Origin: Pseudonocardiales bacterium
GTDB lineage: Bacteria > Actinomycetota > Actinomycetes > Mycobacteriales > Pseudonocardiaceae
Assembly: GCA_019247305.1 (NCBI GenBank)
Contig: JAFAPC010000114.1
Span: forward strand, 1-64,000
Direction of reading: 5' to 3'
DNA: 64,000 nucleotides
The notes under the pieces: generated by a model
Database searches by the model: none
The model's input: the letters and a program-made list of their open reading frames with translations, nothing else
What the model was told of the DNA's origin: nothing
In this document: positions 1-64,000 of the stretch, in pieces
How positions within the stretch are numbered: the stretch's first letter is position 1
Layout: each line of letters opens with the position of its first letter
Translations under genes and position numbers: made by a program

Positions 1-323
1 GTGCCGGTCTCAATCCGGCTCACCTGGGGTTGGCGCAGGCCCATCCACTGGCCGAGCAGGGTTTGCGAGATCCCGCTGGGGCCATAGACCGCGTAGTGGT
101 GGGGGTGCGTGCGGTAGGTGCGAGATATCCAGCCCATGTGCTGGGCGGCGAAGGCCTGCCGGAACCGCTCGGCCTGCCAGAACTCGGCAGGCACCTGGGG
201 TGGGGCGATGAGCTTGTCCCGAGAGGCGCGCTGGCAGCGGGCACACTGGCGTTCGGTGTTGTCCGCGGCCAAATGTGTGCCGCAGCGGCAGTAGCGGTGC
301 CGTGCTGGTCGCGATCCCACCAT
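1..323 (-). CDS. XRE-family regulator, N-terminal part (runs off left edge)
   Basis: The minus-strand frame from an ATG at 323 to the window edge encodes 107 residues. It begins with a small zinc-ribbon-like region (CRC near residue 12, CARC near residue 27) and then enters a helix-turn-helix region ending in QPQVSRIETG, the typical recognition-helix end of XRE proteins of actinobacteria. The start is supported by a purine-rich GGAGGGGGC just upstream. These proteins usually continue into a TPR-like sensor region, which would lie outside the window. It diverges from guaA. The call rests on the motif pattern only; the ligand and target are unknown. Confidence 0.6.
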   Translation of the reverse strand, partial: MVGSRPARHRYCRCGTHLAADNTERQCARCQRASRDKLIAPPQVPAEFWQAERFRQAFAAQHMGWISRTYRTHPHHYAVYGPSGISQTLLGQWMGLRQPQVSRIETG

Positions 324-439
324 GCCCCCTCCGGTCTGCACCGATTCTGGGCGAGTCTAACGCCCTTGCCATAGCCCATGATCCAGGCACCAGTGGCCGC
401 ACCGTCGGTGCTGTCCGTGAACTCGATCGGGACATCGGG

Positions 440-500
440 CGGGGCGATGAGCTTGTCGCGTGAGGCATGCTGGCAGCGAGCGTACTGGCGTTCAGTGCGA
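440..500 (-). repeat. Diverged copy of the regulator's N-terminal segment
   Basis: This stretch is a roughly 85-90% copy of 205-262, which lies inside the partial regulator, about 235 bp away. Both encode the same minus-strand peptide around ERQxARCQxASRDKLIAPP. After the shared segment the second copy continues differently and has no clear start, so it looks like the leftover of a partial tandem duplication in the guaA promoter region. No separate gene is called here. Confidence 0.55.
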
Positions 501-544
501 TAGCTTGCAACGCCCCTCACGGGGGGTCCGCGTAGCGTGCCACC

Positions 545-2101
545 ATGACGGTGCTGGTTATTGACTTCGGCGCGCAGTACGCGCAACTGATCGCCCGCCG
601 GATCCGCGAGGCGCAGGTGTACTCCGAGGTCGTCCCGCACACCGCGCCGGTCGAGGAGATCCTGGACCGCAAGCCGGCGGCGATTGTGCTCTCGGGCGGC
701 CCGGCCAGCGTGTACGCCCCAGCAGCACCGCGCGTTGCCCCGGCGCTCTTTCAGGCCGGAGTGCCGGTGCTGGGCATCTGCTACGGCTTCCAGGCGATGG
801 CTGATGCGCTGGGCGGTACCGTGCACCGCAGCGGTACCCGGGAGGACGGGCGCACCGAGCTGCAGGTGCTCGACGGTGGCGGCGTGCTGCATCGCGAGCT
901 CCCGGGGCGCACTCCAGTGTGGATGAGCCACGGCGACGCCGTCACCGCCGCCCCGGAAGGGTTCACGGTGACCGCGGCCTCGGCGGGTGCCCTGGTGGCG
1001 GCGTTTGAGGACCTCGGGCGGCGACTGGCCGGGGTGCAGTACCACCCGGAGGTGGGGCATTCCCCGCACGGCCAGGAGGTGCTGCGCCGGTTCCTGCACG
1101 AGATCGCCGGCATCCGGCCGACCTGGACCACCACCGGCGTCATCGACGAGACGGTGGCCGCGATCCAAGCCCAGGTCGGCGGCGGCGCCGTGATCTGCGG
1201 CCTGTCCGGCGGGGTGGACTCCGCGGTGGCCGCCGCACTGGTGCACCGGGCCGTCGGGGACGCCCTAACCTGCGTGTTCGTCGACCATGGCCTGCTGCGG
1301 GCCGGCGAGCGGGCGCAAGTGCAACGGGACTACGTGGCGGCCACCGGAGTCCAACTGGTCACCATCGACGCCCGGGAGCGGTTCCTGTCCGCGCTGGAGG
1401 CAGTGGTGGATCCCGAGCGGAAACGAAAGATCATCGGCCGGGAGTTCATCCGGGTCTTCGAGGCTGCGGCCCGGGACCTGCAGGCCGAGGCGGGCCGGCG
1501 CGGTCGGCAGATCCGTTTCTTAGTTCAGGGCACCCTGTACCCGGATGTGGTGGAGTCCGGCGGTGGCGCGGGCACCGCGAGCATCAAAAGCCACCACAAC
1601 GTCGGCGGCCTGCCCGAGGACCTGAGCTTCGAGCTGGTCGAACCGCTACGGGCACTGTTCAAGGACGAAGTGCGCCGGGTCGGGCTGGAGCTGGGATTGC
1701 CGGAGACGATCGTGCACCGCCAGCCGTTCCCCGGACCTGGCCTGGCGATCCGGATCATCGGCGAGGTCACCGCCGCACGCCTGGAGACGCTGCGGGCCGC
1801 AGACGCGATCGCCCGGGAGGAGCTCACCGCCGCCGGAATGGACCGCGACATCTGGCAGTGCCCGGTGGTGCTGCTCGCGCAGGTCCGCAGCGTCGGCGTG
1901 CAGGGCGATGGCCGGACCTACGGGCATCCGGTGGTGCTGCGCCCGGTGTCCAGTGAGGACGCCATGACCGCAGACTGGTCCCGGGTGCCTTATGACGTGC
2001 TGGCCCGTATCTCCGGGCGGATCACCAACGAGGTACCCGAGATCAACCGGGTGGTGCTCGACGTGACCAGCAAGCCCCCTGGGACCATTGAATGGGAATG
2101 A
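545..2101 (+). CDS. guaA: GMP synthase (glutamine-hydrolysing)
   Basis: GuaA converts XMP, ATP and glutamine to GMP in the last step of guanine nucleotide synthesis in the cytosol. The 518-residue protein has the usual length. An N-terminal class I glutamine amidotransferase carries the nucleophile in GICYGFQ (near residue 79) and the His/Glu pair in YHPEVGH. An ATP pyrophosphatase domain follows, with the P-loop SGGVDSAV near residue 221. The C-terminal dimerisation domain ends in the conserved PPGTIEWE. The ATG at 545 gives a canonical N-terminus ([14 protein letters not shown]). No strong ribosome site is visible. It is a stand-alone gene followed by a strong hairpin. Confidence 0.97.
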
Positions 2102-2103
2102 GA

Positions 2104-2164
2104 AGGGGGGCTGCGCCCCCCGTGAGTGGCGATACGAGTCCGGACTCGTATCGCCACTCACGGG
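2104..2164 (+). terminator. Double hairpin after guaA, including a 46-bp perfect palindrome
   Basis: Directly after the guaA stop there is a G6/C6 hairpin (2104-2121). It is followed by a perfect inverted repeat with two 23-bp arms (2119-2141 and 2142-2164) and no spacer between them. No T-tract follows. Long GC-rich stems without a U-tract are common at actinobacterial gene ends, so termination is the simplest role. Confidence 0.7.
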
Positions 2165-2302
2165 TGAATTGGCACCTTTCTTGTCTTCATCATAGCCTAC
2201 ACCCCAAGTAGTGTGACAGTGGCAGGCAGTACCGCTTCAAGTCTTTGCCCATAGCGCGCGTGCGGGGGGGCGCGCAAGGTGACCTGCCAAGGGGGGGCGG
2301 GC

Positions 2303-5005
2303 ATGACGACGCTCGACTTCGAGCTGGAGATCAGCTCAGGTGCTCACCACACCTACCCGATAACCGCGCGGGCACCTGGGGGAGAGGCCGCCGCCACCAT
2401 GCGCCTGGCCTTGACCTCCGCCGAGCTCGATTACCACCTCACCGTGGTCAGGGACAAAGTGTTGGCCTCCTCGGCGGTGCTGCGCGGCACGCCCACCGCC
2501 GACGAGCGCCCCGTGCGAGATCTGGGCCAGCTGTTGTTCGAGGCACTGGTCATTGACGATGTGCGGAGTCTGTACGTGACCAGCCGGCAGCGCGCTCGGG
2601 AGAGCGACTGTGCGCTGCGGCTGGTGCTGCGGGTGCGTCCGCCGGAACTCGCCCGGCTGCCGTGGGAGTTCCTGTTCGATCCCGGCCAGCAGGACTACCT
2701 GGGTTTGAGTATGCCGCTGGTGCGCTACCCCGAGGTGCTGGCACCTCGCCAGCCGCTGCGGGTCGCTCTGCCGTTGCGGATCCTGGGCATGGTGGCCCGC
2801 CCGGGTGATCAACGCGCGTTGGATGTCGACGAGGAGCAGCGGCGGCTGCACACGGCGTTGGCGGGTCTGACCCGCGAGGGGTTGGTGGAGCTGTGCTGGG
2901 TGACCGGGCAGACCTATAACGCGCTGCAGGACGCGCTGGACCAGGGACCCTGGCACGTTTTCCACTTCGTGGGCCACGGCGGGTACAACTGGGACGCTGA
3001 GGAAGGCACCCTGGCGTTGGCCGACGATACGGGCCGGACCCGTCGGGTCGGTGCCGACGATCTCAGCCGGCTCCTCGCCGAGCACCACACGCTGCGGTTG
3101 GTGGTGCTCAATGCGTGCGACACCGGGCGGAGCAGCGCCCTGGACGCGTTCTCCAGCACCGCCGGGGCGCTGGTGCGCCGGTGGATCCCGGCGGTGGTGG
3201 CGATGCAGTTCGAAATCTCTGACCCGGCCGCGATCGTGTTCGCCCAGACCTTCTACGAGAGCGTGGCCAAACGCCGGCCGGTGGATGACAGCGTCATGCG
3301 TGCCCGCCGTGCCCTGCGGCTGGACAATAACGACACCCTGGAGTGGGGTACGCCGGTGCTGTACCTGCGCGCGCCCGAAGGGCGCATCTTCGATGCCAAC
3401 AGCCCCTCGCTACCGCAGCCTCGCCCGCCCCAGGACCCCATCAGCGTGCGGGAGGTGGAGGCCCTCTACGACCAGGCGCTGTCCGCCTTCTGGACCGAGC
3501 GCTGGGATCAGGCCGTCGTGCTGCTGCAACAGGTCCTCATTCACCGCCCCCAGCACCATCCCGATGTTGCCCTCAAGCTGGAGCAGGCCCGCCACCAGCA
3601 GCAGCTGGCCACTCGCTACGCCCAGGCGTGCGCCGCCGCTGAGGCCTTGGACTGGGACGATGCCGTCACGATGTTCACAATGATCATCGAGGCTGACTCC
3701 GCCTACCGGGATGCCGCGCAGCGATTGGACAACGCGCGGCGCCGGCACCAGATCGCCGGTTGGCACGCGGAAGCTCGCCGGCTGCACCGGGCCGGGCAGT
3801 GGGCAGCGGTCGTCAAGATCGGTGAGCGGCTGCGGACCGTAGACCCCGACGCCGCAGACCCCGACGGGCTGGTCAGCTCGGCGCGGGCCCAGCTCGCCGC
3901 CGCAGAACGGGAGGAACACCTCGCCTCGCAGTACCGCCGCGGGCTGCACCTGCTCAACGCCGGCGAGTGGGAACAGGCGATCGAGGCACTGAAGCGGTTG
4001 GACCCCACCTATCGGGACACCGCAGCGCTGCTGGCCCGAGCCCGCCGGGAACTCCCCGACCAGACCCCACCGCTACCGCACTCGCCCACCATCGCTCACC
4101 ACCCGCAGACGGCGCGGGTCCTGCGTCACCGCAAGGCGGTCAACGCGGTGGTGTTCAGCCCCGACGGCCGCCAACTGGCCACCGTCAGCGCGGACAAAAA
4201 TGCGCGAATCTGGGATGCCACCAGCGGAGCCGAACGGTTGAGCGTGACGCACAAGGGCGTGCGGTTCAACGCTCGGGGGCGGTCCCCGACCGTGCGCGGG
4301 CGGGCTGTGGCGTTTTGTCCGCACGGGCTGTGGCTGGTCACCGCCAGTGACGACGATACCGCCCGGATCTGGGACGCCAACAGTGGACGGCAGCTTGCCG
4401 CCTTCACGCACGACAATGTCGTGGTAGGGGCGGTGTTCAGCCCGGATGGGCGCCTGCTGGCCACGGCCAGTGAGGACCACACCGCCCGGATCTGGGACCT
4501 CGGTACTGGACGGCTACGGGTGGCGTTCGATCACGGCAGTGCGGTGGTGGGAGTGGTGTTCAGCCCGGATGGGCGCCTGCTGGCCACCGCCAGTGAGGAC
4601 AATACTGCTCGGATCTGGAATGTCGGCAGTGCCCAACAACTCATCAAGCTTGCCCACGATAAGCCAGTACGGGGAGCGGCATTCAGCCCGGACGGGCATC
4701 GGCTGGCCACTGCCAGTGATGATGAGACCGCCCGGATCTGGGACGTCAACAGCGGACAACGACTCACCAAGGTGAGCCACGATAAGCCAGTACGAGGGGC
4801 GGTGTTCAGCCCGGATGGGCGCCTGCTGGCCACCGCCAGCGCGGACCACACCGCCCGGATCTGGGATGTCAACAGTGGGCGGCTCCGTGCGACGTTCACG
4901 CACGACAGCGAGGTGGTGGGGGTGGCGTTCAGCCCGGACGGGCGTCGGTTGGCCACTGCCAGTCGTGGGAAGGCTGCGCTGATCTGGGTGTTGAGCGGTG
5001 AGTGA
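2303..5005 (+). CDS. CHAT-domain protease-like protein with TPR-like and WD40 repeats
   Basis: This 900-residue protein has three parts. Residues 1-360 form a CHAT (caspase-like) domain, with the catalytic-type His in FVGHGG (about residue 224) and Cys in LNACDTG (about residue 272). Residues 390-600 are helical TPR-like repeats rich in A-x-W-D-x-A. Residues 610-900 hold seven WD40 repeats of the LLATASxDxTARIWD type, enough for one propeller. ATG at 2303 is preferred over GTG at 2279 because a run of seven G's precedes it. CHAT proteases cleave partner proteins in bacterial conflict systems, and WD40 propellers usually bind ligands. No neighbouring substrate gene is evident, so the target is unknown. 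Confidence 0.88.
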   Translation: MTTLDFELEISSGAHHTYPITARAPGGEAAATMRLALTSAELDYHLTVVRDKVLASSAVLRGTPTADERPVRDLGQLLFEALVIDDVRSLYVTSRQRARESDCALRLVLRVRPPELARLPWEFLFDPGQQDYLGLSMPLVRYPEVLAPRQPLRVALPLRILGMVARPGDQRALDVDEEQRRLHTALAGLTREGLVELCWVTGQTYNALQDALDQGPWHVFHFVGHGGYNWDAEEGTLALADDTGRTRRVGADDLSRLLAEHHTLRLVVLNACDTGRSSALDAFSSTAGALVRRWIPAVVAMQFEISDPAAIVFAQTFYESVAKRRPVDDSVMRARRALRLDNNDTLEWGTPVLYLRAPEGRIFDANSPSLPQPRPPQDPISVREVEALYDQALSAFWTERWDQAVVLLQQVLIHRPQHHPDVALKLEQARHQQQLATRYAQACAAAEALDWDDAVTMFTMIIEADSAYRDAAQRLDNARRRHQIAGWHAEARRLHRAGQWAAVVKIGERLRTVDPDAADPDGLVSSARAQLAAAEREEHLASQYRRGLHLLNAGEWEQAIEALKRLDPTYRDTAALLARARRELPDQTPPLPHSPTIAHHPQTARVLRHRKAVNAVVFSPDGRQLATVSADKNARIWDATSGAERLSVTHKGVRFNARGRSPTVRGRAVAFCPHGLWLVTASDDDTARIWDANSGRQLAAFTHDNVVVGAVFSPDGRLLATASEDHTARIWDLGTGRLRVAFDHGSAVVGVVFSPDGRLLATASEDNTARIWNVGSAQQLIKLAHDKPVRGAAFSPDGHRLATASDDETARIWDVNSGQRLTKVSHDKPVRGAVFSPDGRLLATASADHTARIWDVNSGRLRATFTHDSEVVGVAFSPDGRRLATASRGKAALIWVLSGE

Positions 5006-5025
5006 ATGACGCCGACCCGCAGCGG

Positions 5026-6456
5026 TTATCGATGGAGTTCGGGTACTGGATCGGCCGCCACGCCGTCGGGCTCGGCCGGGGCGGACGAGTACAGCAAGCC
5101 GAGCAGCGGTCCGGCGGCCAGCGTGGTGACCACCGTGGTCACCACGAGGGTCGAAAACAGGGTGCCCCCGATCAGGCCGAGCGACTGCCCGATGTTCAGC
5201 ATGACCAGCTCGGTGAGTCCACGGCAGTTGAGCATGACGCCGAGCGCCAGGGACTCGTCGCGGGAGCGGCCCATCAGCCGCGCACCGAGCATCGTGCCGG
5301 CGAACTTGCCGGACACCGCAACCACAAAAACGAGCCCGCACATCAGCAGAGCGGTACCGCCGCGCAGCGTGCCGAGGTCGGTGAGCAGCCCGACGGAGGC
5401 GAAGAACAGGGGCAGCAACAACCACAGCGTCAACCCCTCCGTGCGCTGCAGGAAGCTGTGCACGATGCCTGAGGAGCGCGGCATCACGATCCCGGCCAGG
5501 AATGCGCCGATGATCGGATGCACGCCGATCCGCTGGCCCGCCAGCGCGCACACCAGCACGAACAGGGTCAGGACCACCTGCAGCGGGTAGCGGTCGCGAT
5601 CGTGGCGCGCCGCCCTGGCTAGGCCACGCCGCAGCGCGGGGCGGACTACGGCCAGCATCACTACGGTGAACATGACGGTCAGTACCGCGGTGCGCAGCAC
5701 GGTAGCCGAGCCGCCCCGGCCGGTGAAGACCATGAGCACCACCAGCAGGCACCAGATCGTGGCATCGCCGATCGCCGCGGCGGCGATGCCGAGGGTGCCC
5801 GCTGGGGAGTTCATCAGCCGCTGCTGACGCAGGATCGCGGCCAGCACGGGCAGGGCACTCACGCTCATCGCCAGCCCGAGAAAGAACAGGTAGGGCAGCC
5901 GGCCCGCCCCGTGGGGCTGGTAGGAGGCGGGCAGGAAGAGACCGAGCAGGATGCCGGCGCCGAACGGCACGGCGAGTGCGGCATGGCCGATCACCACCGC
6001 GGCGACCCCGTTGTGGCGCAGCTCTCGGGTGCTGAACTCCAGCCCGACGCCGAACATAAAGAAAATCACCCCGAGCTGCGCCAGCGAGTTGATGATCGGC
6101 ATGATCTCCGGCGGGAACAGGGTGTGCTGGGCCGTCGGGGATATCGCGCCGAGCACCGACGGGCCGAGCAGCACTCCGCCGATCATCTCACCGATCACTC
6201 GGGGCTGCCCGATGCGATGCGTGATCGCACCGCACAGGTGCGCGGTGGCGAGCACGATCGGCACGGTCACCAGGAGCACGCCGATCAGGTCAGCCTGTGG
6301 CCCGCTCGCCTCGGTGGGTCGGACCACCGGCCGGGCATTGAGCAGCAGCAGGGCGAGCCCACCCCCCATCGGCAGCACGACAATGAGCAAGTAGGCCAGC
6401 GCGGACTTGCGCCAGGTCAACGCCGCAGGGCGGACCTCGTGGGTCGCCTGAGTCAT
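5026..6456 (-). CDS. Cation:proton antiporter, CPA2/KefB type
   Basis: The protein is a polytopic membrane protein with about 12 hydrophobic segments. It has typical CPA2 stretches such as GEMIGGVLLGPSVLG and FFMFGVGLEF near the N-terminus and GIHPIIGAFLAG-like sequence (GVHPIIGAFLAG) in the middle. It should exchange Na+ or K+ for protons across the cytoplasmic membrane. There is no C-terminal TrkA-N domain, so it is the short form. The ATG at 6456 (MTQATHEV) places the start shortly before the first membrane segment. An upstream ATG at 6513 would add 19 arginine-rich residues. Neither has a clear ribosome site. It converges on the CHAT gene with a 20-bp gap. Confidence 0.88.
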   Translation of the reverse strand: MTQATHEVRPAALTWRKSALAYLLIVVLPMGGGLALLLLNARPVVRPTEASGPQADLIGVLLVTVPIVLATAHLCGAITHRIGQPRVIGEMIGGVLLGPSVLGAISPTAQHTLFPPEIMPIINSLAQLGVIFFMFGVGLEFSTRELRHNGVAAVVIGHAALAVPFGAGILLGLFLPASYQPHGAGRLPYLFFLGLAMSVSALPVLAAILRQQRLMNSPAGTLGIAAAAIGDATIWCLLVVLMVFTGRGGSATVLRTAVLTVMFTVVMLAVVRPALRRGLARAARHDRDRYPLQVVLTLFVLVCALAGQRIGVHPIIGAFLAGIVMPRSSGIVHSFLQRTEGLTLWLLLPLFFASVGLLTDLGTLRGGTALLMCGLVFVVAVSGKFAGTMLGARLMGRSRDESLALGVMLNCRGLTELVMLNIGQSLGLIGGTLFSTLVVTTVVTTLAAGPLLGLLYSSAPAEPDGVAADPVPELHR

Positions 6457-7026
6457 CGGGAGCGCCCGATCAGCTCGCCGAGCCGCGCGGGAAGGCCCCG
6501 GCAGCGGGCCCATCCAGGAGGACGCCGCTCACGACCTGCTGCGGTGTCCCCGGCAGGCCCCGGTGTGGGCTGGTCTGGGTAGCTGATGGTCCCGCGGGCG
6601 CAAGAACCCTCGCAGGATCACCGACTCCGTCCTGCCGTGAAATCCGGATGTCCCAGAAACACGACCGTAACGCCATGCTGGGGCCTCCATTCAGGTGTTT
6701 TGCTGCGCCAAATGGGCTACGCCGGTTCCACGACGCATCCGAATCCGAACACTGGCCACTAAACCACTCAATAGCATGGATCTCAACTTTTGGCCGCCCT
6801 CGGCTGCTGGTATTTCGCGACGGATAGCACAGGCGTGCGGACCGCACAGACACCTTGGCGGAGAGTGAACAGGGCCCTCCGCCGGAGGGATATGAGCGGG
6901 ATACTGCGAGAACCTTTTGTTGATCTTTAATGGTGCTGCTCGACCGTTGCGGCGGCTCCTCCCGTCACCGCTCGCCGTGTGGGTACTGCCACGGCAGGTG
7001 TCGGACGTCGGCGCTCGGCTTGCCAA

Positions 7027-7065
7027 AGCTAGTTGATCTAGATGGGGCTAGTTGATCTAGGTGGG
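7027..7065. repeat. 19-bp tandem duplication
   Basis: Two adjacent copies of gctagttgatctag(a/g)tggg with a single difference. Each copy carries the half-palindrome gatcta. It could be a duplicated regulator site; no function can be read from the sequence. Confidence 0.6.
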
Positions 7066-7371
7066 CACCACCGACACCGGCCATTTCTGCGCCCTTGAAC
7101 CGTTCGGCGGAAAAATAGTTTCTTCGGATCCTGGCGTGTGTGCGGAATTCACCACCATTCGCCTACCCGGCGTATTTGTGATCGTCGATAGGCCCGGTGG
7201 TGCGGGCACGTCAACGGGTGGATGTCTGGCTGCGGCGGACGCCCTCGCCGGTCGTCTCACCAGATGGGCCCGTGTGCAGGAGCTGGCTGATAGGGACTTT
7301 GCTGATCCATCTCATTCTGGATAGGAGTACTCGCTCCCTGTCACGATACGATCAATAACCCTGTGTGAGAC

Positions 7372-7389
7372 TATCGATAATCATCGATA
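7372..7389. promoter_or_regulatory. ATCGAT dyad upstream of the flavoreductase gene
   Basis: The sequence tatcgataatcatcgata is an inverted repeat with 7-bp arms and a 4-bp centre, about 180 bp before the flavoreductase start. A related tatcgatt lies nearer the gene, at about 7517. It is a candidate operator. It does not match an iron box. Confidence 0.35.
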
Positions 7390-7570
7390 TCCAGTAGTTG
7401 TCCCCTTGCTGGGCGCAGCCGATCGTGACCTGAAACCAGATGTCTCGGGAAAGTTCTCCCGTGAAGTAGTAACCATTCCTCTGGTGTTAACCGAAAATCG
7501 ACAAAAGTATTGCATATTATCGATTCATCCTGTCCTAATTGCCAAAGTATTCACCATTTGTGGAGTGGTT

Positions 7571-9337
7571 ATGGAGCGGCGTCAAGCGATAGCCTGGGCT
7601 GGTTCGATTACCATGACGGGCTGTGTCAGCGCGCTCGCGCTGGGCTCGCTCGTCGGTGGGTTTGGCCTTGGGTCATCGCCGGCACGGCACCTGCGGACGG
7701 CGGCCTCCGGGCTGACATTGGTCCTCCCGCCAGCTCAGCTCGACTCGGTGGCCCAGGTCAACTCGGTGGCCCAGGTCAACTCGATGGCATGGTGGTATGT
7801 GGCCCGCGCGTCTGGTCTCATCACCTGGGCTTTGCTGGGGGCCTCGGTGGTGGGCGGCCTGCTGTTGGCCACCCGGCTCACTCAGGGACGCGCGCGCGCC
7901 TGGACCCAAGGACTCCATGAGTTCGTCGGGGCGCTCGCGGTGGTTTTCACCGCGATTCACCTGGCCTCGGTGTTCGCCTGCGACAAGCTGCAGATCGGCC
8001 TGCGCGAGCTGCTCGTCCCGTTCACCAGACTGGCCAATCCGGTGGCCCAAGGGTGCGGGGTGCTGGCCTTTTACCTGCTCGCCGCCGTCGCGGCGACGTC
8101 CTGGGCGCGAGCGCTGCTGCCCTGGCGGTGGTGGCGCCGGCTGCACCTGCTGGCGTTTCCGCTGTTCGGGCTGGCTTGCGCGCACACCGTGCTGGCCGGA
8201 AGCGACACGACCCGCCCGATCCTGCACTGGGCGAGCCTGGTGATGGGGGCGGTGATCCTGTTTCTGGCGACGCTGCGCCTGCTCACCGTACAGTCGGCGG
8301 GCGCCGCCGCGGGGGTGGCCGCCGGAGCGCGGGACACCGGGGTGCCTGCCTCCCGCGCGCCGCAGCTGCGGCCGGCACCCACGGCGACGGCCGCAGCTGC
8401 GGCGGGGACTGGGATGCGACTGCTCATTGGTCAGACGACGTGGGAGGCCGACAATGTCCTGTCGCTACGGCTGTACTCCCCGGACGGCGCTGCGTTGCCG
8501 AGCTGGGAGCCAGGAGCGCACATTGAGCTGGCGCTGCCCTCCGGCCGGCGCCGACAGTACTCGCTGTGCGGCGAGGTGAGCGACACCGGTTCCTACCGGA
8601 TCGCGATTCTGCAGGTTCCCGGCGGGCGCGGCGGGTCAGTGGAGGTGCACACCGATGCCCGGGCCGGCCAGCTGATCACCGTGCACGGGCCGCGCAACCA
8701 TTTCCCGTTGGTGCCCAGCCCCGCCTACCTGTTCATCGCTGGCGGGATCGGGATCACCGCCATGCTGGCGATGGCGACCCAGGTCGCTGCGGCGGGTGGC
8801 GAGTGGAACCTCGTCTACGTCGGGCGACGCCGCGCCAGCATGGCTTTCCTGGAGGAGGTCTGTGCGCTGGGCCCCGATCGGGCTGAGGTCAGGCCCGCCG
8901 ACGAACGCGGCCGGCCCGACCTGAGCGCGCTGATCGCTGCCGCGGCGCCGGGCACCGCTGTCTATTGCTGTGGCCCAGACCGGATGCTGCAGGCGGTGCG
9001 CGAGCGGGTCGCCACCAGAGGTGACCTGAGCGTGCACAGTGAGCTTTTCACCGGGACCGAGCCGTGCACCGGCGCCGCGCTGTGCGTTGAGCTGCGCCGC
9101 ACCGGGTGCGTCATCACCGTGCCCGCCGACCGCACCGTCCTGCAGGCGATCCGCGACGTCGTTCCCGCCGTCTCCGCCGGGTGTGAACAGGGGGTGTGTG
9201 GCGCGTGCCGCACCACGGTCCTCGCTGGCGAGCCGGACCACCGCGACAGGCTGCTCAGCAACGCAGAACGCGCCGCCGGTGCGATGCTGATCTGCGTCTC
9301 CCGGGCCCGCGGTGAGCGGCTCACCCTCGACCTGTGA
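7571..9337 (+). CDS. Ferric-reductase-like membrane flavoprotein with C-terminal 2Fe-2S domain
   Basis: This 588-residue protein joins a membrane domain of the ferric reductase/NADPH oxidase type (about residues 70-230, His-containing helices) to a ferredoxin-NADP reductase unit. The unit has FAD binding around RQYSLCG and a nucleotide fold around IAGGIGITAM. A plant-type 2Fe-2S ferredoxin domain follows (CEQGVCGAC, then LICVS). It would pass electrons from NAD(P)H through FAD and the cluster to membrane haem and an outer acceptor, perhaps Fe(III). The ATG at 7571 is preceded by GGAG at good spacing. The frame is open back to 7406, but those residues look non-coding. An 18-bp tandem repeat at 7743-7778 duplicates SVAQVN. 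The gene converges on the iron operon with a 17-bp overlap, which fits a shared iron role (inference). Confidence 0.85.
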   Translation: MERRQAIAWAGSITMTGCVSALALGSLVGGFGLGSSPARHLRTAASGLTLVLPPAQLDSVAQVNSVAQVNSMAWWYVARASGLITWALLGASVVGGLLLATRLTQGRARAWTQGLHEFVGALAVVFTAIHLASVFACDKLQIGLRELLVPFTRLANPVAQGCGVLAFYLLAAVAATSWARALLPWRWWRRLHLLAFPLFGLACAHTVLAGSDTTRPILHWASLVMGAVILFLATLRLLTVQSAGAAAGVAAGARDTGVPASRAPQLRPAPTATAAAAAGTGMRLLIGQTTWEADNVLSLRLYSPDGAALPSWEPGAHIELALPSGRRRQYSLCGEVSDTGSYRIAILQVPGGRGGSVEVHTDARAGQLITVHGPRNHFPLVPSPAYLFIAGGIGITAMLAMATQVAAAGGEWNLVYVGRRRASMAFLEEVCALGPDRAEVRPADERGRPDLSALIAAAAPGTAVYCCGPDRMLQAVRERVATRGDLSVHSELFTGTEPCTGAALCVELRRTGCVITVPADRTVLQAIRDVVPAVSAGCEQGVCGACRTTVLAGEPDHRDRLLSNAERAAGAMLICVSRARGERLTLDL

Positions 9338-10403
9338 CTCGACCTGCGAGCGGTGCGGCCGCTGTCCAGGCGATCGCCTCGCCGGTGACCTCCACCCACA
9401 CCCGGTCGCCGGTGCGCAGTTCCGGAAAGCCGGTGAGGCGAGCGGTCAGCGCGGTCGCGTCCCCGAGGGTGAGCTCGGCGATGCTGTCGTGCCCGTGGTA
9501 GTCCAGCGTGTTGATGGTGGCGGGCACGCCGCGGCCACCCGGATCTGCACTCAGCCGCAGCTGTTCGGGTCGGATGAGGACGGTGGCCACACCGCCCGGC
9601 AGCGCGCTCGCCTCGCGCAGCGGCAGAGTACCCAGGACGCAGTGCGCGCTGCCGGCGATGATGGCGGCGGGCAGCAGGTTCGCCTGGCCGAGGTAGCGGG
9701 CGGTTGTGGGGTTGGCGGGTGAGGTGTAGAGCTGGGCGGGGCTGCCTTCGGCGAGCACCCGACCGTGGTCGAGGATGGCGATCCGGTCGGCGAGACACAG
9801 CGCTTCGTCTTGGTCGTGGGTGACGATGATGGCCGGGGTCCTGGTCTCGGCGAGCACCCGCAGGACGTCCCGACGCAGGCTGACCCGCAGGCTGGCATCG
9901 AGGGCGGAGAACGGTTCGTCAAACAGGACGAGTCGGGGTCGGATGGCCAGGGCGCGGGCCAGGGCGACGCGTTGCTGCTGGCCGCCGGAGAGCTGGTGGG
10001 GATAGCGCTGGCTCAGGCCGGTGAGGCCGACTAGCTCGATCAGCTCACTGACCTGGTGGCGGTCCCGGCGGGGGAGACCGAAGCTGATGTTGTGGGCCAC
10101 GCTCAGGTGCGGGAAGAGGTCGCCGCCTTGAGGAACGTAGCCGATACCGCGGCGTTCGGGAGGGACACGGGTGCGCTGGTCGTCCACCACCTGCTCACCG
10201 ATGGTGATGACTCCGTGATCGGCGCGGTCGAAGCCGGCGATCAGGCGCAGCAGGGTGGTCTTGCCGCTTCCCGAGGGCCCCAGGACCGCGGTGACGGCGG
10301 TGTCGGTGGTGTCGGTGGTGTCGGCGACGGTAAGAGTGAGCTCCGCCAAGACCGGCGTCCGCGCGTAGGACTTGGACACCGCGTACAGCTCGACCGCGCT
10401 CAT
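9321..10403 (-). CDS. Iron(III) ABC transporter ATP-binding protein (FbpC type)
   Basis: A 360-residue ABC ATPase with Walker A GPSGSGKTT, signature LSGGQQQRVALARAL and Walker B LVLFDEPFSALD. A C-terminal TOBE-like domain follows, as in FbpC, PotA and CysA. It powers import by the adjacent permease. The start at 10403 has GGGAGG six bases upstream and overlaps the permease stop by 4 bp (ATGA), so translation is coupled. It is the last gene of the five-gene operon. Substrate assignment to iron comes from the neighbours and the iron box, not from the ATPase itself. Confidence 0.9.
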   Translation of the reverse strand: MSAVELYAVSKSYARTPVLAELTLTVADTTDTTDTAVTAVLGPSGSGKTTLLRLIAGFDRADHGVITIGEQVVDDQRTRVPPERRGIGYVPQGGDLFPHLSVAHNISFGLPRRDRHQVSELIELVGLTGLSQRYPHQLSGGQQQRVALARALAIRPRLVLFDEPFSALDASLRVSLRRDVLRVLAETRTPAIIVTHDQDEALCLADRIAILDHGRVLAEGSPAQLYTSPANPTTARYLGQANLLPAAIIAGSAHCVLGTLPLREASALPGGVATVLIRPEQLRLSADPGGRGVPATINTLDYHGHDSIAELTLGDATALTARLTGFPELRTGDRVWVEVTGEAIAWTAAAPLAGRVTGRG

Positions 10404-11989
10404 GAGCCACCTCCCGAGATCGCCAGCCGACCCCGCCGTTCGTGGTCGAACCACAGCCCGAGCAGCGCTCCGGGCACCGCGGCGATAGCGATGATCATCA
10501 GAGCGTAGGGGGCGGCGGCGCCGTAGGCGGCCTCGCTTTGATAGGCCCAGAACTGGGTGGCCAGCGTCTGCACCCCGGTCGGCGCCAGGACCAGGGTGGC
10601 GGTGAGCTCAGTGACCGCGGTGAGGAACACCAAACACCACCCGGCCAGCAGGCCTGGCGCGATTAGCGGCAGGGTCACCCGGGCGAACACCGTGACCGGG
10701 CACGCTCCCAGGGAGCGGCCGAGCTCGGCCAGCCGGGGCGGTGCCTGGGCAACGGAGGCTTTCACACAGACCAGGGCGAGCGGGAAATGCAGGATCGCAT
10801 AGGCGGCGATGAGCAGCAGGCTGGTCTGGTAGAGCGGGAAGGCGTAGCGCAGGGCGAAGAAGACCAGGCTGAGTGCGATCACGACGCCGGGCAGCGACTG
10901 GGTGAGGTAGGTGCCGCGCTCGATCACTCGACGAGTGGTGGACGACCGGCGCACAGCCATGATCGCGACTGGCAGCGCGAGCAGGACCGCCACTAGGGCA
11001 CCGAGGGCGCTGTAGGTGAGGGTGGACCAGGTGGCCTGGCCCACGGTGGCCGCAGCCGGCAAGGTGGTGCGCTGGCTGCTGCGCAGCCAATAGATCAGCG
11101 CACCCAGCGGCACCCCCACCGCGAGGCCGAGCAGGACCGTCAAGCCGGCCAGCACCGGCACCATCGCGGAGCCCAAACGCCCTCGCGGGGTGGCGCGCGC
11201 GGCCTGTGAGCTGGTGCGGCTCAGCGGCCCGCGGCGGCCGATCAGCGACTCGCCGGTGAGCACCAGCAGCCCGAGGGTCACCAGCGGCACCGACAACGCG
11301 CCGGCGGCGGGTTGGTCGAACTGGAACTCGGTGAAGATTTCGGTGGTGAAGGTCTGGAAGTGCACGATCTCGAAGGTCCCGTACTCGGCGAGGAGCGTGA
11401 GCACGACGACCAGGCAGCCGCCGAGCAGCGCGGGGCGGATCTGCGGGACGGTGATGCGCCGGAACGTCGCGGTGCGGCTGACACCGAGGCTGCGGGCGGC
11501 CTCTTCCAGTCCCGGATCCGCGCGCCGGAGCGCGGCGGCGACCGGCAGCAACACCAGGGGGTAGGTGGTCAGCGTCATCACCAGCGCGGCGGCGGGCAGC
11601 CCGATGAGGGTGCGCGCCAGAGAGTGCCAGGCGTACCCGACGACGAAGTCCGGGATGGCGACCGGGAGCACAAGCAGCACCGTCCACACCCGCCGCCCCG
11701 GCAGCGCGGTGCGTTCGGTGCACCACGCTGCTGCGGTCCCGATGAGGGCACTGAGCGTGGTGACGACGACGGCGAGCTCGGCGGTGTTGACCAGCAGCTG
11801 CCAAGAGTAGGCGCGAAACAGCACCCGGTGGATCTCGGTCCAGCCGGCCTGTGCGGCGTCGAGGCCGACCAGCAGCAGCGGGGCCAGCAGCGCGAGCGCG
11901 ATGAGCAGGCTCAGTGCGACGAGCCAGCGCGGATCGCCCCATCCTCGACGAACCGGATACGGGGGTGCAGGCAGGACAGAGCTCACCAT
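10400..11989 (-). CDS. Iron(III) ABC transporter permease (FbpB type)
   Basis: The 529-residue protein has two tandem binding-protein-dependent transport inner-membrane domains, each with about six membrane segments and an EAA-type loop (EEAARSLGVSRTATFRRI in the first half, AELGRSLGACPVTVFARV in the second). Such fused double permeases are typical of FbpB and ThiP. It forms the channel through which the FbpA-type protein delivers its ligand. It starts 15 bp after the binding-protein stop and overlaps the ATPase start. Confidence 0.9.
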   Translation of the reverse strand: MVSSVLPAPPYPVRRGWGDPRWLVALSLLIALALLAPLLLVGLDAAQAGWTEIHRVLFRAYSWQLLVNTAELAVVVTTLSALIGTAAAWCTERTALPGRRVWTVLLVLPVAIPDFVVGYAWHSLARTLIGLPAAALVMTLTTYPLVLLPVAAALRRADPGLEEAARSLGVSRTATFRRITVPQIRPALLGGCLVVVLTLLAEYGTFEIVHFQTFTTEIFTEFQFDQPAAGALSVPLVTLGLLVLTGESLIGRRGPLSRTSSQAARATPRGRLGSAMVPVLAGLTVLLGLAVGVPLGALIYWLRSSQRTTLPAAATVGQATWSTLTYSALGALVAVLLALPVAIMAVRRSSTTRRVIERGTYLTQSLPGVVIALSLVFFALRYAFPLYQTSLLLIAAYAILHFPLALVCVKASVAQAPPRLAELGRSLGACPVTVFARVTLPLIAPGLLAGWCLVFLTAVTELTATLVLAPTGVQTLATQFWAYQSEAAYGAAAPYALMIIAIAAVPGALLGLWFDHERRGRLAISGGGS

Positions 11990-12004
11990 GGTGGGGGTCG
12001 GCCG

Positions 12005-13063
12005 CTAGATGAGCTGGGCTTGTTGCAGTAGCGTCTTCGCGTCCTCACCGGTCCCGAGCTCGGCGACGGAAAACGCATTCGGCTGCAACTGCGCCAGCGG
12101 GGTCAGCGCCGGGTTCGCGGCGACGTGCTCCCCGATCGGGTACTCGAAGCTTTCGCTGTGGGCCAGGATCGTCTGCCCGGCGGTGCTGGTGAAGAACGCG
12201 ACGAGCTTCTGGGCGGCTGCCTGGTGCTTGCTGGACGCGAGGACCGCGGCCCCGGAGATGTTCAGCACATAGCCGGGGTCGTGCGGGGCGAAGTAGGCCA
12301 CCGCGGCATGCACGGCGGAGGGGCCGATCTCGGCCCGCAGCCGGTAGAAGTAGTACTGGTTGATGATGCCGAGCTGGCTGCTGCCCTGGCTGACGTCGCT
12401 GAGCAGAGTCTCGTTGTCGGGGGTGGCAGCGTTCGCCCCAGCGTTGTCCTTGAGTGCCTTCAACCAGGCCAGCGCTCTGGCTTGGCCGTAGGTCTTGGCC
12501 ACCGAGCTGACGATGGGCCAGAAGTCGGTCTCGGCGGGAGCCAGGTCCAGCTTGCCTTTCCACCGTGGGTCGGCCAGGTCCAGCACCGAGCTCGGCAGCG
12601 CAGACGCGTTGAGGTCATCGGTGTTATAGATCAGCGCGGACACCCGCGCGGACACGCCGACCCAGTCACCGCTGGCGCCGCTGTCGGCGGCCGGGACCTG
12701 CTGGAGTGTGGCCGGGTCAACCTTGGCGAGCAGGTGTTTCTGGTCGAGCTGTGCCAGCCACGGGGAGTTCTCGGTATAGAACACATCAGCGGGGGACTTG
12801 GCGCCTTCCTGCTCGATCTGGGCGGTCAGCACGTCCTCACCGTCGTTGCGTACGGTGACCTTGATCCCGGTCTGCTCGGTGAACGCCGCGATGAGCGCGT
12901 CGGTGGTCTGCTGGTGCTGCGCGCTATACAAGGTGATCGTCTCCCCGGTGTTCTTATCCCCGGGGCCGGCGCTGGCGTTCGCGCTGCAGCCGGCCGCGAG
13001 CAGCGTGGCGATCGCCAGCACGGTCAGCAACGGCAACGGCAGCGTGCCCCGGCGGGTCGTCAT
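12005..13063 (-). CDS. Iron-binding lipoprotein of the ABC transporter (FbpA type)
   Basis: A 352-residue periplasmic-binding protein of the Fe(III) type. A lipoprotein signal (hydrophobic run, then LLAAGC at residues 21-26) anchors it outside the membrane. The mature part begins ITLYSAQHQQTTDALI, and the region NQYYFYRL (near residue 240) carries the Tyr pair used for Fe(III) in FbpA-like proteins. AAGGAG lies seven bases before the ATG. It sits between the DyP gene (30-bp gap) and the permease, so binding protein, permease and ATPase form one complete importer. Confidence 0.9.
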   Translation of the reverse strand: MTTRRGTLPLPLLTVLAIATLLAAGCSANASAGPGDKNTGETITLYSAQHQQTTDALIAAFTEQTGIKVTVRNDGEDVLTAQIEQEGAKSPADVFYTENSPWLAQLDQKHLLAKVDPATLQQVPAADSGASGDWVGVSARVSALIYNTDDLNASALPSSVLDLADPRWKGKLDLAPAETDFWPIVSSVAKTYGQARALAWLKALKDNAGANAATPDNETLLSDVSQGSSQLGIINQYYFYRLRAEIGPSAVHAAVAYFAPHDPGYVLNISGAAVLASSKHQAAAQKLVAFFTSTAGQTILAHSESFEYPIGEHVAANPALTPLAQLQPNAFSVAELGTGEDAKTLLQQAQLI

Positions 13064-13093
13064 ACCGGATCTCCTTAAGGATGGTGGGGTGAG

Positions 13094-14461
13094 TTAGGGG
13101 GCGAGCAGGGTCCGGCCGATCCAGTCACCGGGCGCGGTGGCGCCCGGGGGGACGGCGAAGATCGCGCTGGCGGTGTGCGTGGTGAACTGGTTGAGCGCGT
13201 CGGTGATGGCGAGACGGCTGAAGATGGGGACGAAGGCGGTGCGGGGGTCTTTCTGGTAGGCCAAAAACAGCAGCCCGGCGTTGTACTCCAGCGCCTGGCG
13301 CCACGGCGGCCAGCGCTCGGTGAACGGCGTGGTGCCGCTGTTGTAGGAGAACGCCCGGCGCACGATCACCGCTCCCTGGTTCGACTCCGGCGCGGCCAGC
13401 CGCACGTGAGCCTCGGCCGGGATCAGCAGGGTGCCGTGCGGGTCGGTAGCGGACAGCTCGAGCGCGGCAAACTCGTCGTGGCGCCCTAGCGGCGCCCCAC
13501 TGTCCTTGTGCCGGCCGATCACCTGTTCCTGCTGGCTGGGGACCAACCGGTCCCAGTGCTCCAGCGCGATCCGAATCCGCCGGTACACCAGGTAGCTGCC
13601 GCCCCGCATCCATTCCGGGCCTTCGGCGCCGACCCACATGGTGGCGTCCAGGTCCGCGGGAGGGTGGGCGTTGGAGTTCATCGTGCCGTCCTTGAACCCC
13701 ATCAGGTTGCGGGGGGTGCCGCCGGTGTTGCTCGGCGAGTACCCCACCTGGGTCCAGCGCAGCGTGGCCACGTCAGGGGCGATCCGGGCAATGGCGCGCA
13801 CCGCGTGGAAGGCCACCTGCGGGTCATCCGCGCACGCCTGCAGGAACAGGTCCCCGCCCGACTCGTCGGCCACCAGCTCATCGCCCGGGAACCTCGGCAG
13901 GTCCACCAGGGCCGCGGGCCGCTGGGCGGCTAGTCCGTACCGGTCGGTGCCGCCGGTGCTGAACAGCCCGGCGCCGAACCCGACCGTGATCGTCAATCGG
14001 GCCGGTCCGAGGCCGGTCGCCTCGCCGGAATCGGCGGCGCTGGAGGCGTCGGTAGCGTCGGCGTAGGCGCTACGTTGCGCTGCGGTGGGTGGGGCGTAGA
14101 TCGGTACCGTGGGTGCCTGACCCTGGGTGAGCGCACCCGCCAACGAGGTCCACGCCCCCAGCAGCGCCACGAGTTCGACGCGGTTGGTCGCCGTCAGGTC
14201 GAAGGCCGCCAGCACCGTGTGCTGCTGGGTGTCGGTGACGATCCCGCCCTGGTGGGTACCCCAGAACGGTTCGGTGCGCTCCCGGGTCGCTGAGCCCGCG
14301 TCCGCGACGTCGGCACCGATGGCTCCGCCGGCCACGCCGCCGCCGACGGCACCGGCACCCACCAGCAGCCCACGGCGCAGCACACCCCGCCGGCTCATTC
14401 CCCGGCCCTGGCTCATCCCCTGGCCCTGGCTCGTCCCCTGGCCCTGCTTGGGGCTGGTCAT
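13094..14461 (-). CDS. Tat-exported Dyp-type peroxidase (EfeB-like)
   Basis: A 455-residue DyP haem peroxidase. Near the N-terminus, SRRGVLRRGLLVGAG is a twin-arginine signal, preceded by an unusual four-copy GQG/GRGMSQ repeat. The family signature GFKDGTMN (catalytic Asp) is in the middle, and the likely haem-ligand His follows. EfeB proteins work outside the membrane in iron uptake, proposed to act on ferrous iron or haem. The start overlaps the stop of the NHL lipoprotein gene by 4 bp, and the iron importer follows directly. Here a DyP peroxidase is paired with an Fbp importer instead of the usual EfeUO partners. Confidence 0.9.
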   Translation of the reverse strand: MTSPKQGQGTSQGQGMSQGRGMSRRGVLRRGLLVGAGAVGGGVAGGAIGADVADAGSATRERTEPFWGTHQGGIVTDTQQHTVLAAFDLTATNRVELVALLGAWTSLAGALTQGQAPTVPIYAPPTAAQRSAYADATDASSAADSGEATGLGPARLTITVGFGAGLFSTGGTDRYGLAAQRPAALVDLPRFPGDELVADESGGDLFLQACADDPQVAFHAVRAIARIAPDVATLRWTQVGYSPSNTGGTPRNLMGFKDGTMNSNAHPPADLDATMWVGAEGPEWMRGGSYLVYRRIRIALEHWDRLVPSQQEQVIGRHKDSGAPLGRHDEFAALELSATDPHGTLLIPAEAHVRLAAPESNQGAVIVRRAFSYNSGTTPFTERWPPWRQALEYNAGLLFLAYQKDPRTAFVPIFSRLAITDALNQFTTHTASAIFAVPPGATAPGDWIGRTLLAP

Positions 14462-15702
14462 GAGTGCAGCAGTGCCAGTGTGTTCAGGTCGTCCTTGACG
14501 AGCAGGACGCCCTTCCCATCCGCACTGATGGCCAGGCCGAACAGGTCGCCGTTCCCGGGCGGGTCCTGCCCGACGTCTTGGATCGCGTAGTACTCCCCGA
14601 CCTGCTGACCCGCCGGGGTGATCTCGACGATCTTGCCGTTAGTCGCGTTCGCCGCTAGCAGGTTCCCGTTCGGGGCGAGCACCAGGCCCAGCGGGTTCGC
14701 CAGCTGCCCACCCGCGCTCAGCGTCGTCCCCGTACCCGCGGAGCTGCTGCGCGTCTCGGCGTCGGGGATCGCAGCGATCCGGTTCCCCACGTTGTCCGCC
14801 ACATACAGCGTCCCGGAGGAGGACAGCGCGAGCCCGGTCGGGCCCTTGACGAACGCGGCCGCATCACCGCGCTCCGGCAGGCCGCTGGCGACCTCGGTGA
14901 CAGCCAGGACGGCCGGGGGCTTCGACGGTGACTCCGACAGGCTCAGCCGGACCACGTTACCCTGGTCGACCTCATTGGTGCCGGCTGCGACGACACCGTT
15001 CAGGGTGTTGGTCACGAACAGGGTCGCGCTCGTGCCGTGGTCATCCAGCGCGGCATCCCAGGGCCCGTTCAGGTAGGGACCGGTGATGGTGCTCGCCAGC
15101 TTCCCCTGCGGGGAGAGCACCAGCAGGCACCCCTGCCCCGCCGTGGCGATCTTGCCGTCGGTGCTGGGGGTACTGCCCACGATCACCCATCCGGTGTTCA
15201 GCTGGACCATCGCGGTGGTCATCCCGACCCCGCCCGGGCAGCCAGCCACCGTCTGCGGCAACTGGGCGAACACCGACACCGTGCCGTTCGGGTGCACATC
15301 GACGATCGTCGTCCCGGTGCCCTGGTTGTTGGACTTGTTGTTGAAGTTGTCCACCAGCACGTCACCGGCTGAGGCCGCACCCATCGTGCGCTGCACCACC
15401 CAGATCGCATACGGATTCACATCACCGTTGCCTGGGGTGGTCGAGGCCAGCTCAGCCACCTGCGTCTTGCCCGCCAGGAACGACCCCGGCGCCGGAGTCA
15501 GGCTCGTCGCGGCATCCCGGTCCGCCTGGGAGAACTGCCGGGCCACATACGCGTCGGCCTGGCTGGGACCCACCGCCGACGAGTTGTCCGACGAGGAGTT
15601 ACATGCCGCCACACCCAGCACCCACACCACCAGCACCGCCAGCGCTGGCAGCACCCGCAACCCAGAGCCCCGGACTGCCCGGACGCCCATCCTCGACACC
15701 AT
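14458..15702 (-). CDS. NHL-repeat lipoprotein, first gene of the iron operon
   Basis: A 414-residue extracellular protein. A hydrophobic signal ends in GVAAC, a lipobox. The rest is a beta-propeller-like series with NHL-type motifs such as GLALSSSGTLYVADNVGNR and GLVLAPNGNLLAANATNG. The role is not known; its place at the head of the operon suggests it helps the DyP peroxidase or iron capture at the cell surface (inference). The ATG at 15702 has GGAGGAGATC nine bases upstream. The frame extends to 15747, but without a ribosome site. Confidence 0.8.
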   Translation of the reverse strand: MVSRMGVRAVRGSGLRVLPALAVLVVWVLGVAACNSSSDNSSAVGPSQADAYVARQFSQADRDAATSLTPAPGSFLAGKTQVAELASTTPGNGDVNPYAIWVVQRTMGAASAGDVLVDNFNNKSNNQGTGTTIVDVHPNGTVSVFAQLPQTVAGCPGGVGMTTAMVQLNTGWVIVGSTPSTDGKIATAGQGCLLVLSPQGKLASTITGPYLNGPWDAALDDHGTSATLFVTNTLNGVVAAGTNEVDQGNVVRLSLSESPSKPPAVLAVTEVASGLPERGDAAAFVKGPTGLALSSSGTLYVADNVGNRIAAIPDAETRSSSAGTGTTLSAGGQLANPLGLVLAPNGNLLAANATNGKIVEITPAGQQVGEYYAIQDVGQDPPGNGDLFGLAISADGKGVLLVKDDLNTLALLHS

Positions 15703-15757
15703 CGGTGATCTCCTCCCACTCGACAGTGAATGGCCAACCACCCACAAGGCTGAAATA

Positions 15758-15776
15758 TGAAGAGAGCCTCACCTAA
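15758..15776 (-). promoter_or_regulatory. Candidate IdeR/DtxR iron box
   Basis: Read on the minus strand, ttaggtgaggctctcttca matches the complete left half (TTAGGTGAGGCT) of the actinobacterial iron box; the right half is weaker. It lies 56-74 bp before the first gene of the iron operon, in an AT-richer segment, which is where an iron-dependent repressor would act. Confidence 0.7.
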
Positions 15777-15865
15777 GTTAGGACGTTCTGTCAACAGATT
15801 TACCGGAGTATGTCGGTTTCATCACCTCATGTGGGTGGGAGGAGGAGCCGCTCAGGGAGCGCCGG

Positions 15866-16817
15866 CTACAGACAGTGGTACCACGCCAGGTGGCGCTGCG
15901 CGGCGGCTGTCCAGGTGTAGCGGGCAGCCCGGGCGCACCCGGCCCGCCGGGCACTCGGGTCCGGTTCGGTGAGCCCGGCGATCAGCTGCCTGGCCAGCGC
16001 TGCCGGGTCCTCGGCGAAGGCGAAGCGGGCGACCCCGGCGAAGACCTCCCGAAAGACCGGCAGGTTCGCCAGCACCACCGGGACCCCGGCGGCCAGTGCC
16101 TCCATCGCGGCCAACCCGAAACCCTCCTGGGCGGATGGGAAGGCGAACACCCCGGCCGCAGCCACCAGCGCGGGCAGCGCGTCGTGCTCGACCGGCCCGA
16201 GGACCACCGGCTCGGCCTCGAGCTCGGCGGCCCGCTGCTCCCAGCGGGCCCGATAGTCCCGATAGTCGAACAAGGTCTGACCCCCGGCGATCACCAGGGC
16301 CACCCCGGGCAGCCGTGGGCGCGCCACGGCGTAGGCCTCCAGCAGCTCCAGGGACCCCTTGCGCGGCTCGATACCGCCGACGGTCAGCACATACCGGCCC
16401 GGGCCGCGGCGCCGGCCGGGCCGGCCGCGCGGGAGAACCGGGGCGCGTCCACCCCGTTGGGGATGACCGTCGCCGTGATCCCCCACCCGGCGAGCAGCTC
16501 CCCGGCGACCGCGGCGGACACCCAGACGTGGGCGCGGGGGGTGCGCAGGGCGCGCTCGTGGCAGGCGGCCAGTTCGGGGGTGGTGAAGTGGTCGATGTGG
16601 TGCACGGTGCGCAGGCAGTGGGGCACGGCGTTGGCGCTGATGCAGTCCTGCGCGTGCACCACGTCATAGCCACCGGGGTGAAAGGCATCCCGCAGCACCT
16701 CAATACCGTCACCCGTTGACCGGCCTGCGCGAGGGCCTCGGCCAAGGCGAGGGTGTGGACCACGCTGCCCCGCGGTTTGGTCGAATAGGTGAGCAGTGCG
16801 ATCACCAGGCGGGCCAT
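15866..16817 (-). pseudogene. Broken MSMEG_0565-type glycosyltransferase
   Basis: Three frames in order make up one glycosyltransferase 4/1-like protein. The N-terminus (LVIALLTYSTKPRGSVVHT) is in one frame, the middle (YDVVHAQDCISANAV to VIPNGVDAPRF) in a second, and the C-terminal catalytic half (YVLTVGGIEPRKGS, FAFPSAQEGFGLAAMEAL) in a third. About 40 residues seem to be missing at the first break near 16710; the second is near 16400. The family is a known neighbour of Nit1C nitrilase clusters in mycobacteria. Its ATG overlaps the nitrilase stop (TGATG). As sequenced it cannot make a full protein. Confidence 0.8.
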
Positions 16818-17304
16818 CACCGCACCCGGTAGACGCCGGGCTTGCGTTCGTCTCGGGGAACGCCTTGTCGTAACAGATCATCATGTCCAGCCGGCCCACG
16901 GGGGTGTCGAAGGCGGCGAAGCCGCCGGCGGCGGCGTAACTGGCGTCCTCGCGCAGCGGCTGGTGCACCTTACGGTGATGGCCCAGTATCCCGTCACCGC
17001 TCACGCACACAGCACTGTTGAACACCTGAGCTGTGTCTGACTCGCAGTAGCCGGCGGCGACGACCATGTCCCCCGCGAGCCGGGCCAGCCTGCGGATCTC
17101 CGGCCCGTCCGGGGACAGCGGAGGTGGCGGCCCGGCCGCGCCGGTGAGGTTCAGCAGGTATCCGCCCAACGCCGCTTCGGGCAGCGCGAGCAAGCGCACA
17201 CCTGCGGCCCGGGCGGTGTCGATGAGCTGGGCGATCCGGGCGAAGTCGGCTTCCAGGTCCCGGTCGAAGTTCGCGGCTGCGGCGGCCATCCGAAGGGGGC
17301 TCAT
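16817..17304 (-). pseudogene. Nitrilase (Nit6803/MSMEG_0566 type) with large internal deletion
   Basis: The first roughly 150 residues are a normal carbon-nitrogen hydrolase, with the catalytic Glu region (LPEAALGGYLL), the Lys region (GHHRKVHQPL) and the Cys motif MMICYDKAFPE. Right after the Cys motif the reading jumps, near 16850, to the last residues of a nitrilase (ERKPGVYRVR and stop) in another frame. Compared with about 320 residues in the family, some 170 are missing. The start overlaps the GNAT-AIR gene by ATGA. In Nit1C clusters this enzyme is thought to act on nitriles made from cyanide; this copy should be inactive. Confidence 0.8.
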
Positions 17305-18524
17305 GCCACGCCCAGGCCCGTCACACCAGCTGTGATCACCTCGGTCAGTTCCCCATCCGGCCAGCGCAGCGCCACGCCGTGGCCGGCGAGGAGCTCACCG
17401 CAGGGTGCGCTGAGTGCGGGTTCGGCCGGGGGCGGCGGGCGATCGGGGGCATCCGCGGTGAGCATCCCGAATCCGGGAAAGCAGGTGAACCAGTCACCGA
17501 CGCTGACCTGGGCTGGTCTGGGCACCGCGGCGACCTCGAGCACTCCCCGGCAGCCGCTGGCTTCGGCGAGCATGCCCAGGGTGCCGACCAACCCCGCCAT
17601 GGAGACGTCCTTAGCGGCGGCTGGTCGGGCTGCCGCCACCGAGCCGAGCATCGCGCGCAGCTCCGGGGTGCGGCGCGCCGAGGTGGAGTCCCACTGGCGA
17701 CCGGTGTAGCCCGGCCGCCACCCACCCGCGGTGTCCACCGTGAGCCAGATGCGCTGCCCTGGACGTCCCCCACCGCCCCGGATCGGATCCGCCGTGCGAC
17801 CCAGCGCGGTCACCGACAGCGCGGCGGGCACCCCGAGCTGAGTGTGACCCCCGAGCACCGGGACGTCATAGGCCTGGCTGGCGCGGCGCAACCCGGCCAG
17901 CACCCGGTGCGCGAACGAACGGTCGCGCGCGCCCAGCGCGTCCAGCAGGCCCACCGGGGTTGCGCCCATGGCGGCCAGGTCGTTGACGTTGACTAGGACG
18001 GAGCACCACCCGGCCCATTCCGGGTCGCGATGCACCATCGAGGGCAGGATCGCGTCGCACACGGCCACCAGGTCACTGCCGGGCACCGGCGCGCCATCGT
18101 CGCCGAGGTACCCCGCTCCGCCGGGCGCGAGCCCGGACAACAGCCCGCCGAGCGCGGCCTTGGTGGCGCCGACCTGCGCGGCGATCCGGCCGATCGGCCA
18201 GCGCATCAGCAGGTGTGGGGTAGCGGCCACGGTCACCGGGCGCACCGGGAGCCAGCCGAGCCGGCGGAAGAACACCTCGTGGTGGACCTGGACCGCGGCC
18301 TCGAACCGCAACACCCCGGCGCGCTCCGCGTACGCGCAGGCCGCCCGGACCAGCGCGGCACCGACACCTCGCAGCGAGCGGTCCGGGTCCACCACAAGTC
18401 GGCCACCCTGCCACCACCCCAGATCGGGGCCCTGGGTGACCGGGCCGAGCAGCGCCTCGCCCAGGCTACTGGCGCTGCGGTAGACCCCGGCGGTGATGGT
18501 GGGCAGGCTGGTCGTCGCGGGCAC
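17301..18524 (-). CDS. MSMEG_0567-type fusion: GNAT acetyltransferase plus AIR synthase-like domain
   Basis: Residues 1-140 resemble a GNAT acetyltransferase (VDPDRSLRGVGAALVRAA is the acetyl-CoA loop). The rest is an AIR synthase/selenophosphate synthetase-like ATP-binding domain (LVAVCDAILPSM, VLGGHTQLGVPAALSVTALG). This fused form, or its two separate parts sll0786/sll0787, is a constant member of Nit1C clusters. The reaction is not established. GTG at 18524 follows the radical SAM stop by two bases and has GGGGG upstream. A longer frame from 18566 would overlap the previous gene by 40 bp. Confidence 0.85.
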   Translation of the reverse strand: MPATTSLPTITAGVYRSASSLGEALLGPVTQGPDLGWWQGGRLVVDPDRSLRGVGAALVRAACAYAERAGVLRFEAAVQVHHEVFFRRLGWLPVRPVTVAATPHLLMRWPIGRIAAQVGATKAALGGLLSGLAPGGAGYLGDDGAPVPGSDLVAVCDAILPSMVHRDPEWAGWCSVLVNVNDLAAMGATPVGLLDALGARDRSFAHRVLAGLRRASQAYDVPVLGGHTQLGVPAALSVTALGRTADPIRGGGGRPGQRIWLTVDTAGGWRPGYTGRQWDSTSARRTPELRAMLGSVAAARPAAAKDVSMAGLVGTLGMLAEASGCRGVLEVAAVPRPAQVSVGDWFTCFPGFGMLTADAPDRPPPPAEPALSAPCGELLAGHGVALRWPDGELTEVITAGVTGLGVA

Positions 18525-18526
18525 GG

Positions 18527-19645
18527 TCAGGCCCCCGCCGCGGACAGTGCCCCGCACGCCCCGCACGCAGTGCAGCCGGCCCGCTGATCGGCGCCGATCA
18601 TGCCGGCGTCGTGCAGCAGCGCGGCGATGCGTTTGGTGACGTCATAGACCAGCTCGGCGGGTGGCGCGCCGATGCCGTCTCGGCGGGCCAGCGTGCCGAC
18701 CATCGGACGGAAGGGCACCACGAACGGGTAAACCCCCCGCTTGATCAGCCCTTTCGCGCCGGCGACCAGCTCGTCGGGGTCCTCGCCCAGACCCACCAGC
18801 AGGTAGGTGGACACCCGGTTGCGGCCGAACACCCGTACCGCCTCGTCCCAGGCCGCCTCGTACTCGGCCATCGGCACCGATCCCTTGCCGGGCATCCACC
18901 GCCGGCGCACCTCATCGTCGAGGGACTCAGCGTGGATCCCGATCGCCGTCGCGCCCGCCTGGCGCAGCTCGGTGAGGACGGTGAGGTCTTTCGGCGGTTC
19001 GACCTGCACTTGGATCGGCAGCCCGGGCACCGCCTGGAGCACCGCTTGCACGCAGCGGGCGAGGTAGCGGGCGCCGCGGTCGGCCCCGGCGGTGGTGCCG
19101 GTCGTCATCACCATCTGCCGGATCCCATCCAACGCGACGGCCGCCTGCGCCACCTCGGCCAGCTGGGCTGGCGTTTTGACGGCGAGGGTGGCGCCGGCGC
19201 GCAGCGACTCCTCGATGGTGCAAAACCGGCAGCGCTGGTCCTCGGCGTATCGGATGCAGGTTTGCACCACGGTCGTGGCCAGCACGTCGGCGCCGTGCAG
19301 GCGGGCGATCTGCTCATACGGCACGCCTTCGGAGGTGGCCAGGTCGTAGAACCGGGGCCGCGCAAGCAGCGTCAGGGACATCCCGGTGTCGCGCTCATCG
19401 CGGAAAATCCGGCCGTCCCGCAGGTGGTAAGGGCTGGTCGGGTTGTGGGGCAGGGCGGCGTTGGCCCCGTCGACGAGCACGTGAGCATCGTCGCTGGGTC
19501 CGGCCCCCGGCGGGCGGCGGCGCGGGGAGTCCATCCGCACGCCGTGCAGGGCGATGCTGACCCGGGCCGACAGTTTCCCGGCGGTGGTGCCGGCCGCACC
19601 GCACCCGGCCGCACCGCACCCGGTGTCCCCGTGCCCGGTGTCCAT
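18527..19645 (-). CDS. MSMEG_0568-family radical SAM protein with atypical cluster motif
   Basis: A 372-residue radical SAM protein. The iron-sulphur motif reads CIRYAEDQRCRFC, that is C-x8-C-x2-C instead of the usual C-x3-C-x2-C, a feature of this family. The C-terminus has a second Cys group (CTACGAC), which may hold another cluster. The family is tied to nitrilase clusters and its reaction is unknown. The ATG at 19645 has AAGGAGG ten bases upstream; an extension to 19675 is possible. The N-terminus has an odd GCGAAGCGAAG repeat. It lies between the MSMEG_0572-type and GNAT-AIR genes in one transcription unit. Confidence 0.9.
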   Translation of the reverse strand: MDTGHGDTGCGAAGCGAAGTTAGKLSARVSIALHGVRMDSPRRRPPGAGPSDDAHVLVDGANAALPHNPTSPYHLRDGRIFRDERDTGMSLTLLARPRFYDLATSEGVPYEQIARLHGADVLATTVVQTCIRYAEDQRCRFCTIEESLRAGATLAVKTPAQLAEVAQAAVALDGIRQMVMTTGTTAGADRGARYLARCVQAVLQAVPGLPIQVQVEPPKDLTVLTELRQAGATAIGIHAESLDDEVRRRWMPGKGSVPMAEYEAAWDEAVRVFGRNRVSTYLLVGLGEDPDELVAGAKGLIKRGVYPFVVPFRPMVGTLARRDGIGAPPAELVYDVTKRIAALLHDAGMIGADQRAGCTACGACGALSAAGA

Positions 19646-19677
19646 GCGCACGGCGGCCTCCTTGGCTCGATCCACCG

Positions 19678-20190
19678 TTAGAACATATAGGTGGAATTGA
19701 TGACCGCGCCTTTCCGTGAGTAGTGGATTAAGGCGTCCTGCACGTCGAGGGGATGGGTCGGGATAACGCCCTCCAACAGGTCCTCCTCACGAGCGCCGTG
19801 CAGCGACAGGCCGAAGCGGCAGCAGTACACTTTGCCGCCTTCTTTCATGAACGTCTTCAGCGAGTCGTTGATATTGTGCTCGCCGGGAAACGCCGAGTTC
19901 CCGGTAGTGGGGAAGCCGCGAGTGGCCAGACAGTTCAGCGCGCCCGGGCCATAGAAATAGATTGCCGATTCGAAGCCCTTGCGCAGCGCCCGGGTGGCCT
20001 GCAGGATCGCCACGAAACTGACCGAGGACTCGTGCGCAATTCCGTGCACGAGCGTGAAGTACGTTTCGCCGTTTTCGGCCTGGTAGTCCGGGAAGACCTT
20101 GGTGCCCCCGTAGATGTTCGACCCGTCGGGAAGGGACGGATGCGGGATCTCGGCAAGGCTTTGCTGCTCGGCGTCGCTCAGATCGGTCAC
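19678..20190 (-). CDS. MSMEG_0572/Sll0783-family nitrogen-starvation protein
   Basis: This 170-residue protein carries the family's conserved stretches, including YGGTKVFPDYQ, YFTLVHGIAHESSVSFV and the end GAVINSTYMF. Sll0783 is induced by nitrogen starvation in Synechocystis, and the gene is the first member of Nit1C clusters elsewhere. The biochemical role is unclear. GTG at 20190 is preceded by GAGGAGG at six bases; an upstream ATG at 20205 lacks this. It is intact, unlike several neighbours. Confidence 0.9.
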   Translation of the reverse strand: MTDLSDAEQQSLAEIPHPSLPDGSNIYGGTKVFPDYQAENGETYFTLVHGIAHESSVSFVAILQATRALRKGFESAIYFYGPGALNCLATRGFPTTGNSAFPGEHNINDSLKTFMKEGGKVYCCRFGLSLHGAREEDLLEGVIPTHPLDVQDALIHYSRKGAVINSTYMF

Positions 20191-20214
20191 GGCAGGCCTC
20201 CTCATCAGGTGGAC

Positions 20215-21042
20215 TTAGCGGTACAGGTCCGCGAAGGTGTCCTGGAACACCAGCTGGGCGAGCTCGCCGTCGCCGGTGGCCGCGCGCAGTTTCGCCAGCT
20301 CACCGGCGAAATCTCCCCAGGGCTGGTCGCTGGCAAACAGGACTCGGTCGTGGCCGATGCCGCGCCGGTCGATCTCGCGGACCAGCCAGTGCGGCGCGAA
20401 CCCGATGGACCAGGACAGGTCGGTGTAGACCCGTTTGCCGGCACTGATCCAGTCGAAGAACCGTTCGCCGGCCAGCTTGATGTGGCCGCTGACCCCGCCC
20501 CCGAAGTGCACCAGGTGGATCGCGACGGTGTCGCCGTAGGCCTCGACGAGCTGGCCGACCTCGTCGATGTCCGAGCTTCCGCCAGGGGAGGTGTGCACGT
20601 GCACTACGAGATCGTGCTGCCGGGCGACGTCGAAGATCTGCGCGAGCTGGGGTGCGCACGCCGGGTCGCTCGCCCGGCCACCGAGCAGGAAACTCATCTT
20701 CAGCGCCCGCACCTCAGGCCCGCCGGCCAGCGCCAGGGCCTTCGCGGTCCGCTCGGCGTCGGCGGGCTTGGGCGAGACCCACAGCGCCGCCCGGATCCGG
20801 TCGTCGGTGTGGGCTGCCTCCACGACCAGTTCGTTGAACGAGAACGCGATGTCCGGGTCCGGCACGCCGTAATTCGGCACGACCAGGGCCTGCTCGGTGC
20901 CCTCCGCGTCCAGATCCGCGATCAGCTCGGCGATCGTGGCCCGCGCGGTCGTGTCGGGGTTGACCGCGGGGCCACCGTAGAACGGGAAGGCCGGCAGCAC
21001 GCCCAGATGCCGGTGCGCGTCACAAACCCGGTGCGCGGCCAT
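20215..21042 (-). CDS. Amidohydrolase (metal-dependent, amidohydrolase-2 type)
   Basis: A 275-residue TIM-barrel hydrolase. Metal-binding residues appear as DAHRH at the N-terminus, VHVHTS in the middle, VHFGGG, and the late Asp in LFASDQPWG. These match the ACMSD-like amidohydrolase-2 family. The substrate is unknown; its place between the flavin oxidoreductase remnant and the MSMEG_0572-type gene suggests it acts in the nitrilase pathway. ATG at 21042 starts four bases after the stop of the upstream remnant. Frame and length look normal. Confidence 0.85.
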
Positions 21043-21046
21043 GGCC

Positions 21047-21817
21047 TTAGGCCACCGTGCGGGGGGCGACCCACTCGTCGTCCCGGGGATAGGTGCTCGT
21101 CGAGGTGCCGGCGATCCAGCGGAACAGGAGTGCTGGCCCCTGCCCCGCTTACCCCGGTCAGCCGCCCGTAGAGCCGCATGCCCTCGCGGGCCAACGCACG
21201 CAGGTCGATGTCCCGGCCGCCGTCGCGCCCGGTGACGTAATGGTTCACCCGGAAGCGCATCGCGTCCGCGTCGGCGAACTCGCTGACCGCCTTGCGGTAG
21301 TACCCCGCCGCGTCCAACCAGGCCACCACGTCGCGGCCGCGGTAGAACCGGGCCACCCGGGGGGCGCTGCCCACCGCGAGATGGACCCGACGGGCGGCCA
21401 GGTGCAGATCCTCGGCGATCTGGCAACCCGACTGGCCGGTGCCGACCACCAGCACCTCCCCCGGAAGGACTTCGCGTAGTCCTCGAGGTAGCGCACAATC
21501 TCGTCGCGACCCATAAAACCGTCCGGTTTATCCCCGGCGTAGGGAAAGCCCGGCAGCTGGCATTGCCAATTCGGTGTGACCAGGCAGAATGAATCCCACC
21601 GCCGGCTCCGCCATTCGTGACCCACCCGGTCACGCTCCAGCACAATGTGCTCGACGCCGCGGTGGGTGAGGCAGTGGCTCATCGACAGGCCGGCTTGCCC
21701 GCCGCCCACGACCACCACCGAATGGTGCATGCCCTCCAGCTCGCCCGCAGCGCCCTCTGTCGTCGAGGTCTGGGTCGTCGAGGTCTGGGCCGTCGCGGTC
21801 TTCGTGCTCAGACTCAT
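21047..21817 (-). pseudogene. Broken MSMEG_0569-type flavin-dependent oxidoreductase
   Basis: The start (ATG 21817, GGGAGAG upstream) and FAD-binding [15 protein letters not shown] are normal through residue 110 ([10 protein letters not shown]). The frame then breaks near 21470 and continues elsewhere with the second nucleotide motif [18 protein letters not shown] second break near 21150 leads to a short tail ending WVAPRTVA in a third frame. Roughly 85 residues are missing at the first break and a larger block at the second. An intact protein would be over 400 residues. It would be the first gene of the cluster. Confidence 0.75.
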
Positions 21818-22149
21818 GCCGGAATCTCTCCCTCATCTGGCACTTTTTGGAGGGCACGCGGAGTGCACGGTGTGCTTGTGCATCCGGAACATGGGCGTGT
21901 TGCAATCAGCGCTGGATGGCACGGTGGCCGGCGACCTCAGCATCGATGATGCCTCCGCGCCAGCGCTCCTCGCCGGGGCTTGGTGTGCCGGGGCTGGTGC
22001 GCCGGGGTCGCAGGGGCCGCCCCACGGGACCGGTATCTCCACGTGTCCGACCGGTCGCACCGTCGGTGTCATGCTTGTGAGTGAGAAGTTAACTTTGGCG
22101 GCGCTACTTGACGCCCATCTGAGCTATAGGGTTCACTCATTAGCGCAGC

Positions 22150-22318
22150 ACCTCGTTCGGTGAGGCGTCGGCACGGACATAGGCCGCTGACCCTCCAGTG
22201 TCGAGAGACGCTCTGTGGTCAGGACAGGTCTCCCCGGGTTAAGGGGTGACCCCAAGCGGCTTTCCGCCCGCACGGGTGGGAGTACGCCGTGCCGTGCCAA
22301 AGCTCTGACGAGGGGGTG
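22150..22318 (+). promoter_or_regulatory. M-box (ykoK) magnesium riboswitch
   Basis: The conserved M-box blocks occur in order: ctcgttcggtgagg at the 5' end, ggacataggccgctgaccc, gtcgagagacgc, ggtca..cagg, ttaaggggtgaccccaagc, then aaagctctgacgagggggt. The closing helix forms between ctcgt (22153) and acgag (22308). M-box RNAs bind Mg2+ and shut off downstream genes when Mg2+ is plentiful. A TTGACG hexamer at 22108 may be part of the promoter. It lies about 240 bp before the NRAMP gene. Confidence 0.93.
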
Positions 22319-22559
22319 CCTGGGCCTGACTCGCCTGTGTGGGTGCGGGCGTCCTCGCTGCGTGCGCACTTTCGTGACGGCACCCGCGTGTGCCCCGGCG
22401 GCGAGGAGGTGGGTCATGGGTACGGATGACGGTCCTAGTCCCGGTCCGCATATCCCCGTTCCTCTTGTCCACTGCGTGCGCGCCGATCAAGGCTGACCGC
22501 GGGATCCACCGCAGGGTGTGAGCCTTTGGCGGACGCTCGCCCGCCGAAGGGATGGTCTG

Positions 22560-24254
22560 ATGACCACCAACATCACCGGAACCAACGGGGACGGCGCGCC
22601 ACCGGGCACCCGCGCGGACAGCGCACCGGTGCGCAGCAGCGCGGTGCTGGACGAGGCGCATCTGGGTGACATCCAGGGCGCGATGGGCACGATCCGCCTC
22701 GCTGACCAGGGCGCTCGCACCAGCCTGTCGGCCCGGGTGAAGACGTTGCTGGCGATCGTGGGTCCCGGCCTGATCGTGATGGTCGGCGACAATGATGCCG
22801 GCGCGTTTGGCACCTACACCCAGGCCGGGCAGAACTACGGCACCCGGCTGCTGTGGACGTTGTTGTTGCTGGTTCCGGTGCTGTATGTGAACCAGGAGAT
22901 GGTGCTGCGGCTGGGCGCGGTGACCGGGGTGGGGCACGCCCGGTTGATCCTGGAGCGGTTCGGGCGGTTCTGGGGTGCGTTCAGCGTGATCGACTTATTC
23001 CTGCTCAACGCGCTGACCATCGTCACGGAGTTCATCGGCATCAGCCTCGGGCTGTCCTACCTGGGGCTGCCTCAGGTGCCCGGGGTGCTGATCTCCGCGG
23101 TGGTGGTCGTCGCTGCGGCGTCCACGGGGAGTTTCCGGCGCTTTGAGCGGATCTGTCTGGCGCTCGTCGCGGGCAGCCTGCTGCTGGTGCCGATCGTGGT
23201 CATGGCGCACCCCCCGCTGGGCCGCCTCACCCGTGACTTCGTGCTGCCCGGGCTGCCTGCCGGGGCGGAGCTGTCCACGGTGATGCTGCTGATCATCGCG
23301 ATCGTTGGCACCACCATCGCGCCTTGGCAGCTGTTTTTCCAGCAGTCCTACGTCATCGACAAGCGGATCACCCCGCGGTTCATCGGCTACGAGAAGGCCG
23401 ACCTGTGGATCGGGATCGTCATCGTGGTTCTGGGCGCGGGGGCGATGATGGCCTTTTGCACCACCGCGTTTACCGGAGGGCCACAGTTCGGGCAGTTCAC
23501 CGACGCCGGCGGGGTCGCCGCCGGGCTGGGCACCAACGTCAACCACGCGGCGGGGGTGCTGTTCGCGCTCGCGCTGATCGACGCCAGCATCATCGGGGCC
23601 GCCGCCGTCTCCCTCGCGACGGCCTACGCGATCGGCGACGTGCTGGGGCTGCGGCACTCCCTGCACCGCAGCCCGAAGGAGGCCAAGGGCTTCTACGTGG
23701 TCTTTGCCGGGTTGCTGGTCTGCGCGGCGGTGATCGTGATCATTCCGGGTAGCCCGCTGGGGCTGCTCACCGAGGGCGTGCAGACCCTGGCCGGGGTGTT
23801 GCTGCCCTCGGCGACGGTGTTCCTGCTGCTGCTGTGCAACGACCGCCAGGTCCTGGGCCCCTGGGTCAATAGCCGGGCCCTCAACGTGTTCACCTCAGCG
23901 GTGATCGCGGTACTGGTGCTGCTCTCCGTGGTGCTCACCGCCGCCGTCCTCTTCCCCGACATCACCAGCACCGCCATCTTGACCATCCTGGCCATCGGCG
24001 TCGCCCTGGCCGTGCTCGCCGGTCTCGTGCTGCTCGTCGGGCACCGGCTGCACCGCGCGCCGGCCAGCGCCGATCCGCCGCCGCTGGACCGCCGCCTGCG
24101 GGCCACCTGGCGGATGCCGCCCCTGGCGCTGCTCACCCGGCCGCCGCTGAGCACCGGCCGCCGGCTCGGGCTCACCGTGCTGCGCGGCTACCTGGTCATC
24201 GCCGCGGGCATGGTCGTCGTCCGGGTCGTCCAACTCGCCCTCGCCGGCCACTAG
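22560..24254 (+). CDS. NRAMP-family transporter with altered metal site, likely Mg2+ (NRMT-like)
   Basis: A 564-residue protein with 11-12 membrane segments of the NRAMP fold. In canonical NRAMP proteins helix 1 carries DPGN and helix 6 MPH(N). Here helix 1 reads GDNDAGAFG (about residue 76) and helix 6 TIAPWQLFF (about residue 251), so the soft-metal-binding Met and the Asn are gone. NRAMP-related magnesium transporters share this type of change. The upstream M-box independently points to Mg2+. ATG 22560 follows AAGGGATGG; the frame opens at 22518. A soluble MgtE-like gene follows. Confidence 0.88.
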   Translation: MTTNITGTNGDGAPPGTRADSAPVRSSAVLDEAHLGDIQGAMGTIRLADQGARTSLSARVKTLLAIVGPGLIVMVGDNDAGAFGTYTQAGQNYGTRLLWTLLLLVPVLYVNQEMVLRLGAVTGVGHARLILERFGRFWGAFSVIDLFLLNALTIVTEFIGISLGLSYLGLPQVPGVLISAVVVVAAASTGSFRRFERICLALVAGSLLLVPIVVMAHPPLGRLTRDFVLPGLPAGAELSTVMLLIIAIVGTTIAPWQLFFQQSYVIDKRITPRFIGYEKADLWIGIVIVVLGAGAMMAFCTTAFTGGPQFGQFTDAGGVAAGLGTNVNHAAGVLFALALIDASIIGAAAVSLATAYAIGDVLGLRHSLHRSPKEAKGFYVVFAGLLVCAAVIVIIPGSPLGLLTEGVQTLAGVLLPSATVFLLLLCNDRQVLGPWVNSRALNVFTSAVIAVLVLLSVVLTAAVLFPDITSTAILTILAIGVALAVLAGLVLLVGHRLHRAPASADPPPLDRRLRATWRMPPLALLTRPPLSTGRRLGLTVLRGYLVIAAGMVVVRVVQLALAGH

Positions 24255-24370
24255 CCCATGATCAAATCGAACAACCCCTACCCGACGCGGGTTTCCCGCG
24301 CCAGGATCGGATGTAACGCCCTAACCTACCGTCCACGACGACCCCGGATGCCACAGAAGGAAGCCTGGTC

Positions 24371-25768
24371 ATGAGCATGACCCCGCAGCCGCCGAGCGCC
24401 ACCTCCAGCCAGAATCCCGCCGCGCACCGACCCGCCGCGCTCGGACGGACGCTGTCGTTGTCGCGGCTGCTCAGCCGGGCCGTGGTCGGGGCGCGCGGGC
24501 AGAAGCTAGGCCGGCTGTCCGACGTGATCGTCCGGCTGCGTGGCACCGACTATCCGCTGGTCACCGGACTGGTCGCGGACATCGGGGGGCGCCGGGTGTT
24601 CGTGCCCGCCGAGGCCGTGACCGACTGGGGCACCGAGCAGGTGCTGCTGGCCAGCGCCCGGGTCGACCTGCGGGAGTTCGGACGCCGAGCTGGCGAGGTG
24701 CTGCTGCGCGCTGACATTCTTGGCCACCGGCTCATCGACATTCCCCGGGCGCGGCTGGTCCGGGCCTATGACTTGGAGCTTCGGGACACCGGAGGGGGTT
24801 GGGTGCTGGCCGGGGTGGACACCCGTCAGGCTAGCTGGTGGCGCCGGGCGCTGGGCCTGGCCCGCTCCGCCCCGGGCCAACCCGGCGAGGGTGAGCTCGC
24901 TGAAACGGGGTGTCGGGACTGGAAGGCGTTCGAGGCGTTGATCGGGCACGAGCCCTCGGTGCTGCTGCGCACGCCGACGGGCCGGCTGCGCCGGCTCAAG
25001 CCCGCGCAGATCGCCGACCTGCTCGAACAGGCCTCCCACCAGGAGCAGACCGAGCTGCTCGGTCAGGTCCACGCCGACCCCGAGCTGGAGGCCGACGTGT
25101 TCGAAGAACTCGACGACGACCGCCAATCCCGGCTGCTGCGCGACCGCACCGACTCTGAGGTCGCCGGTGTGCTGGCCCGGATGCGCGCCGACGACGCCGC
25201 CGACGCCATCGCCGACCTGCCCCAGGACCGCCGCCAACCCGTGCTCGATCGACTCCCCGCCGGCCAGCGCGCCAAGGTGATTGCCCTGATGGGCTACAAC
25301 CCGACCAGCGCTGGCGGGCTGATGAGCCTGGACTTCCTCGCGCTGCCCCGGGACACCCCGGTCGCCGTCGCACTGGAGCGGGTGCGCACGGCCCGCACCC
25401 TGCAGCCCGAAGCGCTGGCCACCGTGTTCAGCCTCAACCCCCGGGGCAAGCTGCGGGGCGCGGCCAGCCTGGTCGCCCTGGTCCAGGCCGACGCCGACGC
25501 CCTGCTGCGCACCGTCGCCGACCCGGACCCCATCCGGGTCCACCCCGACGCCGACCTGATCGACATCACCCTGCTGATGACCGACTACAACCTGCTCAAC
25601 CTGCCCGTCATCGACGACGATGACCACGTCATCGGCGTCATCACCGTCGATGACGTGCTCGAGTCCTCACTCCCGCGCAACTGGCGCCGCCGCGAACCCG
25701 CAAACCACCCGGAGTCCACCGACGAAGACACCGAATCCCATCCCACCGCCGACACCGGCCCGCGCTAA
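24371..25768 (+). CDS. PRC-barrel, MgtE N-terminal and CBS domain protein without membrane part
   Basis: A 465-residue soluble protein. Residues 25-150 are PRC-barrel-like (GQKLGRLSDVIVRL). Residues 210-310 form the MgtE N superhelical domain (LKPAQIADLLEQ, MRADDAADAIADLP), ending in the hallmark TSAGGLM. Two CBS motifs follow (VITVDDVLESS near the end). In MgtE these cytosolic domains sense Mg2+ and close the pore; here the MgtE pore is absent. Following an NRAMP transporter behind an M-box, it is probably that transporter's regulatory partner (inference). ATG has GAAGGAAG upstream. The tail is disordered, rich in Pro, Glu and Thr. Confidence 0.88.
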   Translation: MSMTPQPPSATSSQNPAAHRPAALGRTLSLSRLLSRAVVGARGQKLGRLSDVIVRLRGTDYPLVTGLVADIGGRRVFVPAEAVTDWGTEQVLLASARVDLREFGRRAGEVLLRADILGHRLIDIPRARLVRAYDLELRDTGGGWVLAGVDTRQASWWRRALGLARSAPGQPGEGELAETGCRDWKAFEALIGHEPSVLLRTPTGRLRRLKPAQIADLLEQASHQEQTELLGQVHADPELEADVFEELDDDRQSRLLRDRTDSEVAGVLARMRADDAADAIADLPQDRRQPVLDRLPAGQRAKVIALMGYNPTSAGGLMSLDFLALPRDTPVAVALERVRTARTLQPEALATVFSLNPRGKLRGAASLVALVQADADALLRTVADPDPIRVHPDADLIDITLLMTDYNLLNLPVIDDDDHVIGVITVDDVLESSLPRNWRRREPANHPESTDEDTESHPTADTGPR

Positions 25769-25860
25769 GGCGCCCCCACCAGGCAGCCGATCAGACGGAT
25801 GCCGCGCCAGGACCACCCCGACACGCGGCCATCGCCCGCGCCGCGCTTGCGGCCTTTCGA

Positions 25861-28800
25861 TCAGGTAGTTCCCCACGGGCACAGGGGCTGATATTTCACG
25901 TCAGACAGGTAATGGTCCCACTGGCTCTTGGTGAGAGCGGGCGTGATGTTACAGATTCGAGCGGCGATATAGTTGACGTTGGTTTCCCACAGTCGCACAG
26001 TAGCGTCGTCGCTGGCGGTGGCCAGGGTATGTCTGTCGGGGCTGAACGCCACCGAATAGACAGCCTTGGTGTGGCCGGTGAGGGTCCCCAGCAGTGTGGG
26101 CTGGTCGGGATCACGGACATTCCATAACCGTACGGTTTTGTCGTAGCTACCAGTGGCCAGAGTATGCCCGTCGCCGCTGAAAGCCACCGAAAAGACGGTA
26201 CCAGCGTGGCCAGTGAGGGTACTTAGTGGGTGAAAATGGTGGGAGTCGCTGACATCCCATAACCGTGTAGTGTTGTCGTCGCTGCTGGTAGCTAGAGTAC
26301 GGCTATCTGGGCTGAACGCCACCGAATAGACAGCCTTGGTGTGGCCGGTGAGGGTCCCCAGCAGTGTGGGCTGGTCGGGATCACGGACATTCCATAACCG
26401 TACGGTTTTGTCGTAGCTACCAGTGGCCAGAATATGCCCGTCAGGGCTGAAGGCCACCGAGGTGACACTCGTGCTGTGGTCGGTGAGGGTTCTCAGCAGG
26501 CTGGGTTGGCCTGGGTCGCTGACATTCCATAACCGGACGGTTTTGTCATAGCTACCAGTGGCCAGAGTGCGCCCGTCTGGGCTAAAGGCTACCGAGGAGA
26601 CGGGATTGGTATAAACGGTCATGGTGGGCCCAGGAAGGTCCCATAACCGCGCGGTTTTGTCGTCGCTGCCGGTAGCCAAAGTATGGCTATCAGGGCTGAA
26701 CGCCACCGAGAAGACACCCTCGGCGTGGCCGGTGAGGGGTGAGCCCAGCAGTCTGGGCTGGTAGGGGTCATGGACATTCCATAACCGCGCGGTTTTGTCG
26801 TCGCTGCCGGTAGCCAAAGTATGTCCGTCACCGCTGAAAGCCACCGAAAAGACGGTACCGGCGTGGCCAGTGAGGGTGCTTAGTGGGCGGGAATGGGGGG
26901 AGTCGCTGACATCCCATAACCGTGCAGTGTTGTCGTCGCTGCCGGTAGCCAAAGTACGGCTATCAGGGCTGAACGCCACCGAGAAGACAGCCTTGGTGTG
27001 GCCGGTAAGGGTATTCAGCGGGTGGGGCTGGCGGGGGTCGCTAACATCCCATAACCGCACGGTCATGTCGTAGCTACCAGTGGCCAGGGTATGCCCGTCA
27101 CCGCTGAAAGCCAGCGACGAGACAGCTCCCATGTGGCCAGTGAGGGCATGTAGTAAGTAGGGATGTTGTGGGTCGCGGACATTCCACAGCCGCACGGTGG
27201 CATCGCCGCTTCCGGTGGCCAGAGTGCTCCCGTCGGGACTGAAGGCCACCGAGTAGACACCGTTGACGTGGTCGGGAAGAGACCCTAGCAGTCTGGGCTG
27301 GCCGGGGTCATGGACATCCCACAATCGTACGAGATTATTTAAGCTGCCGGTGGCCAGAGTATGCCCGTCGGGGCTGAAGGCCACCGACGAGATGAATGAG
27401 ATGAATTTTTTAATGTCAGCGGTGAGAAAACCCAGTAGATTGGGATGGTAGAGGTCGTTAGCATTCCATAACCGCACGGTGCCATCGTCGCTGCCGGTGG
27501 CCAGGGTATGCCCGTCGGGGCTGAAGGCTACCGAGTGAATGCCGTCGGCGTGGCCGGTGAGTGGGGTGGCGTAGGGGGTGGCGAAGGTGTTGAGCAGACT
27601 GTTGCGGGCTTCTGTGGTGGGGGCAAGCCGGTAGGCGGCCAGGCTTAGTTGGGCGGCCAGGGCCGGGCTTGTGTCGCGGAGTCTCATCGCCTGGCCCGCG
27701 ACCTGTTGGGATATCGCGACATCACGTTGCTTTGCGGTGCGTTGCTGAACGAAAGTGACAACGGCCACCGCCAGGATGAAGACAAGTGGTATCGACAGGA
27801 CAGCGGCGGTGGTGCGCCTGCGTCGGACGTGGTCGCAGCGGATGCTGGCGTGTAGGAACGCCCGCGCTGTTGAGCTGAGCTCGACGTGGTCGGTGACCAG
27901 GTCGCCGGTCTGAAGGTGGGCGCCGGTGTCGGATATCGCGGCGGCGAGTTGGCCGCGTTCCCACAACCGGGTCGGTGAGCGGCCATGGTCGTGCCATTCA
28001 GCGGCCGCCTGCTCGACTGCCCGGCGGGCCTGCAGCGCTGGCTTGCTCTTCTCGATCGCCTGGGCTAAGGGTGTCCAGGCGGTCAGGAATGCCTCGTGGG
28101 CGACCTCGACGACCACGCTGCCGTTGTGAGTGTCGGTGCTCACCAGTCGTCGTGTGACGAAGGCGTCCAGCTCTCGGGTCACCGGCTCAGACAAGTCATC
28201 GCGGGGGACCCGCCATCGGGTGGGACGACCCTGCTCGTCCACGGTGACCAACCGCAACAGCCCGGCCATGACCTCCTCGGCACGTCGGCCACTAGCCGCA
28301 CTCGCGTCGGCCAGAGCCACGTCTGCTTGATGAACCAGGGCACCCTGCACCCCGCCGAACTGCTCGTAAAGCACAGTTGACAGCTGGCTGTCGCGCCCGA
28401 CTCCCTCGGCAAGCCGGTCCAGGGTGAACGCCAGCAGCGGCAGCGCTTCGCCGCTGTCGGTGTCGGTGACCAGCCGCGCCACCAGTTCGTCGTCGATTTT
28501 GATTCCGGCCAGCCGGGCCGGGCCTTCGATCACCACTCGCAGCGCCTCGCGGCTCAGCGGTCGCAGGGTGAAGGTCCGAGTCGGCAATTCCTTCGGGTCA
28601 GAGTCGTCCTTTAGCTGGTCTAGCTGGTCCAGGAACTCCGGCCGTAGCGTGGCCACCACCTGTACCCGGCCGCCCAACGCTGAGCGCAGCAGCTGCGCGA
28701 ACCGGGCCCGCTCACCCGGCCCGCTCTGGGTGAGCAGCTCCTCAAACTGATCCACCACCACGAGCAGCCGCCGGGCCCGCGCAGCCAGGAGCAGGTCATC

Positions 28801-29580
28801 GACCAGCCCCGTCAGGCCGGTCTCATCGAGCTGGTGGCGCACCTGCGCTACCGTCCACCCCAACTCCAGCCGCTGCGCCGCGACGGCCAGCTCTCGGGCC
28901 AACCCAGTCACTGGGTCGGTGCCGGGCAGCATCGCCGGCAGCGTCCACCAGCCCGGCTCGGCCGTCATCACCGGCAGCAACCCAGCCCGCACCAGTGACG
29001 ACTTGCCGCACCCGGAGGGGCCCACCACCAGCAGCACCGCCCCCTCAGCCCGCTCAGCGGGAGACCGCAACAGCGCGGCCAGCTGATTCACCTCCTGGCC
29101 ACGGCCGAAGAAGACCCGATGATCCTCCACCCCGAACGCACGCAGCCCCGGAAACGGTGGCCGGCCATCGGGCCACCCCCAACCCCCGGCAGCATCAATC
29201 CGACGTAACGCCTCCACCAGCGCCGCACGGGCTTTGGTGTGATCCTTGGTGAGATCGGCGTACTGCGCGGACTTCACCAGCGAGTGATCCACTCCCGGCT
29301 CGGCCAGCACTGGCAACAGCCGACTATCCAGCGCCCGGGCGTAACCCACCTCGTAGGGACACCACGCCGAGGCCAGGAAAGCCGACGTGACCACACAGAC
29401 CACCGCATCGGCCCAGCGCAGCCGCTCCAGCAGCTTCTGCTCCCACTCCTCACCCACCACCATGCCATCGCGCAGGTCCCGGTCCAGGAACACCTCATGT
29501 CCCTCAGCCACCAACCACCGGTACACCTCATCGGTAGGCTCCGGATCATCATTGGCATGGCTGACGAAAACCCTGGCCAC
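25861..29580 (-). CDS. TIR-nSTAND NTPase-WD40 repeat protein
   Basis: A 1239-residue protein. Residues 1-130 are a TIR domain (VFVSHANDD start; SAWCPYEVGYA holds the Trp-Cys-x-x-Glu position of NAD-cleaving TIRs). Next comes an nSTAND-type NTPase with Walker A GPSGCGKSS (about 187) and Walker B LLVVVDQFEELL (about 275). A single membrane-like segment lies near residue 597 (IPLVFILAVAVVTFV). Twelve WD40 repeats (LATGSDDKTARLWDV type) fill residues 680-1215. The start GTG has GGGGAGGTGG upstream. Such proteins are thought to oligomerise on a signal and trigger the TIR enzyme, often in phage defence. It stands alone and converges on the MgtE-like gene. Confidence 0.9.
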   Translation of the reverse strand: MARVFVSHANDDPEPTDEVYRWLVAEGHEVFLDRDLRDGMVVGEEWEQKLLERLRWADAVVCVVTSAFLASAWCPYEVGYARALDSRLLPVLAEPGVDHSLVKSAQYADLTKDHTKARAALVEALRRIDAAGGWGWPDGRPPFPGLRAFGVEDHRVFFGRGQEVNQLAALLRSPAERAEGAVLLVVGPSGCGKSSLVRAGLLPVMTAEPGWWTLPAMLPGTDPVTGLARELAVAAQRLELGWTVAQVRHQLDETGLTGLVDDLLLAARARRLLVVVDQFEELLTQSGPGERARFAQLLRSALGGRVQVVATLRPEFLDQLDQLKDDSDPKELPTRTFTLRPLSREALRVVIEGPARLAGIKIDDELVARLVTDTDSGEALPLLAFTLDRLAEGVGRDSQLSTVLYEQFGGVQGALVHQADVALADASAASGRRAEEVMAGLLRLVTVDEQGRPTRWRVPRDDLSEPVTRELDAFVTRRLVSTDTHNGSVVVEVAHEAFLTAWTPLAQAIEKSKPALQARRAVEQAAAEWHDHGRSPTRLWERGQLAAAISDTGAHLQTGDLVTDHVELSSTARAFLHASIRCDHVRRRRTTAAVLSIPLVFILAVAVVTFVQQRTAKQRDVAISQQVAGQAMRLRDTSPALAAQLSLAAYRLAPTTEARNSLLNTFATPYATPLTGHADGIHSVAFSPDGHTLATGSDDGTVRLWNANDLYHPNLLGFLTADIKKFISFISSVAFSPDGHTLATGSLNNLVRLWDVHDPGQPRLLGSLPDHVNGVYSVAFSPDGSTLATGSGDATVRLWNVRDPQHPYLLHALTGHMGAVSSLAFSGDGHTLATGSYDMTVRLWDVSDPRQPHPLNTLTGHTKAVFSVAFSPDSRTLATGSDDNTARLWDVSDSPHSRPLSTLTGHAGTVFSVAFSGDGHTLATGSDDKTARLWNVHDPYQPRLLGSPLTGHAEGVFSVAFSPDSHTLATGSDDKTARLWDLPGPTMTVYTNPVSSVAFSPDGRTLATGSYDKTVRLWNVSDPGQPSLLRTLTDHSTSVTSVAFSPDGHILATGSYDKTVRLWNVRDPDQPTLLGTLTGHTKAVYSVAFSPDSRTLATSSDDNTTRLWDVSDSHHFHPLSTLTGHAGTVFSVAFSGDGHTLATGSYDKTVRLWNVRDPDQPTLLGTLTGHTKAVYSVAFSPDRHTLATASDDATVRLWETNVNYIAARICNITPALTKSQWDHYLSDVKYQPLCPWGTT

Positions 29581-30167
29581 CCCACCTCCCCACCAGCGTC
29601 ACTGCCCTCATACAGTTCGGCACCCCACACTGAACAGGCCATCGGTCGCCACCAGCGGTACCCGCACCGTGTCGAGGCGACCGCAGCGCACACCTACCTC
29701 TCGGCCAACGAGAACGAGGTGAGGGGCCCTGCACAACCCTCGGGCACACCCACCGCCTATCAACCAACCCCACGCCCGTGAACCAACACCACCGCCGTCT
29801 GACCCGCTGGTTCCGAACCAGAAGCGCACCCTATCGGCGTGGGTGCCACAGACAGTGACCGACTGATCGAAACCGCCCGAACGCCGGGCGCACACGCCCA
29901 CCCGACGGCGACGCCGATGTGGATGCGGTGGGCTCGGTGGGCCAGGCGCGTACAACGGGCGCCCCGCCGTCGTCACGACTCTCGAATTGGCGACCACCGA
30001 CAGCCGGTCATCCCGGCGATCCCGATGCGCAGCAGCACGGCAGCTGAGCTCGCTGAGACTCCTCCGGAGCGTCTCCTTGACCTTGGCCACCCATGATGAT
30101 CTGATCTGACCCCAGCTAGCCAGCTAGCCGTTACTCATCAGTAACTCCCTACCTGGAGGTTTCCGTC
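29581..30167. other. Intergenic stretch with small dyad
   Basis: About 590 bp without a convincing gene; the minus-strand frame 29608-30090 lacks a family or ribosome site. Near the right end are agctagcc direct repeats (30115-30130) and a gttactcatcagtaac dyad (30131-30146), just before the ribosome site of the next gene. They may be a regulator site. Confidence 0.5.
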
Positions 30168-30602
30168 ATGCAAAAGTTGACAAGGCTACTGGTTGGGTCA
30201 GCTGTCCTGGCGACCGTCGCGCTATCGGCCCCTGAAACGGCATTGGCTACCCCTACAGAAGGGTTTCGGAAGCCAGTCGTAGGGACCGTCACGCCCGGCG
30301 GGAAATTTACGCTAGTAAAAGATATTTACCACTTAGAAAATCCCGGCAACGGCCCAGTCCTGTTCGACCTCCAGAAAGGCGTGGATGGCCAATTGTGCAT
30401 AGAGATGCGAGAGGCTCGCAGTGGTCTTCTACTCTCCAGGGTGTGCCACAACGCCGGTGAAACAGGTGCCAAGACGCTGGCTGACCGAGTGCCTACCGGC
30501 GTCCGCGACGTTGTCTTGTACGCTCAGGAGCCTTTGGATGCGAATAATCGTAACGACAACCAACCCAGGCCATACAAGGGCTCGTTAATAATACACGAGT
30601 AA
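30168..30602 (+). CDS. Small secreted protein of unknown function
   Basis: A 144-residue protein with a clear signal peptide (KLTRLLVGSAVLATVALS, cut likely after ALA). The mature part is beta-rich with two Cys residues (LCIEM and RVCHN) and no known motif. TGGAGGT precedes the ATG. Codon use and base composition are clearly more AT-rich than in neighbours, as in the next gene, suggesting both came in by transfer. No function can be assigned. Confidence 0.7.
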   Translation: MQKLTRLLVGSAVLATVALSAPETALATPTEGFRKPVVGTVTPGGKFTLVKDIYHLENPGNGPVLFDLQKGVDGQLCIEMREARSGLLLSRVCHNAGETGAKTLADRVPTGVRDVVLYAQEPLDANNRNDNQPRPYKGSLIIHE

Positions 30603-30702
30603 GGGCTTATGTGATCACACGGATTCGAGTCTTGATGAGAGAGGAAAAACTGTGGGAACGGCCAGCGGTGTCTTGGAAGTTTCACCAAAGCTAGGAGATC
30701 AC

Positions 30703-31479
30703 GTGAACAGCACAGCCAATAAGGTCGTCGCGAAGGTCGCTGCAGTCGTCGCCGTATCGGGCTCGGTCTTCGTGTTCCCTGCTACTTCCGCAATCACTTC
30801 CCCTATTTCGGTGGCAGCTCTTGCGGAGCCTCAAGCTTCACCTCAGGACTGCAAACCACACTTTGTGACACATTGCTATACTAAGACGAACATACAGAAC
30901 TATATCGACGAAGTGCGTCCAAGGATCGTGGAGTTCTTCCAAGCCAGCTACCACGAAGCCGTGCCAGGGCCGTCCGACTATCGTTTCATTCCCGAAGGTC
31001 CGCCGATGCAGTCGGCCTGTACAAATAAAGATGGCAGCAGAATTTATCTTGACGCTAAAGCATACGACTATTGTCCGGATGACCAGAAGGTCTATCTCGG
31101 TCAGGTGTCTATGTGGGACCTATACTATAATGACGGTGAAATAGCGCCTGCTGTCGCCTTGGCTCATGAATGGGGACACGACATCCAGCACAGGAAAGGC
31201 GTGCGGGAGCCAAAGAATCCTGATGAAAGCGTGCGTCACGAGAACCAGGCTGATTGTGTCGCTGGGGCATGGATCGCGTATGCCGACCAGCGGAATTGGC
31301 TTAAGTCAGAGGATGTCCTCACTATCAATAAGATGCTTGAGGACATGGCACGCGACGAGAAAGTCGATCGTGATCACGGCACCTTGGAAAAACGCAGTAA
31401 AGCTATGTCGCTGGGAATTAGGAGGGGATTGAAGGCATGCAATGAATTCGACCCCACAACTCCTATTATTGCCAGCTGA
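30703..31479 (+). CDS. Secreted neutral zinc metallopeptidase (YpfJ-like)
   Basis: After a signal peptide (VVAKVAAVVAVSGSVFVFP), the protein carries HEWGHDIQH, a gluzincin HExxH site, and downstream HENQADCVAGAW, whose Glu is the third zinc ligand. This pattern is typical of the neutral zinc metallopeptidase family that includes YpfJ. It should cut proteins or peptidoglycan-linked substrates outside the cell. GTG at 30703 has AGGAG five bases upstream; an in-frame GTG at 30652 also has a purine-rich leader and would add 17 residues. Base composition is low-GC as in the preceding gene. Confidence 0.82.
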   Translation: MNSTANKVVAKVAAVVAVSGSVFVFPATSAITSPISVAALAEPQASPQDCKPHFVTHCYTKTNIQNYIDEVRPRIVEFFQASYHEAVPGPSDYRFIPEGPPMQSACTNKDGSRIYLDAKAYDYCPDDQKVYLGQVSMWDLYYNDGEIAPAVALAHEWGHDIQHRKGVREPKNPDESVRHENQADCVAGAWIAYADQRNWLKSEDVLTINKMLEDMARDEKVDRDHGTLEKRSKAMSLGIRRGLKACNEFDPTTPIIAS

Positions 31480-31857
31480 AGCTGATTTTCAAAAGCCAGT
31501 ACCAGTCCACCTGAGAATCATTTTAGAACTTCCTTAATGTCAAACTCCTTGGTTGTCCCTCCTGTGGCATAGCTTTGTCAAACTCGTGCTGACTGAGGCG
31601 CTGTTATCCCTGTACCGGGTATGAGCGGGATACGGCGGGAAGGAGCCATTAAAGGCGTGACCTGGGCGAAGCCGGCAGCGTTCTAGCGGTAGCGTTACTG
31701 GTCTGCGGCCGGTGTGAAGGCTATTGACCAGGCCATCTGAAGATCTGCGGCCCCATCTCACCGTATCCCAGTTTCATACCCGTACAAGAGGATTCCGTCC
31801 CGGTTTCCCCGTACGGCCAGCTCAGCGCTTCCGAAAACGTGACCGTCGCACCCTTCG
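31480..31857. other. Intergenic stretch
   Basis: About 380 bp with no supportable gene. It contains a second copy of tatgagcgggatac (31620-31633), shared with 6891-6904. Frames here are short and without ribosome sites. Confidence 0.5.
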
Positions 31858-32259
31858 TCAGAGCAGGTCGATCTCCAGGGCGGGGTCTACCCGGCGCAGT
31901 CCTCCGGGATCGACGCTGAGGGCTGGCCAGCCTCGTTGGCGGCAGGCGTGGACGACCCAGCCAGCGAGGACATCGAAGGTGTTGGTGGCCTCAAGTCGTC
32001 GTTCGATCGCTGCGGCGTCGGTGCTACCAAGCCGGCCCACGATGACGTGCGGATGGACCGCGAGGTCGTCAAGGAGCACACCGGTATCGGGTCGCAAAAC
32101 CTGGACTTCGGCGATTGCCAGGGACGGCAAAAAGTAAGTCAGGCCACGGACACGAGCCGCACCCAACCACGCGCTGAACGCGATACTGCCGCAGGTCCAC
32201 GCGGCGACGGCACTCGCATCGAGGACTTTGCCTCCGACCGAGAGTTCGGGCTGGCTCAG
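31858..32259 (-). CDS. PIN-domain toxin (VapC-like), probable CTG start
   Basis: Read from 32259, the protein begins SQPELSVGGKVLDASAVAAW, the first PIN acidic motif, and continues to residue 133 with IVGRLGSTDAAAIERR and a late TFDVLAGWVVHACR. No ATG, GTG or TTG lies in frame between the last upstream stop and the PIN motif; the only candidate is CTG, overlapping the antitoxin's stop as CTGA. A start at 32166 would delete the first catalytic Asp. VapC toxins are RNases, blocked by the protein encoded just upstream. Confidence 0.75.
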   Translation of the reverse strand: MSQPELSVGGKVLDASAVAAWTCGSIAFSAWLGAARVRGLTYFLPSLAIAEVQVLRPDTGVLLDDLAVHPHVIVGRLGSTDAAAIERRLEATNTFDVLAGWVVHACRQRGWPALSVDPGGLRRVDPALEIDLL

Positions 32260-32567
32260 CGGGCGTCCACAACGAGGTAGTCGCGACGGATCACATCATC
32301 ACCCGGCCACGGCCACCCACTGGTCTCATAGACCTTGCGATAGTCCGCCAGCGTCGGTGCACCGAAGCGCTCAGCTTGGCGCTGTTCGATGGCCAGAGCT
32401 ATCTCGTTGCGACCGGGCGTGGTCGTCGGTGCAGAGCCAGCCGGCACGATGTCGGCGACGACTTGCCCGTCGCGCACTAGGTGTACGACTGCACCGTGGG
32501 CAGCACGGTGGATGGCCTCAGCAAGCCCCTGAGGATCGTCAGGTGACACCTCGAACGCCGCGTTCAC
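32256..32567 (-). CDS. Antitoxin partner of the PIN toxin
   Basis: A 103-residue protein starting at GTG 32567 (NAAFEVSPDDPQGLAEAI), with a beta-strand/helix start like Phd/VapB-type antitoxins and HLVRDGQVVADIVPAG, which resembles the Phd fold. The C-terminal part (AERFGAPTLADYRKVYETSG) would wrap the toxin. It overlaps the toxin gene by 4 bp. There is no ribosome site, but TATAAT lies six bases before the GTG, so the mRNA is probably leaderless. Confidence 0.75.
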   Translation of the reverse strand: MNAAFEVSPDDPQGLAEAIHRAAHGAVVHLVRDGQVVADIVPAGSAPTTTPGRNEIALAIEQRQAERFGAPTLADYRKVYETSGWPWPGDDVIRRDYLVVDAR

Positions 32568-32573
32568 GGGGAC

Positions 32574-32579
32574 ATTATA
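32574..32579 (-). promoter_or_regulatory. Consensus -10 element for a leaderless antitoxin mRNA
   Basis: TATAAT on the minus strand, six bases before the GTG at 32567. The element includes the TAA stop codon of the upstream XRE gene (32575-32577). A perfect TATAAT is rare at this GC level. No good -35 hexamer is visible. Confidence 0.6.
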
Positions 32580-33939
32580 CGGGAGGATCGAGGGGCGGGT
32601 TGCCGGGGTTGTCGGTGCAGACCAGGGTGCGGATTCGGTGCCGCAGCTCCGCGACCTCCTCCAGGTTCTGGTGCGTGGCGGCGTGGCGGAATAGATCCCG
32701 CAGGTCCTCGGTGATGAGGTGGGAGCGGAGGGTGCCAGCGACCTCCAGGGCCTCATTCCCGATGGCGACGGCGTGGCGCGGGTCACCAGTCGCCATCGTC
32801 AGGGTGGAGAGCTTGGTCAGGCAGACCGCCCGGGCGCGGGCACGGTCCTCGGGGTGCCCGGCTGCGGCCGTGGTGAGTCGGGCAGTGGCTTCGCCGGGGT
32901 CCTGGCCCAGGATCGCCAGCTCAACCAGGGGCCTCCCGGCGAGCTGGGCGTGCTGCGCCTCGGTGTAATAGGCCAGGAATGAGGGCTCGTTGTCCGGGGT
33001 GAAGGGCGCGAAGTGCTCATCAGCGGTCCCGACCGCTCTCAGGGCTTCCTGGACCCGGCGCATCGCGGCCAGCGCGCGGGCTCGGTCGTTGTGCAGGAGC
33101 GCCCGGGCGGCCGGGGTGAGCCAGTCAGCGCGGACCAGAGCATGCTCCGCCAGCGTGAGGCCTTCATCGGGCTGCCCGGTCCAGATCGCCTGCTGGGCCA
33201 TGTCCGACAAGATGGAAGCGCGTAGGTTCCAGTCTTGGGCTTGCTCGGCGCAGGCCAGGGCGAAGCCGAACACCTGGCGGGCCTCGGCGTGGGCGCCGGC
33301 GTCGAGGGCCATGTATCCGGTGGTGTCGGCGAGGGCGCCGACCGCGGCGTGCAGCTCGGGACGCAGCCGCTCCGGGCAGCTAGCCTCCAGCAGGCCGGCT
33401 GCCCAGTGCAGCTGGCCCATGGCGGCCTCCAGGGCCATCCCACCGCCGTAGGTAAAGTCCCAGGACGTGAACGTCTGGGTGGCGTCGCGGAGCTGCGCGA
33501 TGTCACTGGCTCCGACCCGACGCGGGGTCGGGCGGGGTGTGCTGCGCTCCGGTAGCGCCGCTCTCGGTTCGGCGAGTAGGAGGCTGACGCCGCCGAGGGT
33601 GGTGGTGTGGACGAATTTTTGCCGTTTCGCCTTGTCCACCTCCTCGAGTTTCACGGCTTGGCGGCGGGCTCGGGCGTTGACGAAGCCGAGTTCGGCATCG
33701 GCGGAGACACTGAGGATCTCTCGCAGGGCTTCCCGGCACATTATCCCCGGCCAGCGGATGATACCTTGTTCGATTTTGCCCACGTAATTTGCGGTGAAGT
33801 ATACCCTCGTGCGGTGATGCTTCCAGATCCAGTCGTTCACCAGTTCGGCGAGTTCTTGGCGGGACAGGCCCTCCGTGGGGTGGGTGAGGGACGCGGTGCG
33901 TGCCCGCGCCTCCCGGAACTGACCATTCGATGTGGGCAA
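32575..33939 (-). CDS. XRE-type regulator with TPR-like C-terminus
   Basis: A 454-residue protein. The N-terminal helix-turn-helix region (LSRQELAELVNDWIWKHH, YVGKIEQGIIRWP) is followed by helical repeats up to the C-terminus. This type is very common in antibiotic-producing actinobacteria, often divergent from a small target gene. TTG at 33939 has AGGAGG at seven bases; the frame itself reaches 34311 without coding signs. A small + strand gene at 34192 lies upstream and could be its target. The toxin-antitoxin pair follows downstream. Confidence 0.82.
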   Translation of the reverse strand: MPTSNGQFREARARTASLTHPTEGLSRQELAELVNDWIWKHHRTRVYFTANYVGKIEQGIIRWPGIMCREALREILSVSADAELGFVNARARRQAVKLEEVDKAKRQKFVHTTTLGGVSLLLAEPRAALPERSTPRPTPRRVGASDIAQLRDATQTFTSWDFTYGGGMALEAAMGQLHWAAGLLEASCPERLRPELHAAVGALADTTGYMALDAGAHAEARQVFGFALACAEQAQDWNLRASILSDMAQQAIWTGQPDEGLTLAEHALVRADWLTPAARALLHNDRARALAAMRRVQEALRAVGTADEHFAPFTPDNEPSFLAYYTEAQHAQLAGRPLVELAILGQDPGEATARLTTAAAGHPEDRARARAVCLTKLSTLTMATGDPRHAVAIGNEALEVAGTLRSHLITEDLRDLFRHAATHQNLEEVAELRHRIRTLVCTDNPGNPPLDPPV

Positions 33940-34191
33940 GACCCTGCCTCCTGATGTGGATCGGCCCAGCACCCGTCGTGAGCACCGAGCCTGGCTGGCG
34001 TTTCGTAACCAGATGTACCATGCGTGTCCTTCGGTGTGATCCTCCAGGATCACATTCTCCGGTGTGAGTGGGGGAGGGGCCGCAGCTGACCGGCAACCCA
34101 CGCGAGGCAGGCCCAGGCCCGAACCGCCACGGTGTGACCCGGTCTCCGCCGACAGTGCTCGACGGGTGCGACCATCGGTCAGACTACGGAC

Positions 34192-34419
34192 ATGACCGTG
34201 AAGGGGGGCATCTCCCTGCCTGACGCGACCCACGCCCGCGCGCTTGAGTACGCCCGCAGCACCGGAACCACCTGTCCGGGCTGCGGGGATGTCCTCATCT
34301 TCAGCTGCCACCGTAAGTTGATCTTACAGTCTTATCTCGGCCGGCCCGTTAAAGCGTGGGTCCAGGCGGAGCTGACGTTGACAACGCGCGAACACGGGCC
34401 GGCTGGTGTTGCTCGCTAG
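34192..34419 (+). CDS. Small hypothetical protein, divergent from XRE regulator
   Basis: A 75-residue frame with a CPGC motif and a later SCH, possibly a zinc site. No ribosome site is visible, but CAGACT lies six bases before the ATG, so a leaderless start is possible. The position, divergent from an XRE-TPR gene, mirrors the pair at 60546/60809. The protein family is not recognised. Confidence 0.45.
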   Translation: MTVKGGISLPDATHARALEYARSTGTTCPGCGDVLIFSCHRKLILQSYLGRPVKAWVQAELTLTTREHGPAGVAR

Positions 34420-34535
34420 GTTGTCGACTAGCTAGCGCATCGTGACCGCTTTTAGCACAGCGTTTCTTTCGGCTGGAGTCGCTGCCTTCGCCACTCTGCT
34501 GGTTGAGTACTTCGCCAAGCCGAGTCGAGAAGCCG

Positions 34536-34615
34536 CTCTGAGTGCGCCGAGTTCGACAGGAGAGCCCTCGGGGGCCTCATGCACAGCTCTGACGTCGAAC
34601 TCGGCGCACTCAGAG
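34536..34615. repeat. Inverted repeat with 22-bp perfect arms
   Basis: Arms at 34536-34557 and 34594-34615 are perfect complements, with a 36-bp loop. It stands between the small gene ending at 34419 and the lectin gene at 34854. It could be a terminator or the ends of a tiny mobile element; no duplication of flanking bases is obvious. Confidence 0.6.
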
Positions 34616-34853
34616 CGACCGAGCTACATCGGCCGCACGACGTTACGGCGCGTGCTTTTCGTTTTCCTTCCCGCTGTGTTAGGTGGTGGCGGTGCTCAGG
34701 ACACTTGGTCGGTAATGCCTCCGGGGACAGTACAGCGGCTAACACAGCTGTGCTGGCCGATGGAGATAAGCGTAACCACCAGGTGGGCAGCGCCGTTAGA
34801 GATGCCGAACGGGGCGACTCGCGCCCCTACGGCAGAGCGGAGATTTCTCGATC

Positions 34854-35342
34854 ATGGCCAACGCGGCGAAGAAGACAATCAAGGGTGCCCTTGCGGCGCT
34901 GGTGGTGCTCGGGTCTCTTACGTGGATCGTCACGGTGCCGACCGTGGCCAGCGCGACGCCGAACGCGACTGCGGCGCGGGCGAATATAACCTCCACATTC
35001 CGTGATGTGTCGACCGAGCGCTGCTTGGACAGCAATACCACTAGGCAGGTCTACACCCGGCCCTGTAATGGCGGGAACTTCCAGAACTGGAGCTACGCCG
35101 GCTCGGACACTACCAGCACTATCCGTGACGTGTCGACCGGGTTCTGCCTGGACAGCAATACTAATGGGCAGGTCTACACCCTGCCTTGCAACGGCGGAAA
35201 CTTCCAGAACTGGGTCATCTCCAGTTCCAACGGCACGGTCCGTGATGTGTCGACCGAGCGCTGCTTGGACAGTAACACCAATGGGCAGGTCTACACCCGG
35301 CCCTGCAACGGCGGGAACTTCCAGAACTGGACCCATCGCTGA
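34854..35342 (+). CDS. Secreted ricin-type beta-trefoil protein
   Basis: A 162-residue exported protein. A signal peptide (ALAALVVLGSLTWIVTVPTVASA) is followed by three nearly identical repeats of about 42 residues, each with RDVSTxxCLDSN, GQVYTxPCNGG and NFQNW. The last word is the QxW motif of ricin-B-like trefoils. The protein may bind sugars on its own, since no enzyme domain is attached. GGAG lies upstream of the ATG at a wide spacing. The repeats are almost identical at the DNA level, a sign of recent duplication. Confidence 0.8.
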   Translation: MANAAKKTIKGALAALVVLGSLTWIVTVPTVASATPNATAARANITSTFRDVSTERCLDSNTTRQVYTRPCNGGNFQNWSYAGSDTTSTIRDVSTGFCLDSNTNGQVYTLPCNGGNFQNWVISSSNGTVRDVSTERCLDSNTNGQVYTRPCNGGNFQNWTHR

Positions 35343-35625
35343 CCCGGATCGTCTCCTAGTGCGGATGGTTCCTCAATCCGCACTCCCTGGTCCCAGGCGC
35401 ACTGTGACACCCACCTGGAGACCCACCGCTGGGCCCCGGTCCACTCATTCGGGCTCCCGTGCCGAGGCCGTGATAAAGCGCCATATCACGGCCTCGGCGG
35501 GGTGGCAGTATCGGCTCTGTTCCGCCGCTGAGATGGATCACCGCCTGAGTAACCCACATGTTCGGTTTGATGGCGTTGTGGGAGAGAGATCGAGCTGGGA
35601 ACACTTCGACGCGGGCCAGTCCAGC

Positions 35626-36180
35626 ATGACTGATATCCTCGACGCCATGAAGGCCGACGAGGTGACCCACTGGGCGCGCGCGATGCTCGAACCTGGTGCC
35701 GCAGTCATCCTCGACACCGAAACCGTGGACCTCGACACCGTGGACCACCACGCACCTGCCTGCGAGGTTGCCGTCATCGACGCCTCCACCGGAGAAACCC
35801 GGCTCAACACCCTCATCAACCCGAAGACCCCGATCAGCCATGGCGCCTTCCAATATCATGGCATCAGCGATGCCGACGTCGCCCACGCGCCCACCTGGCC
35901 CGAGGTACTACCCGAGGTGCTGCGCGTCACCGCCGGACGGAAAATCCTCGCCTACAACAGCGATTACGATTTCCGTGTCCTCTGCCGGGACAGCAATCGC
36001 TACCATCTCGACCCCGGACACCTCGGCGACGAAACGAACTGGGACTGCGTGATGAAACGTCGCTCCGAATGGCTAGGAATCAGGAGATGGCGTCCCCTCG
36101 ACGGTGGCCACCGCGCGCTCGGCGACTGCCTCAGCGCCCGCGACATCCTCCTCAAGATCACCACACCAGCACAGCGATAA
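35626..36180 (+). CDS. DEDDh-type 3'-5' exonuclease (DnaQ-like)
   Basis: The acidic residues of DnaQ-like exonucleases are all present: ILDTETVDLD (Asp and Glu), AYNSDYDFRVL (Asp), and HRALGDCLSA (His and Asp). It should remove nucleotides from DNA or RNA 3' ends. The ATG at 35626 is chosen because homology begins shortly after; ATG 35647 is also possible, and the frame is open far upstream through the lectin gene. No ribosome site is evident. It converges on a small minus-strand operon. Confidence 0.8.
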   Translation: MTDILDAMKADEVTHWARAMLEPGAAVILDTETVDLDTVDHHAPACEVAVIDASTGETRLNTLINPKTPISHGAFQYHGISDADVAHAPTWPEVLPEVLRVTAGRKILAYNSDYDFRVLCRDSNRYHLDPGHLGDETNWDCVMKRRSEWLGIRRWRPLDGGHRALGDCLSARDILLKITTPAQR

Positions 36181-36228
36181 CCATACGCCGCAGCAACATC
36201 GGCCTGCTGTTCCCGTGATAGGAAAGCC

Positions 36229-36456
36229 TCACGAATAGGCGTCCAGCCACCAGACGATGAGAGGAGGGTCGCCGCTGCGCACGGCGTGTTCGACGCGATG
36301 GCCGGTCATGTCGTGCCGGCCAGCTCCACCTTCTGCCCGTTCGGGGTAATGATGAATTGCCATTGGGTGGCTGTGGCCGAGAAACCACACGCACCAGTGC
36401 CCGTCATCGCCGGTGGCGGGTACGTATTCCCACGATGGCGGCGTCGTGATGGTCAC
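36229..36456 (-). CDS. Small hypothetical protein, second gene of a micro-operon
   Basis: A 75-residue protein (TITTPPSWEYVPATGDDGHW start, rich in His and Trp) whose GTG overlaps the TGA of the preceding small gene (GTGA). The overlap argues that it is translated by coupling and is a real gene. No family is recognised. Confidence 0.55.
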   Translation of the reverse strand: MTITTPPSWEYVPATGDDGHWCVWFLGHSHPMAIHHYPERAEGGAGRHDMTGHRVEHAVRSGDPPLIVWWLDAYS

Positions 36457-36593
36457 GTGTCCTGGTCTTCTTCATCGTCCTTGTTGGGCTTTCGGTGCTT
36501 GCCACCGGGCTTCTCGGGCGGAATCGGCCGGTTCGGGTCGTGCCCGTTCCCCTCGTACCTCTCCTCGTCGTCGTGCTTCGCATGTTTGATCAT
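36453..36593 (-). CDS. 46-residue charged peptide, first gene of a micro-operon
   Basis: From ATG 36593, GGAGGGAG lies six bases upstream. The product begins MIKHAKHDDEERYEGNG and is made almost wholly of charged residues, Pro and Gly (PNRPIPPEKPGGKHRK in the middle, DDEEDQDT at the end). There are no Cys or hydrophobic blocks. It is coupled to the next gene by GTGA. It could be a disordered regulator, an antitoxin-like peptide or a peptide precursor; the sequence does not decide. Confidence 0.55.
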   Translation of the reverse strand: MIKHAKHDDEERYEGNGHDPNRPIPPEKPGGKHRKPNKDDEEDQDT

Positions 36594-36859
36594 ATCGTTC
36601 TCCCTCCCGCTGGGTCAGAGGACCATCTCGGTGCGGCGTCGAGCGCGTCGAGCGTGGCTACGGTGATCAGTCCTACTGGACCGGTCAACCACGGTACATA
36701 GGTGCGGGTCACTTCGTCGGCGTCGATGTCGCTGTGGGGCGGGGTTGGGTTGCCCTACCTGCGCGAGGGTTGACGGCGACGGTGGCTCGTCGTTCGGGGT
36801 TGTGTCACGTTATATCGCGTGCTATCTTGACAGTGTCACAGACGAAGGAGGTTGCCACT

Positions 36860-37423
36860 ATGCGCAACGAACGAGGACACAGCGGCACCCGCCGCTTCCC
36901 AGGCCGAGACCACTCCCTGCTCCAAGGCGAGCGACGAGGCCACGGCCGGGTACGGCGGGGAGATGTCCGCGCCGCTGCCCTGATCCTGCTGGCAGAACAG
37001 CCGATGCATGGCTATCAGCTGATGCAGGCCATGACCGAACGCACTGGCGGGGCCTGGCGGCCCAGCCCGGGCGCGATCTACCCGACCATCGCCCAACTCG
37101 AAGATGAAGGACTGGTCACCGTCGCATCCGACGGTGGACGCAAGCTGGTGTCCCTCACCGACGCCGGACGCGCGTATCTCGACGATCCAGAACACGAGGT
37201 GACCGACCCGTTTGCGGCGATCACCGAATCCGATGCCGCGGCGCCCAACTTGCGGACCGCGATCGCCGAGGTCCACAGCGCCGCCAAGTCCGTCGCCATC
37301 AATGGCACCCACGCGCAGGTCGCCGCGGCTCAGTCCGTGCTGGCCGAGGCGCGGCGTGCGCTCTACCTCATCCTCGCCGAAGGCCCCAGCTCCGCCACCG
37401 AGGGCACCGGAGATTCCTCATGA
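36860..37423 (+). CDS. PadR-family transcriptional regulator
   Basis: A 187-residue protein. The winged helix PadR core has AALILLAEQPMHGYQLMQAM, followed by PSPGAIYPTIAQLEDEGLV and the wing GRKLVSLTDAGRAYL. The C-terminal helices would form the dimer. PadR proteins repress nearby genes and respond to small molecules. ATG 36860 has AAGGAGG at seven bases. The AT-rich tract ttatatcgcgtgctatcttgaca (36808-36830) just before it may be its own promoter. It converges on the FAD monooxygenase with a 6-bp overlap. Confidence 0.88.
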   Translation: MRNERGHSGTRRFPGRDHSLLQGERRGHGRVRRGDVRAAALILLAEQPMHGYQLMQAMTERTGGAWRPSPGAIYPTIAQLEDEGLVTVASDGGRKLVSLTDAGRAYLDDPEHEVTDPFAAITESDAAAPNLRTAIAEVHSAAKSVAINGTHAQVAAAQSVLAEARRALYLILAEGPSSATEGTGDSS

Positions 37424-38869
37424 CCGGGGGCCGCGCCGACTCGGGGTGCTAGCGCGTTGCCGGAAGTACTCGCTGGCCCAGGTGGGGAATTCCGCCGCCG
37501 TGCCGATCCAGGCCAAGTAGCCGTCCGGGCGGATGAGTCGTAGCTCGCTGGTCGGTCGCGCCGCCGCGGCGGCGTCCACCTGGGGCGGCAGGTCGAGGTC
37601 CGCAGCGTCGGTGCCGATCAGGACGAACCGGCCGCCGTGCAAGGCCTCATGCAGCCGGCCGCCGATCAGCGGGATGTCCGACATGCGGGTGCCCACCCGA
37701 GGGTCCATTCCGCGAGGTGCGGGGTATCGGATGCCGATACCGGAGATCGTTGCCGCCACCCGGGCGGCGATCGGGTGGATGTCCGTGAGGAGCTGGCCGA
37801 TCGCGTTGCGTGCCATCCTACCCCACCACGGCCTGATCATCGCCAGCCGGACGATCGCGCCGCTAGCGCGCAACACCTGGCGACCGATCCGGTGCCGCTC
37901 GGCGTGGTAGGAGTCGAGCAGCCGCTCGTCTCCCCATCCCTGGACGGCTGCGGCGAGCTTCCAGCTGAGGTTGGCGGCGTCCTGCAGCCCGGTGTTCATC
38001 CCCAGCCCGCCCGCGGGCGAGTGGCAGTGCGCGGCGTCACCGGCCAGAAACACCCGACCCACCCGGTAACGCGGCACCTGACGCTCATCGCTGTGGAAGC
38101 GCGACAACCAGCGGGGGTCATGCAGGCCCAGGTCGCTGTCCAGAGCCCGCCGGGTCACCTCGCGGACCTCCGCCAGCTCCACCGGGGCGGTGTCACTGAC
38201 CTGATGGCACCGGTTCCACGCGAGTACCCGGTACCACCCATCGCCGAACGGGGCGACGAACGCGAACCCATCGCCGTAGGCGTTGAGCGCCAGCACCTCG
38301 CCGGGCGGCGAGCTGAGCCGCACATCCGCTAGCATGACCGACTTGATCACCGACCGCCCGGGGAAGGGCAGGCCAAGGGCCCGGCGCACCGCGCTGTGCA
38401 CCCCGTCGGCACCGACGACATACGACGCCCGGTAGCTCGCCGCGGTGCCCTCCACGGTGCGCACTGCCACCTCGACGCTGTGGTCGTCTTGGGTCATCCC
38501 AGTCACCTCGGCACCGTGCACGAGGCGCGCACCCAGCGCGGTGGCTCGCTGCTGCAACACTCGCTCGGTCTGGTACTGCGGCGTGACCAGCACTGAGGCG
38601 AACGTGCTGGGCAGCGCCGTCAGGTCGATCTGGATCCGATCGAGAAAGCGCAGCGTCCGGATCACCGTGCCCGTTGTGATCAGCTCGTCGGCAAGCCCCC
38701 TGATCTCCAGTTGCTCCATGGTCCGGGCGTGCACGGCGAACGCCCGCGTTAGGGGCGACTCCTCGGTCCGCCGATCGAGGACGGTGACCGCCACGCCCGC
38801 CTCGGCCAGGTCCCCCGCCAGCAGCAGACCGGTCGGCCCAGCACCCACAATGATCACGTCTGCGTCCAT
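37418..38869 (-). CDS. FAD-dependent aromatic-ring monooxygenase
   Basis: A 483-residue group A flavin monooxygenase of the PheA/TfdB type. It has the FAD motif VIIVGAGPTGLLLAGDLA at the N-terminus, the DG motif YVVGADGVHSAVR, and the GD motif RVFLAGDAAHCHSPAGGLGMN. It should hydroxylate an aromatic substrate, perhaps a xenobiotic, in the cytosol using NAD(P)H. ATG 38869 has GGGAGGCGGAG directly upstream. It is divergent from a TetR gene across four operator-like boxes, so the TetR protein very likely controls it. Confidence 0.9.
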   Translation of the reverse strand: MDADVIIVGAGPTGLLLAGDLAEAGVAVTVLDRRTEESPLTRAFAVHARTMEQLEIRGLADELITTGTVIRTLRFLDRIQIDLTALPSTFASVLVTPQYQTERVLQQRATALGARLVHGAEVTGMTQDDHSVEVAVRTVEGTAASYRASYVVGADGVHSAVRRALGLPFPGRSVIKSVMLADVRLSSPPGEVLALNAYGDGFAFVAPFGDGWYRVLAWNRCHQVSDTAPVELAEVREVTRRALDSDLGLHDPRWLSRFHSDERQVPRYRVGRVFLAGDAAHCHSPAGGLGMNTGLQDAANLSWKLAAAVQGWGDERLLDSYHAERHRIGRQVLRASGAIVRLAMIRPWWGRMARNAIGQLLTDIHPIAARVAATISGIGIRYPAPRGMDPRVGTRMSDIPLIGGRLHEALHGGRFVLIGTDAADLDLPPQVDAAAAARPTSELRLIRPDGYLAWIGTAAEFPTWASEYFRQRASTPSRRGPRS

Positions 38870-38883
38870 CTCCGCCTCCCAGT

Positions 38884-38964
38884 CAACAAGTGTTGGCCAA
38901 CGTCTGTTGACAACGCTAGGCGGGTGGACGCTGACTGTCAACAGTTGTTGGCCTACACTTGTTG
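38884..38964. promoter_or_regulatory. Four CAAC-N4-GTTG operator boxes
   Basis: Boxes at 38884 (caacaagtgttg), 38898 (caacgtctgttg), 38939 (caacagttgttg) and 38953 (ctacacttgttg) are 12-bp dyads. They come as two pairs, each with 14-bp spacing, one pair by each divergent gene start. This fits a TetR dimer-pair binding at both promoters. Confidence 0.75.
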
Positions 38965-38966
38965 GC

Positions 38967-39527
38967 GTGACTCACGGTAAGCCCCGACGCTCCGACGCCA
39001 CCCGCGCCGCCATCCTCGCCGCGGCTCGGGAGCGGTTCGGCGTGGATGGCTACGAGCGGGCCACCATCCGCGCCATCGCCGCTGATGCCGGCATCGACCC
39101 GACCATGGTGATGCGCTACTACGGCAACAAGGAAAAACTGTTTGCTGCGGCGGCGGACGTCGATTTACGGCTGCCCGACCTCATGACGGTGCCCTCGGAC
39201 CAGGTAGGCACCCGGCTCGCCCAGCACTTCCTAAACCGATGGGAGCACGACGAGGCAATGGCGGCGCTGCTGCGGGCCGGCGCCACGAACGAGGCTGCCG
39301 CGCAGCGCATGCGCGAAATCCTCACCACCCAACTCGTCCCCATGGTGGCCGCAGTGTGCCCAGACCCCTCCCAGGCACCCACCCGAGCCGCCCTGGTCGC
39401 CTCCCAGGTGCTCGGTGCTGCCCTGTGCCGCTACATCCTGCGGCTCTCACCCCTCGCGGAGATGCCTCCCCAGGACATCACAGCCTGGCTCGGACCCACC
39501 CTGCAGCGCTACCTGAGGAGGGTATGA
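38967..39527 (+). CDS. TetR-family regulator
   Basis: A 186-residue protein. The DNA-binding domain reads ATRAAILAAARERFGVDGYE, ATIRAIAADAGIDPTMVMRYYGNKE (cut here into two motifs). The C-terminal helices (GAALCRYILRLSPLAEMP) form the ligand part. GTG 38967 is three bases after the last operator box. It should repress both itself and the divergent monooxygenase until a substrate binds. Confidence 0.9.
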   Translation: MTHGKPRRSDATRAAILAAARERFGVDGYERATIRAIAADAGIDPTMVMRYYGNKEKLFAAAADVDLRLPDLMTVPSDQVGTRLAQHFLNRWEHDEAMAALLRAGATNEAAAQRMREILTTQLVPMVAAVCPDPSQAPTRAALVASQVLGAALCRYILRLSPLAEMPPQDITAWLGPTLQRYLRRV

Positions 39528-39620
39528 GACGGGTGAGGTCGCGTCATCGACAGTTCGCGCCTTGGGCGACCTGTGCAGTGTTGCGGGGCGGGGGTGGGCT
39601 TGGCGATACTGGTCGCTGCG

Positions 39621-41012
39621 ATGGACACTGCGGCGGTCTGGCCTGCTGGACGGCTCGCTGAGGCGATCCGCGCTAGGGAGCTGTCCAGCCGCGAGCTGCT
39701 GGAGGCCTACCTGGATCGGATTGACCGGCTCGACGGCGAGGTCAACGCCGTGGTCACTCTCGATGTCGAGCGGGCCAGGGCAGCCGCGCTCGCTGCGGAT
39801 GAGGCCACGGCGCGGGGTGAGCTGGTCGGGCCGTTGCACGGGTTGCCGATCACGGTGAAGGACGCGATCGAGACCGCCGGGATCCGTTCCACCGGCGGTG
39901 CCGTTGAGCTCGCCGAGCACGTCCCCGCCCGCGACGCCCCGGCGGTGGCCCGGCTGAGGCGGGCTGGGGCGATCGTGTTCGGCAAGACTAACCTGCCGCG
40001 CTGGTCAACCGATGTGCAGAGCTACAACGAGCTGTTCGGCACCACCTGTAACCCCTGGCAGCTCGATCGCGTGCCCGGCGGCTCCTCCGGCGGGGCGGCG
40101 GCCGCGGTGGCGTGCGGCTTCACCAGCTTTGAGGTGGGCACCGACATCGCCGGCTCGGTCCGCATCCCCGCGCACTGCTGCGGCGTCTTCGGGCTCAAAC
40201 CCAGCTACGGGGTGATCCCACAGCGGGGATACCTTGACCACGTCGGCGGCGGAACCACCGATGTCGACATCAACGTGTTCGGCCCGCTCGCCCGCTCGGC
40301 CGCGGACCTCACCCTGCTGCTCGACGTCCTGGCCGGGCCTGATCCGCAGCGCTGCGCAGCGTGGCGGATCGAGCTTCCCCCGCCGCACGGGGTAACCCTG
40401 TCCGATTTCCGGATCGGGTTCTGGTTCGACGACCCCGCCGTGGTGCTGGAACGCGACTACGCCGATCTGTTGCAGACCACGGTGGCGGGCCTATCGAGCG
40501 TCGGCGCCCGGATCGAGCCGGCACACCCCAACGTCGAACTAGCGGCCCAGGTCGAGCTGTTCAACGCCCAACTCTGGGCGGCGCTCTCGCCCTGCCTACC
40601 GGAGGACCTCGCTGAGCAGCTGGCCGGTTCGCACCTCCAGTGGTTACGCCGCGACGAACAGCGCGCCCACTACCGGCAACGCTGGGCCGCCTGGTTTGCG
40701 CACTACGACATCCTGCTGTGCCCGGTGATGCCGACCACGGCGTTCCCGCACAACCAGGAGGGCACCTTCGACAGCCGCACCCTGACCGTGAACGGCCAGC
40801 AGCGCCCCTACCCGGACACCATCAGCTGGACCGGTCTCATCGGCCTGGTCGACCTGCCCTCGGTGGTGGTACCGATCGGGCACACCCCAGCCGGCCTGCC
40901 CGCCGGTCTGCAAGTGGTGGCACCCTTCCTGCACGACCGCAGCGCCATCCACGTTGCCGGACTCATCGCGGAGCTGACCGGCGGTTACCGCCCGCCGCAG
41001 CGGTGGGCTTAG
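39621..41012 (+). CDS. Amidase (amidase-signature family)
   Basis: A 463-residue amidase. The catalytic Lys is in PITVKDAIE, the bridging Ser in GGSSGGAAAA, and the nucleophile Ser in TDIAGSVRIPA. The enzyme cleaves carboxamides to acid and ammonia; the natural substrate is open. ATG 39621 starts the domain in normal register; the frame reaches 39573 without sign of coding. It follows the TetR gene by 93 bp on the same strand and overlaps tatB tail to tail by 4 bp. Confidence 0.9.
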   Translation: MDTAAVWPAGRLAEAIRARELSSRELLEAYLDRIDRLDGEVNAVVTLDVERARAAALAADEATARGELVGPLHGLPITVKDAIETAGIRSTGGAVELAEHVPARDAPAVARLRRAGAIVFGKTNLPRWSTDVQSYNELFGTTCNPWQLDRVPGGSSGGAAAAVACGFTSFEVGTDIAGSVRIPAHCCGVFGLKPSYGVIPQRGYLDHVGGGTTDVDINVFGPLARSAADLTLLLDVLAGPDPQRCAAWRIELPPPHGVTLSDFRIGFWFDDPAVVLERDYADLLQTTVAGLSSVGARIEPAHPNVELAAQVELFNAQLWAALSPCLPEDLAEQLAGSHLQWLRRDEQRAHYRQRWAAWFAHYDILLCPVMPTTAFPHNQEGTFDSRTLTVNGQQRPYPDTISWTGLIGLVDLPSVVVPIGHTPAGLPAGLQVVAPFLHDRSAIHVAGLIAELTGGYRPPQRWA

Positions 41013-41437
41013 GTTGCCTCGGGGTCGATGGGGGGCCGTTCCCCCGGGGCCAGCGGTGGCTTGGTTTTGGCTAGTGGCTCGGGCAGAGTCGGTCTCCAGC
41101 TGCCCAGCGGGGGTAGCGGAGGCAACGGCGGGGGCGAGTAGGGGAAGGAGCCGAGAGGGTCGTCGCGCAGCTCACGGAGCAGCGCGCTGCTGGGACTACG
41201 CCGCCATCTCCGCAAGCCCGACAGCTCGCTACGAAGATCCTCCAGTGGTTCGCGGATCTCGTCGAATTGCGGGCCGAGCTGGCTCCGAATTTTCTCATTC
41301 GCGTCGTACGTGTAATCTTTGATCTGCCGAATCGTGCGGGCCAGCCAGGCCGCCGCGCTCGGTAATCGCTCAGGGCCCAGCACGAACAGCGCCACCACGG
41401 CCAGAATGAACAGCTTTTCGATACTCAGATCGAGCAT
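41009..41437 (-). CDS. tatB: Sec-independent translocase protein TatB
   Basis: A 142-residue protein. One membrane helix (LFILAVVALFVLGPERLP) leads into an amphipathic helix (WLARTIRQIKDY), then a long acidic and Pro-rich tail. This is the TatB pattern, including the GPERLP hinge. TatB with TatC recognises twin-arginine signals such as that of the DyP peroxidase in this window. ATG 41437 has GGAGGGG four bases upstream. TatA lies just upstream in the same direction; tatC is not in the window. Confidence 0.85.
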   Translation of the reverse strand: MLDLSIEKLFILAVVALFVLGPERLPSAAAWLARTIRQIKDYTYDANEKIRSQLGPQFDEIREPLEDLRSELSGLRRWRRSPSSALLRELRDDPLGSFPYSPPPLPPLPPLGSWRPTLPEPLAKTKPPLAPGERPPIDPEAT

Positions 41438-41462
41438 TGACCCCTCCTCGCGACGCCCCGGC

Positions 41463-41795
41463 TTACACGGTGGGCGGGTAGACCCGGTGCGGATGGTGGG
41501 CCGGGTGTGCGGGGGCGCTGTCGGAGGCGGGCTGCCGGCCTGGCACCACGTGCTCGGGGGAGGCGGGCAGCCCGGCCTGGGCGTCGGGGTGCGCGGGCTC
41601 GTCGGTGGTGGGTGCGGCCTCCGGTGCATGCTGGCGGCTTCGGGCCTCCTCGGCCGCTGCGCCCTTCATCTCACCTTTGAAGATCCGCGCGGACTGACCC
41701 ACCGCACGGGCCATGTCAGGCAGTCGCTTGGTGCCGAACAACAGCACGATCACGCCCAGGAGGATCAGCAGATGCCAGCCGGTCAAGCCAGACAT
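41463..41795 (-). CDS. tatA: Sec-independent translocase protein TatA
   Basis: A 110-residue protein. A short membrane helix ([18 protein letters not shown]) with the FGTKRLP hinge is followed by an amphipathic helix ([18 protein letters not shown]) and a Pro/His-rich tail. TatA forms the export pore. AAAGGGG lies before the ATG. It is the first gene of the pair with tatB (25-bp gap) and diverges from cydA. Confidence 0.88.
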
Positions 41796-41943
41796 AGTAA
41801 CCCCTTTTTCTCCACGCTAGGGGGCAGAGATCTCCCCGTTAGCGTACCTGTGCGCAGTGCGAAGTGCGCCAGGCCCGGGACTTCTGATGGTGGGGACCTG
41901 AGGCAAGGGGAACGGGGCGCGGACCGAGGTATCCTACCGAGGA

Positions 41944-41961
41944 TTGTGAAAGTTTTCACAA
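41944..41961. promoter_or_regulatory. Rex operator upstream of cydA
   Basis: TTGTGAAAGTTTTCACAA is a perfect 18-bp dyad matching the Rex consensus TTGTGAA-N4-TTCACAA. It ends 9 bp before the cydA start and overlaps the ribosome site. Rex leaves its operator when the NADH/NAD+ ratio rises, so cydAB should turn on when oxygen is short. Confidence 0.93.
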
Positions 41962-41970
41962 GGAGTCCTG

Positions 41971-43338
41971 ATGGGGTCTGCTGACCTCCTGCTCGCCGTC
42001 GGCGTGGGGTCCCCGGTGGCGGCGCGCTCGCAGATGGGTTTCTCGCTGGGGTGGCACATCATCGTGGCGTGTCTCGGCGTGGGGATGCCCGCCCTGGTGC
42101 TGTTCGTGCAGTGGCGGGGGCAGCGCACCGGCGACGCGAGCTACCAGCTGCTGGCGCGCCGGTGGGCCAGGGCGCTGGGCGTGCTGTTCGCGGTGGGCGC
42201 GGTGTCCGGCACGATCCTGTCATTTGAGATGGGCGTGTTGTGGTCCGGGTTGATGGACAACTACGGAGCCGTGATCGGCCTGCCCTTCGCCATCGAGGGC
42301 TTCGCCTTTTTCATCGAGGCGATCTTTCTCGGGATCTACCTGTACGGCTGGGACCGGTTGGCGCCGCGCACTCACCTGCTGTCCGGGCTGCCGATCGTGG
42401 TGGCCGGAGTGGCGTCGGCGTTCTTTGTGGTCTGCGCCAACGCCTGGATGAACAGCCCGCGGGGATTCACGGTCCGCGATGGTCGGCTGGTCGGCGTCAG
42501 CCCGTGGGCGGCGATGTTCAATCCGGCGACCTGGCCGGAGACCTCGCACATGATTCTCGCCGCGTTCATGGTCACCGGGTTCCTCATGGCGAGCGTGTAC
42601 GCGGTGGCGATGCTGCGGGGCCGTCGGGACCGCTACCACCGCCTCGGGCTGCTCATCCCGCTGGTGCTGGGTGTGGTGGCCGCGCCGGTGCAGATCGTCG
42701 TCGGGGACTGGGCGGCCCACTCCGTGGCGGCGGAGCAGCCGGCCAAGCTGGCCGCGATGGAGGGTTTGTTCCGCAGCGGCACGCACGTCCCGCTGACGGT
42801 GGGCGGCTACTACTCCGGCGATGCGCTGCACGGCGCGCTGCTGCACATCCCCGACGGTCTCTCGCTGCTGCTCTACCTGGATCCGGGCGGTTACGTGGCC
42901 GGGCTGGACCGGGTTCCGGCCGGTCTGCGACCACCGGTGACCATCGTCCACCTGGCCTTTGACACCATGGTTGGGATTGGCTTCGCGCTGCTGGCGTTGG
43001 GCGTCTGGGTCGGCTTTTGCTGGTGGCGACACCGGGACCTGCCCCGCTCACGCTGGTTCCTGCGAGCGGTGGCGGCCTCCGGGGTGGCCGCGGTGGCGGC
43101 GATGGAGGCCGGCTGGGTGACCACCGAGGTCGGGCGGCAGCCCTGGATCGTTTACCAGGTGCTGCAGGTGAGCGACGCCGTCAACCCCGCGCCCGGCTTA
43201 GGCTGGGGCCTGGCCGCTGTGCTCGCCGTCTATACCGTGCTCACCGTGGCCACGGTTTATGTGCTGCGCTGGCTGGCCCGCACTCCGGTGCCGGCCGCGC
43301 CGCAGGAACGCGACGTCGCCAGCTACCCGGTGGGGTGA
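41971..43338 (+). CDS. cydA: Cytochrome bd-type quinol oxidase subunit I
   Basis: A 455-residue haem protein with about nine membrane helices. It has SLGWHIIVACLGVGMP at the N-terminus, GFAFFIEAIFLGIYLYGW, and the quinol-oxidase motif GRQPW near residue 389. The loop between helices 6 and 7 is short, as in cyanide-insensitive-type oxidases. It moves electrons from quinol to oxygen, with high oxygen affinity and resistance to cyanide and NO in the family. AAGGAG is next to the start, inside the Rex box. cydB follows after four bases. Confidence 0.93.
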   Translation: MGSADLLLAVGVGSPVAARSQMGFSLGWHIIVACLGVGMPALVLFVQWRGQRTGDASYQLLARRWARALGVLFAVGAVSGTILSFEMGVLWSGLMDNYGAVIGLPFAIEGFAFFIEAIFLGIYLYGWDRLAPRTHLLSGLPIVVAGVASAFFVVCANAWMNSPRGFTVRDGRLVGVSPWAAMFNPATWPETSHMILAAFMVTGFLMASVYAVAMLRGRRDRYHRLGLLIPLVLGVVAAPVQIVVGDWAAHSVAAEQPAKLAAMEGLFRSGTHVPLTVGGYYSGDALHGALLHIPDGLSLLLYLDPGGYVAGLDRVPAGLRPPVTIVHLAFDTMVGIGFALLALGVWVGFCWWRHRDLPRSRWFLRAVAASGVAAVAAMEAGWVTTEVGRQPWIVYQVLQVSDAVNPAPGLGWGLAAVLAVYTVLTVATVYVLRWLARTPVPAAPQERDVASYPVG

Positions 43339-43342
43339 CCGG

Positions 43343-44389
43343 ATGCTCGCGACCGGCCTGCTGGCCCTGGCCTGGACCGGCCTCAGCGCCTACCTGCTTC
43401 TCGCCGGGGCCGACTTCGGCGGCGGCCTGTGGGACCTGCTGGCCGGCGGCAGCCAGCGCGGGGCGCGGCAGCGGGCGCTGATCGAGCACTCCGTCGGGCC
43501 GGTGTGGGAGGCCAACCACGTCTGGTTGATCTTTGTCCTGGTGCTGGTGTGGACGGCGTTCCCGCCGCTGTTCGCCGCGGTCTCCTCGACGCTCTACATC
43601 CCGCTGACCCTGGTGGCGCTCGGGGTGATCGCCCGCGGGTCGGCCTTCGCGTTCCGCAAAGCCGTCACCGAGCTGTGGCAGCGGCGGCTTTTCGGGGCGG
43701 CGTTCGCGTTCTCCTCCCTCGTCACCCCGTTCTTCCTCGGCGCGGCGGGCGGGGCGATCGCCTCCGGGCGGGTGCCGCCGGGGATCGCCGCCGGTGATGT
43801 GGTGAGCAGCTGGTGCAATCCCACCTCCGCGCTCGCCGGGGCGTTCACCGTCGGTGTCTGTGCCTATCTCGCGGCGGTCTACCTCACCGCCGACGCCCGC
43901 CGCGGCGGGCAGCTGGATCTCGCCGAGCAGTTCCGCCGCCGTGGCCTGGCCGCCGGGGTCGTGGTCGGTGGGTTGGCGCTGGCGGGTCTGCTAGTGGTGC
44001 ACGCCGACTCCCCGCTGCTCTACGCCCGGCTCACCAGGCCGGTGGCGCTGCCGCTGGTGGTGCTCTCGATCCTCGCCGGTGTCCTGTCCCTCGGGCTGCT
44101 GCTCGCCCGCCGGTTCCTCCTGGTCCGGCTCAGCGCCGCGCTGGCCGTCGCCGCCGTGCTGTGGGGGTGGGCCCTGGCTCAGTACCCTGATGTGCTGCTG
44201 CCCGGACTCACCATCGGGCAGGCCGCCGCCCCGCCCGCCACCCTGCTGGCCACCGCCCTGTGCATGGTCGTGGGTCTAGTCCTGCTGCTGCCGTCGCTGA
44301 TCTGGCTGTTCCTGCTGTTCCAGCGCCCTTCCCCGGCCGAGCCGTCCGAGGAGCTACCACAGGAAGACCACCGGCGAAATCGGTGGTGA
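43343..44389 (+). CDS. cydB: Cytochrome bd-type quinol oxidase subunit II
   Basis: A 348-residue membrane protein with the CydB pattern: LLLAGADFGGGLWDLLAGG at the N-terminus, then EANHVWLIFVLVLVWTAFPP. Eight to nine helices follow. It is the structural partner of CydA. It starts four bases after cydA. The usual cydCD exporter genes are not next to it. Confidence 0.93.
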   Translation: MLATGLLALAWTGLSAYLLLAGADFGGGLWDLLAGGSQRGARQRALIEHSVGPVWEANHVWLIFVLVLVWTAFPPLFAAVSSTLYIPLTLVALGVIARGSAFAFRKAVTELWQRRLFGAAFAFSSLVTPFFLGAAGGAIASGRVPPGIAAGDVVSSWCNPTSALAGAFTVGVCAYLAAVYLTADARRGGQLDLAEQFRRRGLAAGVVVGGLALAGLLVVHADSPLLYARLTRPVALPLVVLSILAGVLSLGLLLARRFLLVRLSAALAVAAVLWGWALAQYPDVLLPGLTIGQAAAPPATLLATALCMVVGLVLLLPSLIWLFLLFQRPSPAEPSEELPQEDHRRNRW

Positions 44390-44453
44390 GCGGTGGGCCG
44401 GCTCGGCGACCGGTGCCGCCTGATCCTGCTTATCGTCTGGTATGCGCCCGGTG

Positions 44454-44459
44454 TACTGT
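44454..44459 (+). promoter_or_regulatory. -10 element before the MazF-like pair
   Basis: TACTGT, seven bases before ATG 44467. This spacing would place the RNA start at or next to the codon, giving a leaderless mRNA. No ribosome site is present. Confidence 0.45.
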
Positions 44460-44466
44460 GATGAGT

Positions 44467-44742
44467 ATGCCTACGACGCGAGTAACGATCACGATGGATG
44501 AAGGCATCTACCAGGACGCGGCTGCCGTGGCCGCCGAGCACGGGATGAGCGTCTCGGCGTGGATCTCCCGGTGCACCCGGCTGGAGACCATGCGCGACGC
44601 GCTGACCCGTCACCAGCAGTGGTGCGCCACTGCAGGGTTGACCGGGCCAGTCTATGAACAGCAGCAGGCCCAGCTCATCGCCAGCGCAGCCGCCGAGATG
44701 GACCGCCCGAGCACAACCGGGGATACCGGCAATGCCGCGTAG
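44467..44742 (+). CDS. Ribbon-helix-helix antitoxin of MazEF-like pair
   Basis: A 91-residue protein that starts PTTRVTITMDEGIYQDAAAVA, a ribbon-helix-helix fold, followed by a C-terminal helix likely to bind the toxin. An ATG two codons earlier (44461) is also possible; 44467 fits the -10 spacing better. It overlaps the toxin gene by 11 bp. It would repress its own operon. Confidence 0.75.
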   Translation: MPTTRVTITMDEGIYQDAAAVAAEHGMSVSAWISRCTRLETMRDALTRHQQWCATAGLTGPVYEQQQAQLIASAAAEMDRPSTTGDTGNAA

Positions 44743-45052
44743 GGCCCCTCGGTTCGGTGATGTGTGGAACATCAAGGGCGGAGTACTGGGACCCGAACCA
44801 TGGCTGATCATCTCCAGTGACCTGTACCTAGAGCTGGGCGAGGACAATATGCTGGCGGTACCGATCCGGGACATCAGCCAGCCTGGCTCCCGGGTTGTCA
44901 CGGAACCAATTCCCGATGTAGGCCAGGCCGTGCTCGATCGAATCAGCGCGTTACCCAAAACGTGGGTTATCGGTCAGGACCCCATTGCCGAACTTCACCC
45001 CGACCGGCATGCCGACGTCGGTCGGCGCATCCGTAACCTGATCGGCCCTTGA
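44732..45052 (+). CDS. MazF/PemK-like toxin
   Basis: A 106-residue protein with the PemK-type beginning APRFGDVWNIKGG and WLIISSDLYLE, then MLAVPI. MazF-like toxins cut single-stranded RNA. It overlaps the antitoxin gene, as usual for such pairs. Confidence 0.75.
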   Translation: MPRRAPRFGDVWNIKGGVLGPEPWLIISSDLYLELGEDNMLAVPIRDISQPGSRVVTEPIPDVGQAVLDRISALPKTWVIGQDPIAELHPDRHADVGRRIRNLIGP

Positions 45053-45242
45053 CCAGGCCACACATGAGGTAACCGGAAGCACTGGGCGTGCGGGAGCTGT
45101 TGAGGCGTGCCTTTGGGCAGCCGGTCATTCAGCAGCTTCAGGAACTGGTCATCTTGTGGTTTTCAGGCGATACAGACGAGCGGCCCTACGCGCCCCTGGT
45201 GTCCGGCGACATCGAGAAACCGGCGGGTTGTCGATGCGGCAC

Positions 45243-45303
45243 CGTGAACTCGACGCCACGGACGTTTCCGCGCCCTTGGAATGTCGATGGTGTCGAGTTC
45301 ACG
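45243..45303. terminator. Hairpin between convergent genes
   Basis: Arms at 45243-45258 and 45288-45303 (16 bp, one mismatch) flank a 29-bp loop. It sits between the toxin gene (plus) and the XRE remnant (minus), so it could end both transcripts. Confidence 0.5.
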
Positions 45304-46405
45304 ACGTCGACGGGGGAGTGACGCCCAGTACCTCGGCCCATAGGCGGCGGGCTGCGGCTGCGTTGGTCGGCAGGGCGGCTTGGGCGATGCGACGTACTCG
45401 GGCAAGGCCGTGCCCATACTGGGTGTGCACGGCGATACTCAATGCCGCGAGGGCATCGCCATACCGGCCCAGCTTCACCAAATTGCCGCTCTCGTAGTAG
45501 GCCACCATCGTGGGATCGAACGTGCAGACCTCGGTCCCCGCGGGGTCGGACTGGTATCCCGCCATCGCCTCCCGGGCGGCGTCGAGCCGGGTTCGGGACC
45601 CTCGCTCATCCCCGAGGACCGCGAGCTGTCGGGAGGAGATCGCCGCCGCAAGCCCGCGGGTGGTGGGCCTGGCCGCGCCGTCGATCGACACGCTGACCCC
45701 GGCGTCGGCGAACTCCGCCGCCAGTGCTGGACTGCCCCCGCTGAATTGGGTCAGATACGCCCGGCAGACCAGCACGAGAGCAGCCAGGTCAGGGTCGTCG
45801 TTCTCCTGGGAGGCATCGTGGGCCAAGTCCAGGTACGGCAACGCTTCAGAGTAACGATCCAGATCCGAGTAGAGCAGCATGGCGCTCGTGGTCGCCGACT
45901 GTCCCGCCGCCCGCAGCAGCTCGCGGCGCACCGGCGGGGGCTGCCACCTGGGGTGCAGATCCAGGATCAGCGACAGGTGGGCCCGGCTCACCTCGAACAG
46001 CCTGGTGGCCGGCATGGTCTGGTAGCAGCGGCGGTAAGAACCCGACATCGCGAGCAGCTCACGTGCCGTCTCCGGGGTCACGGGGTTGCGGCGCTGCCAC
46101 TGACCGCCGCCGAGAGAAAGCGGTCTTGGACGGGCAACCGGCACCAACCCGGGCAGACCACTGTGCAGCGACGCTCCTCCAGCGTCGGTGGGCAGAACGG
46201 CGAAGAACCGCTCCCGCTGCGCGTCGGTGGCCTTCTCTAAGGCCTCATCCAGCGCACGGCGCAACGCCATGCTCAGTGCGTACGTACCACGCTCGGCGTT
46301 GCCGATCGTCCGCTCGCTAAATCCCAGCTCGGTGGAGAACTTGTCCTAGGGCAGACACAACCCCACTTCCCGAAACAGCCGGATCTGGCTCGGTGTCCAC
46401 TCCAC
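45299..46405 (-). pseudogene. XRE-type regulator interrupted by an amber codon
   Basis: From GTG 46405 the frame reads VEWTPSQIRLFREVGLCLP, then TAG at codon 20 (46346-46348), then DKFSTELGFSERTIGNAERG, the rest of the helix-turn-helix. It continues without break through the TPR-like region to the stop at 45299. The stop is the only defect in 369 codons. Internal start at 46270 would drop the DNA-binding part. Unless the codon is suppressed or misread, the regulator is inactive. Confidence 0.75.
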
Positions 46406-46495
46406 CGCGGTAGCGTACCGCCGACCACGGACAGACGTTCGGCCCGACGAGCGCCTAGCTCAAAGCACGATCCAGAGAAGTGTCGAGGCGTACCC

Positions 46496-47656
46496 CTACC
46501 CGGGACGGGGATCCTCGACAACGGTGTGGTGAACGCCGCCGAGGACTGGTGTGTTGTCGGCGAGGTTGGCGCTGAGGGTGAGGGTGTAGCGGGGCAGGCG
46601 GTGGAGTCTGTCGAATATGGCGGTCCTGGCGGCGGTGGATTCGGGCTGGCGCAGCGCGAACACGTTGTGGTAGCGGTCTTCGGTAGCTGCGGCGAACGTG
46701 TCGTCGTCGTGCAGCTCCCGCCCGCCTGGGTGGATCGTGGGCGCCGCGTTCAGGTCGATGGCCGGGAACACCAGGGCGGCCGCTCGGGCGGTGGTGGCCA
46801 GTGGCAGGCCGAGCAGGCTGGTGAACTGATCGGGGTACAGCTGCGCCTTTGCCTCGCGCTCCCCGTCGTGCGGGGGAGTTCGCGCCCCGGCGCGCAGCGC
46901 AGCCAACGCGGTCTTCGAGGTCGAAGAGTGCAGCTCACCGCTTGCTGCGGCCACGGCGACGGCGTCGTACCAGCCACCGGCGTCGAGCAGGCCCAGGCCG
47001 ATCGCGGCGGCCGCCGGCCAGGGCAGCAACTCGACCGCGCCGTTGGTGCCGGACCGGGCGAACAGCCGGTCGTTGGCCAGCGCCGCCCACCGGTAGGCAC
47101 GGCCCAGTTGCAGCACGGTGCTGGTCTTGCCCGACCCTTTGCCGCCGAACGCCAGGATCGCGCGGCCATCCTGGACGGCGGCGGAGGCGTGCAGCAGCAC
47201 CCACCCGTCACGGGCCAGCGCCCCGCGCAGTGCCTCGCGGGCCAGCCGACCGGCGGCGGAGGCGGCATGTTCGGCCAAACCCGGATCCGCCACGGCGATA
47301 GTGATGTGGCCCTCGGCGCCGACGCGATAGGCAAGGCCCTCGCCGTGCGCCAGTAGCGCCCCGTTCTGGCGAGCTACCCGCAGCGGTTGCCGCGCGTAGG
47401 TGACAGTCGTGTGCGCCAGACCGTCCACCGTCGCGCTGATGTGCTCATAACACCCCTGATCGACCAGCGCGTCCACCCGCACCGTGACGTCCTCGTGCGC
47501 ACCGGCGCACACCGGTTCAGCCTGCCACCACGCGCTGAAATAGCGGATCAGCCAGTCAACCGCGGCCGGGCTGTTGCTGGTGATCCGGGCACGGTGCTCC
47601 GCTGCCTGGATGCGCATGGCGGCGATCTCACCGAGCGCGCTGGGAGTATCGGTCAC
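46496..47656 (-). CDS. P-loop protein related to HPr kinase
   Basis: A 386-residue protein. After a 150-residue N-terminal domain comes GWVLLHASAAVQDGRAILAF, then the P-loop GGKGSGKTS, a pattern of the HPr kinase-like group found beside peptide and natural-product genes. A downstream ALANDRLF may serve as the second metal motif. It would bind ATP and possibly phosphorylate a small molecule or protein. GTG start has GGGAG upstream. A 17-bp tandem repeat lies just before it. The next gene remnant is a dehydrogenase. Confidence 0.7.
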   Translation of the reverse strand: MTDTPSALGEIAAMRIQAAEHRARITSNSPAAVDWLIRYFSAWWQAEPVCAGAHEDVTVRVDALVDQGCYEHISATVDGLAHTTVTYARQPLRVARQNGALLAHGEGLAYRVGAEGHITIAVADPGLAEHAASAAGRLAREALRGALARDGWVLLHASAAVQDGRAILAFGGKGSGKTSTVLQLGRAYRWAALANDRLFARSGTNGAVELLPWPAAAAIGLGLLDAGGWYDAVAVAAASGELHSSTSKTALAALRAGARTPPHDGEREAKAQLYPDQFTSLLGLPLATTARAAALVFPAIDLNAAPTIHPGGRELHDDDTFAAATEDRYHNVFALRQPESTAARTAIFDRLHRLPRYTLTLSANLADNTPVLGGVHHTVVEDPRPG

Positions 47657-47674
47657 CGGTCTCCCGGGTACTCA

Positions 47675-47708
47675 TCAGTGACTGAGCCGTGTCAGTGACT
47701 GGGCCGTG
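47675..47708. repeat. 17-bp tandem repeat before the HPr-kinase-like gene
   Basis: Two adjacent copies of tcagtgactg(a/g)gccgtg, 19 bp upstream of the gene start. Possibly a duplicated regulator site. Confidence 0.5.
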
Positions 47709-47786
47709 CCGGTCAGCGTAGCGCCAACCAGCGTCTGATAGGCGTGGTGGAGCTTGTCAGCGGCAGCGGCCAAGCGCTGCCGTTCG

Positions 47787-48335
47787 TCAGAGTTCAGCGG
47801 CGGCAGGAACGCCCTCGGCTGCTCCGCGGGTGAAGCGGACGGGAAGACCCAGCCAGCCGTAGTGGAGGTAGCGGACGGACAGGTGTTCCACGCCGTCGGT
47901 CTCGCCCAGGACTTTGCCCAGCGTGGACAGTACCGCGCCGACGGCGCCGGCCCGGACCCGACCGATCCCGCCGGTGATCAGCCCGGACCGGGCGTGCAGA
48001 GCAGCGTACAGGTCACCGGGTGACACCGCGGCCGAATCCAGTGGATGACCATCAATGGTGGTGCTCGACAGGCAGCAGACCGCCGCATCGCCGTGCTCGC
48101 CGATCACATGCCCGTCCACCATCTCCACCGCGACCCCACACGCGGCGGCGGCGAGTGTCCGGTAGCGGGCGGTGTCCAGGTTCGCGCCGATCCCGTACAC
48201 CCGGTGGCAGGCCGAAATTTCCGCCACGAGCCGGGCCAGCACGTCCACTGGGTTGGTGACCACCAGCACCGCACCGGTGTAACCGGCCAGCTCGACTGCC
48301 AGCTGGTGCACGATGGTGGCGTTGGTTCACCTCGA
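47787..48335 (-). pseudogene. Lactate/malate dehydrogenase lacking its N-terminus
   Basis: The frame encodes the last 60% of an L-lactate dehydrogenase-like enzyme: VVTNPVDVLARL (the NPVD motif), YGIGANLDTAR, and HVIGEHGDAAV, which holds the catalytic His. The NAD-binding GxGxxG half and the start are missing; upstream of 48335 the sequence is unrelated and soon enters the XRE remnant. It looks like a 5' deletion. Confidence 0.8.
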
Positions 48336-48402
48336 CCCGCACGGCCAACAGACCGGGACAAAGCCATTGTGTTGTGCACTCCTGGTGCACCCGGGTCCCG
48401 GT

Positions 48403-48906
48403 TCACCCGAGCGGGGCGACTCCTAGGCGCCAGGCCAGGCCGCGTAGCTCCCGGCCTCCGGCGTCGCGTCGGGTTTGGCGCAGCAGGCCCACGACTGTTT
48501 CGCGGACGAAGCGGTCGTGGCGGATCCGTTGGGGGGCCAGCTGCTCGGCGCGCACCAGCATGTGCACGCCCTGCTCCCGGGTCTCCTTGCCGGCCACCAG
48601 GGCGCGGCCAACCACAGCCCAGAACTCCGCCTGGCGGACCTTGCCGGGCAGCAACTGGGGGTGCACCGTTGTGGCGGCTTGCAGGGCCTGGCCGGGCTCG
48701 CGCAATTTCAGGGCGATGCGCTCAATCTCACCCCAGAACGTGAACGACAACCCGGCCAGCCCAGCGGCCTCACTCAGGCTCAACCCTCGCCAGCACCGCA
48801 GCGCACGCACCCGCAACCCCAACGCCCTCCACCTTGCCCCCTCCTGCTCGTCAACCGCTGCGCTTCCCACGCTAATAGTGCTGGTCGCGCTCCGGAGATG
48901 ATCCAT
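48403..48906 (-). pseudogene. XRE-TPR regulator shortened by an internal deletion
   Basis: The open 167-codon frame joins an XRE helix-turn-helix ([30 protein letters not shown]) directly to the C-terminal end of a TPR-type regulator (LAPQRIRHDRFVRETVVGLL and GGRELRGLAW). Intact relatives have about 400 residues, so some 220 are missing, yet the frame is kept. It might make a short DNA-binding protein without a sensor. Confidence 0.65.
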
Positions 48907-48975
48907 TCGGCCTGCGGGAGATCATGTGTCTTGATCAAGAATCTTCGTGCGCCAGTGGCGCACACGGACCCCGGT

Positions 48976-49110
48976 TCACCCGATCGGCGCGGCTGCCCGG
49001 CACCAAGCCAGGCCGCCCAGCTCACGCCCGCCAGCCTCGCGCCGGGATGGGCGCAGCAGTTCGGCGACCACGTCGTGGCGGATCAGCTGGACAGCGTCGA
49101 TCACGTGCAC
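48976..49110 (-). pseudogene. C-terminal fragment of another XRE-TPR regulator
   Basis: The frame ends RREAGGRELGGLAW and a stop, closely matching the end of the preceding remnant, with the same flanking DNA on its 3' side. Only about 45 codons remain. A third, shorter copy of the segment (gcgaccacg..gtggcgga) lies at 50080-50105. Confidence 0.6.
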
Positions 49111-49198
49111 GCGGCGGCGGTGCCGCTGACCGGTCTGACGGCCTGGCAGGCGCTGGACGCAAACTCGCTCCTGCCGGGTACTGCGACCGAGCGGAACG

Positions 49199-49450
49199 TT
49201 GGTTGGTATCGCCTCCCCGCCCTCGCTGACGGACGCTAAGCGGCACGGCGCCCGCAGGGTGTTCTTCGTCGTCACGCCCAACCGTGCCCAGCTCAGGGAA
49301 CTCGCGTGGCTCATCGATGAACACCGCTTGCATCCGATTGTGGACCGGGTTGTTGCCCTGGAGCAGACCCGCATCGCCTATCGGGCGCTTGACCATGAGC
49401 ACCCCCGCGGCAAGATTGTCATCAGCGTGTCCCCACGTCAACGGCACTAG
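49199..49450 (+). pseudogene. C-terminal fragment of a zinc-type alcohol dehydrogenase/quinone reductase
   Basis: The frame reads RELAWLIDEHRLHPIVDRVV, then LEQTRIAYRALDHEHPRGKIVI and stop, which is the usual end of medium-chain NADP-dependent oxidoreductases. The N-terminal 250 residues are absent. Confidence 0.75.
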
Positions 49451-49463
49451 GGGACTGTCCAGT

Positions 49464-49556
49464 GCGTCGCTGAACATGCTCAAGCCGGGCGACACCCTGG
49501 TTATCGACAAACCAGACCGGATCACCCGCTCTCCTACCGGGGGCGCATGTCCATGA
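49464..49556 (+). pseudogene. Fragment of a serine resolvase
   Basis: The short stretch LKPGDTLVIDKPDRITRS matches the middle of the serine-recombinase catalytic domain (usually LRPGDTLVVWKLDRLGRS). The catalytic Ser end and the rest are missing. It marks an old mobile element. Confidence 0.6.
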
Positions 49557-49595
49557 CATCAAGCGGCTGGCCCTGGTAGAGCTTGGGCTCGTAGG

Positions 49596-49761
49596 TCAGC
49601 ACGATTCGGCAGCGGCGAGGGCAAGAGACAACGCCGAGGTCACCAAAATCCGACCATCGGTAAGGGCCGCCACCACGAAAGCTTGGGCACGCCGCGTCAG
49701 CTCACGCTCGTTATGCCACTAAGACTGAGGCATCCACGAGCAAAGGGCGAGAATCAGTCAC
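49596..49761 (-). pseudogene. Degenerate PIN toxin
   Basis: GTG 49761, overlapping the antitoxin's stop region, begins TDSRPLLVDASVLVA, the first PIN motif, and then meets TAA at 49711. PIN-like sequence (ALTDGRILVTSALSLALAAA) goes on in another frame to 49596. The last acidic residues are absent. Confidence 0.65.
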
Positions 49762-50047
49762 GCGTGTGGCCAGACCCCAGCTGGTCGATCTGATCAAGGA
49801 TGTTTCGGGCTTCGACGGCCGCAGCCCGATACTCCGCCGACGTGGGGTCGATACCCCGTCGCCGCAGCAGCTCAGCAGCGATTTGCTCACGATGCTCGTA
49901 GGCCGCCCGCGCGCCAGGAATGCGCTGGTCGATCTCGGCCTGCGGCAGCTTCGCCAGTTCCTCGGCCGGCACACGCTCCCGTGCCGCCAACCGGCCCACC
50001 ACGTACCGATCAGCGTCCGACAGACCCGCGAACGCCGAAGACGTCAT
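49754..50047 (-). CDS. Antitoxin left without a working PIN toxin
   Basis: A 97-residue protein (TSSAFAGLSDADRYVVGRLA start), mostly helical and charged, with the upstream-overlapping arrangement of VapBC pairs. TACCAT stands six bases before ATG 50047, so the transcript may be leaderless. Its toxin gene is broken. The antitoxin could still act on related toxins. Confidence 0.65.
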   Translation of the reverse strand: MTSSAFAGLSDADRYVVGRLAARERVPAEELAKLPQAEIDQRIPGARAAYEHREQIAAELLRRRGIDPTSAEYRAAAVEARNILDQIDQLGSGHTRD

Positions 50048-50217
50048 GGCGTCATGGTAGACGGGCCTGGCGCGACAGGTCAGCGACCACGTTGTGGCGG
50101 ACGAGCTGGACAATCGGTCAAGATTCTGGAAGCGGCGTACACCGAACTGCTGGTCAACGTTTCGCGAGAGGAGTGGCAGTGGCCGGCCTGTCGCTCCCGG
50201 CGGCTATTGTCTTCTGT

Positions 50218-50565
50218 GTGACCGCTGTATCCGCTGCCTCTGCCGGATCGCCGTATCCGGGCCGGCCGTCGTTCGTGGACGCGACGCCGGCGCAGATCCG
50301 TGATGCCCTCACTCCTGAGGACGCCACGGAGTTCGACCGTCAGTGGCGCGATGTCATGAATCAGGCCACGGACCGACTGGATATGTCCGACGTGCACCAG
50401 GTCCTGGAGTCGTGGCGCCGGATCGCCTGGCTCACCGTGGTGCGAGGCCCGCAAGAGTACCGGCGGATGATGGCCTCGGCCGAGCAGCGCCTCCGCACTG
50501 GTGAGCGCGGCGTCGGCAGCGTGCCCTGGCACCAGCTCACAACGGAGCTCGGCCTGGCCGAGTGA
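50218..50565 (+). CDS. Antitoxin (DUF6247-like) of a RelE/ParE-type pair
   Basis: A 115-residue protein with ATPAQIRDALTPEDATEFDR and a C-terminal helical part (LELGLAE-like end TELGLAE). GTG 50218 has TATTGT seven bases upstream and no ribosome site, as in the other antitoxins here. The toxin gene begins 11 bp after its stop. Family naming is by general pattern. Confidence 0.7.
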   Translation: MTAVSAASAGSPYPGRPSFVDATPAQIRDALTPEDATEFDRQWRDVMNQATDRLDMSDVHQVLESWRRIAWLTVVRGPQEYRRMMASAEQRLRTGERGVGSVPWHQLTTELGLAE

Positions 50566-50575
50566 GCACCAGCGC

Positions 50576-50827
50576 ATGAGCTACGAGATCGACATCGATC
50601 TCCGGGCACAAGACGACATCGCCGCGCTCCCAGCGACGGCACTCCCAGCGCTCGCCGAGGCGATGACCGTCCTAGAACTAGCCCCGTGGACCGGCCGCCC
50701 GATCAACCCGGACAACCCCGACGGTGCCGTCCGGACGTTAGCCTTCGGCTCCGCTGGGATGCTGACTTATCTCGTGCTCGACGACGAGCAGCGCGTCGAC
50801 GTCCTGACCGTCACCTGGGCGAGCTGA
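50576..50827 (+). CDS. RelE/ParE-like toxin
   Basis: An 83-residue protein with the RelE fold pattern: YEIDIDLRAQDDIAALPA, then VLELAPWTGRP, RTLAFGSAGMLTYLVLDDEQ and a final VDVLTVTW. Such toxins cut mRNA on the ribosome or poison gyrase. It lies just behind its antitoxin. Confidence 0.72.
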   Translation: MSYEIDIDLRAQDDIAALPATALPALAEAMTVLELAPWTGRPINPDNPDGAVRTLAFGSAGMLTYLVLDDEQRVDVLTVTWAS

Positions 50828-50866
50828 CCGAACCGGCAGAACGGGCACTGTTGGGCTGTGGCCCCG

Positions 50867-51154
50867 CTATTCGTCGAGGAAGTCGAGTAGGGCGTTGTTG
50901 ACCTCTTCGGGGTGGGTCCAGGCGATGTTGTGCGGTCCTGCGTCGACCGTCACGAGCCTCAGGTCCGCGATGAGACTGGGGAGTTGCTTGGCGGTGGCGT
51001 CAAAGGGCAAGATCTGGTCGGCGGTTCCGTGCGCGAGCGCGGCGTAGGCGGAAGCGGCGAGGGCGACGTTGAAGCTGTTCTGCCAGGCCTGCTCGCTGAT
51101 GCGGGTGCCGGCGTAGACGTCGACGATGATCGCAGCCTGGATCTCGTCGAACAC
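50867..51154 (-). pseudogene. Alpha/beta-hydrolase C-terminal remnant
   Basis: The 95-codon frame contains FNVALAASAYA and, directly joined, HGTADQILPF (catalytic Asp region) and GPHNIAWTHPEEV (catalytic His). Family members have about 25 residues between the first two blocks and about 180 residues with the nucleophile Ser before them. Both are missing. Confidence 0.75.
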
Positions 51155-51178
51155 GCTCTCCTAGACGCCCTCAGGTAC

Positions 51179-51241
51179 ACAAGCATCCATAAGACCCTGC
51201 CCGGGCAGACCATGGGGTGCACAAGCATCCATAAGACCCTG
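51179..51241. repeat. Two copies of a 21-bp sequence, third copy at 57531
   Basis: acaagcatccataagaccct occurs at 51179 and 51221, 42 bp apart. A close copy (acaagcatccatgagacc) lies at 57531-57548. The neighbourhoods are otherwise unlike. It may be the end of a lost mobile element or a recombinase site. Confidence 0.6.
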
Positions 51242-51259
51242 TGCGGGCACGTTATGGGG

Positions 51260-52408
51260 TTAGGGCGTGGCCGCACCCTGGGGTGCGGCGTCGCGGGGTC
51301 GTCGGGCGCTCGGGCGCTGGGGCGGGATGGGGGTGGATGGCCAGCGTCGATCGCCGCTCCACAGGGCTGGCGGCGCGTCGAGGGCCCGGGCGAGGCTGAG
51401 CGCTACTGTGTCGTAGTTGGCCCGCCAGCCGCGAAAGTCCGGCCAGGCCTGCTCGGCGGGCCGCTCGATCGGGTAGTTGAGCCCGCGGAGCATCTCCACA
51501 GCTGCAGCGAACTGCGCATAGCTGATGGAGATCGGGCCATCCGGGTCCGGATCCTCCTGGACGGGCAGGCGCATTGTCGCCGCAATCTGGTTCAGCGCGA
51601 CAAACCCCATACGCAGGCAGAGCCGCGCGGTGTATTTCGGCTCGCTGCCCGGCGCGAGCGCCAGGTGCAGCGCAGCCGCGTCCATCACGGCCAGCGCGGA
51701 GGTCAGCCAGTGCGACAGCGGGTGCGGCGACCGCAGCCGCGCCAGAGTCAGGTAGCTGGTGTGCGATTCGGCCACCTCCGCCGCCCAGCGTTCCCAAGCC
51801 TCGAACAGGTCGTCGAGCGCCGGGCGGCTATCGCCGTCGTAGATGCCCCACCGGGTGCGGGCCAGGATCTCTGGACCCCAGGCCGGCACGCCCGCGCGGG
51901 CGATCAGCAACGTCACCTCGGCCTCCCGGCGGTTGAACGCCACGTAGAGCGTGGGCAGGTACCCGATCTGCAGGCCCACCACGACCACCCCGGTGAAGGC
52001 CGCGATGTAGTCGACGACGGTGCTGGGGGCGTTCGTCGGGGCCGCGCTACCCACGGTGAAGATCGACGAGCCAGCCTGGCTCAGTGCGTCCGACACCGGC
52101 CCGGCGACCAGCGGTAACAACACCAGCCCGTACCCGAGGACCAGTAAGCCGATCCACACGCCGAGCCGAACGAGCAGCGCGGTCGGTGCCTGCCACGCTA
52201 AGATCCGGTCACGGTGGCTGAAGGTGCGCACCCGCCGGGTGGCCGCCAGGAACACCGCGTCGACGACACGCTCGCAGCCCCGCGAGATCCGTGAGTCGAT
52301 GCTGCGCGGAACCACCAGCGTGCCCACCACGCTGAGGGCCGTGCCCAACAACACGACAATCCCGACGGTAAAGCCGAGCCAGCGCCACACCATGTGGTAC
52401 TCGATCAC
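51260..52408 (-). CDS. Integral membrane protein, ion-channel-like
   Basis: A 382-residue protein. N-terminal hydrophobic segments (GFTVGIVVLLGTALSVVGTL, LGVWIGLLVLGYGLVLLPLV, IAAFTGVVVVGLQIGYLPTL) are followed by a cytosolic helical half. The stretch SSIFTVGSAAP between the second and third segment recalls a two-helix channel pore, though the filter is not TVGYG. Function remains a guess. The Pro/Arg-rich tail appears disordered. Confidence 0.65.
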   Translation of the reverse strand: MIEYHMVWRWLGFTVGIVVLLGTALSVVGTLVVPRSIDSRISRGCERVVDAVFLAATRRVRTFSHRDRILAWQAPTALLVRLGVWIGLLVLGYGLVLLPLVAGPVSDALSQAGSSIFTVGSAAPTNAPSTVVDYIAAFTGVVVVGLQIGYLPTLYVAFNRREAEVTLLIARAGVPAWGPEILARTRWGIYDGDSRPALDDLFEAWERWAAEVAESHTSYLTLARLRSPHPLSHWLTSALAVMDAAALHLALAPGSEPKYTARLCLRMGFVALNQIAATMRLPVQEDPDPDGPISISYAQFAAAVEMLRGLNYPIERPAEQAWPDFRGWRANYDTVALSLARALDAPPALWSGDRRWPSTPIPPQRPSARRPRDAAPQGAATP

Positions 52409-52542
52409 TGCTCTACTCGGTGGGTGGCTGGGGTGTCGGCCTCGCCAAGTCGGCTATTGAGTGAGTCGCGGCGCAGCGATGCCGAGAAGACCAGACACCG
52501 AACGGGCTGCGGGAGGGACATGTGGTCTCCGATGGCGCGTGG

Positions 52543-53682
52543 TCAGGTCAATCGGGTGGGCGTGAGGGCGGCGGGGTCCAGCGGGATATCTGGTGGCGGG
52601 CAAGCGCCGGTGATGGCCGCCGCACCCAGTGCGGCCAGCGCCGGGGCTAATTCGATGCCGAAGCCACCTTGACCAGCGACGAAGTGGAAGCCGGGATGCG
52701 CCGGCCAGGCACCGATCACCGGAAGCCGATCGGCGACGAATGAGCGTAGCCCCGCCCAGCTGGACTGCACCGAGCGCAGGCCGAGCCCGGTGATCGCCTC
52801 GACCCGCTCCAGCGCGATAGCCACATCGAGCGGATCGGGCTGGACATTCCCCGGCGCGACCGGTGTCTCGTCAGCGGGGGAGAGCAGCAGATTGTCTCCC
52901 TCCGCTTTGAAGTAGCACCGTTCCCGTGCTTCTACCACCATCGGCAGCGCGCCTCCGTGCGGGGTGCGCAGCCGGGCCGGCTCCGGGACCCGCGCGATGA
53001 CGATGGTGCGGCGCAGTGGGCGCAGGCCCAGCGGCGGCACCCCGGCCAGGCCGGCGACGCGGTCGGCCCAGGCCCCCGCCGCGTTGACGACCTCCGCGGT
53101 GTCGAACACCTCCGCCGCACCGCAGCGCACCCGCCAGCCGCCGGATACCGCAGCCAGCTCGGTCACCGGCGCCGACACCCGCACCCGTCCACCGCGTTGG
53201 CGCAGCCCGCGGACGTAGGCCTGATGCAGGGCCATCGCGTCAAGGTCACAGGCGGTCTCGGTCACCGCTGCGCCGCGCAGCTCGTCGCGGCGCAGCGCCG
53301 GGCATCGGGCCGCGGCCTCCGTCGGGGTCAGCTCCACCGGGCCGTCCGGATCGTCCGCTCCTGCCGCCAGCTCAGCGCGCAGGGCGTGGTCACCGTCGTC
53401 GTCGAACGCGGCCCAGAGCACCGGACGGGGGCGCAGCAGCGCGGGCGCGCCGAGCTCCTCGGCCAGCCTGGTGAACCGGGGACCGCTGGCCTTGATCAAG
53501 ATCCGCACCTGGGGGGGACCGTGGCCGGGCAGGTACACGGCGGCTGAACGCCCAGTGGAGTGCAGGGCCAGGCTGGTTTCGGTTTCCAGCAGGGTGACCC
53601 GGCGGTGCGCGGCAAGCTCGTAGGCCACCGAGACGCCAGCGATCCCGCCACCGATCACCACGACGTCCGGTTGCGGGCTCAC
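52543..53682 (-). CDS. FAD-dependent amino-acid oxidase/dehydrogenase (DadA-like)
   Basis: A 379-residue flavoprotein of the D-amino-acid/glycine oxidase family. The FAD motif VVVIGGGIAGVSVAYELA is at the N-terminus, and VNAAGAWADRVAGLAGV and VAGQGGFGIELAPALAAL are family blocks. It would oxidise an amine such as a D-amino acid or sarcosine. GTG 53682 has no ribosome site but TAGCGT seven bases upstream, so a leaderless mRNA is possible. Confidence 0.88.
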   Translation of the reverse strand: MSPQPDVVVIGGGIAGVSVAYELAAHRRVTLLETETSLALHSTGRSAAVYLPGHGPPQVRILIKASGPRFTRLAEELGAPALLRPRPVLWAAFDDDGDHALRAELAAGADDPDGPVELTPTEAAARCPALRRDELRGAAVTETACDLDAMALHQAYVRGLRQRGGRVRVSAPVTELAAVSGGWRVRCGAAEVFDTAEVVNAAGAWADRVAGLAGVPPLGLRPLRRTIVIARVPEPARLRTPHGGALPMVVEARERCYFKAEGDNLLLSPADETPVAPGNVQPDPLDVAIALERVEAITGLGLRSVQSSWAGLRSFVADRLPVIGAWPAHPGFHFVAGQGGFGIELAPALAALGAAAITGACPPPDIPLDPAALTPTRLT

Positions 53683-53743
53683 CCAGTTGACGCTAGCCGA
53701 ATTCCGCGCCGCGAAGCGCGCCAGTCGCTGCTCAGGTGGGTGC

Positions 53744-54667
53744 TTAGGTGGGTGGGGGGACGGCTCGGGGGATGAACGTGATGACGCGAGCTTCGGGGAC
53801 GGCGGCGTGCACGGCGTCGACGATGTGCCGGCCGAGGTCGTCGGCCTCGCGGACGGTGAGCTCCGGCTCAACCCAGCCTTCGACCTCAATCCGCAGGGTG
53901 CGCCCGGTCCACCGGGCGCGGGCATGGGCGTGCTCGACCCCCGTGATGGCGGCGGCGAGCTCAGCGGCGCTCAGTACACCGTCCTCGACGCCATCGAGCA
54001 ACCGGCGGACGATGTCAGTGGTCACGCTGTAGCCGACGTGGCAGATGAACAGGGTGACTGCCAGCCCGGCCACCGGGTCACCCCAGCGCTGCCCGACGGC
54101 GACGGCGACGAGGCCGGCGAGGGCTCCAGCGGAGGACAGCGCATCGAGCCAGGAGTGTTTCGCGTCGCTGACCAGGGTGGTGGATTGGATGCGCTGGCCC
54201 ACCCGCAGCTTGTACCGCGCGACCAGCTGGTTACCCGCAATACCCAGCGCAGCTGCGGCGATGCCCGCGCCGACGTGGCTGGTGCCGGTGTTGGCCAGCA
54301 GTTTGTGCACGCTTTCCACCCCAGCGAACACCGCGCTGGACCAGATCACCACCGCCACACCCAGACCGGCCAGGTCCTCCGCCCGCTCCCAGCCGTAGGG
54401 ATAACGCTCGGTGGGGGCGCGCTTGCTCACCCGGAACCCGAAGAACACCGCCGCGCTGGTGGAGACGTCGGACAGATTGTGCAGCGCATCACCGAGCAGC
54501 CCGACCGAGCCGGTGATCACGGCGATGATCAGCTCAACCAGTCCGGTGACGGCCAGGCCCACCGCGCTGACCCCCACTGCCCGGTTCGCGAGTCGACGCT
54601 CCGTGGTGTCGTCGAATCGGTCGCGCAGCGAGTTAGCCGGCTCCCGCAACCCGGTAACCTTGTGCAC
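53744..54667 (-). CDS. Cation diffusion facilitator family transporter
   Basis: A 307-residue protein with six membrane helices. The metal-site residues appear in GDALHNLSD and in DAKHSWLDALSS. A cytosolic C-terminal domain follows (TLRIEVEGWVEPELTVREAD). It should export Zn2+, Mn2+ or Co2+ in exchange for protons. GTG 54667 has GAGGAG before it; the frame is open to 54757. Confidence 0.9.
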   Translation of the reverse strand: MHKVTGLREPANSLRDRFDDTTERRLANRAVGVSAVGLAVTGLVELIIAVITGSVGLLGDALHNLSDVSTSAAVFFGFRVSKRAPTERYPYGWERAEDLAGLGVAVVIWSSAVFAGVESVHKLLANTGTSHVGAGIAAAALGIAGNQLVARYKLRVGQRIQSTTLVSDAKHSWLDALSSAGALAGLVAVAVGQRWGDPVAGLAVTLFICHVGYSVTTDIVRRLLDGVEDGVLSAAELAAAITGVEHAHARARWTGRTLRIEVEGWVEPELTVREADDLGRHIVDAVHAAVPEARVITFIPRAVPPPT

Positions 54668-54920
54668 GCCCTGCTCCTCACCGTTCCCGCTGCCGCCCTG
54701 GCCGCCGCGACGCCGGCCCCCACCCAGCGCGACCAGCTCCCATGGTGCCCTGTTCATCGCCGCTGCGCGCGCCCGTGCTGACAGGATCCGCTTCGGGTAC
54801 GTCGATCACGCTTGCGATCATGGCCCGACGATGACAGCGGGTTGTCGTGCAGACGAGACACCTCGGGAGAAACGAGGCCGCATCCGTCTCTCAGCAGAGA
54901 CATCCCCGTTGGGCTGTGGG

Positions 54921-56117
54921 CTACCCGGCCAGGCCGGCCCGGCGGCCCATCTCCCGCAACTCCTGGTCCGTCGAGGAGCCCCGGCGCGAGTGCCTGAGCA
55001 GCACGGCGAGGGTGTCGCGGACAAATGGGTCACGGCGAACCCGGTGCGGGTGGATTCGCTCCGCATTGCACAGCGCCCGCGCCGCGTCATGGTGGCGTCC
55101 CGGCAGCTGCGACAGCGCGCGGCCGTAGTAGACCCAGTACTGGGCCTGGCCCACCGGGTAGGGATGACGTTCGGGGTGCACGTTCTGAGCGATGCTGACC
55201 GCACGGTCTGGTTCTTTAGCCTCCAGAGCCAGACGTACCCGGCTGAACTCGACGTTGGTTGACGCGAGCGAGAACCCCAGGAGGTCGGTTTCGCCGGTCG
55301 CCCCGAACCGCCCATATATCTCGGCAGCGGCGTCCATCGGAGCGACCGCGTCGCCCGGGCGACCATCAAGGATCGCCGCCCGAGCGCGGGCCGTCGTGAC
55401 CATGCCCACCAGGCCTGCGGTGCCGGCGGTGGTCGGCAGGGTGAACGAGTCCAACTCGATATTCCCCAACTCAGGCGCCCCACCGTTGAGCAGCACGTCC
55501 GCTACGGCGAACCCGGCCATGCCGAGCATGGTCACCTCACCGTGCTCCTGGGCGAGATGTCGCGCCAGGAAGACACTTCGACGGACCAGGTCGGTCGCCG
55601 CCGCCGCGTGGACCAGCCAGAGACGGGTGACGTGGACATGCAGGTACACGGCCACACCAAGCAACTCACCGTGGTCGATACCGGTAGCCAGCGTGGTATG
55701 CAGGTCCCGGATCAGCCCGGGAAGCTCGACGGCCACCTCGGCGAACCGGCACGCTCGTGAGCGCTGCTGAATCTGGGTCACCCGGTGCCGCAGCACCGCC
55801 ACGGGGAGCACCAGCCCACCAGGGTGATCGACGTCGATCGCGTCCAAGGCCAGCCGCACCCCATCCGTGGCGCTGTCGGTATGCCCGTTGGCCGGTGCGG
55901 GTACGGGGAGCGAGGTCAGCTCTGACACAGAGATCTGGAGCACTTCAGCGAGGGCGAGGACCTCGCTCAGGGTGGGAGAACGCAAACCACGCTCGATACG
56001 GTTCAGGGTGTCCTTGCTCATCCCGGCCAGCTCGGCGACCACCCGCAGCGACTTGCCCCGATCATCGCGGACACGCCAGATCGCCAGCCCGATCGTCTGC
56101 GCGTCCTCACGGTCCAC
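54921..56117 (-). CDS. XRE-type regulator with TPR-like C-terminus
   Basis: A full-length 398-residue protein. The helix-turn-helix reads IWRVRDDRGKSLRVVAELAG, DTLNRIERGLRSPTLSEV. Helical repeats follow to the end (RHDAARALCNAERIHPHRVR). This is the intact form of the type whose remnants lie at 48.4-50.1 kb. GGGGAGGGG precedes GTG 56117. The small gene just upstream in the same direction may share its transcript. Confidence 0.85.
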   Translation of the reverse strand: MDREDAQTIGLAIWRVRDDRGKSLRVVAELAGMSKDTLNRIERGLRSPTLSEVLALAEVLQISVSELTSLPVPAPANGHTDSATDGVRLALDAIDVDHPGGLVLPVAVLRHRVTQIQQRSRACRFAEVAVELPGLIRDLHTTLATGIDHGELLGVAVYLHVHVTRLWLVHAAAATDLVRRSVFLARHLAQEHGEVTMLGMAGFAVADVLLNGGAPELGNIELDSFTLPTTAGTAGLVGMVTTARARAAILDGRPGDAVAPMDAAAEIYGRFGATGETDLLGFSLASTNVEFSRVRLALEAKEPDRAVSIAQNVHPERHPYPVGQAQYWVYYGRALSQLPGRHHDAARALCNAERIHPHRVRRDPFVRDTLAVLLRHSRRGSSTDQELREMGRRAGLAG

Positions 56118-56234
56118 CAGGCACCCCTCCCCGCCGAGGTAGGCCCCCTCGCCGATGCCCCAGGACCGTCGCCCCGGGGCGGTGTAGCTCGGCGAAGGGA
56201 TACCCCGACAGGCTACGCGGCGTGCCCCTCGCCA

Positions 56235-56480
56235 TTACGACAGACCGTCGCGGCCAACTCGGCGTAAGCGCTGGAGACCGACCGCCCCGGTGGCCATCAG
56301 GTAGCCCAGCACCGCGCTGTCGTTATTCGGGTCGTGGTCTCGCCGCGCCAACCCGACCGCCGGGCCGACGCTGGGCAGCAGATCGCCCAGGTGCTCCCGC
56401 TGCTCGGGTGTCAGCTCACCGTCACAGACCGCAGCGGCCAGCGCGCGGACGTGTTCGTGGGTGATTGGTTCGGTTCTCAT
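56235..56480 (-). CDS. Small hypothetical protein upstream of XRE regulator
   Basis: An 81-residue helical protein (RTEPITHEHVRALAAAVCDG) with an acidic middle (LTPEQREHLGDLLP). AAGGAG lies nine bases before ATG 56480. It precedes the XRE gene by 117 bp on the same strand. No family is known to me. Confidence 0.6.
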   Translation of the reverse strand: MRTEPITHEHVRALAAAVCDGELTPEQREHLGDLLPSVGPAVGLARRDHDPNNDSAVLGYLMATGAVGLQRLRRVGRDGLS

Positions 56481-56580
56481 AGGTCGGCTCCTTCGTGGAC
56501 GATCGGATCGGATGTCGGCGAGAGATCCGGATCGGCGACCCGCAAGTATCCACTGTGGATGGTGTAGTTTATCTCCATCT

Positions 56581-56613
56581 GTCCGCAGATCGTCCGCAAG
56601 ATGTCCGCAGACG
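56581..56613. repeat. Three GTCCGCA repeats at 11-bp spacing
   Basis: gtccgca at 56581, 56592 and 56603, each followed by a short variable tail. The period is one helical turn, so a protein could bind three times on one face. It lies 100 bp upstream of the small gene at 56480. Confidence 0.5.
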
Positions 56614-56748
56614 GCCAACGGCTGCCAACGCTGCCAAACGGTGTATGCGCAGCTCAGAAGAGGTGCAGCAACCACCGCCCCAGGTGGGCGATCCGTGCGT
56701 GCAGAATTCCGCTGCACGAAGTTCACCCTGAAGTGTCCTTTGCCGCCA

Positions 56749-56993
56749 TGAACGGCCAGCCACTAGCTCACCGCAAAACCAGTTGGACGGGACAGATGAC
56801 TCGCCGGACCCTGCTCGCCCGGCACGGCATCCAGCTACCCGACCACCTCGGTGACGCTGGGGAGGCCGGCCCCGACGACGTTCTCGACGCCGCCGCTGCG
56901 GCGTGGAGCGCCCAGCGCATCGCCACCGGCCACGCCAGCCGGCTGCCCACCCAAGCACCCCCCGGCCAAGAGCACATCAGCATCCAGTACTGA
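56749..56993 (+). pseudogene. C-terminal remnant of a DUF429 protein
   Basis: The frame contains ARHGIQLPDHLGDAGEAGPD and DVLDAAAAAWSAQRIATGHA, the characteristic DUF429 end. Full-length members have about 230 residues; only the last 80 remain. The ATG at 56749 lacks a convincing ribosome site. Confidence 0.65.
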
Positions 56994-57060
56994 GCAGCAC
57001 CCCGCTTTTCCCAGCACGGGCGCCGGGCACCCCAACCGGGTCGGCTACCATCAGCGCGAG

Positions 57061-57133
57061 GGGCCGTTAGCTCAATAGGTAGAGCTGCAGACTTTTAATC
57101 TGTCGGTTCTGGGTTCGAGCCCCAGGCGGCCCA
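57061..57133 (+). tRNA. tRNA-Lys (anticodon TTT)
   Basis: A full cloverleaf: acceptor gggccgt/gcggccc, D arm gctc/gagc, anticodon stem gcaga/tctgt with loop cttttaa (TTT at 57094-57096), and T arm ctggg/cccag with ttcgagc. CCA is not encoded. The 5' base may be at 57060 if an extra g is counted. Confidence 0.95.
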
Positions 57134-57619
57134 CACAAGACCAGATCAGTGCGCTGAACACACAGAGAGATCACGGACATCACCCAACGGCAGGGCGTCG
57201 AGACACATCGGCGCATGTTGGCCCAGGTCACCCGCTTGTAGAGCGGCCAGGATCTACCTATGTATGCCCTGCTGATGGCCCACCCGCTCACGACTGTGCG
57301 CGCCACCCCAGCAGACCCGGCGCTCGGATTCCCCCGCCCCGCCCAGCGAGCACCTCACCCCCGCCCTCTAGGCGGACCACCCCAGAGGATGAGAAGAGTA
57401 GTGCGAGTCACACCCCAGGGCCCCGAATCGACTACCACCTCGCGGGGGAACGTCGAGTCCGCCGCCGAGAACCTGAAGTGGCACGGTCGTTTCACGATCG
57501 CGTGGGTTGATCGGGGAATCTCGGAAGTGTACAAGCATCCATGAGACCGACCCGTTGGCCGAAGACGTCGCGGCGGGGCGCTTGCGCTTGACACCCTCGT
57601 ATGGTCTCGTTTCCCGAGG
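57134..57619. other. Stretch after tRNA-Lys without genes
   Basis: About 490 bp with no supportable gene. It holds the third copy of the 21-bp repeat (57531-57548). No copy of the tRNA 3' end is seen, so there is no sign of an integrated element. Confidence 0.5.
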
Positions 57620-58408
57620 ATGACAGCATCCGAGGTTTGGGAAGAGAAGATGGGGGTCACGGTGGAGATGGGCGTGTTGGCCGGCAAGGGCGCGGTGGTC
57701 ACCGGCGGGTCGAGAGGTATTGGTCGCGCGATTGTGCAGCGGTTGGCGGCTGATGGGGCCACGGTGGTGTTCAACTTTGCGCGGAGTGTTGATCAGGCGG
57801 CAGAGGTTGAGCAGGGGGTCCGCGACGCCGGAGGTCGCGCTCACGCTGTTCAGATCGACCTCGCCGCGTCGGAAGCAGTTGACGAGCTGATGGCCTGTGC
57901 CGACGAATATCTCGACAGCTTCAACATTCTGGTCAACAATGCCGTCTTGAACTATGCCCCCGCTCCGATTGCCGACACCAGCGACGAGCAGTACGACGCG
58001 GTCATGGCCGTCAACACAAAAACCACCTTCCGCACCATGCGCCATGCTGCCCGCACCATGCGGGACGATGGGAGAATTATCAATATCTCGAGTCTCGCGA
58101 CCACCCGACACGCTGCGAAGAGCGGACTGTATGCGGCCAGCAAAGGCGCGATCGAACAGCTCACCAAGGTTGCGGCTTTGGAACTCGGTGGCCGAGGCAT
58201 TACCGTCAACGTCATCTGTCCCGGCGCGACCGAGACCGACCTGCTGCGGCACCACAATTCCGAGGCCGAGCTTGAGCAACTCGCCAAGCAGACACCGTTG
58301 GGTCGTCTCGGCCTACCCAACGATATCGCTGACGTCGTGGCGCTGCTATCCAGTCCCGACGGGCGCTGGCTCACCGGCCAGATCATCCACGCAACCGGTG
58401 GCCTCTGA
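57620..58408 (+). CDS. Short-chain dehydrogenase/reductase (FabG-like)
   Basis: A 262-residue SDR. It has TGGSRGIGRAIV for NADP binding, NNAVLNYAP, and the catalytic Ser/Tyr/Lys in NISSLATTRHAAKSGLYAAS followed by KGA. The end (SSPDGRWLTGQIIHATGGL) is standard. Starts at 57620, 57650 or 57668 are possible; the last is closest to the family start. It likely reduces a keto group of an unknown substrate. Confidence 0.9.
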   Translation: MTASEVWEEKMGVTVEMGVLAGKGAVVTGGSRGIGRAIVQRLAADGATVVFNFARSVDQAAEVEQGVRDAGGRAHAVQIDLAASEAVDELMACADEYLDSFNILVNNAVLNYAPAPIADTSDEQYDAVMAVNTKTTFRTMRHAARTMRDDGRIINISSLATTRHAAKSGLYAASKGAIEQLTKVAALELGGRGITVNVICPGATETDLLRHHNSEAELEQLAKQTPLGRLGLPNDIADVVALLSSPDGRWLTGQIIHATGGL

Positions 58409-58456
58409 GGCGATGACGCAGCGGAGCCTTCGCCCTCTCTCGGGACGGCACGCGCG

Positions 58457-58951
58457 CTACCGGGTTGATGAGTTGCGCGCCGTGGTGAGGGCGAGGGTGA
58501 CGGCGTGCTGCGGATCGGCGGCGGGGGTGGGCGGATCCGGCAGTGGGCTGCCGTTGTGGGCGAGAATCCGCCAGCCTCCGAGGGTGATCACGGGGATGCC
58601 GCCGCGTCGTTTGGCCAGGGCGATTTCCGACAGGGTGCCCCAGGAGCCGCCGATGGCGATCACGGCGTCGGCGGACCAGACGATGACGGCGTTGCGGGCT
58701 TGACCGAGGTTGGTCACGATCACTGCAGAGAGGTCTGGGCAGGCGTCCTCGGCGGTGTCGTTGGGGAGGATGCCGATCACGAGACCGTGCTCCGCGCGGG
58801 CACCGGCCGCGGCGGCGGCCATGACGCCGGTGCCGCCGCCGCAGAGGACAACAGCCCCAGCCCGGGCGAGGAGCTGTCCTACCTGGTAGGCGTGGGTCGC
58901 GTCCTCCTCGGTGCAGTGCTGGGGTCCACACACCGCGACCTGCACCGGCAT
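58457..58951 (-). CDS. LOG/TIGR00725-like Rossmann-fold protein
   Basis: A 164-residue protein with VCGPQHCTEEDATHAYQVG, CGGGTGVMAAAAAGA and the motif AIGGSWGTLSEIALAKRR, close to the PGGxGTxxE of LOG nucleotide hydrolases. It may bind or cleave a nucleotide. It converges on the SDR gene and follows the XRE regulator in direction, with a 23-bp gap between XRE stop and its start on the complementary side. Confidence 0.8.
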   Translation of the reverse strand: MPVQVAVCGPQHCTEEDATHAYQVGQLLARAGAVVLCGGGTGVMAAAAAGARAEHGLVIGILPNDTAEDACPDLSAVIVTNLGQARNAVIVWSADAVIAIGGSWGTLSEIALAKRRGGIPVITLGGWRILAHNGSPLPDPPTPAADPQHAVTLALTTARNSSTR

Positions 58952-58974
58952 GCCCTTCGGCGTTCGTGCTGACC

Positions 58975-60546
58975 TCAGGTGGCGGCCTCCGGTTCCAGTC
59001 CTGGAGGGGTGGGGGCGGGGTGAGTGCAGAACTCGGCGAGGTCCTCGTTCAGGGTGGTCAGGGTGCTGGAGGCGAGGTCGGGTCGCTGGGTCAGCAGGGT
59101 GTGCAGGGAGCGAGCTCGGCCGATGATGGGCACGGTGCGGTACTCGGCTTGGGTGGAGTGCAGTACGGGGGCTAGGTGCTCGCTGACGGCGTCCAGCTCA
59201 CCCCGGCCCAGATGGGCAAGCGCGAGGTCAAAGCGAGCGGCGGCGATGTACATGGCTTTGGGCTGGGCCTCGGCGCTGAACTCCTCCAGGGCGGTGCGTG
59301 CCCAGTCCACGGCGGCATCCAGATTATCGGTGTCGCCGAGGGCGTAGTGAGCTTCGCTGGCGCACAGGGCGGCGGACCCGGTATCGAAGCCAAAGGTGCC
59401 CGGCTCGTCGACGGTCCGCTCGGTGGGTGCGGATGCGGCGAGCGCCAGGGCTCGGGTGACGTCGCCGGGTTGGCGGCGGGCGGCGTGGACCCGGGCCTGC
59501 TGGCTGGCCAGCAGCAGCAGCGTGGTGCCGCTGGTGGCATCAGGCAAGGCGGACTCGACAAGCGCGGCGGCCTCGTCGTAACGACCGTCCCAGTAGGCGA
59601 TATTGGACTGCACGTAGACACGGATGAAAGCCCGCAGCGGGGTGTAACCAGCCGTCTCGGCGCAGTGCAGTGCGGTTCGGGCGTGGGTCGTGGCGGCGTG
59701 CGGATACCCCAGGTCGAACGTGGCCAGGGCTAGGAGCGCGCACGTCTGTCCGGCGATTTTGTACAGACTTGTGGTGTGCCGGGGTTGTTGGCGTCCGGTG
59801 ATCAGGGCGAACACGTCGTCGCGGGCATTGAGCAGGTGGGAGAACATCGTGGCGGGCGGGTCGATCTGCTCGCGCCGGGCGAGTTCGGCGACGTCGAGGG
59901 TCATTTGTTCCAGTACGTCGTCATCGACGTTGGTGATGGCGCTCCAACGCCGGAACTGGGCGGACTCCTCAGCGGCCACGATGACCTCCTCACGGATCGG
60001 CAGGCCGCGCGCGTCGTAGCGCACGATCCGCCGGCTGCCTCGGATAACGACAGTGTCACCGCCCCGGTAATCGGGCGCACGGTCGGGGTCAGCTCGGTCC
60101 CCCGGCGCAGGGCGTGCGGTTCCTGTGGTGATCAGGGCAGGGGTGGGCCCGATAGGTGAGGCGGTGAGCAGGTGGCGTTCCGCCAGGGTGAGCTGCTCTA
60201 GGTCTGCGGCGTCCACTAGTTGGGACACGGTGCAGCCGTGGCCGTAGGTGGCGGCCAGCCGGGCTAGGTAGCGCGGGCTGGGCGGGGCGCCGCCGTGGGG
60301 CCAGTTCTCATAATCGCTCACTCGGTGGTCCGACAGCTTGGACCCAGGGTGGATGGTGTTGTAGTGCTGGGCCACTTTCCACTGCGGCCAGTCCAACGCG
60401 AGCCGCCAGGCCAGCCGAGGCCGCAGGTTGAATCGGCGACCCATTTCTGCGGCGATCTGCGGGATGGAGCACCCTAGCTCGCGCAGGTGATCGCGGAACT
60501 GATCACGCTGGGCTTTCGCGGACTGTCCCGCTTTCTTCCCAGGCAT
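58975..60546 (-). CDS. Large XRE-type regulator with TPR-like repeats
   Basis: A 523-residue protein that starts [20 protein letters not shown], followed by a DNA-binding region ([32 protein letters not shown]). The rest is helical repeats. This form is frequent in Pseudonocardiales and Streptomyces. ATG 60546 is chosen because upstream sequence lacks coding character, though the frame reaches 60870. It is divergent from a small gene at 60809, which it may control. Confidence 0.82.
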
Positions 60547-60808
60547 CGCCCACCCCCATGACGTCGCGTGGCGTACCGAATCCCCGCCACACCGTAGCCC
60601 CCGACCGGCCAGACGCGGCACCCCAATGGCGGTATCTGTGGCACGTCCTTTCCGGGCGCCGACCTCAGCGGGACCGGGATGGCCGGGAGCGGATTCCCTC
60701 CCGCGCGGGGACCCACCCATCCATGATCCACGCCATGCTAATGCGCAGCCACGGGTGCCGTCCTGCGGCAACACCACGAACCCGAGTCCCGAAAGGGTGG
60801 TCCACAGC

Positions 60809-61156
60809 ATGGCCAACGGTGGTGGCACGCCACTAGTGATCCCCAACCAATCCACTGTCCCCCAGACCAATCACCGGCTTCTGTGCCAGGCGCTGGGAAA
60901 GTTTTTGGTGGACGGTGCGCAGGCCGGGCGCAGCGCCGCGGGGGGAATCGGCTCCCCCCAGTGGCGGGTGGTGGCCACCCTGTACTCGCTGCTGAAGGAG
61001 CATCCGGTTGATCGAGACGGCCGGTGTCGATCCTGCCGGTGGCCGGGGTCGGTCATCGGGCTGCGGTGGCAGCCATGCTGGGTGTACGGCAAGGCGAGTC
61101 TGTGCCTGCAGTGGCTTGATGACGTATCACTGTTTGGTCTGCTGCCCGACGACTGA
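60809..61156 (+). CDS. Small Cys-containing protein, divergent from XRE regulator
   Basis: A 115-residue protein with GIGSPQWRVVATLYSLLKEH, then CRSCRW and a third Cys after 11 residues (QPCWVY), possibly a metal site. AAAGGGTGG lies before ATG 60809. The arrangement repeats that of 33939/34192. Role unknown; it may be the target or partner of the regulator. Confidence 0.65.
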   Translation: MANGGGTPLVIPNQSTVPQTNHRLLCQALGKFLVDGAQAGRSAAGGIGSPQWRVVATLYSLLKEHPVDRDGRCRSCRWPGSVIGLRWQPCWVYGKASLCLQWLDDVSLFGLLPDD

Positions 61157-61310
61157 GAGCTGGCCGCCGCGCCACCCCCGCGGCGGCCGGACCCCGATCA
61201 CGGCGGGGCCGGGGATGATCCCCGATGGCCCTTGGCCCCGCCGTGGCCCACCCAACCCCACCCACAATCGCTGCCCACCCGAACGGGGCACTGGCGGTCA
61301 GGAGAACCGT

Positions 61311-61529
61311 GTGAAACACACTCAGCGCAAGAAGACCGGCGGGCTGGTCACCAGAAACATTGTCTATAAGAGCAGCAAATATCCGCATACTCGATATCGA
61401 GAATTGAAAGTGGAAGTTCCGCGTGGGGAAATAATAGACGCCCATTATGCGGCTGGAATGGTGGCGGTGCGGACCGGCATGCCCTTGGCGGATGTGAACA
61501 TCATCAAGATAGTCGGGATGGATGGCTAA
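61311..61529 (+). CDS. Small hypothetical protein with low-GC gene
   Basis: A 72-residue protein, basic at the start (KHTQRKKTGGLVTRNIVYKS), with no Cys. AGGAG is seven bases before GTG 61311. The gene is clearly AT-richer than its surroundings, a hint of transfer. No family is known to me; its size would also suit a peptide precursor. Confidence 0.6.
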   Translation: MKHTQRKKTGGLVTRNIVYKSSKYPHTRYRELKVEVPRGEIIDAHYAAGMVAVRTGMPLADVNIIKIVGMDG

Positions 61530-61771
61530 CACGGCAGCCGCGGTGTGTGGTCTTGAGTTGTAGTATAGTGCTCATTGTCTGGTGTTGCTCATCCATCGGG
61601 CGCTGTCGTGGCTACGCGCTCGGTGCGCAGGCGCTGGCCTACCGGGGTCTCGGCATAGTCGCTTGCCGCCTGGTGTGGCGCGTCAGCGCGGTAGTTGGGT
61701 CAGCCGATCGTTGTCTTGCGCTTGTCTCATCAGTCTCTCTTGTCTCCGGGGGAGGTGCGTGGGTCAGTGAG

Positions 61772-61825
61772 GGATGTGCCAGGGGTGGCAATTGTGGGCG
61801 GAAAGTTGCCACCCCTGGCACATCC
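61772..61825. terminator. Hairpin with 20-bp perfect arms
   Basis: Arms at 61772-61791 and 61806-61825 are perfect complements around a 14-bp loop. There is no T-tract. Confidence 0.55.
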
Positions 61826-62086
61826 GCGCGCGGCGAGGGTCCTTCCTCGGAGCTCACCGACCATGACCTCAGGTCCGTGGCGCTGGAGGCGTCGGCGATC
61901 GCGACACGAGGCGGTGCTCCCAGTCATTCTGCTCGCCACTGCTCCCTGACTTTGCCGCCGTCCTGGCCGGCCTACCAGGCCGCCGTCGGTGAGTTCAGGC
62001 TCGACTGTGCGAGGCGCCTGGAACTTTCTTCAGAAGTCTTCGGTCCGTGGGCGGGCTCGTGCGTATCGGCAACACGAAGCGGTGCT

Positions 62087-62150
62087 TGATCGCTGAAACT
62101 GTGGCGTGGCCGTGCGGGAGTGCACGGCCACGCCACAGTTTCAGCGATCA
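62087..62150. terminator. Hairpin with 29-bp perfect arms
   Basis: Arms at 62087-62115 and 62122-62150 are perfect complements with a 6-bp loop (gggagt). It stands 100 bp before pabAB. Its great length would make a very stable RNA stem. Confidence 0.6.
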
Positions 62151-62251
62151 TCAGATGGGTCCCTGTCTGCGGTGGGCCGCAGACGGTGGGGTGCTACCAG
62201 ACAGCCGTGCCGTCGCCGTCGGCCAGTCCAGACTTCTGAATAATGTTCCAT

Positions 62252-64000
62252 ATGCGGACGTTGATTATCGACAACTACGACTCGTTTACGTATAACCTGT
62301 TCCACTATATGGCTGAGGTGAGTGGGACTGAGCCGGTGGTGTTGCGTAACGATGACCCTGGTGTGACTGTGACCAGCCTAGCGTGTTTCGATAATGTGAT
62401 TATCTCGCCCGGTCCGGGTCATCCGGAACGGTGGGCTGATTTTGGTGTGTGCGTTGAGGTGATTCGGGCTGGTGTGGTGCCGGTGCTCGGTGTCTGCTTG
62501 GGTCATCAGGGCATCTGTCATGTTTTCGGCGGTCGCATTCAGCCAGCCCCTGAGTCGTATCACGGCCGGCTCTCGCCGGTGCTGCAGAATCAGGTCGACA
62601 TTCTGGCCGGGCTGCCCTCGCCGTTTTCGGCTGTTCGATACCACTCCCTCGTCGCCACCGGGATACCTGAGGAGCTGGAGGTGATCGGGTGGACTCCAGA
62701 GGCGATCGTGATGGTGGTCCGGCACCGGCGCCGGCCGTTGTGGGGTGTGCAGTTTCACCCGGAGTCGATTTGCACCGAGCACGGGCACCAACTAGTGGGC
62801 AACTTCGCTGAGTTGACCCGCCGCTGGCACCGCGACGCGACGCGAGCGAGCCGACCGGTGCCGGCGGCCGGGTCAGCTGCTGGTAAGGCGGCGGTTGCGC
62901 CGGCTCCAGTGCGCACGGTGCGCACCGCGAGCACGCTGCTGAGGTGGTCTTCGACGCGTTGCACCGGGAGTCTGAGTGCTTTTTTGGTTGGACAGTAGCC
63001 TGCCGCGGTCACCGGATGGTCGGTTTTCGGTGCTGGGAGACGCCAGCGGATCAGTGTCTCGGATCGTGACGGCTGATGTCTGGGCGCAGCAGGTCACGGT
63101 GGAATCAGCGACCGGTGTGGAGTTCGTCGAGGAGGCTTTTTCGACTGGAGCCGCGCTGACCTCGAGGCCCACCCCCTTGACCCCCTCGATCTGCCGTTCG
63201 ACTTTGCCCTCGGGTGGGTGGGCTACCTCGGTTATGAGCTCAAGGCTGAATGCGGCGGCCAGCGGGTCCATCGCTCGGGTTACCCCGACGCGATGATGCT
63301 CTTCGCCGACCGGGCCATCGTCTCCGACCATGAGGAACGCCTCATTTACCTGCTCGCACTCGCCGAGGGCCAGGACGATGTACGCGCGCAGCGCTGGTTG
63401 GCGGACACGGTGACTGCGCTGGAAGTATTAGCCACCCGCCAAGCCAGACCCGATCCCCATCCCGATCCCGAGATCGAGCTCGGCAGGTTGAGCGCCCGAC
63501 ATGACCGGACGCGTTATCTGCGGCTCATCGCCGCCTGCCAGCGGGAGATCACGGCGGGTGAGAGTTATGAGGTGTGCCTGACCAACATGATGACCGCGCA
63601 CGGCACGCTCAACTCGATAGGCAGCTACCGGCTGCTGCGGGCGCATAATCCTACGCCGTTTGCCGCCCAGCTGAGGTTTGGTGCGTTGTCGGTGTTGAGC
63701 GCTTCGCCGGAACGATTCCTCAGGGTCTCCCGCGAGGGAGTCGTCGAGTCCAGACCGATTAAGGGCACCAGGCCCCGCTCCGACTCGCCGACTGAGGACG
63801 AGTCGTTGCGCGCTGATCTCGCCTCGAACATCAAAGACCACGCCGAGAATCTCATGATCGTGGATCTGGTGCGCAACGATCTGGGCACCTGCGCGCAGCT
63901 GGGATCCGTTCGCGCCGAGGAGCTTTTCCAGGTCGAGACCTACGCCACCATCCACCAGCTGGTCAGCACCATCCGGGCGCGGCTGCGCGCGGACCGAACG
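62252..64000 (+). pseudogene. pabAB: Aminodeoxychorismate synthase (PabAB fusion) with three frameshifts, right end cut off
   Basis: The first 195 residues are a glutamine amidotransferase (IIDNYDSFTYNLFHYMAEVS, nucleophile in GVCLGHQG, HPES). After a linker the frame ends at 62998, but PabB sequence goes on in other frames: VVFDALHRESECF, then FWLDSSLPRSPDGRFSVLGD, then GWVGYLGYELKAECGG to the edge, with SASPERFL, IKGTRPR and MIVDLVRNDLG. Each switch equals one missing base (near 62925, at a T6 run at 62980 and a T5 run at 63133). The protein makes 4-amino-4-deoxychorismate for folate or an antibiotic. Sequencing errors could explain the shifts. Confidence 0.8.

Follow-up and report, generated by a model that had tools for sequence, protein, structure and literature searches.

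The window analysed here is a 64,000-nt stretch from a Pseudonocardiales bacterium (GenBank assembly GCA_019247305.1, contig JAFAPC010000114.1, positions 1–64,000). It was found to contain an M-box followed by a gene for an NRMT-like transporter and, directly downstream, a gene for the Mg2+-sensing part of MgtE detached from its pore. We judge the chances evenly balanced that this locus is a Mg2+-repressed uptake operon in which the soluble sensor lowers import at high Mg2+. The order of its parts, the close linkage of the two genes, the conservation of Mg2+-site acids and the correlated divergence of the pair were all observed directly.

M-Box and Leader

The M-box (ykoK leader) magnesium riboswitch aptamer is located at 22145..22322 on the forward strand. 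It matched Rfam RF00380 over model positions 1–169 of 169 with 127.1 bits (E = 3.8e-28), and thus passed the curated gathering score of 44 across the full model. Mg2+-responsive control of nrmT by this M-box is predicted from the sequence. A Shine-Dalgarno-led upstream ORF (uORF) of 26 codons plus stop (MGTDDGPSPGPHIPVPLVHCVRADQG) was detected on the same strand at 22416..22496, starting 93 nt 3′ of the aptamer. Comparable Shine-Dalgarno-led uORFs followed the M-box in 33 of 35 nrmT-linked leaders, the window counted in (shuffles: mean 0.98, maximum 5). The pN/pS values of the uORF peptide in three groups (0.78, 0.77, and 1.07) did not support strong selection on the peptide, and selection at this level is weak or absent. 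Both this uORF and the PRC-barrel domain described below were absent from an earlier note on this DNA.

For sequestration by aSD:SD2 pairing, as modeled for the mycobacterial M-box, the window gave a strong signal (z = −2.7), whereas the mean z over 34 leaders was −0.39, i.e., no excess compared to shuffles, so that the model can be called suggestive at most. A search of positions 21900–25900 for an intrinsic terminator gave a sole terminator-like site, located inside the transporter gene and scoring at chance level; control of this kind by the window M-box was therefore not supported.

Transporter

The transporter gene was assigned to 22560..24254 on the forward strand, within an open frame of 22518–24254; the ATG at 22560, which has a Shine-Dalgarno sequence upstream, was preferred to the alternative GTG at 22518. 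The product matched Pfam Nramp (E = 1.9e-77) and carries a DNDAGA/TTIAPWQ site. Canonical NRAMP sites have the motifs DPGN and MPHN. In the window transporter, TM1 reads NDAGA and TM6 reads TTIAPWQ, which bears out the earlier note in that the Met and Asn of the NRAMP site are lost; the APWQ also implies that the TM6b histidine is replaced by Trp. Among solved structures, the top relative was EleNRMT (7qia; 174.6 bits, E = 3e-50), followed by chain 10ky (73.8 bits, E = 1e-19), and the best MntH match reached 48.8 bits (E = 4e-12). Measured against these solved structures, the transporter sequence is nearer to the NRMTs than to the canonical NRAMPs.

PMC8806188 gives the motifs DxxG in TM1 and TxxA/T in TM6 for NRMTs. 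The latter is present as TTIA in the window, and 104 of 106 collected transporters have GTT[VI]APWQ. In TM1, the window transporter retains the Asp, but Ala occupies position four (DAGA), a motif shared by 85 of the 106; the remaining 21 have DAGG. Since DAGA stands in place of DxxG, the transporter was labeled “NRMT-like, DAGA subclade.” The M-box, the EleNRMT-like transporter and the conserved MgtE Mg2+-site acids of the partner point to Mg2+ as the probable substrate, in agreement with the earlier note.

Detached MgtE Sensor

The partner gene (24371..25768, forward strand) begins 116 nt downstream of the transporter gene. Pfam matches comprised a PRC-barrel (29–81), MgtE_N (209–311, E = 1.7e-21) and a CBS pair (E = 1.9e-12), and the MgtE pore domain PF01769 gave no Pfam match at E up to 0.1; the product is therefore, as had been noted before, an MgtE N and CBS protein without the pore. 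Its sequence matches were to MgtE cytosolic domains, and the top ten Foldseek matches of its AlphaFold model (mean pLDDT 84.6) were all MgtE or Mg2+-transporter entries.

Thirty NRMT-linked partners were collected, 25 of which were aligned. Taking the roles of MgtE residues from PMC5882242, the equivalents of D91, D95, D247, and E59 were Asp throughout (25/25), so that the N domain and CBS pair are accompanied by the acids of Mg4, Mg6, and Mg7, as in an MgtE-type sensor. By analogy with MgtE, the partner is predicted to bind Mg2+ at the N-domain/CBS interface. At Mg5, the D226 equivalent was Asn in 24/25 partners and the D250 equivalent acidic in 24/25 (N407 and E431 in the window). The equivalents of the plug-helix Mg2/Mg3 residues E258 and D259, located by extending the alignment without gaps beyond its end, were mostly Arg (R439 and R440 in the window), and the ATP-site residues of MgtE are lost in NRMT-linked partners. 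These losses at the ATP site, at Mg5 D226 and at Mg2/Mg3 were counted against gating of the importer by the sensor.

Spread and Linkage of the Pair

The cassette proved to be common in actinobacteria when the pair and its M-box were looked for in other genomes, as the earlier note had proposed, and M-box, transporter and partner were also found together on two conjugative plasmids. The 80 named loci were the best 80 of 556 relatives, and counts therefore lean to near kin. Among the 85 collected DAGA-subclade transporters, the partner adjoined 21 and was not adjoining in 64, one of which is truncated on its downstream side. The transporter came first in 20 DAGA pairs and the partner in one, and ten non-DAGA pairs were all partner-first; five partner-first pairs overlapped by 4 nt. 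Among the matches listed for 249 genomes, nine of ten W-type partner genes adjoined a W-type transporter gene, and the tenth was located approximately 120 bp from a contig end. At one of 32 loci (L196), the sensor escaped the gene finder, a simple codon-score script; a DUF1003 match directly adjoins the sensor there.

Distances among NRMTs correlated with those among partners (r = 0.81 for 15 pairs, 0.95 for 8 and 0.55 for all 24; permutation p ≤ 6e-4), which may reflect no more than joint inheritance. On a transporter tree built with a quick method and one model, M-box and partner showed no association (sign test median p = 1, range 0.125–1), with little power at 8 to 9 independent pairs; the two as interchangeable feedback layers were thus unsupported.

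Distant Sensors Beside DUF1003

Distant copies of the detached sensor directly preceded a gene for a DUF1003 membrane protein in 84 of 84 comparable genomes among the matches listed. Across the 249 genomes, sensor and DUF1003 were mostly both present or both absent among these matches, and full MgtE was listed for 16 of 20 genomes without DUF1003 vs. 29 of 229 with it, counts that were tallied by eye in non-independent genomes with an E threshold (1e-22) set after seeing the data. The sensor–DUF1003 pair appears to replace full-length MgtE in most sampled Mycobacteriales genomes, and the co-occurrence pattern suggests an exchangeable Mg2+-sensing subunit. We tentatively put at slightly under an even chance the wider reading that PRC-MgtE_N-CBS proteins are general detached Mg2+-sensing subunits serving unrelated membrane proteins (NRMT importers, DUF1003), with MgtE as the fused form; the 84/84 adjacency and the pattern of joint absence strengthen it. 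If so, DUF1003, listed in Pfam as of unknown function and predicted here with a low-confidence fold (pLDDT 72.6, pTM 0.30), would be a membrane protein, perhaps a transporter, under regulation by Mg2+, while MgtE would represent a fused version of a wider modular regulator. The host assembly contains one CorA and gave no PF01769 match, and since it is 87.7% complete (6.9% contamination), the absence of MgtE from the host is uncertain. Matches to the window transporter in the host genome numbered four by count vs. three by Pfam Nramp.

Proposed Mechanism and Alternatives

In the proposed operon, low cytosolic Mg2+ would let the M-box leave the downstream leader translated, probably via the uORF, and an NRMT-like, proton-uncoupled Mg2+ importer would be made together with the soluble PRC-MgtE_N-CBS protein. 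The latter would bind Mg2+ in the manner of MgtE and, once Mg2+ is high, attach to the cytosolic side of the importer and lower uptake. We infer the Mg2+ substrate, the off-switch direction, the lack of proton coupling, the physical contact and the inhibition. Gating by the detached sensor is plausible: the W-type adjacency, the 4-nt overlaps, the correlated distances, the 25/25 Asp and the plasmid cassettes were counted in its favor. Counted against it were the small share of DAGA transporters with an adjoining partner (21/85), the activity of purified EleNRMT reconstituted without a partner (PMC8806188), and two points from Shin et al. (2014; PMC4072509): the partner gene was left out when they assayed the C. 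acetobutylicum transporters, and in the sole test of a partner gene, with the pair from the Acidobacterium A. capsulatum, Mg2+ rescue was not further improved.

The same lack of effect, the 64 DAGA transporters without an adjoining partner and the distant sensors beside DUF1003 would also fit a partner that never touches the importer and is a cytosolic Mg2+ buffer or a sensor with a different target, the shared regulation then stemming from a common physiological role. We regard this as possible but rather doubtful, as tight adjacency, overlapping genes and correlated divergence suggest a joint function. It is less likely still that the transporter mainly carries a different divalent metal, either Mn2+ or a mixture, the Mg2+ signs being mere cross-regulation. 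The A. capsulatum NrmT, which has a partner and no M-box, behaved as a Mn2+ transporter (PMC4072509), EleNRMT carries both Mg2+ and Mn2+ (PMC8806188), and the window site is DxxA where the published motif is DxxG; however, the soft Met ligand is lost in the window transporter, and its gene follows an M-box, a feature that Shin et al. treat as a predictor of Mg2+ specificity (PMC4072509). Passive hitchhiking of two functionally unlinked proteins in a mobile cassette is very improbable: the pair does occur on plasmids and in scattered lineages, but adjacency is kept in both gene orders and the acids of three Mg2+ sites are invariant.

Returning to gating of the importer, the Mg2+-site residues are conserved in the window and the locus is compact, so that the idea is testable by altering a single pair of residues. 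Should the sensor work in trans, gating in MgtE would be a particular case of a portable Mg2+-sensing module, which would also offer a clue to the function of DUF1003.

Comparison with Known Systems

The leader resembles the Mtb pe20 M-box with uORF2/Rv1805A (PMC12810186), where an M-box is likewise followed by a Shine-Dalgarno-led short uORF without an intrinsic terminator; the downstream gene differs, being nrmT in the window, and the uORF2/Rv1805A peptide is described as mycobacteria-specific. With EleNRMT (7qia; Ramanadane et al., 2022; PMC8806188), the transporter shares TTIAPW in TM6 and the replacement of the TM6b histidine by Trp. It differs in having DAGA instead of DAGG in TM1 and a C-terminal stretch of approximately 100 residues past the aligned part; the available part of that article mentions no partner gene. 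The partner has the N domain, the CBS pair and the D91, D95, D247, and E59 (as Asp) positions in common with the MgtE cytosolic domain (2yvy, 2zy9). Unlike MgtE, it has no pore, has lost the ATP-site residues and has an additional PRC-barrel region; its AlphaFold model lacks a plug-like helix downstream of the CBS pair.

The closest precedent is the NrmT loci of Shin et al. (2014; PMC4072509), which likewise combine an M-box, an NRAMP-related Mg2+ transporter and an adjoining homolog of the MgtE N-terminal cytoplasmic domain. They reported that most nrmT genes adjoin such a gene and raised feedback by the MgtE-like neighbor as speculation, so that the earlier note was mistaken in taking the split arrangement, with the same idea, as undescribed. 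Their M-box-Nramp cases were mostly from Clostridia and Deltaproteobacteria, whereas the window is from Actinomycetota and differs in its transporter-first order, DAGA site and leader uORF; the window partner has a PRC-barrel region. The pairing of a detached sensor with an NRMT has thus been known since 2014, and what is new here is its actinobacterial spread, the plasmid copies, the correlated pair distances, the many DAGA transporters without an adjoining partner and the leader uORF.

Organization of the locus

A single M-box riboswitch was detected in the window (22145–22322, + strand; Rfam, 127.1 bits compared to a gathering score of 44). It is followed on the same strand by the NRAMP-family transporter gene nrmT (Pfam E 1.9e-77; likely start ATG 22560, with a Shine-Dalgarno sequence ahead of it) and, after a gap of 116 nt, by the partner gene (24371–25768, +), for which the Pfam matches comprised a PRC-barrel region, an MgtE_N domain and a CBS pair, and no MgtE pore domain. 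The M-box, transporter and pore-less MgtE-like gene described in the earlier note were thus confirmed. A profile search of the host assembly for the MgtE pore domain was negative; one CorA, three Nramp-domain genes and two MgtE_N genes, both without pore, were found. The convergent neighbour (25861–29580, −) is a large nSTAND1 NTPase with WD40 repeats, with an N-terminus that is TIR-like by eye and no TIR in the 25 of 49 Pfam matches listed.

The transporter

Ranked against solved structures only, the transporter was most similar to EleNRMT (7qia; E 3e-50, 174.6 bits), compared to 73.8 bits for the runner-up chain and 48.8 bits for the best MntH. Ramanadane et al. (PMC8806188) give DxxG-TxxA/T as the NRMT signature and report that EleNRMT carries Mg2+ and Mn2+ with no coupling to protons. 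The window transporter is like this signature in containing TxxA, but differs at one position, with DxxA in place of DxxG. Among 106 collected transporter genes, NDAGA was present in 85 and GTT[VI]APWQ in 104. Because DxxG is absent, yet the DxxA variant is common among near relatives, the protein was named NRMT-like, DAGA subclade. The reading proposed in the earlier note, that this locus serves Mg2+, has good inferential support.

Canonical NRAMPs have a Met ligand in the metal site. An NRMT-like paralogue in the host genome (G000:C150:96758–98257, −; L003/L084) showed TTVEPWQ, with Glu at this position; it was the sole such case in the 106, and neither an M-box nor a partner adjoined it.

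The partner as a predicted detached MgtE-type sensor

The partner sequence matched the MgtE cytosolic domains 2oux and 2yvy (E 3e-20). Each of the ten top Foldseek matches to its predicted structure (mean pLDDT 84.6) was an MgtE or Mg2+-transporter entry, at E 1.5e-17 to 2.3e-15; the rmsd near 12.5 Å and query TM-score of 0.28 of these alignments probably reflect a different packing of the domains. Thermus MgtE numbering was anchored to the sequence alignment via residues named in portions of PMC5529423 and PMC5882242, and residues were tallied in 25 of 30 NRMT-linked partners, excluding five that were near-duplicate or truncated. At the positions of D91 and D247 (site Mg4), D95 (Mg6) and E59 (Mg7), all 25 have Asp; at D226 (Mg5) 24 have Asn, and at D250 24 have an acidic residue. 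The ATP-site residues R187, D188 and F227 were not conserved, and the equivalents of plug-helix E258 and D259, placed by ungapped extension, were mostly Arg. Much of the Mg2+-sensing face is thus preserved in the partners, and the parts coupling to MgtE's pore and to ATP are not.

A second sensor–transporter pair in the host genome (G000:C45; L001/L085) has the partner first. Its transporter has the site AGNDAGG/GATISPYV, with EleNRMT as closest solved relative (E 2e-91), and its sensor is without the Mg6 Asp.

Linkage of transporter and partner

The earlier note proposed looking for the pair and M-box in other genomes, and both were found. Across 249 genomes from the order to which the host belongs, ten partner genes formed a separate top-scoring group (at least 427 bits, the next 169); nine adjoined a close transporter relative and the tenth is some 120 bp away from the end of its contig. 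A partner adjoined 31 of the 106 transporter genes: 21 of 85 DAGA genes (20 transporter-first, one partner-first) and 10 of 21 non-DAGA genes, all partner-first; eleven of the 106 genes are near contig ends. Five partner-first pairs showed a 4-nt gene overlap. Protein distances of transporter and partner were correlated (r 0.81 for 15 pairs, 0.95 for eight and 0.55 for all 24; permutation p ≤ 6e-4), which shows joint inheritance, not contact. The partner matched 22 plasmid records, with 48–56% identity in 13 of the 15 matches listed. An annotated Nramp-family transporter adjoined the partner in all three plasmid regions opened. Two of the plasmids, each classed as conjugative, carry the M-box as well; the third region gave no M-box match.

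The partner was absent beside 64 of the 85 DAGA transporters, 18 of these 64 having an M-box, which speaks against a necessary role of the partner. On the transporter tree, a test of low power showed no association of M-box and partner.

The M-box leader

Leader inspection showed a Shine-Dalgarno-led uORF between aptamer and nrmT (22416–22496, +). Such a uORF, starting 30–110 nt past the aptamer, was present in 33 of 35 nrmT-linked M-box leaders, including the window and two M-boxes lying further upstream (L058, L056), compared to a dinucleotide-shuffle expectation of 0.98 on average and 5 at most; it was also present in 26 of 41 other M-boxes. The leader uORFs span L044–L165 and are often Ser/Pro-rich, also outside mycobacteria, and a Ser-Pro-Gly-[Asp/His]-Ser start is common to many of the peptides from Streptomyces and presumed mycobacteria (g22). 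Peptide-level selection was weak or absent, and energies across M-box leaders gave no support to an SD-pairing model.

The uORF2 of the M. tuberculosis pe20 M-box, called specific for mycobacteria in D'Halluin et al. (PMC12810186), is like the window uORF in layout as described there; the presumed homology is based on position and layout. As comparable uORFs precede nrmT in other actinobacteria, this element seems to be a component of the M-box leader and not of the PE/PPE system.

A second host M-box (G000:C26:3373–3555, −; L079) is followed by a 26-codon uORF and a 62-aa hydrophobic small ORF, with a 50% identical homologue between M-box and nrmT in L087; no transporter was recognized within 3.4 kb downstream.

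Predicted detached sensors beside DUF1003

At E ≤ 0.001, 246 of the 249 genomes contain a match to the partner; full-length MgtE may be among these matches, so the figure does not give the number of detached sensors. A second-tier match (about 30–35% identity) spanning the PRC, MgtE_N and CBS parts was found in at least 138 genomes. Of 32 second-tier loci fetched (L167–L178, L187–L206), most of them ranked in the upper half of the matches listed, the gene finder called the sensor in 31, and in all 31 DUF1003 was the next same-strand gene, overlapping the sensor by 8 nt in 22; Pfam confirmed four of the loci. From coordinates alone, a DUF1003 domain follows immediately on the same strand, at a distance of 68 to 275 bp, in all 84 genomes common to the sensor and DUF1003 matches listed, a set overlapping with the 31 loci. 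The Mg4, Mg6 and Mg7 acids were Asp in six of six aligned DUF1003-linked sensors.

Profile searches detected DUF1003 in 229 of the 249 genomes and the MgtE pore domain in 45. With the sensor threshold set at E ≤ 1e-22, a value chosen afterwards, 226 of the 229 genomes that had a match also had DUF1003, vs. three of the 20 that lacked one (Fisher p 1e-20). The pore was present in 16 of the 20 genomes lacking DUF1003 and in 29 of the 229 that have it (Fisher p 3e-10); both p values ignore kinship. Of the three genomes that have the sensor and lack DUF1003, two carry NRMT-linked sensors: the window's genome and G114. In the collection of papers searched, none named DUF1003 together with MgtE and two named DUF1003. 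There may be a general family of detached predicted Mg2+ sensors, a more novel reading than the arrangement at this locus.

Comparison with known systems

The earlier note regarded the split arrangement as undescribed; it is already in print in Shin et al. (2014; PMC4072509), where most nrmT genes are described as having a neighbouring gene for the MgtE cytoplasmic domain, so this claim falls. In that paper, the A. capsulatum transporter fully rescued an Mn2+ defect, and co-expression of its partner did not improve Mg2+ rescue; among the papers listed by literature searches, none was noticed that has tested the partner's function since then. Gating of the transporter in trans by the partner is plausible, and the idea was already published as speculation. 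With MgtE the partner has the Mg4, Mg6 and Mg7 acids in common, whereas it does not keep the ATP-site residues or, as placed by ungapped extension, the plug-helix acids. The arrangement is a variation on the already known theme of a transporter with a detached MgtE-like gene.
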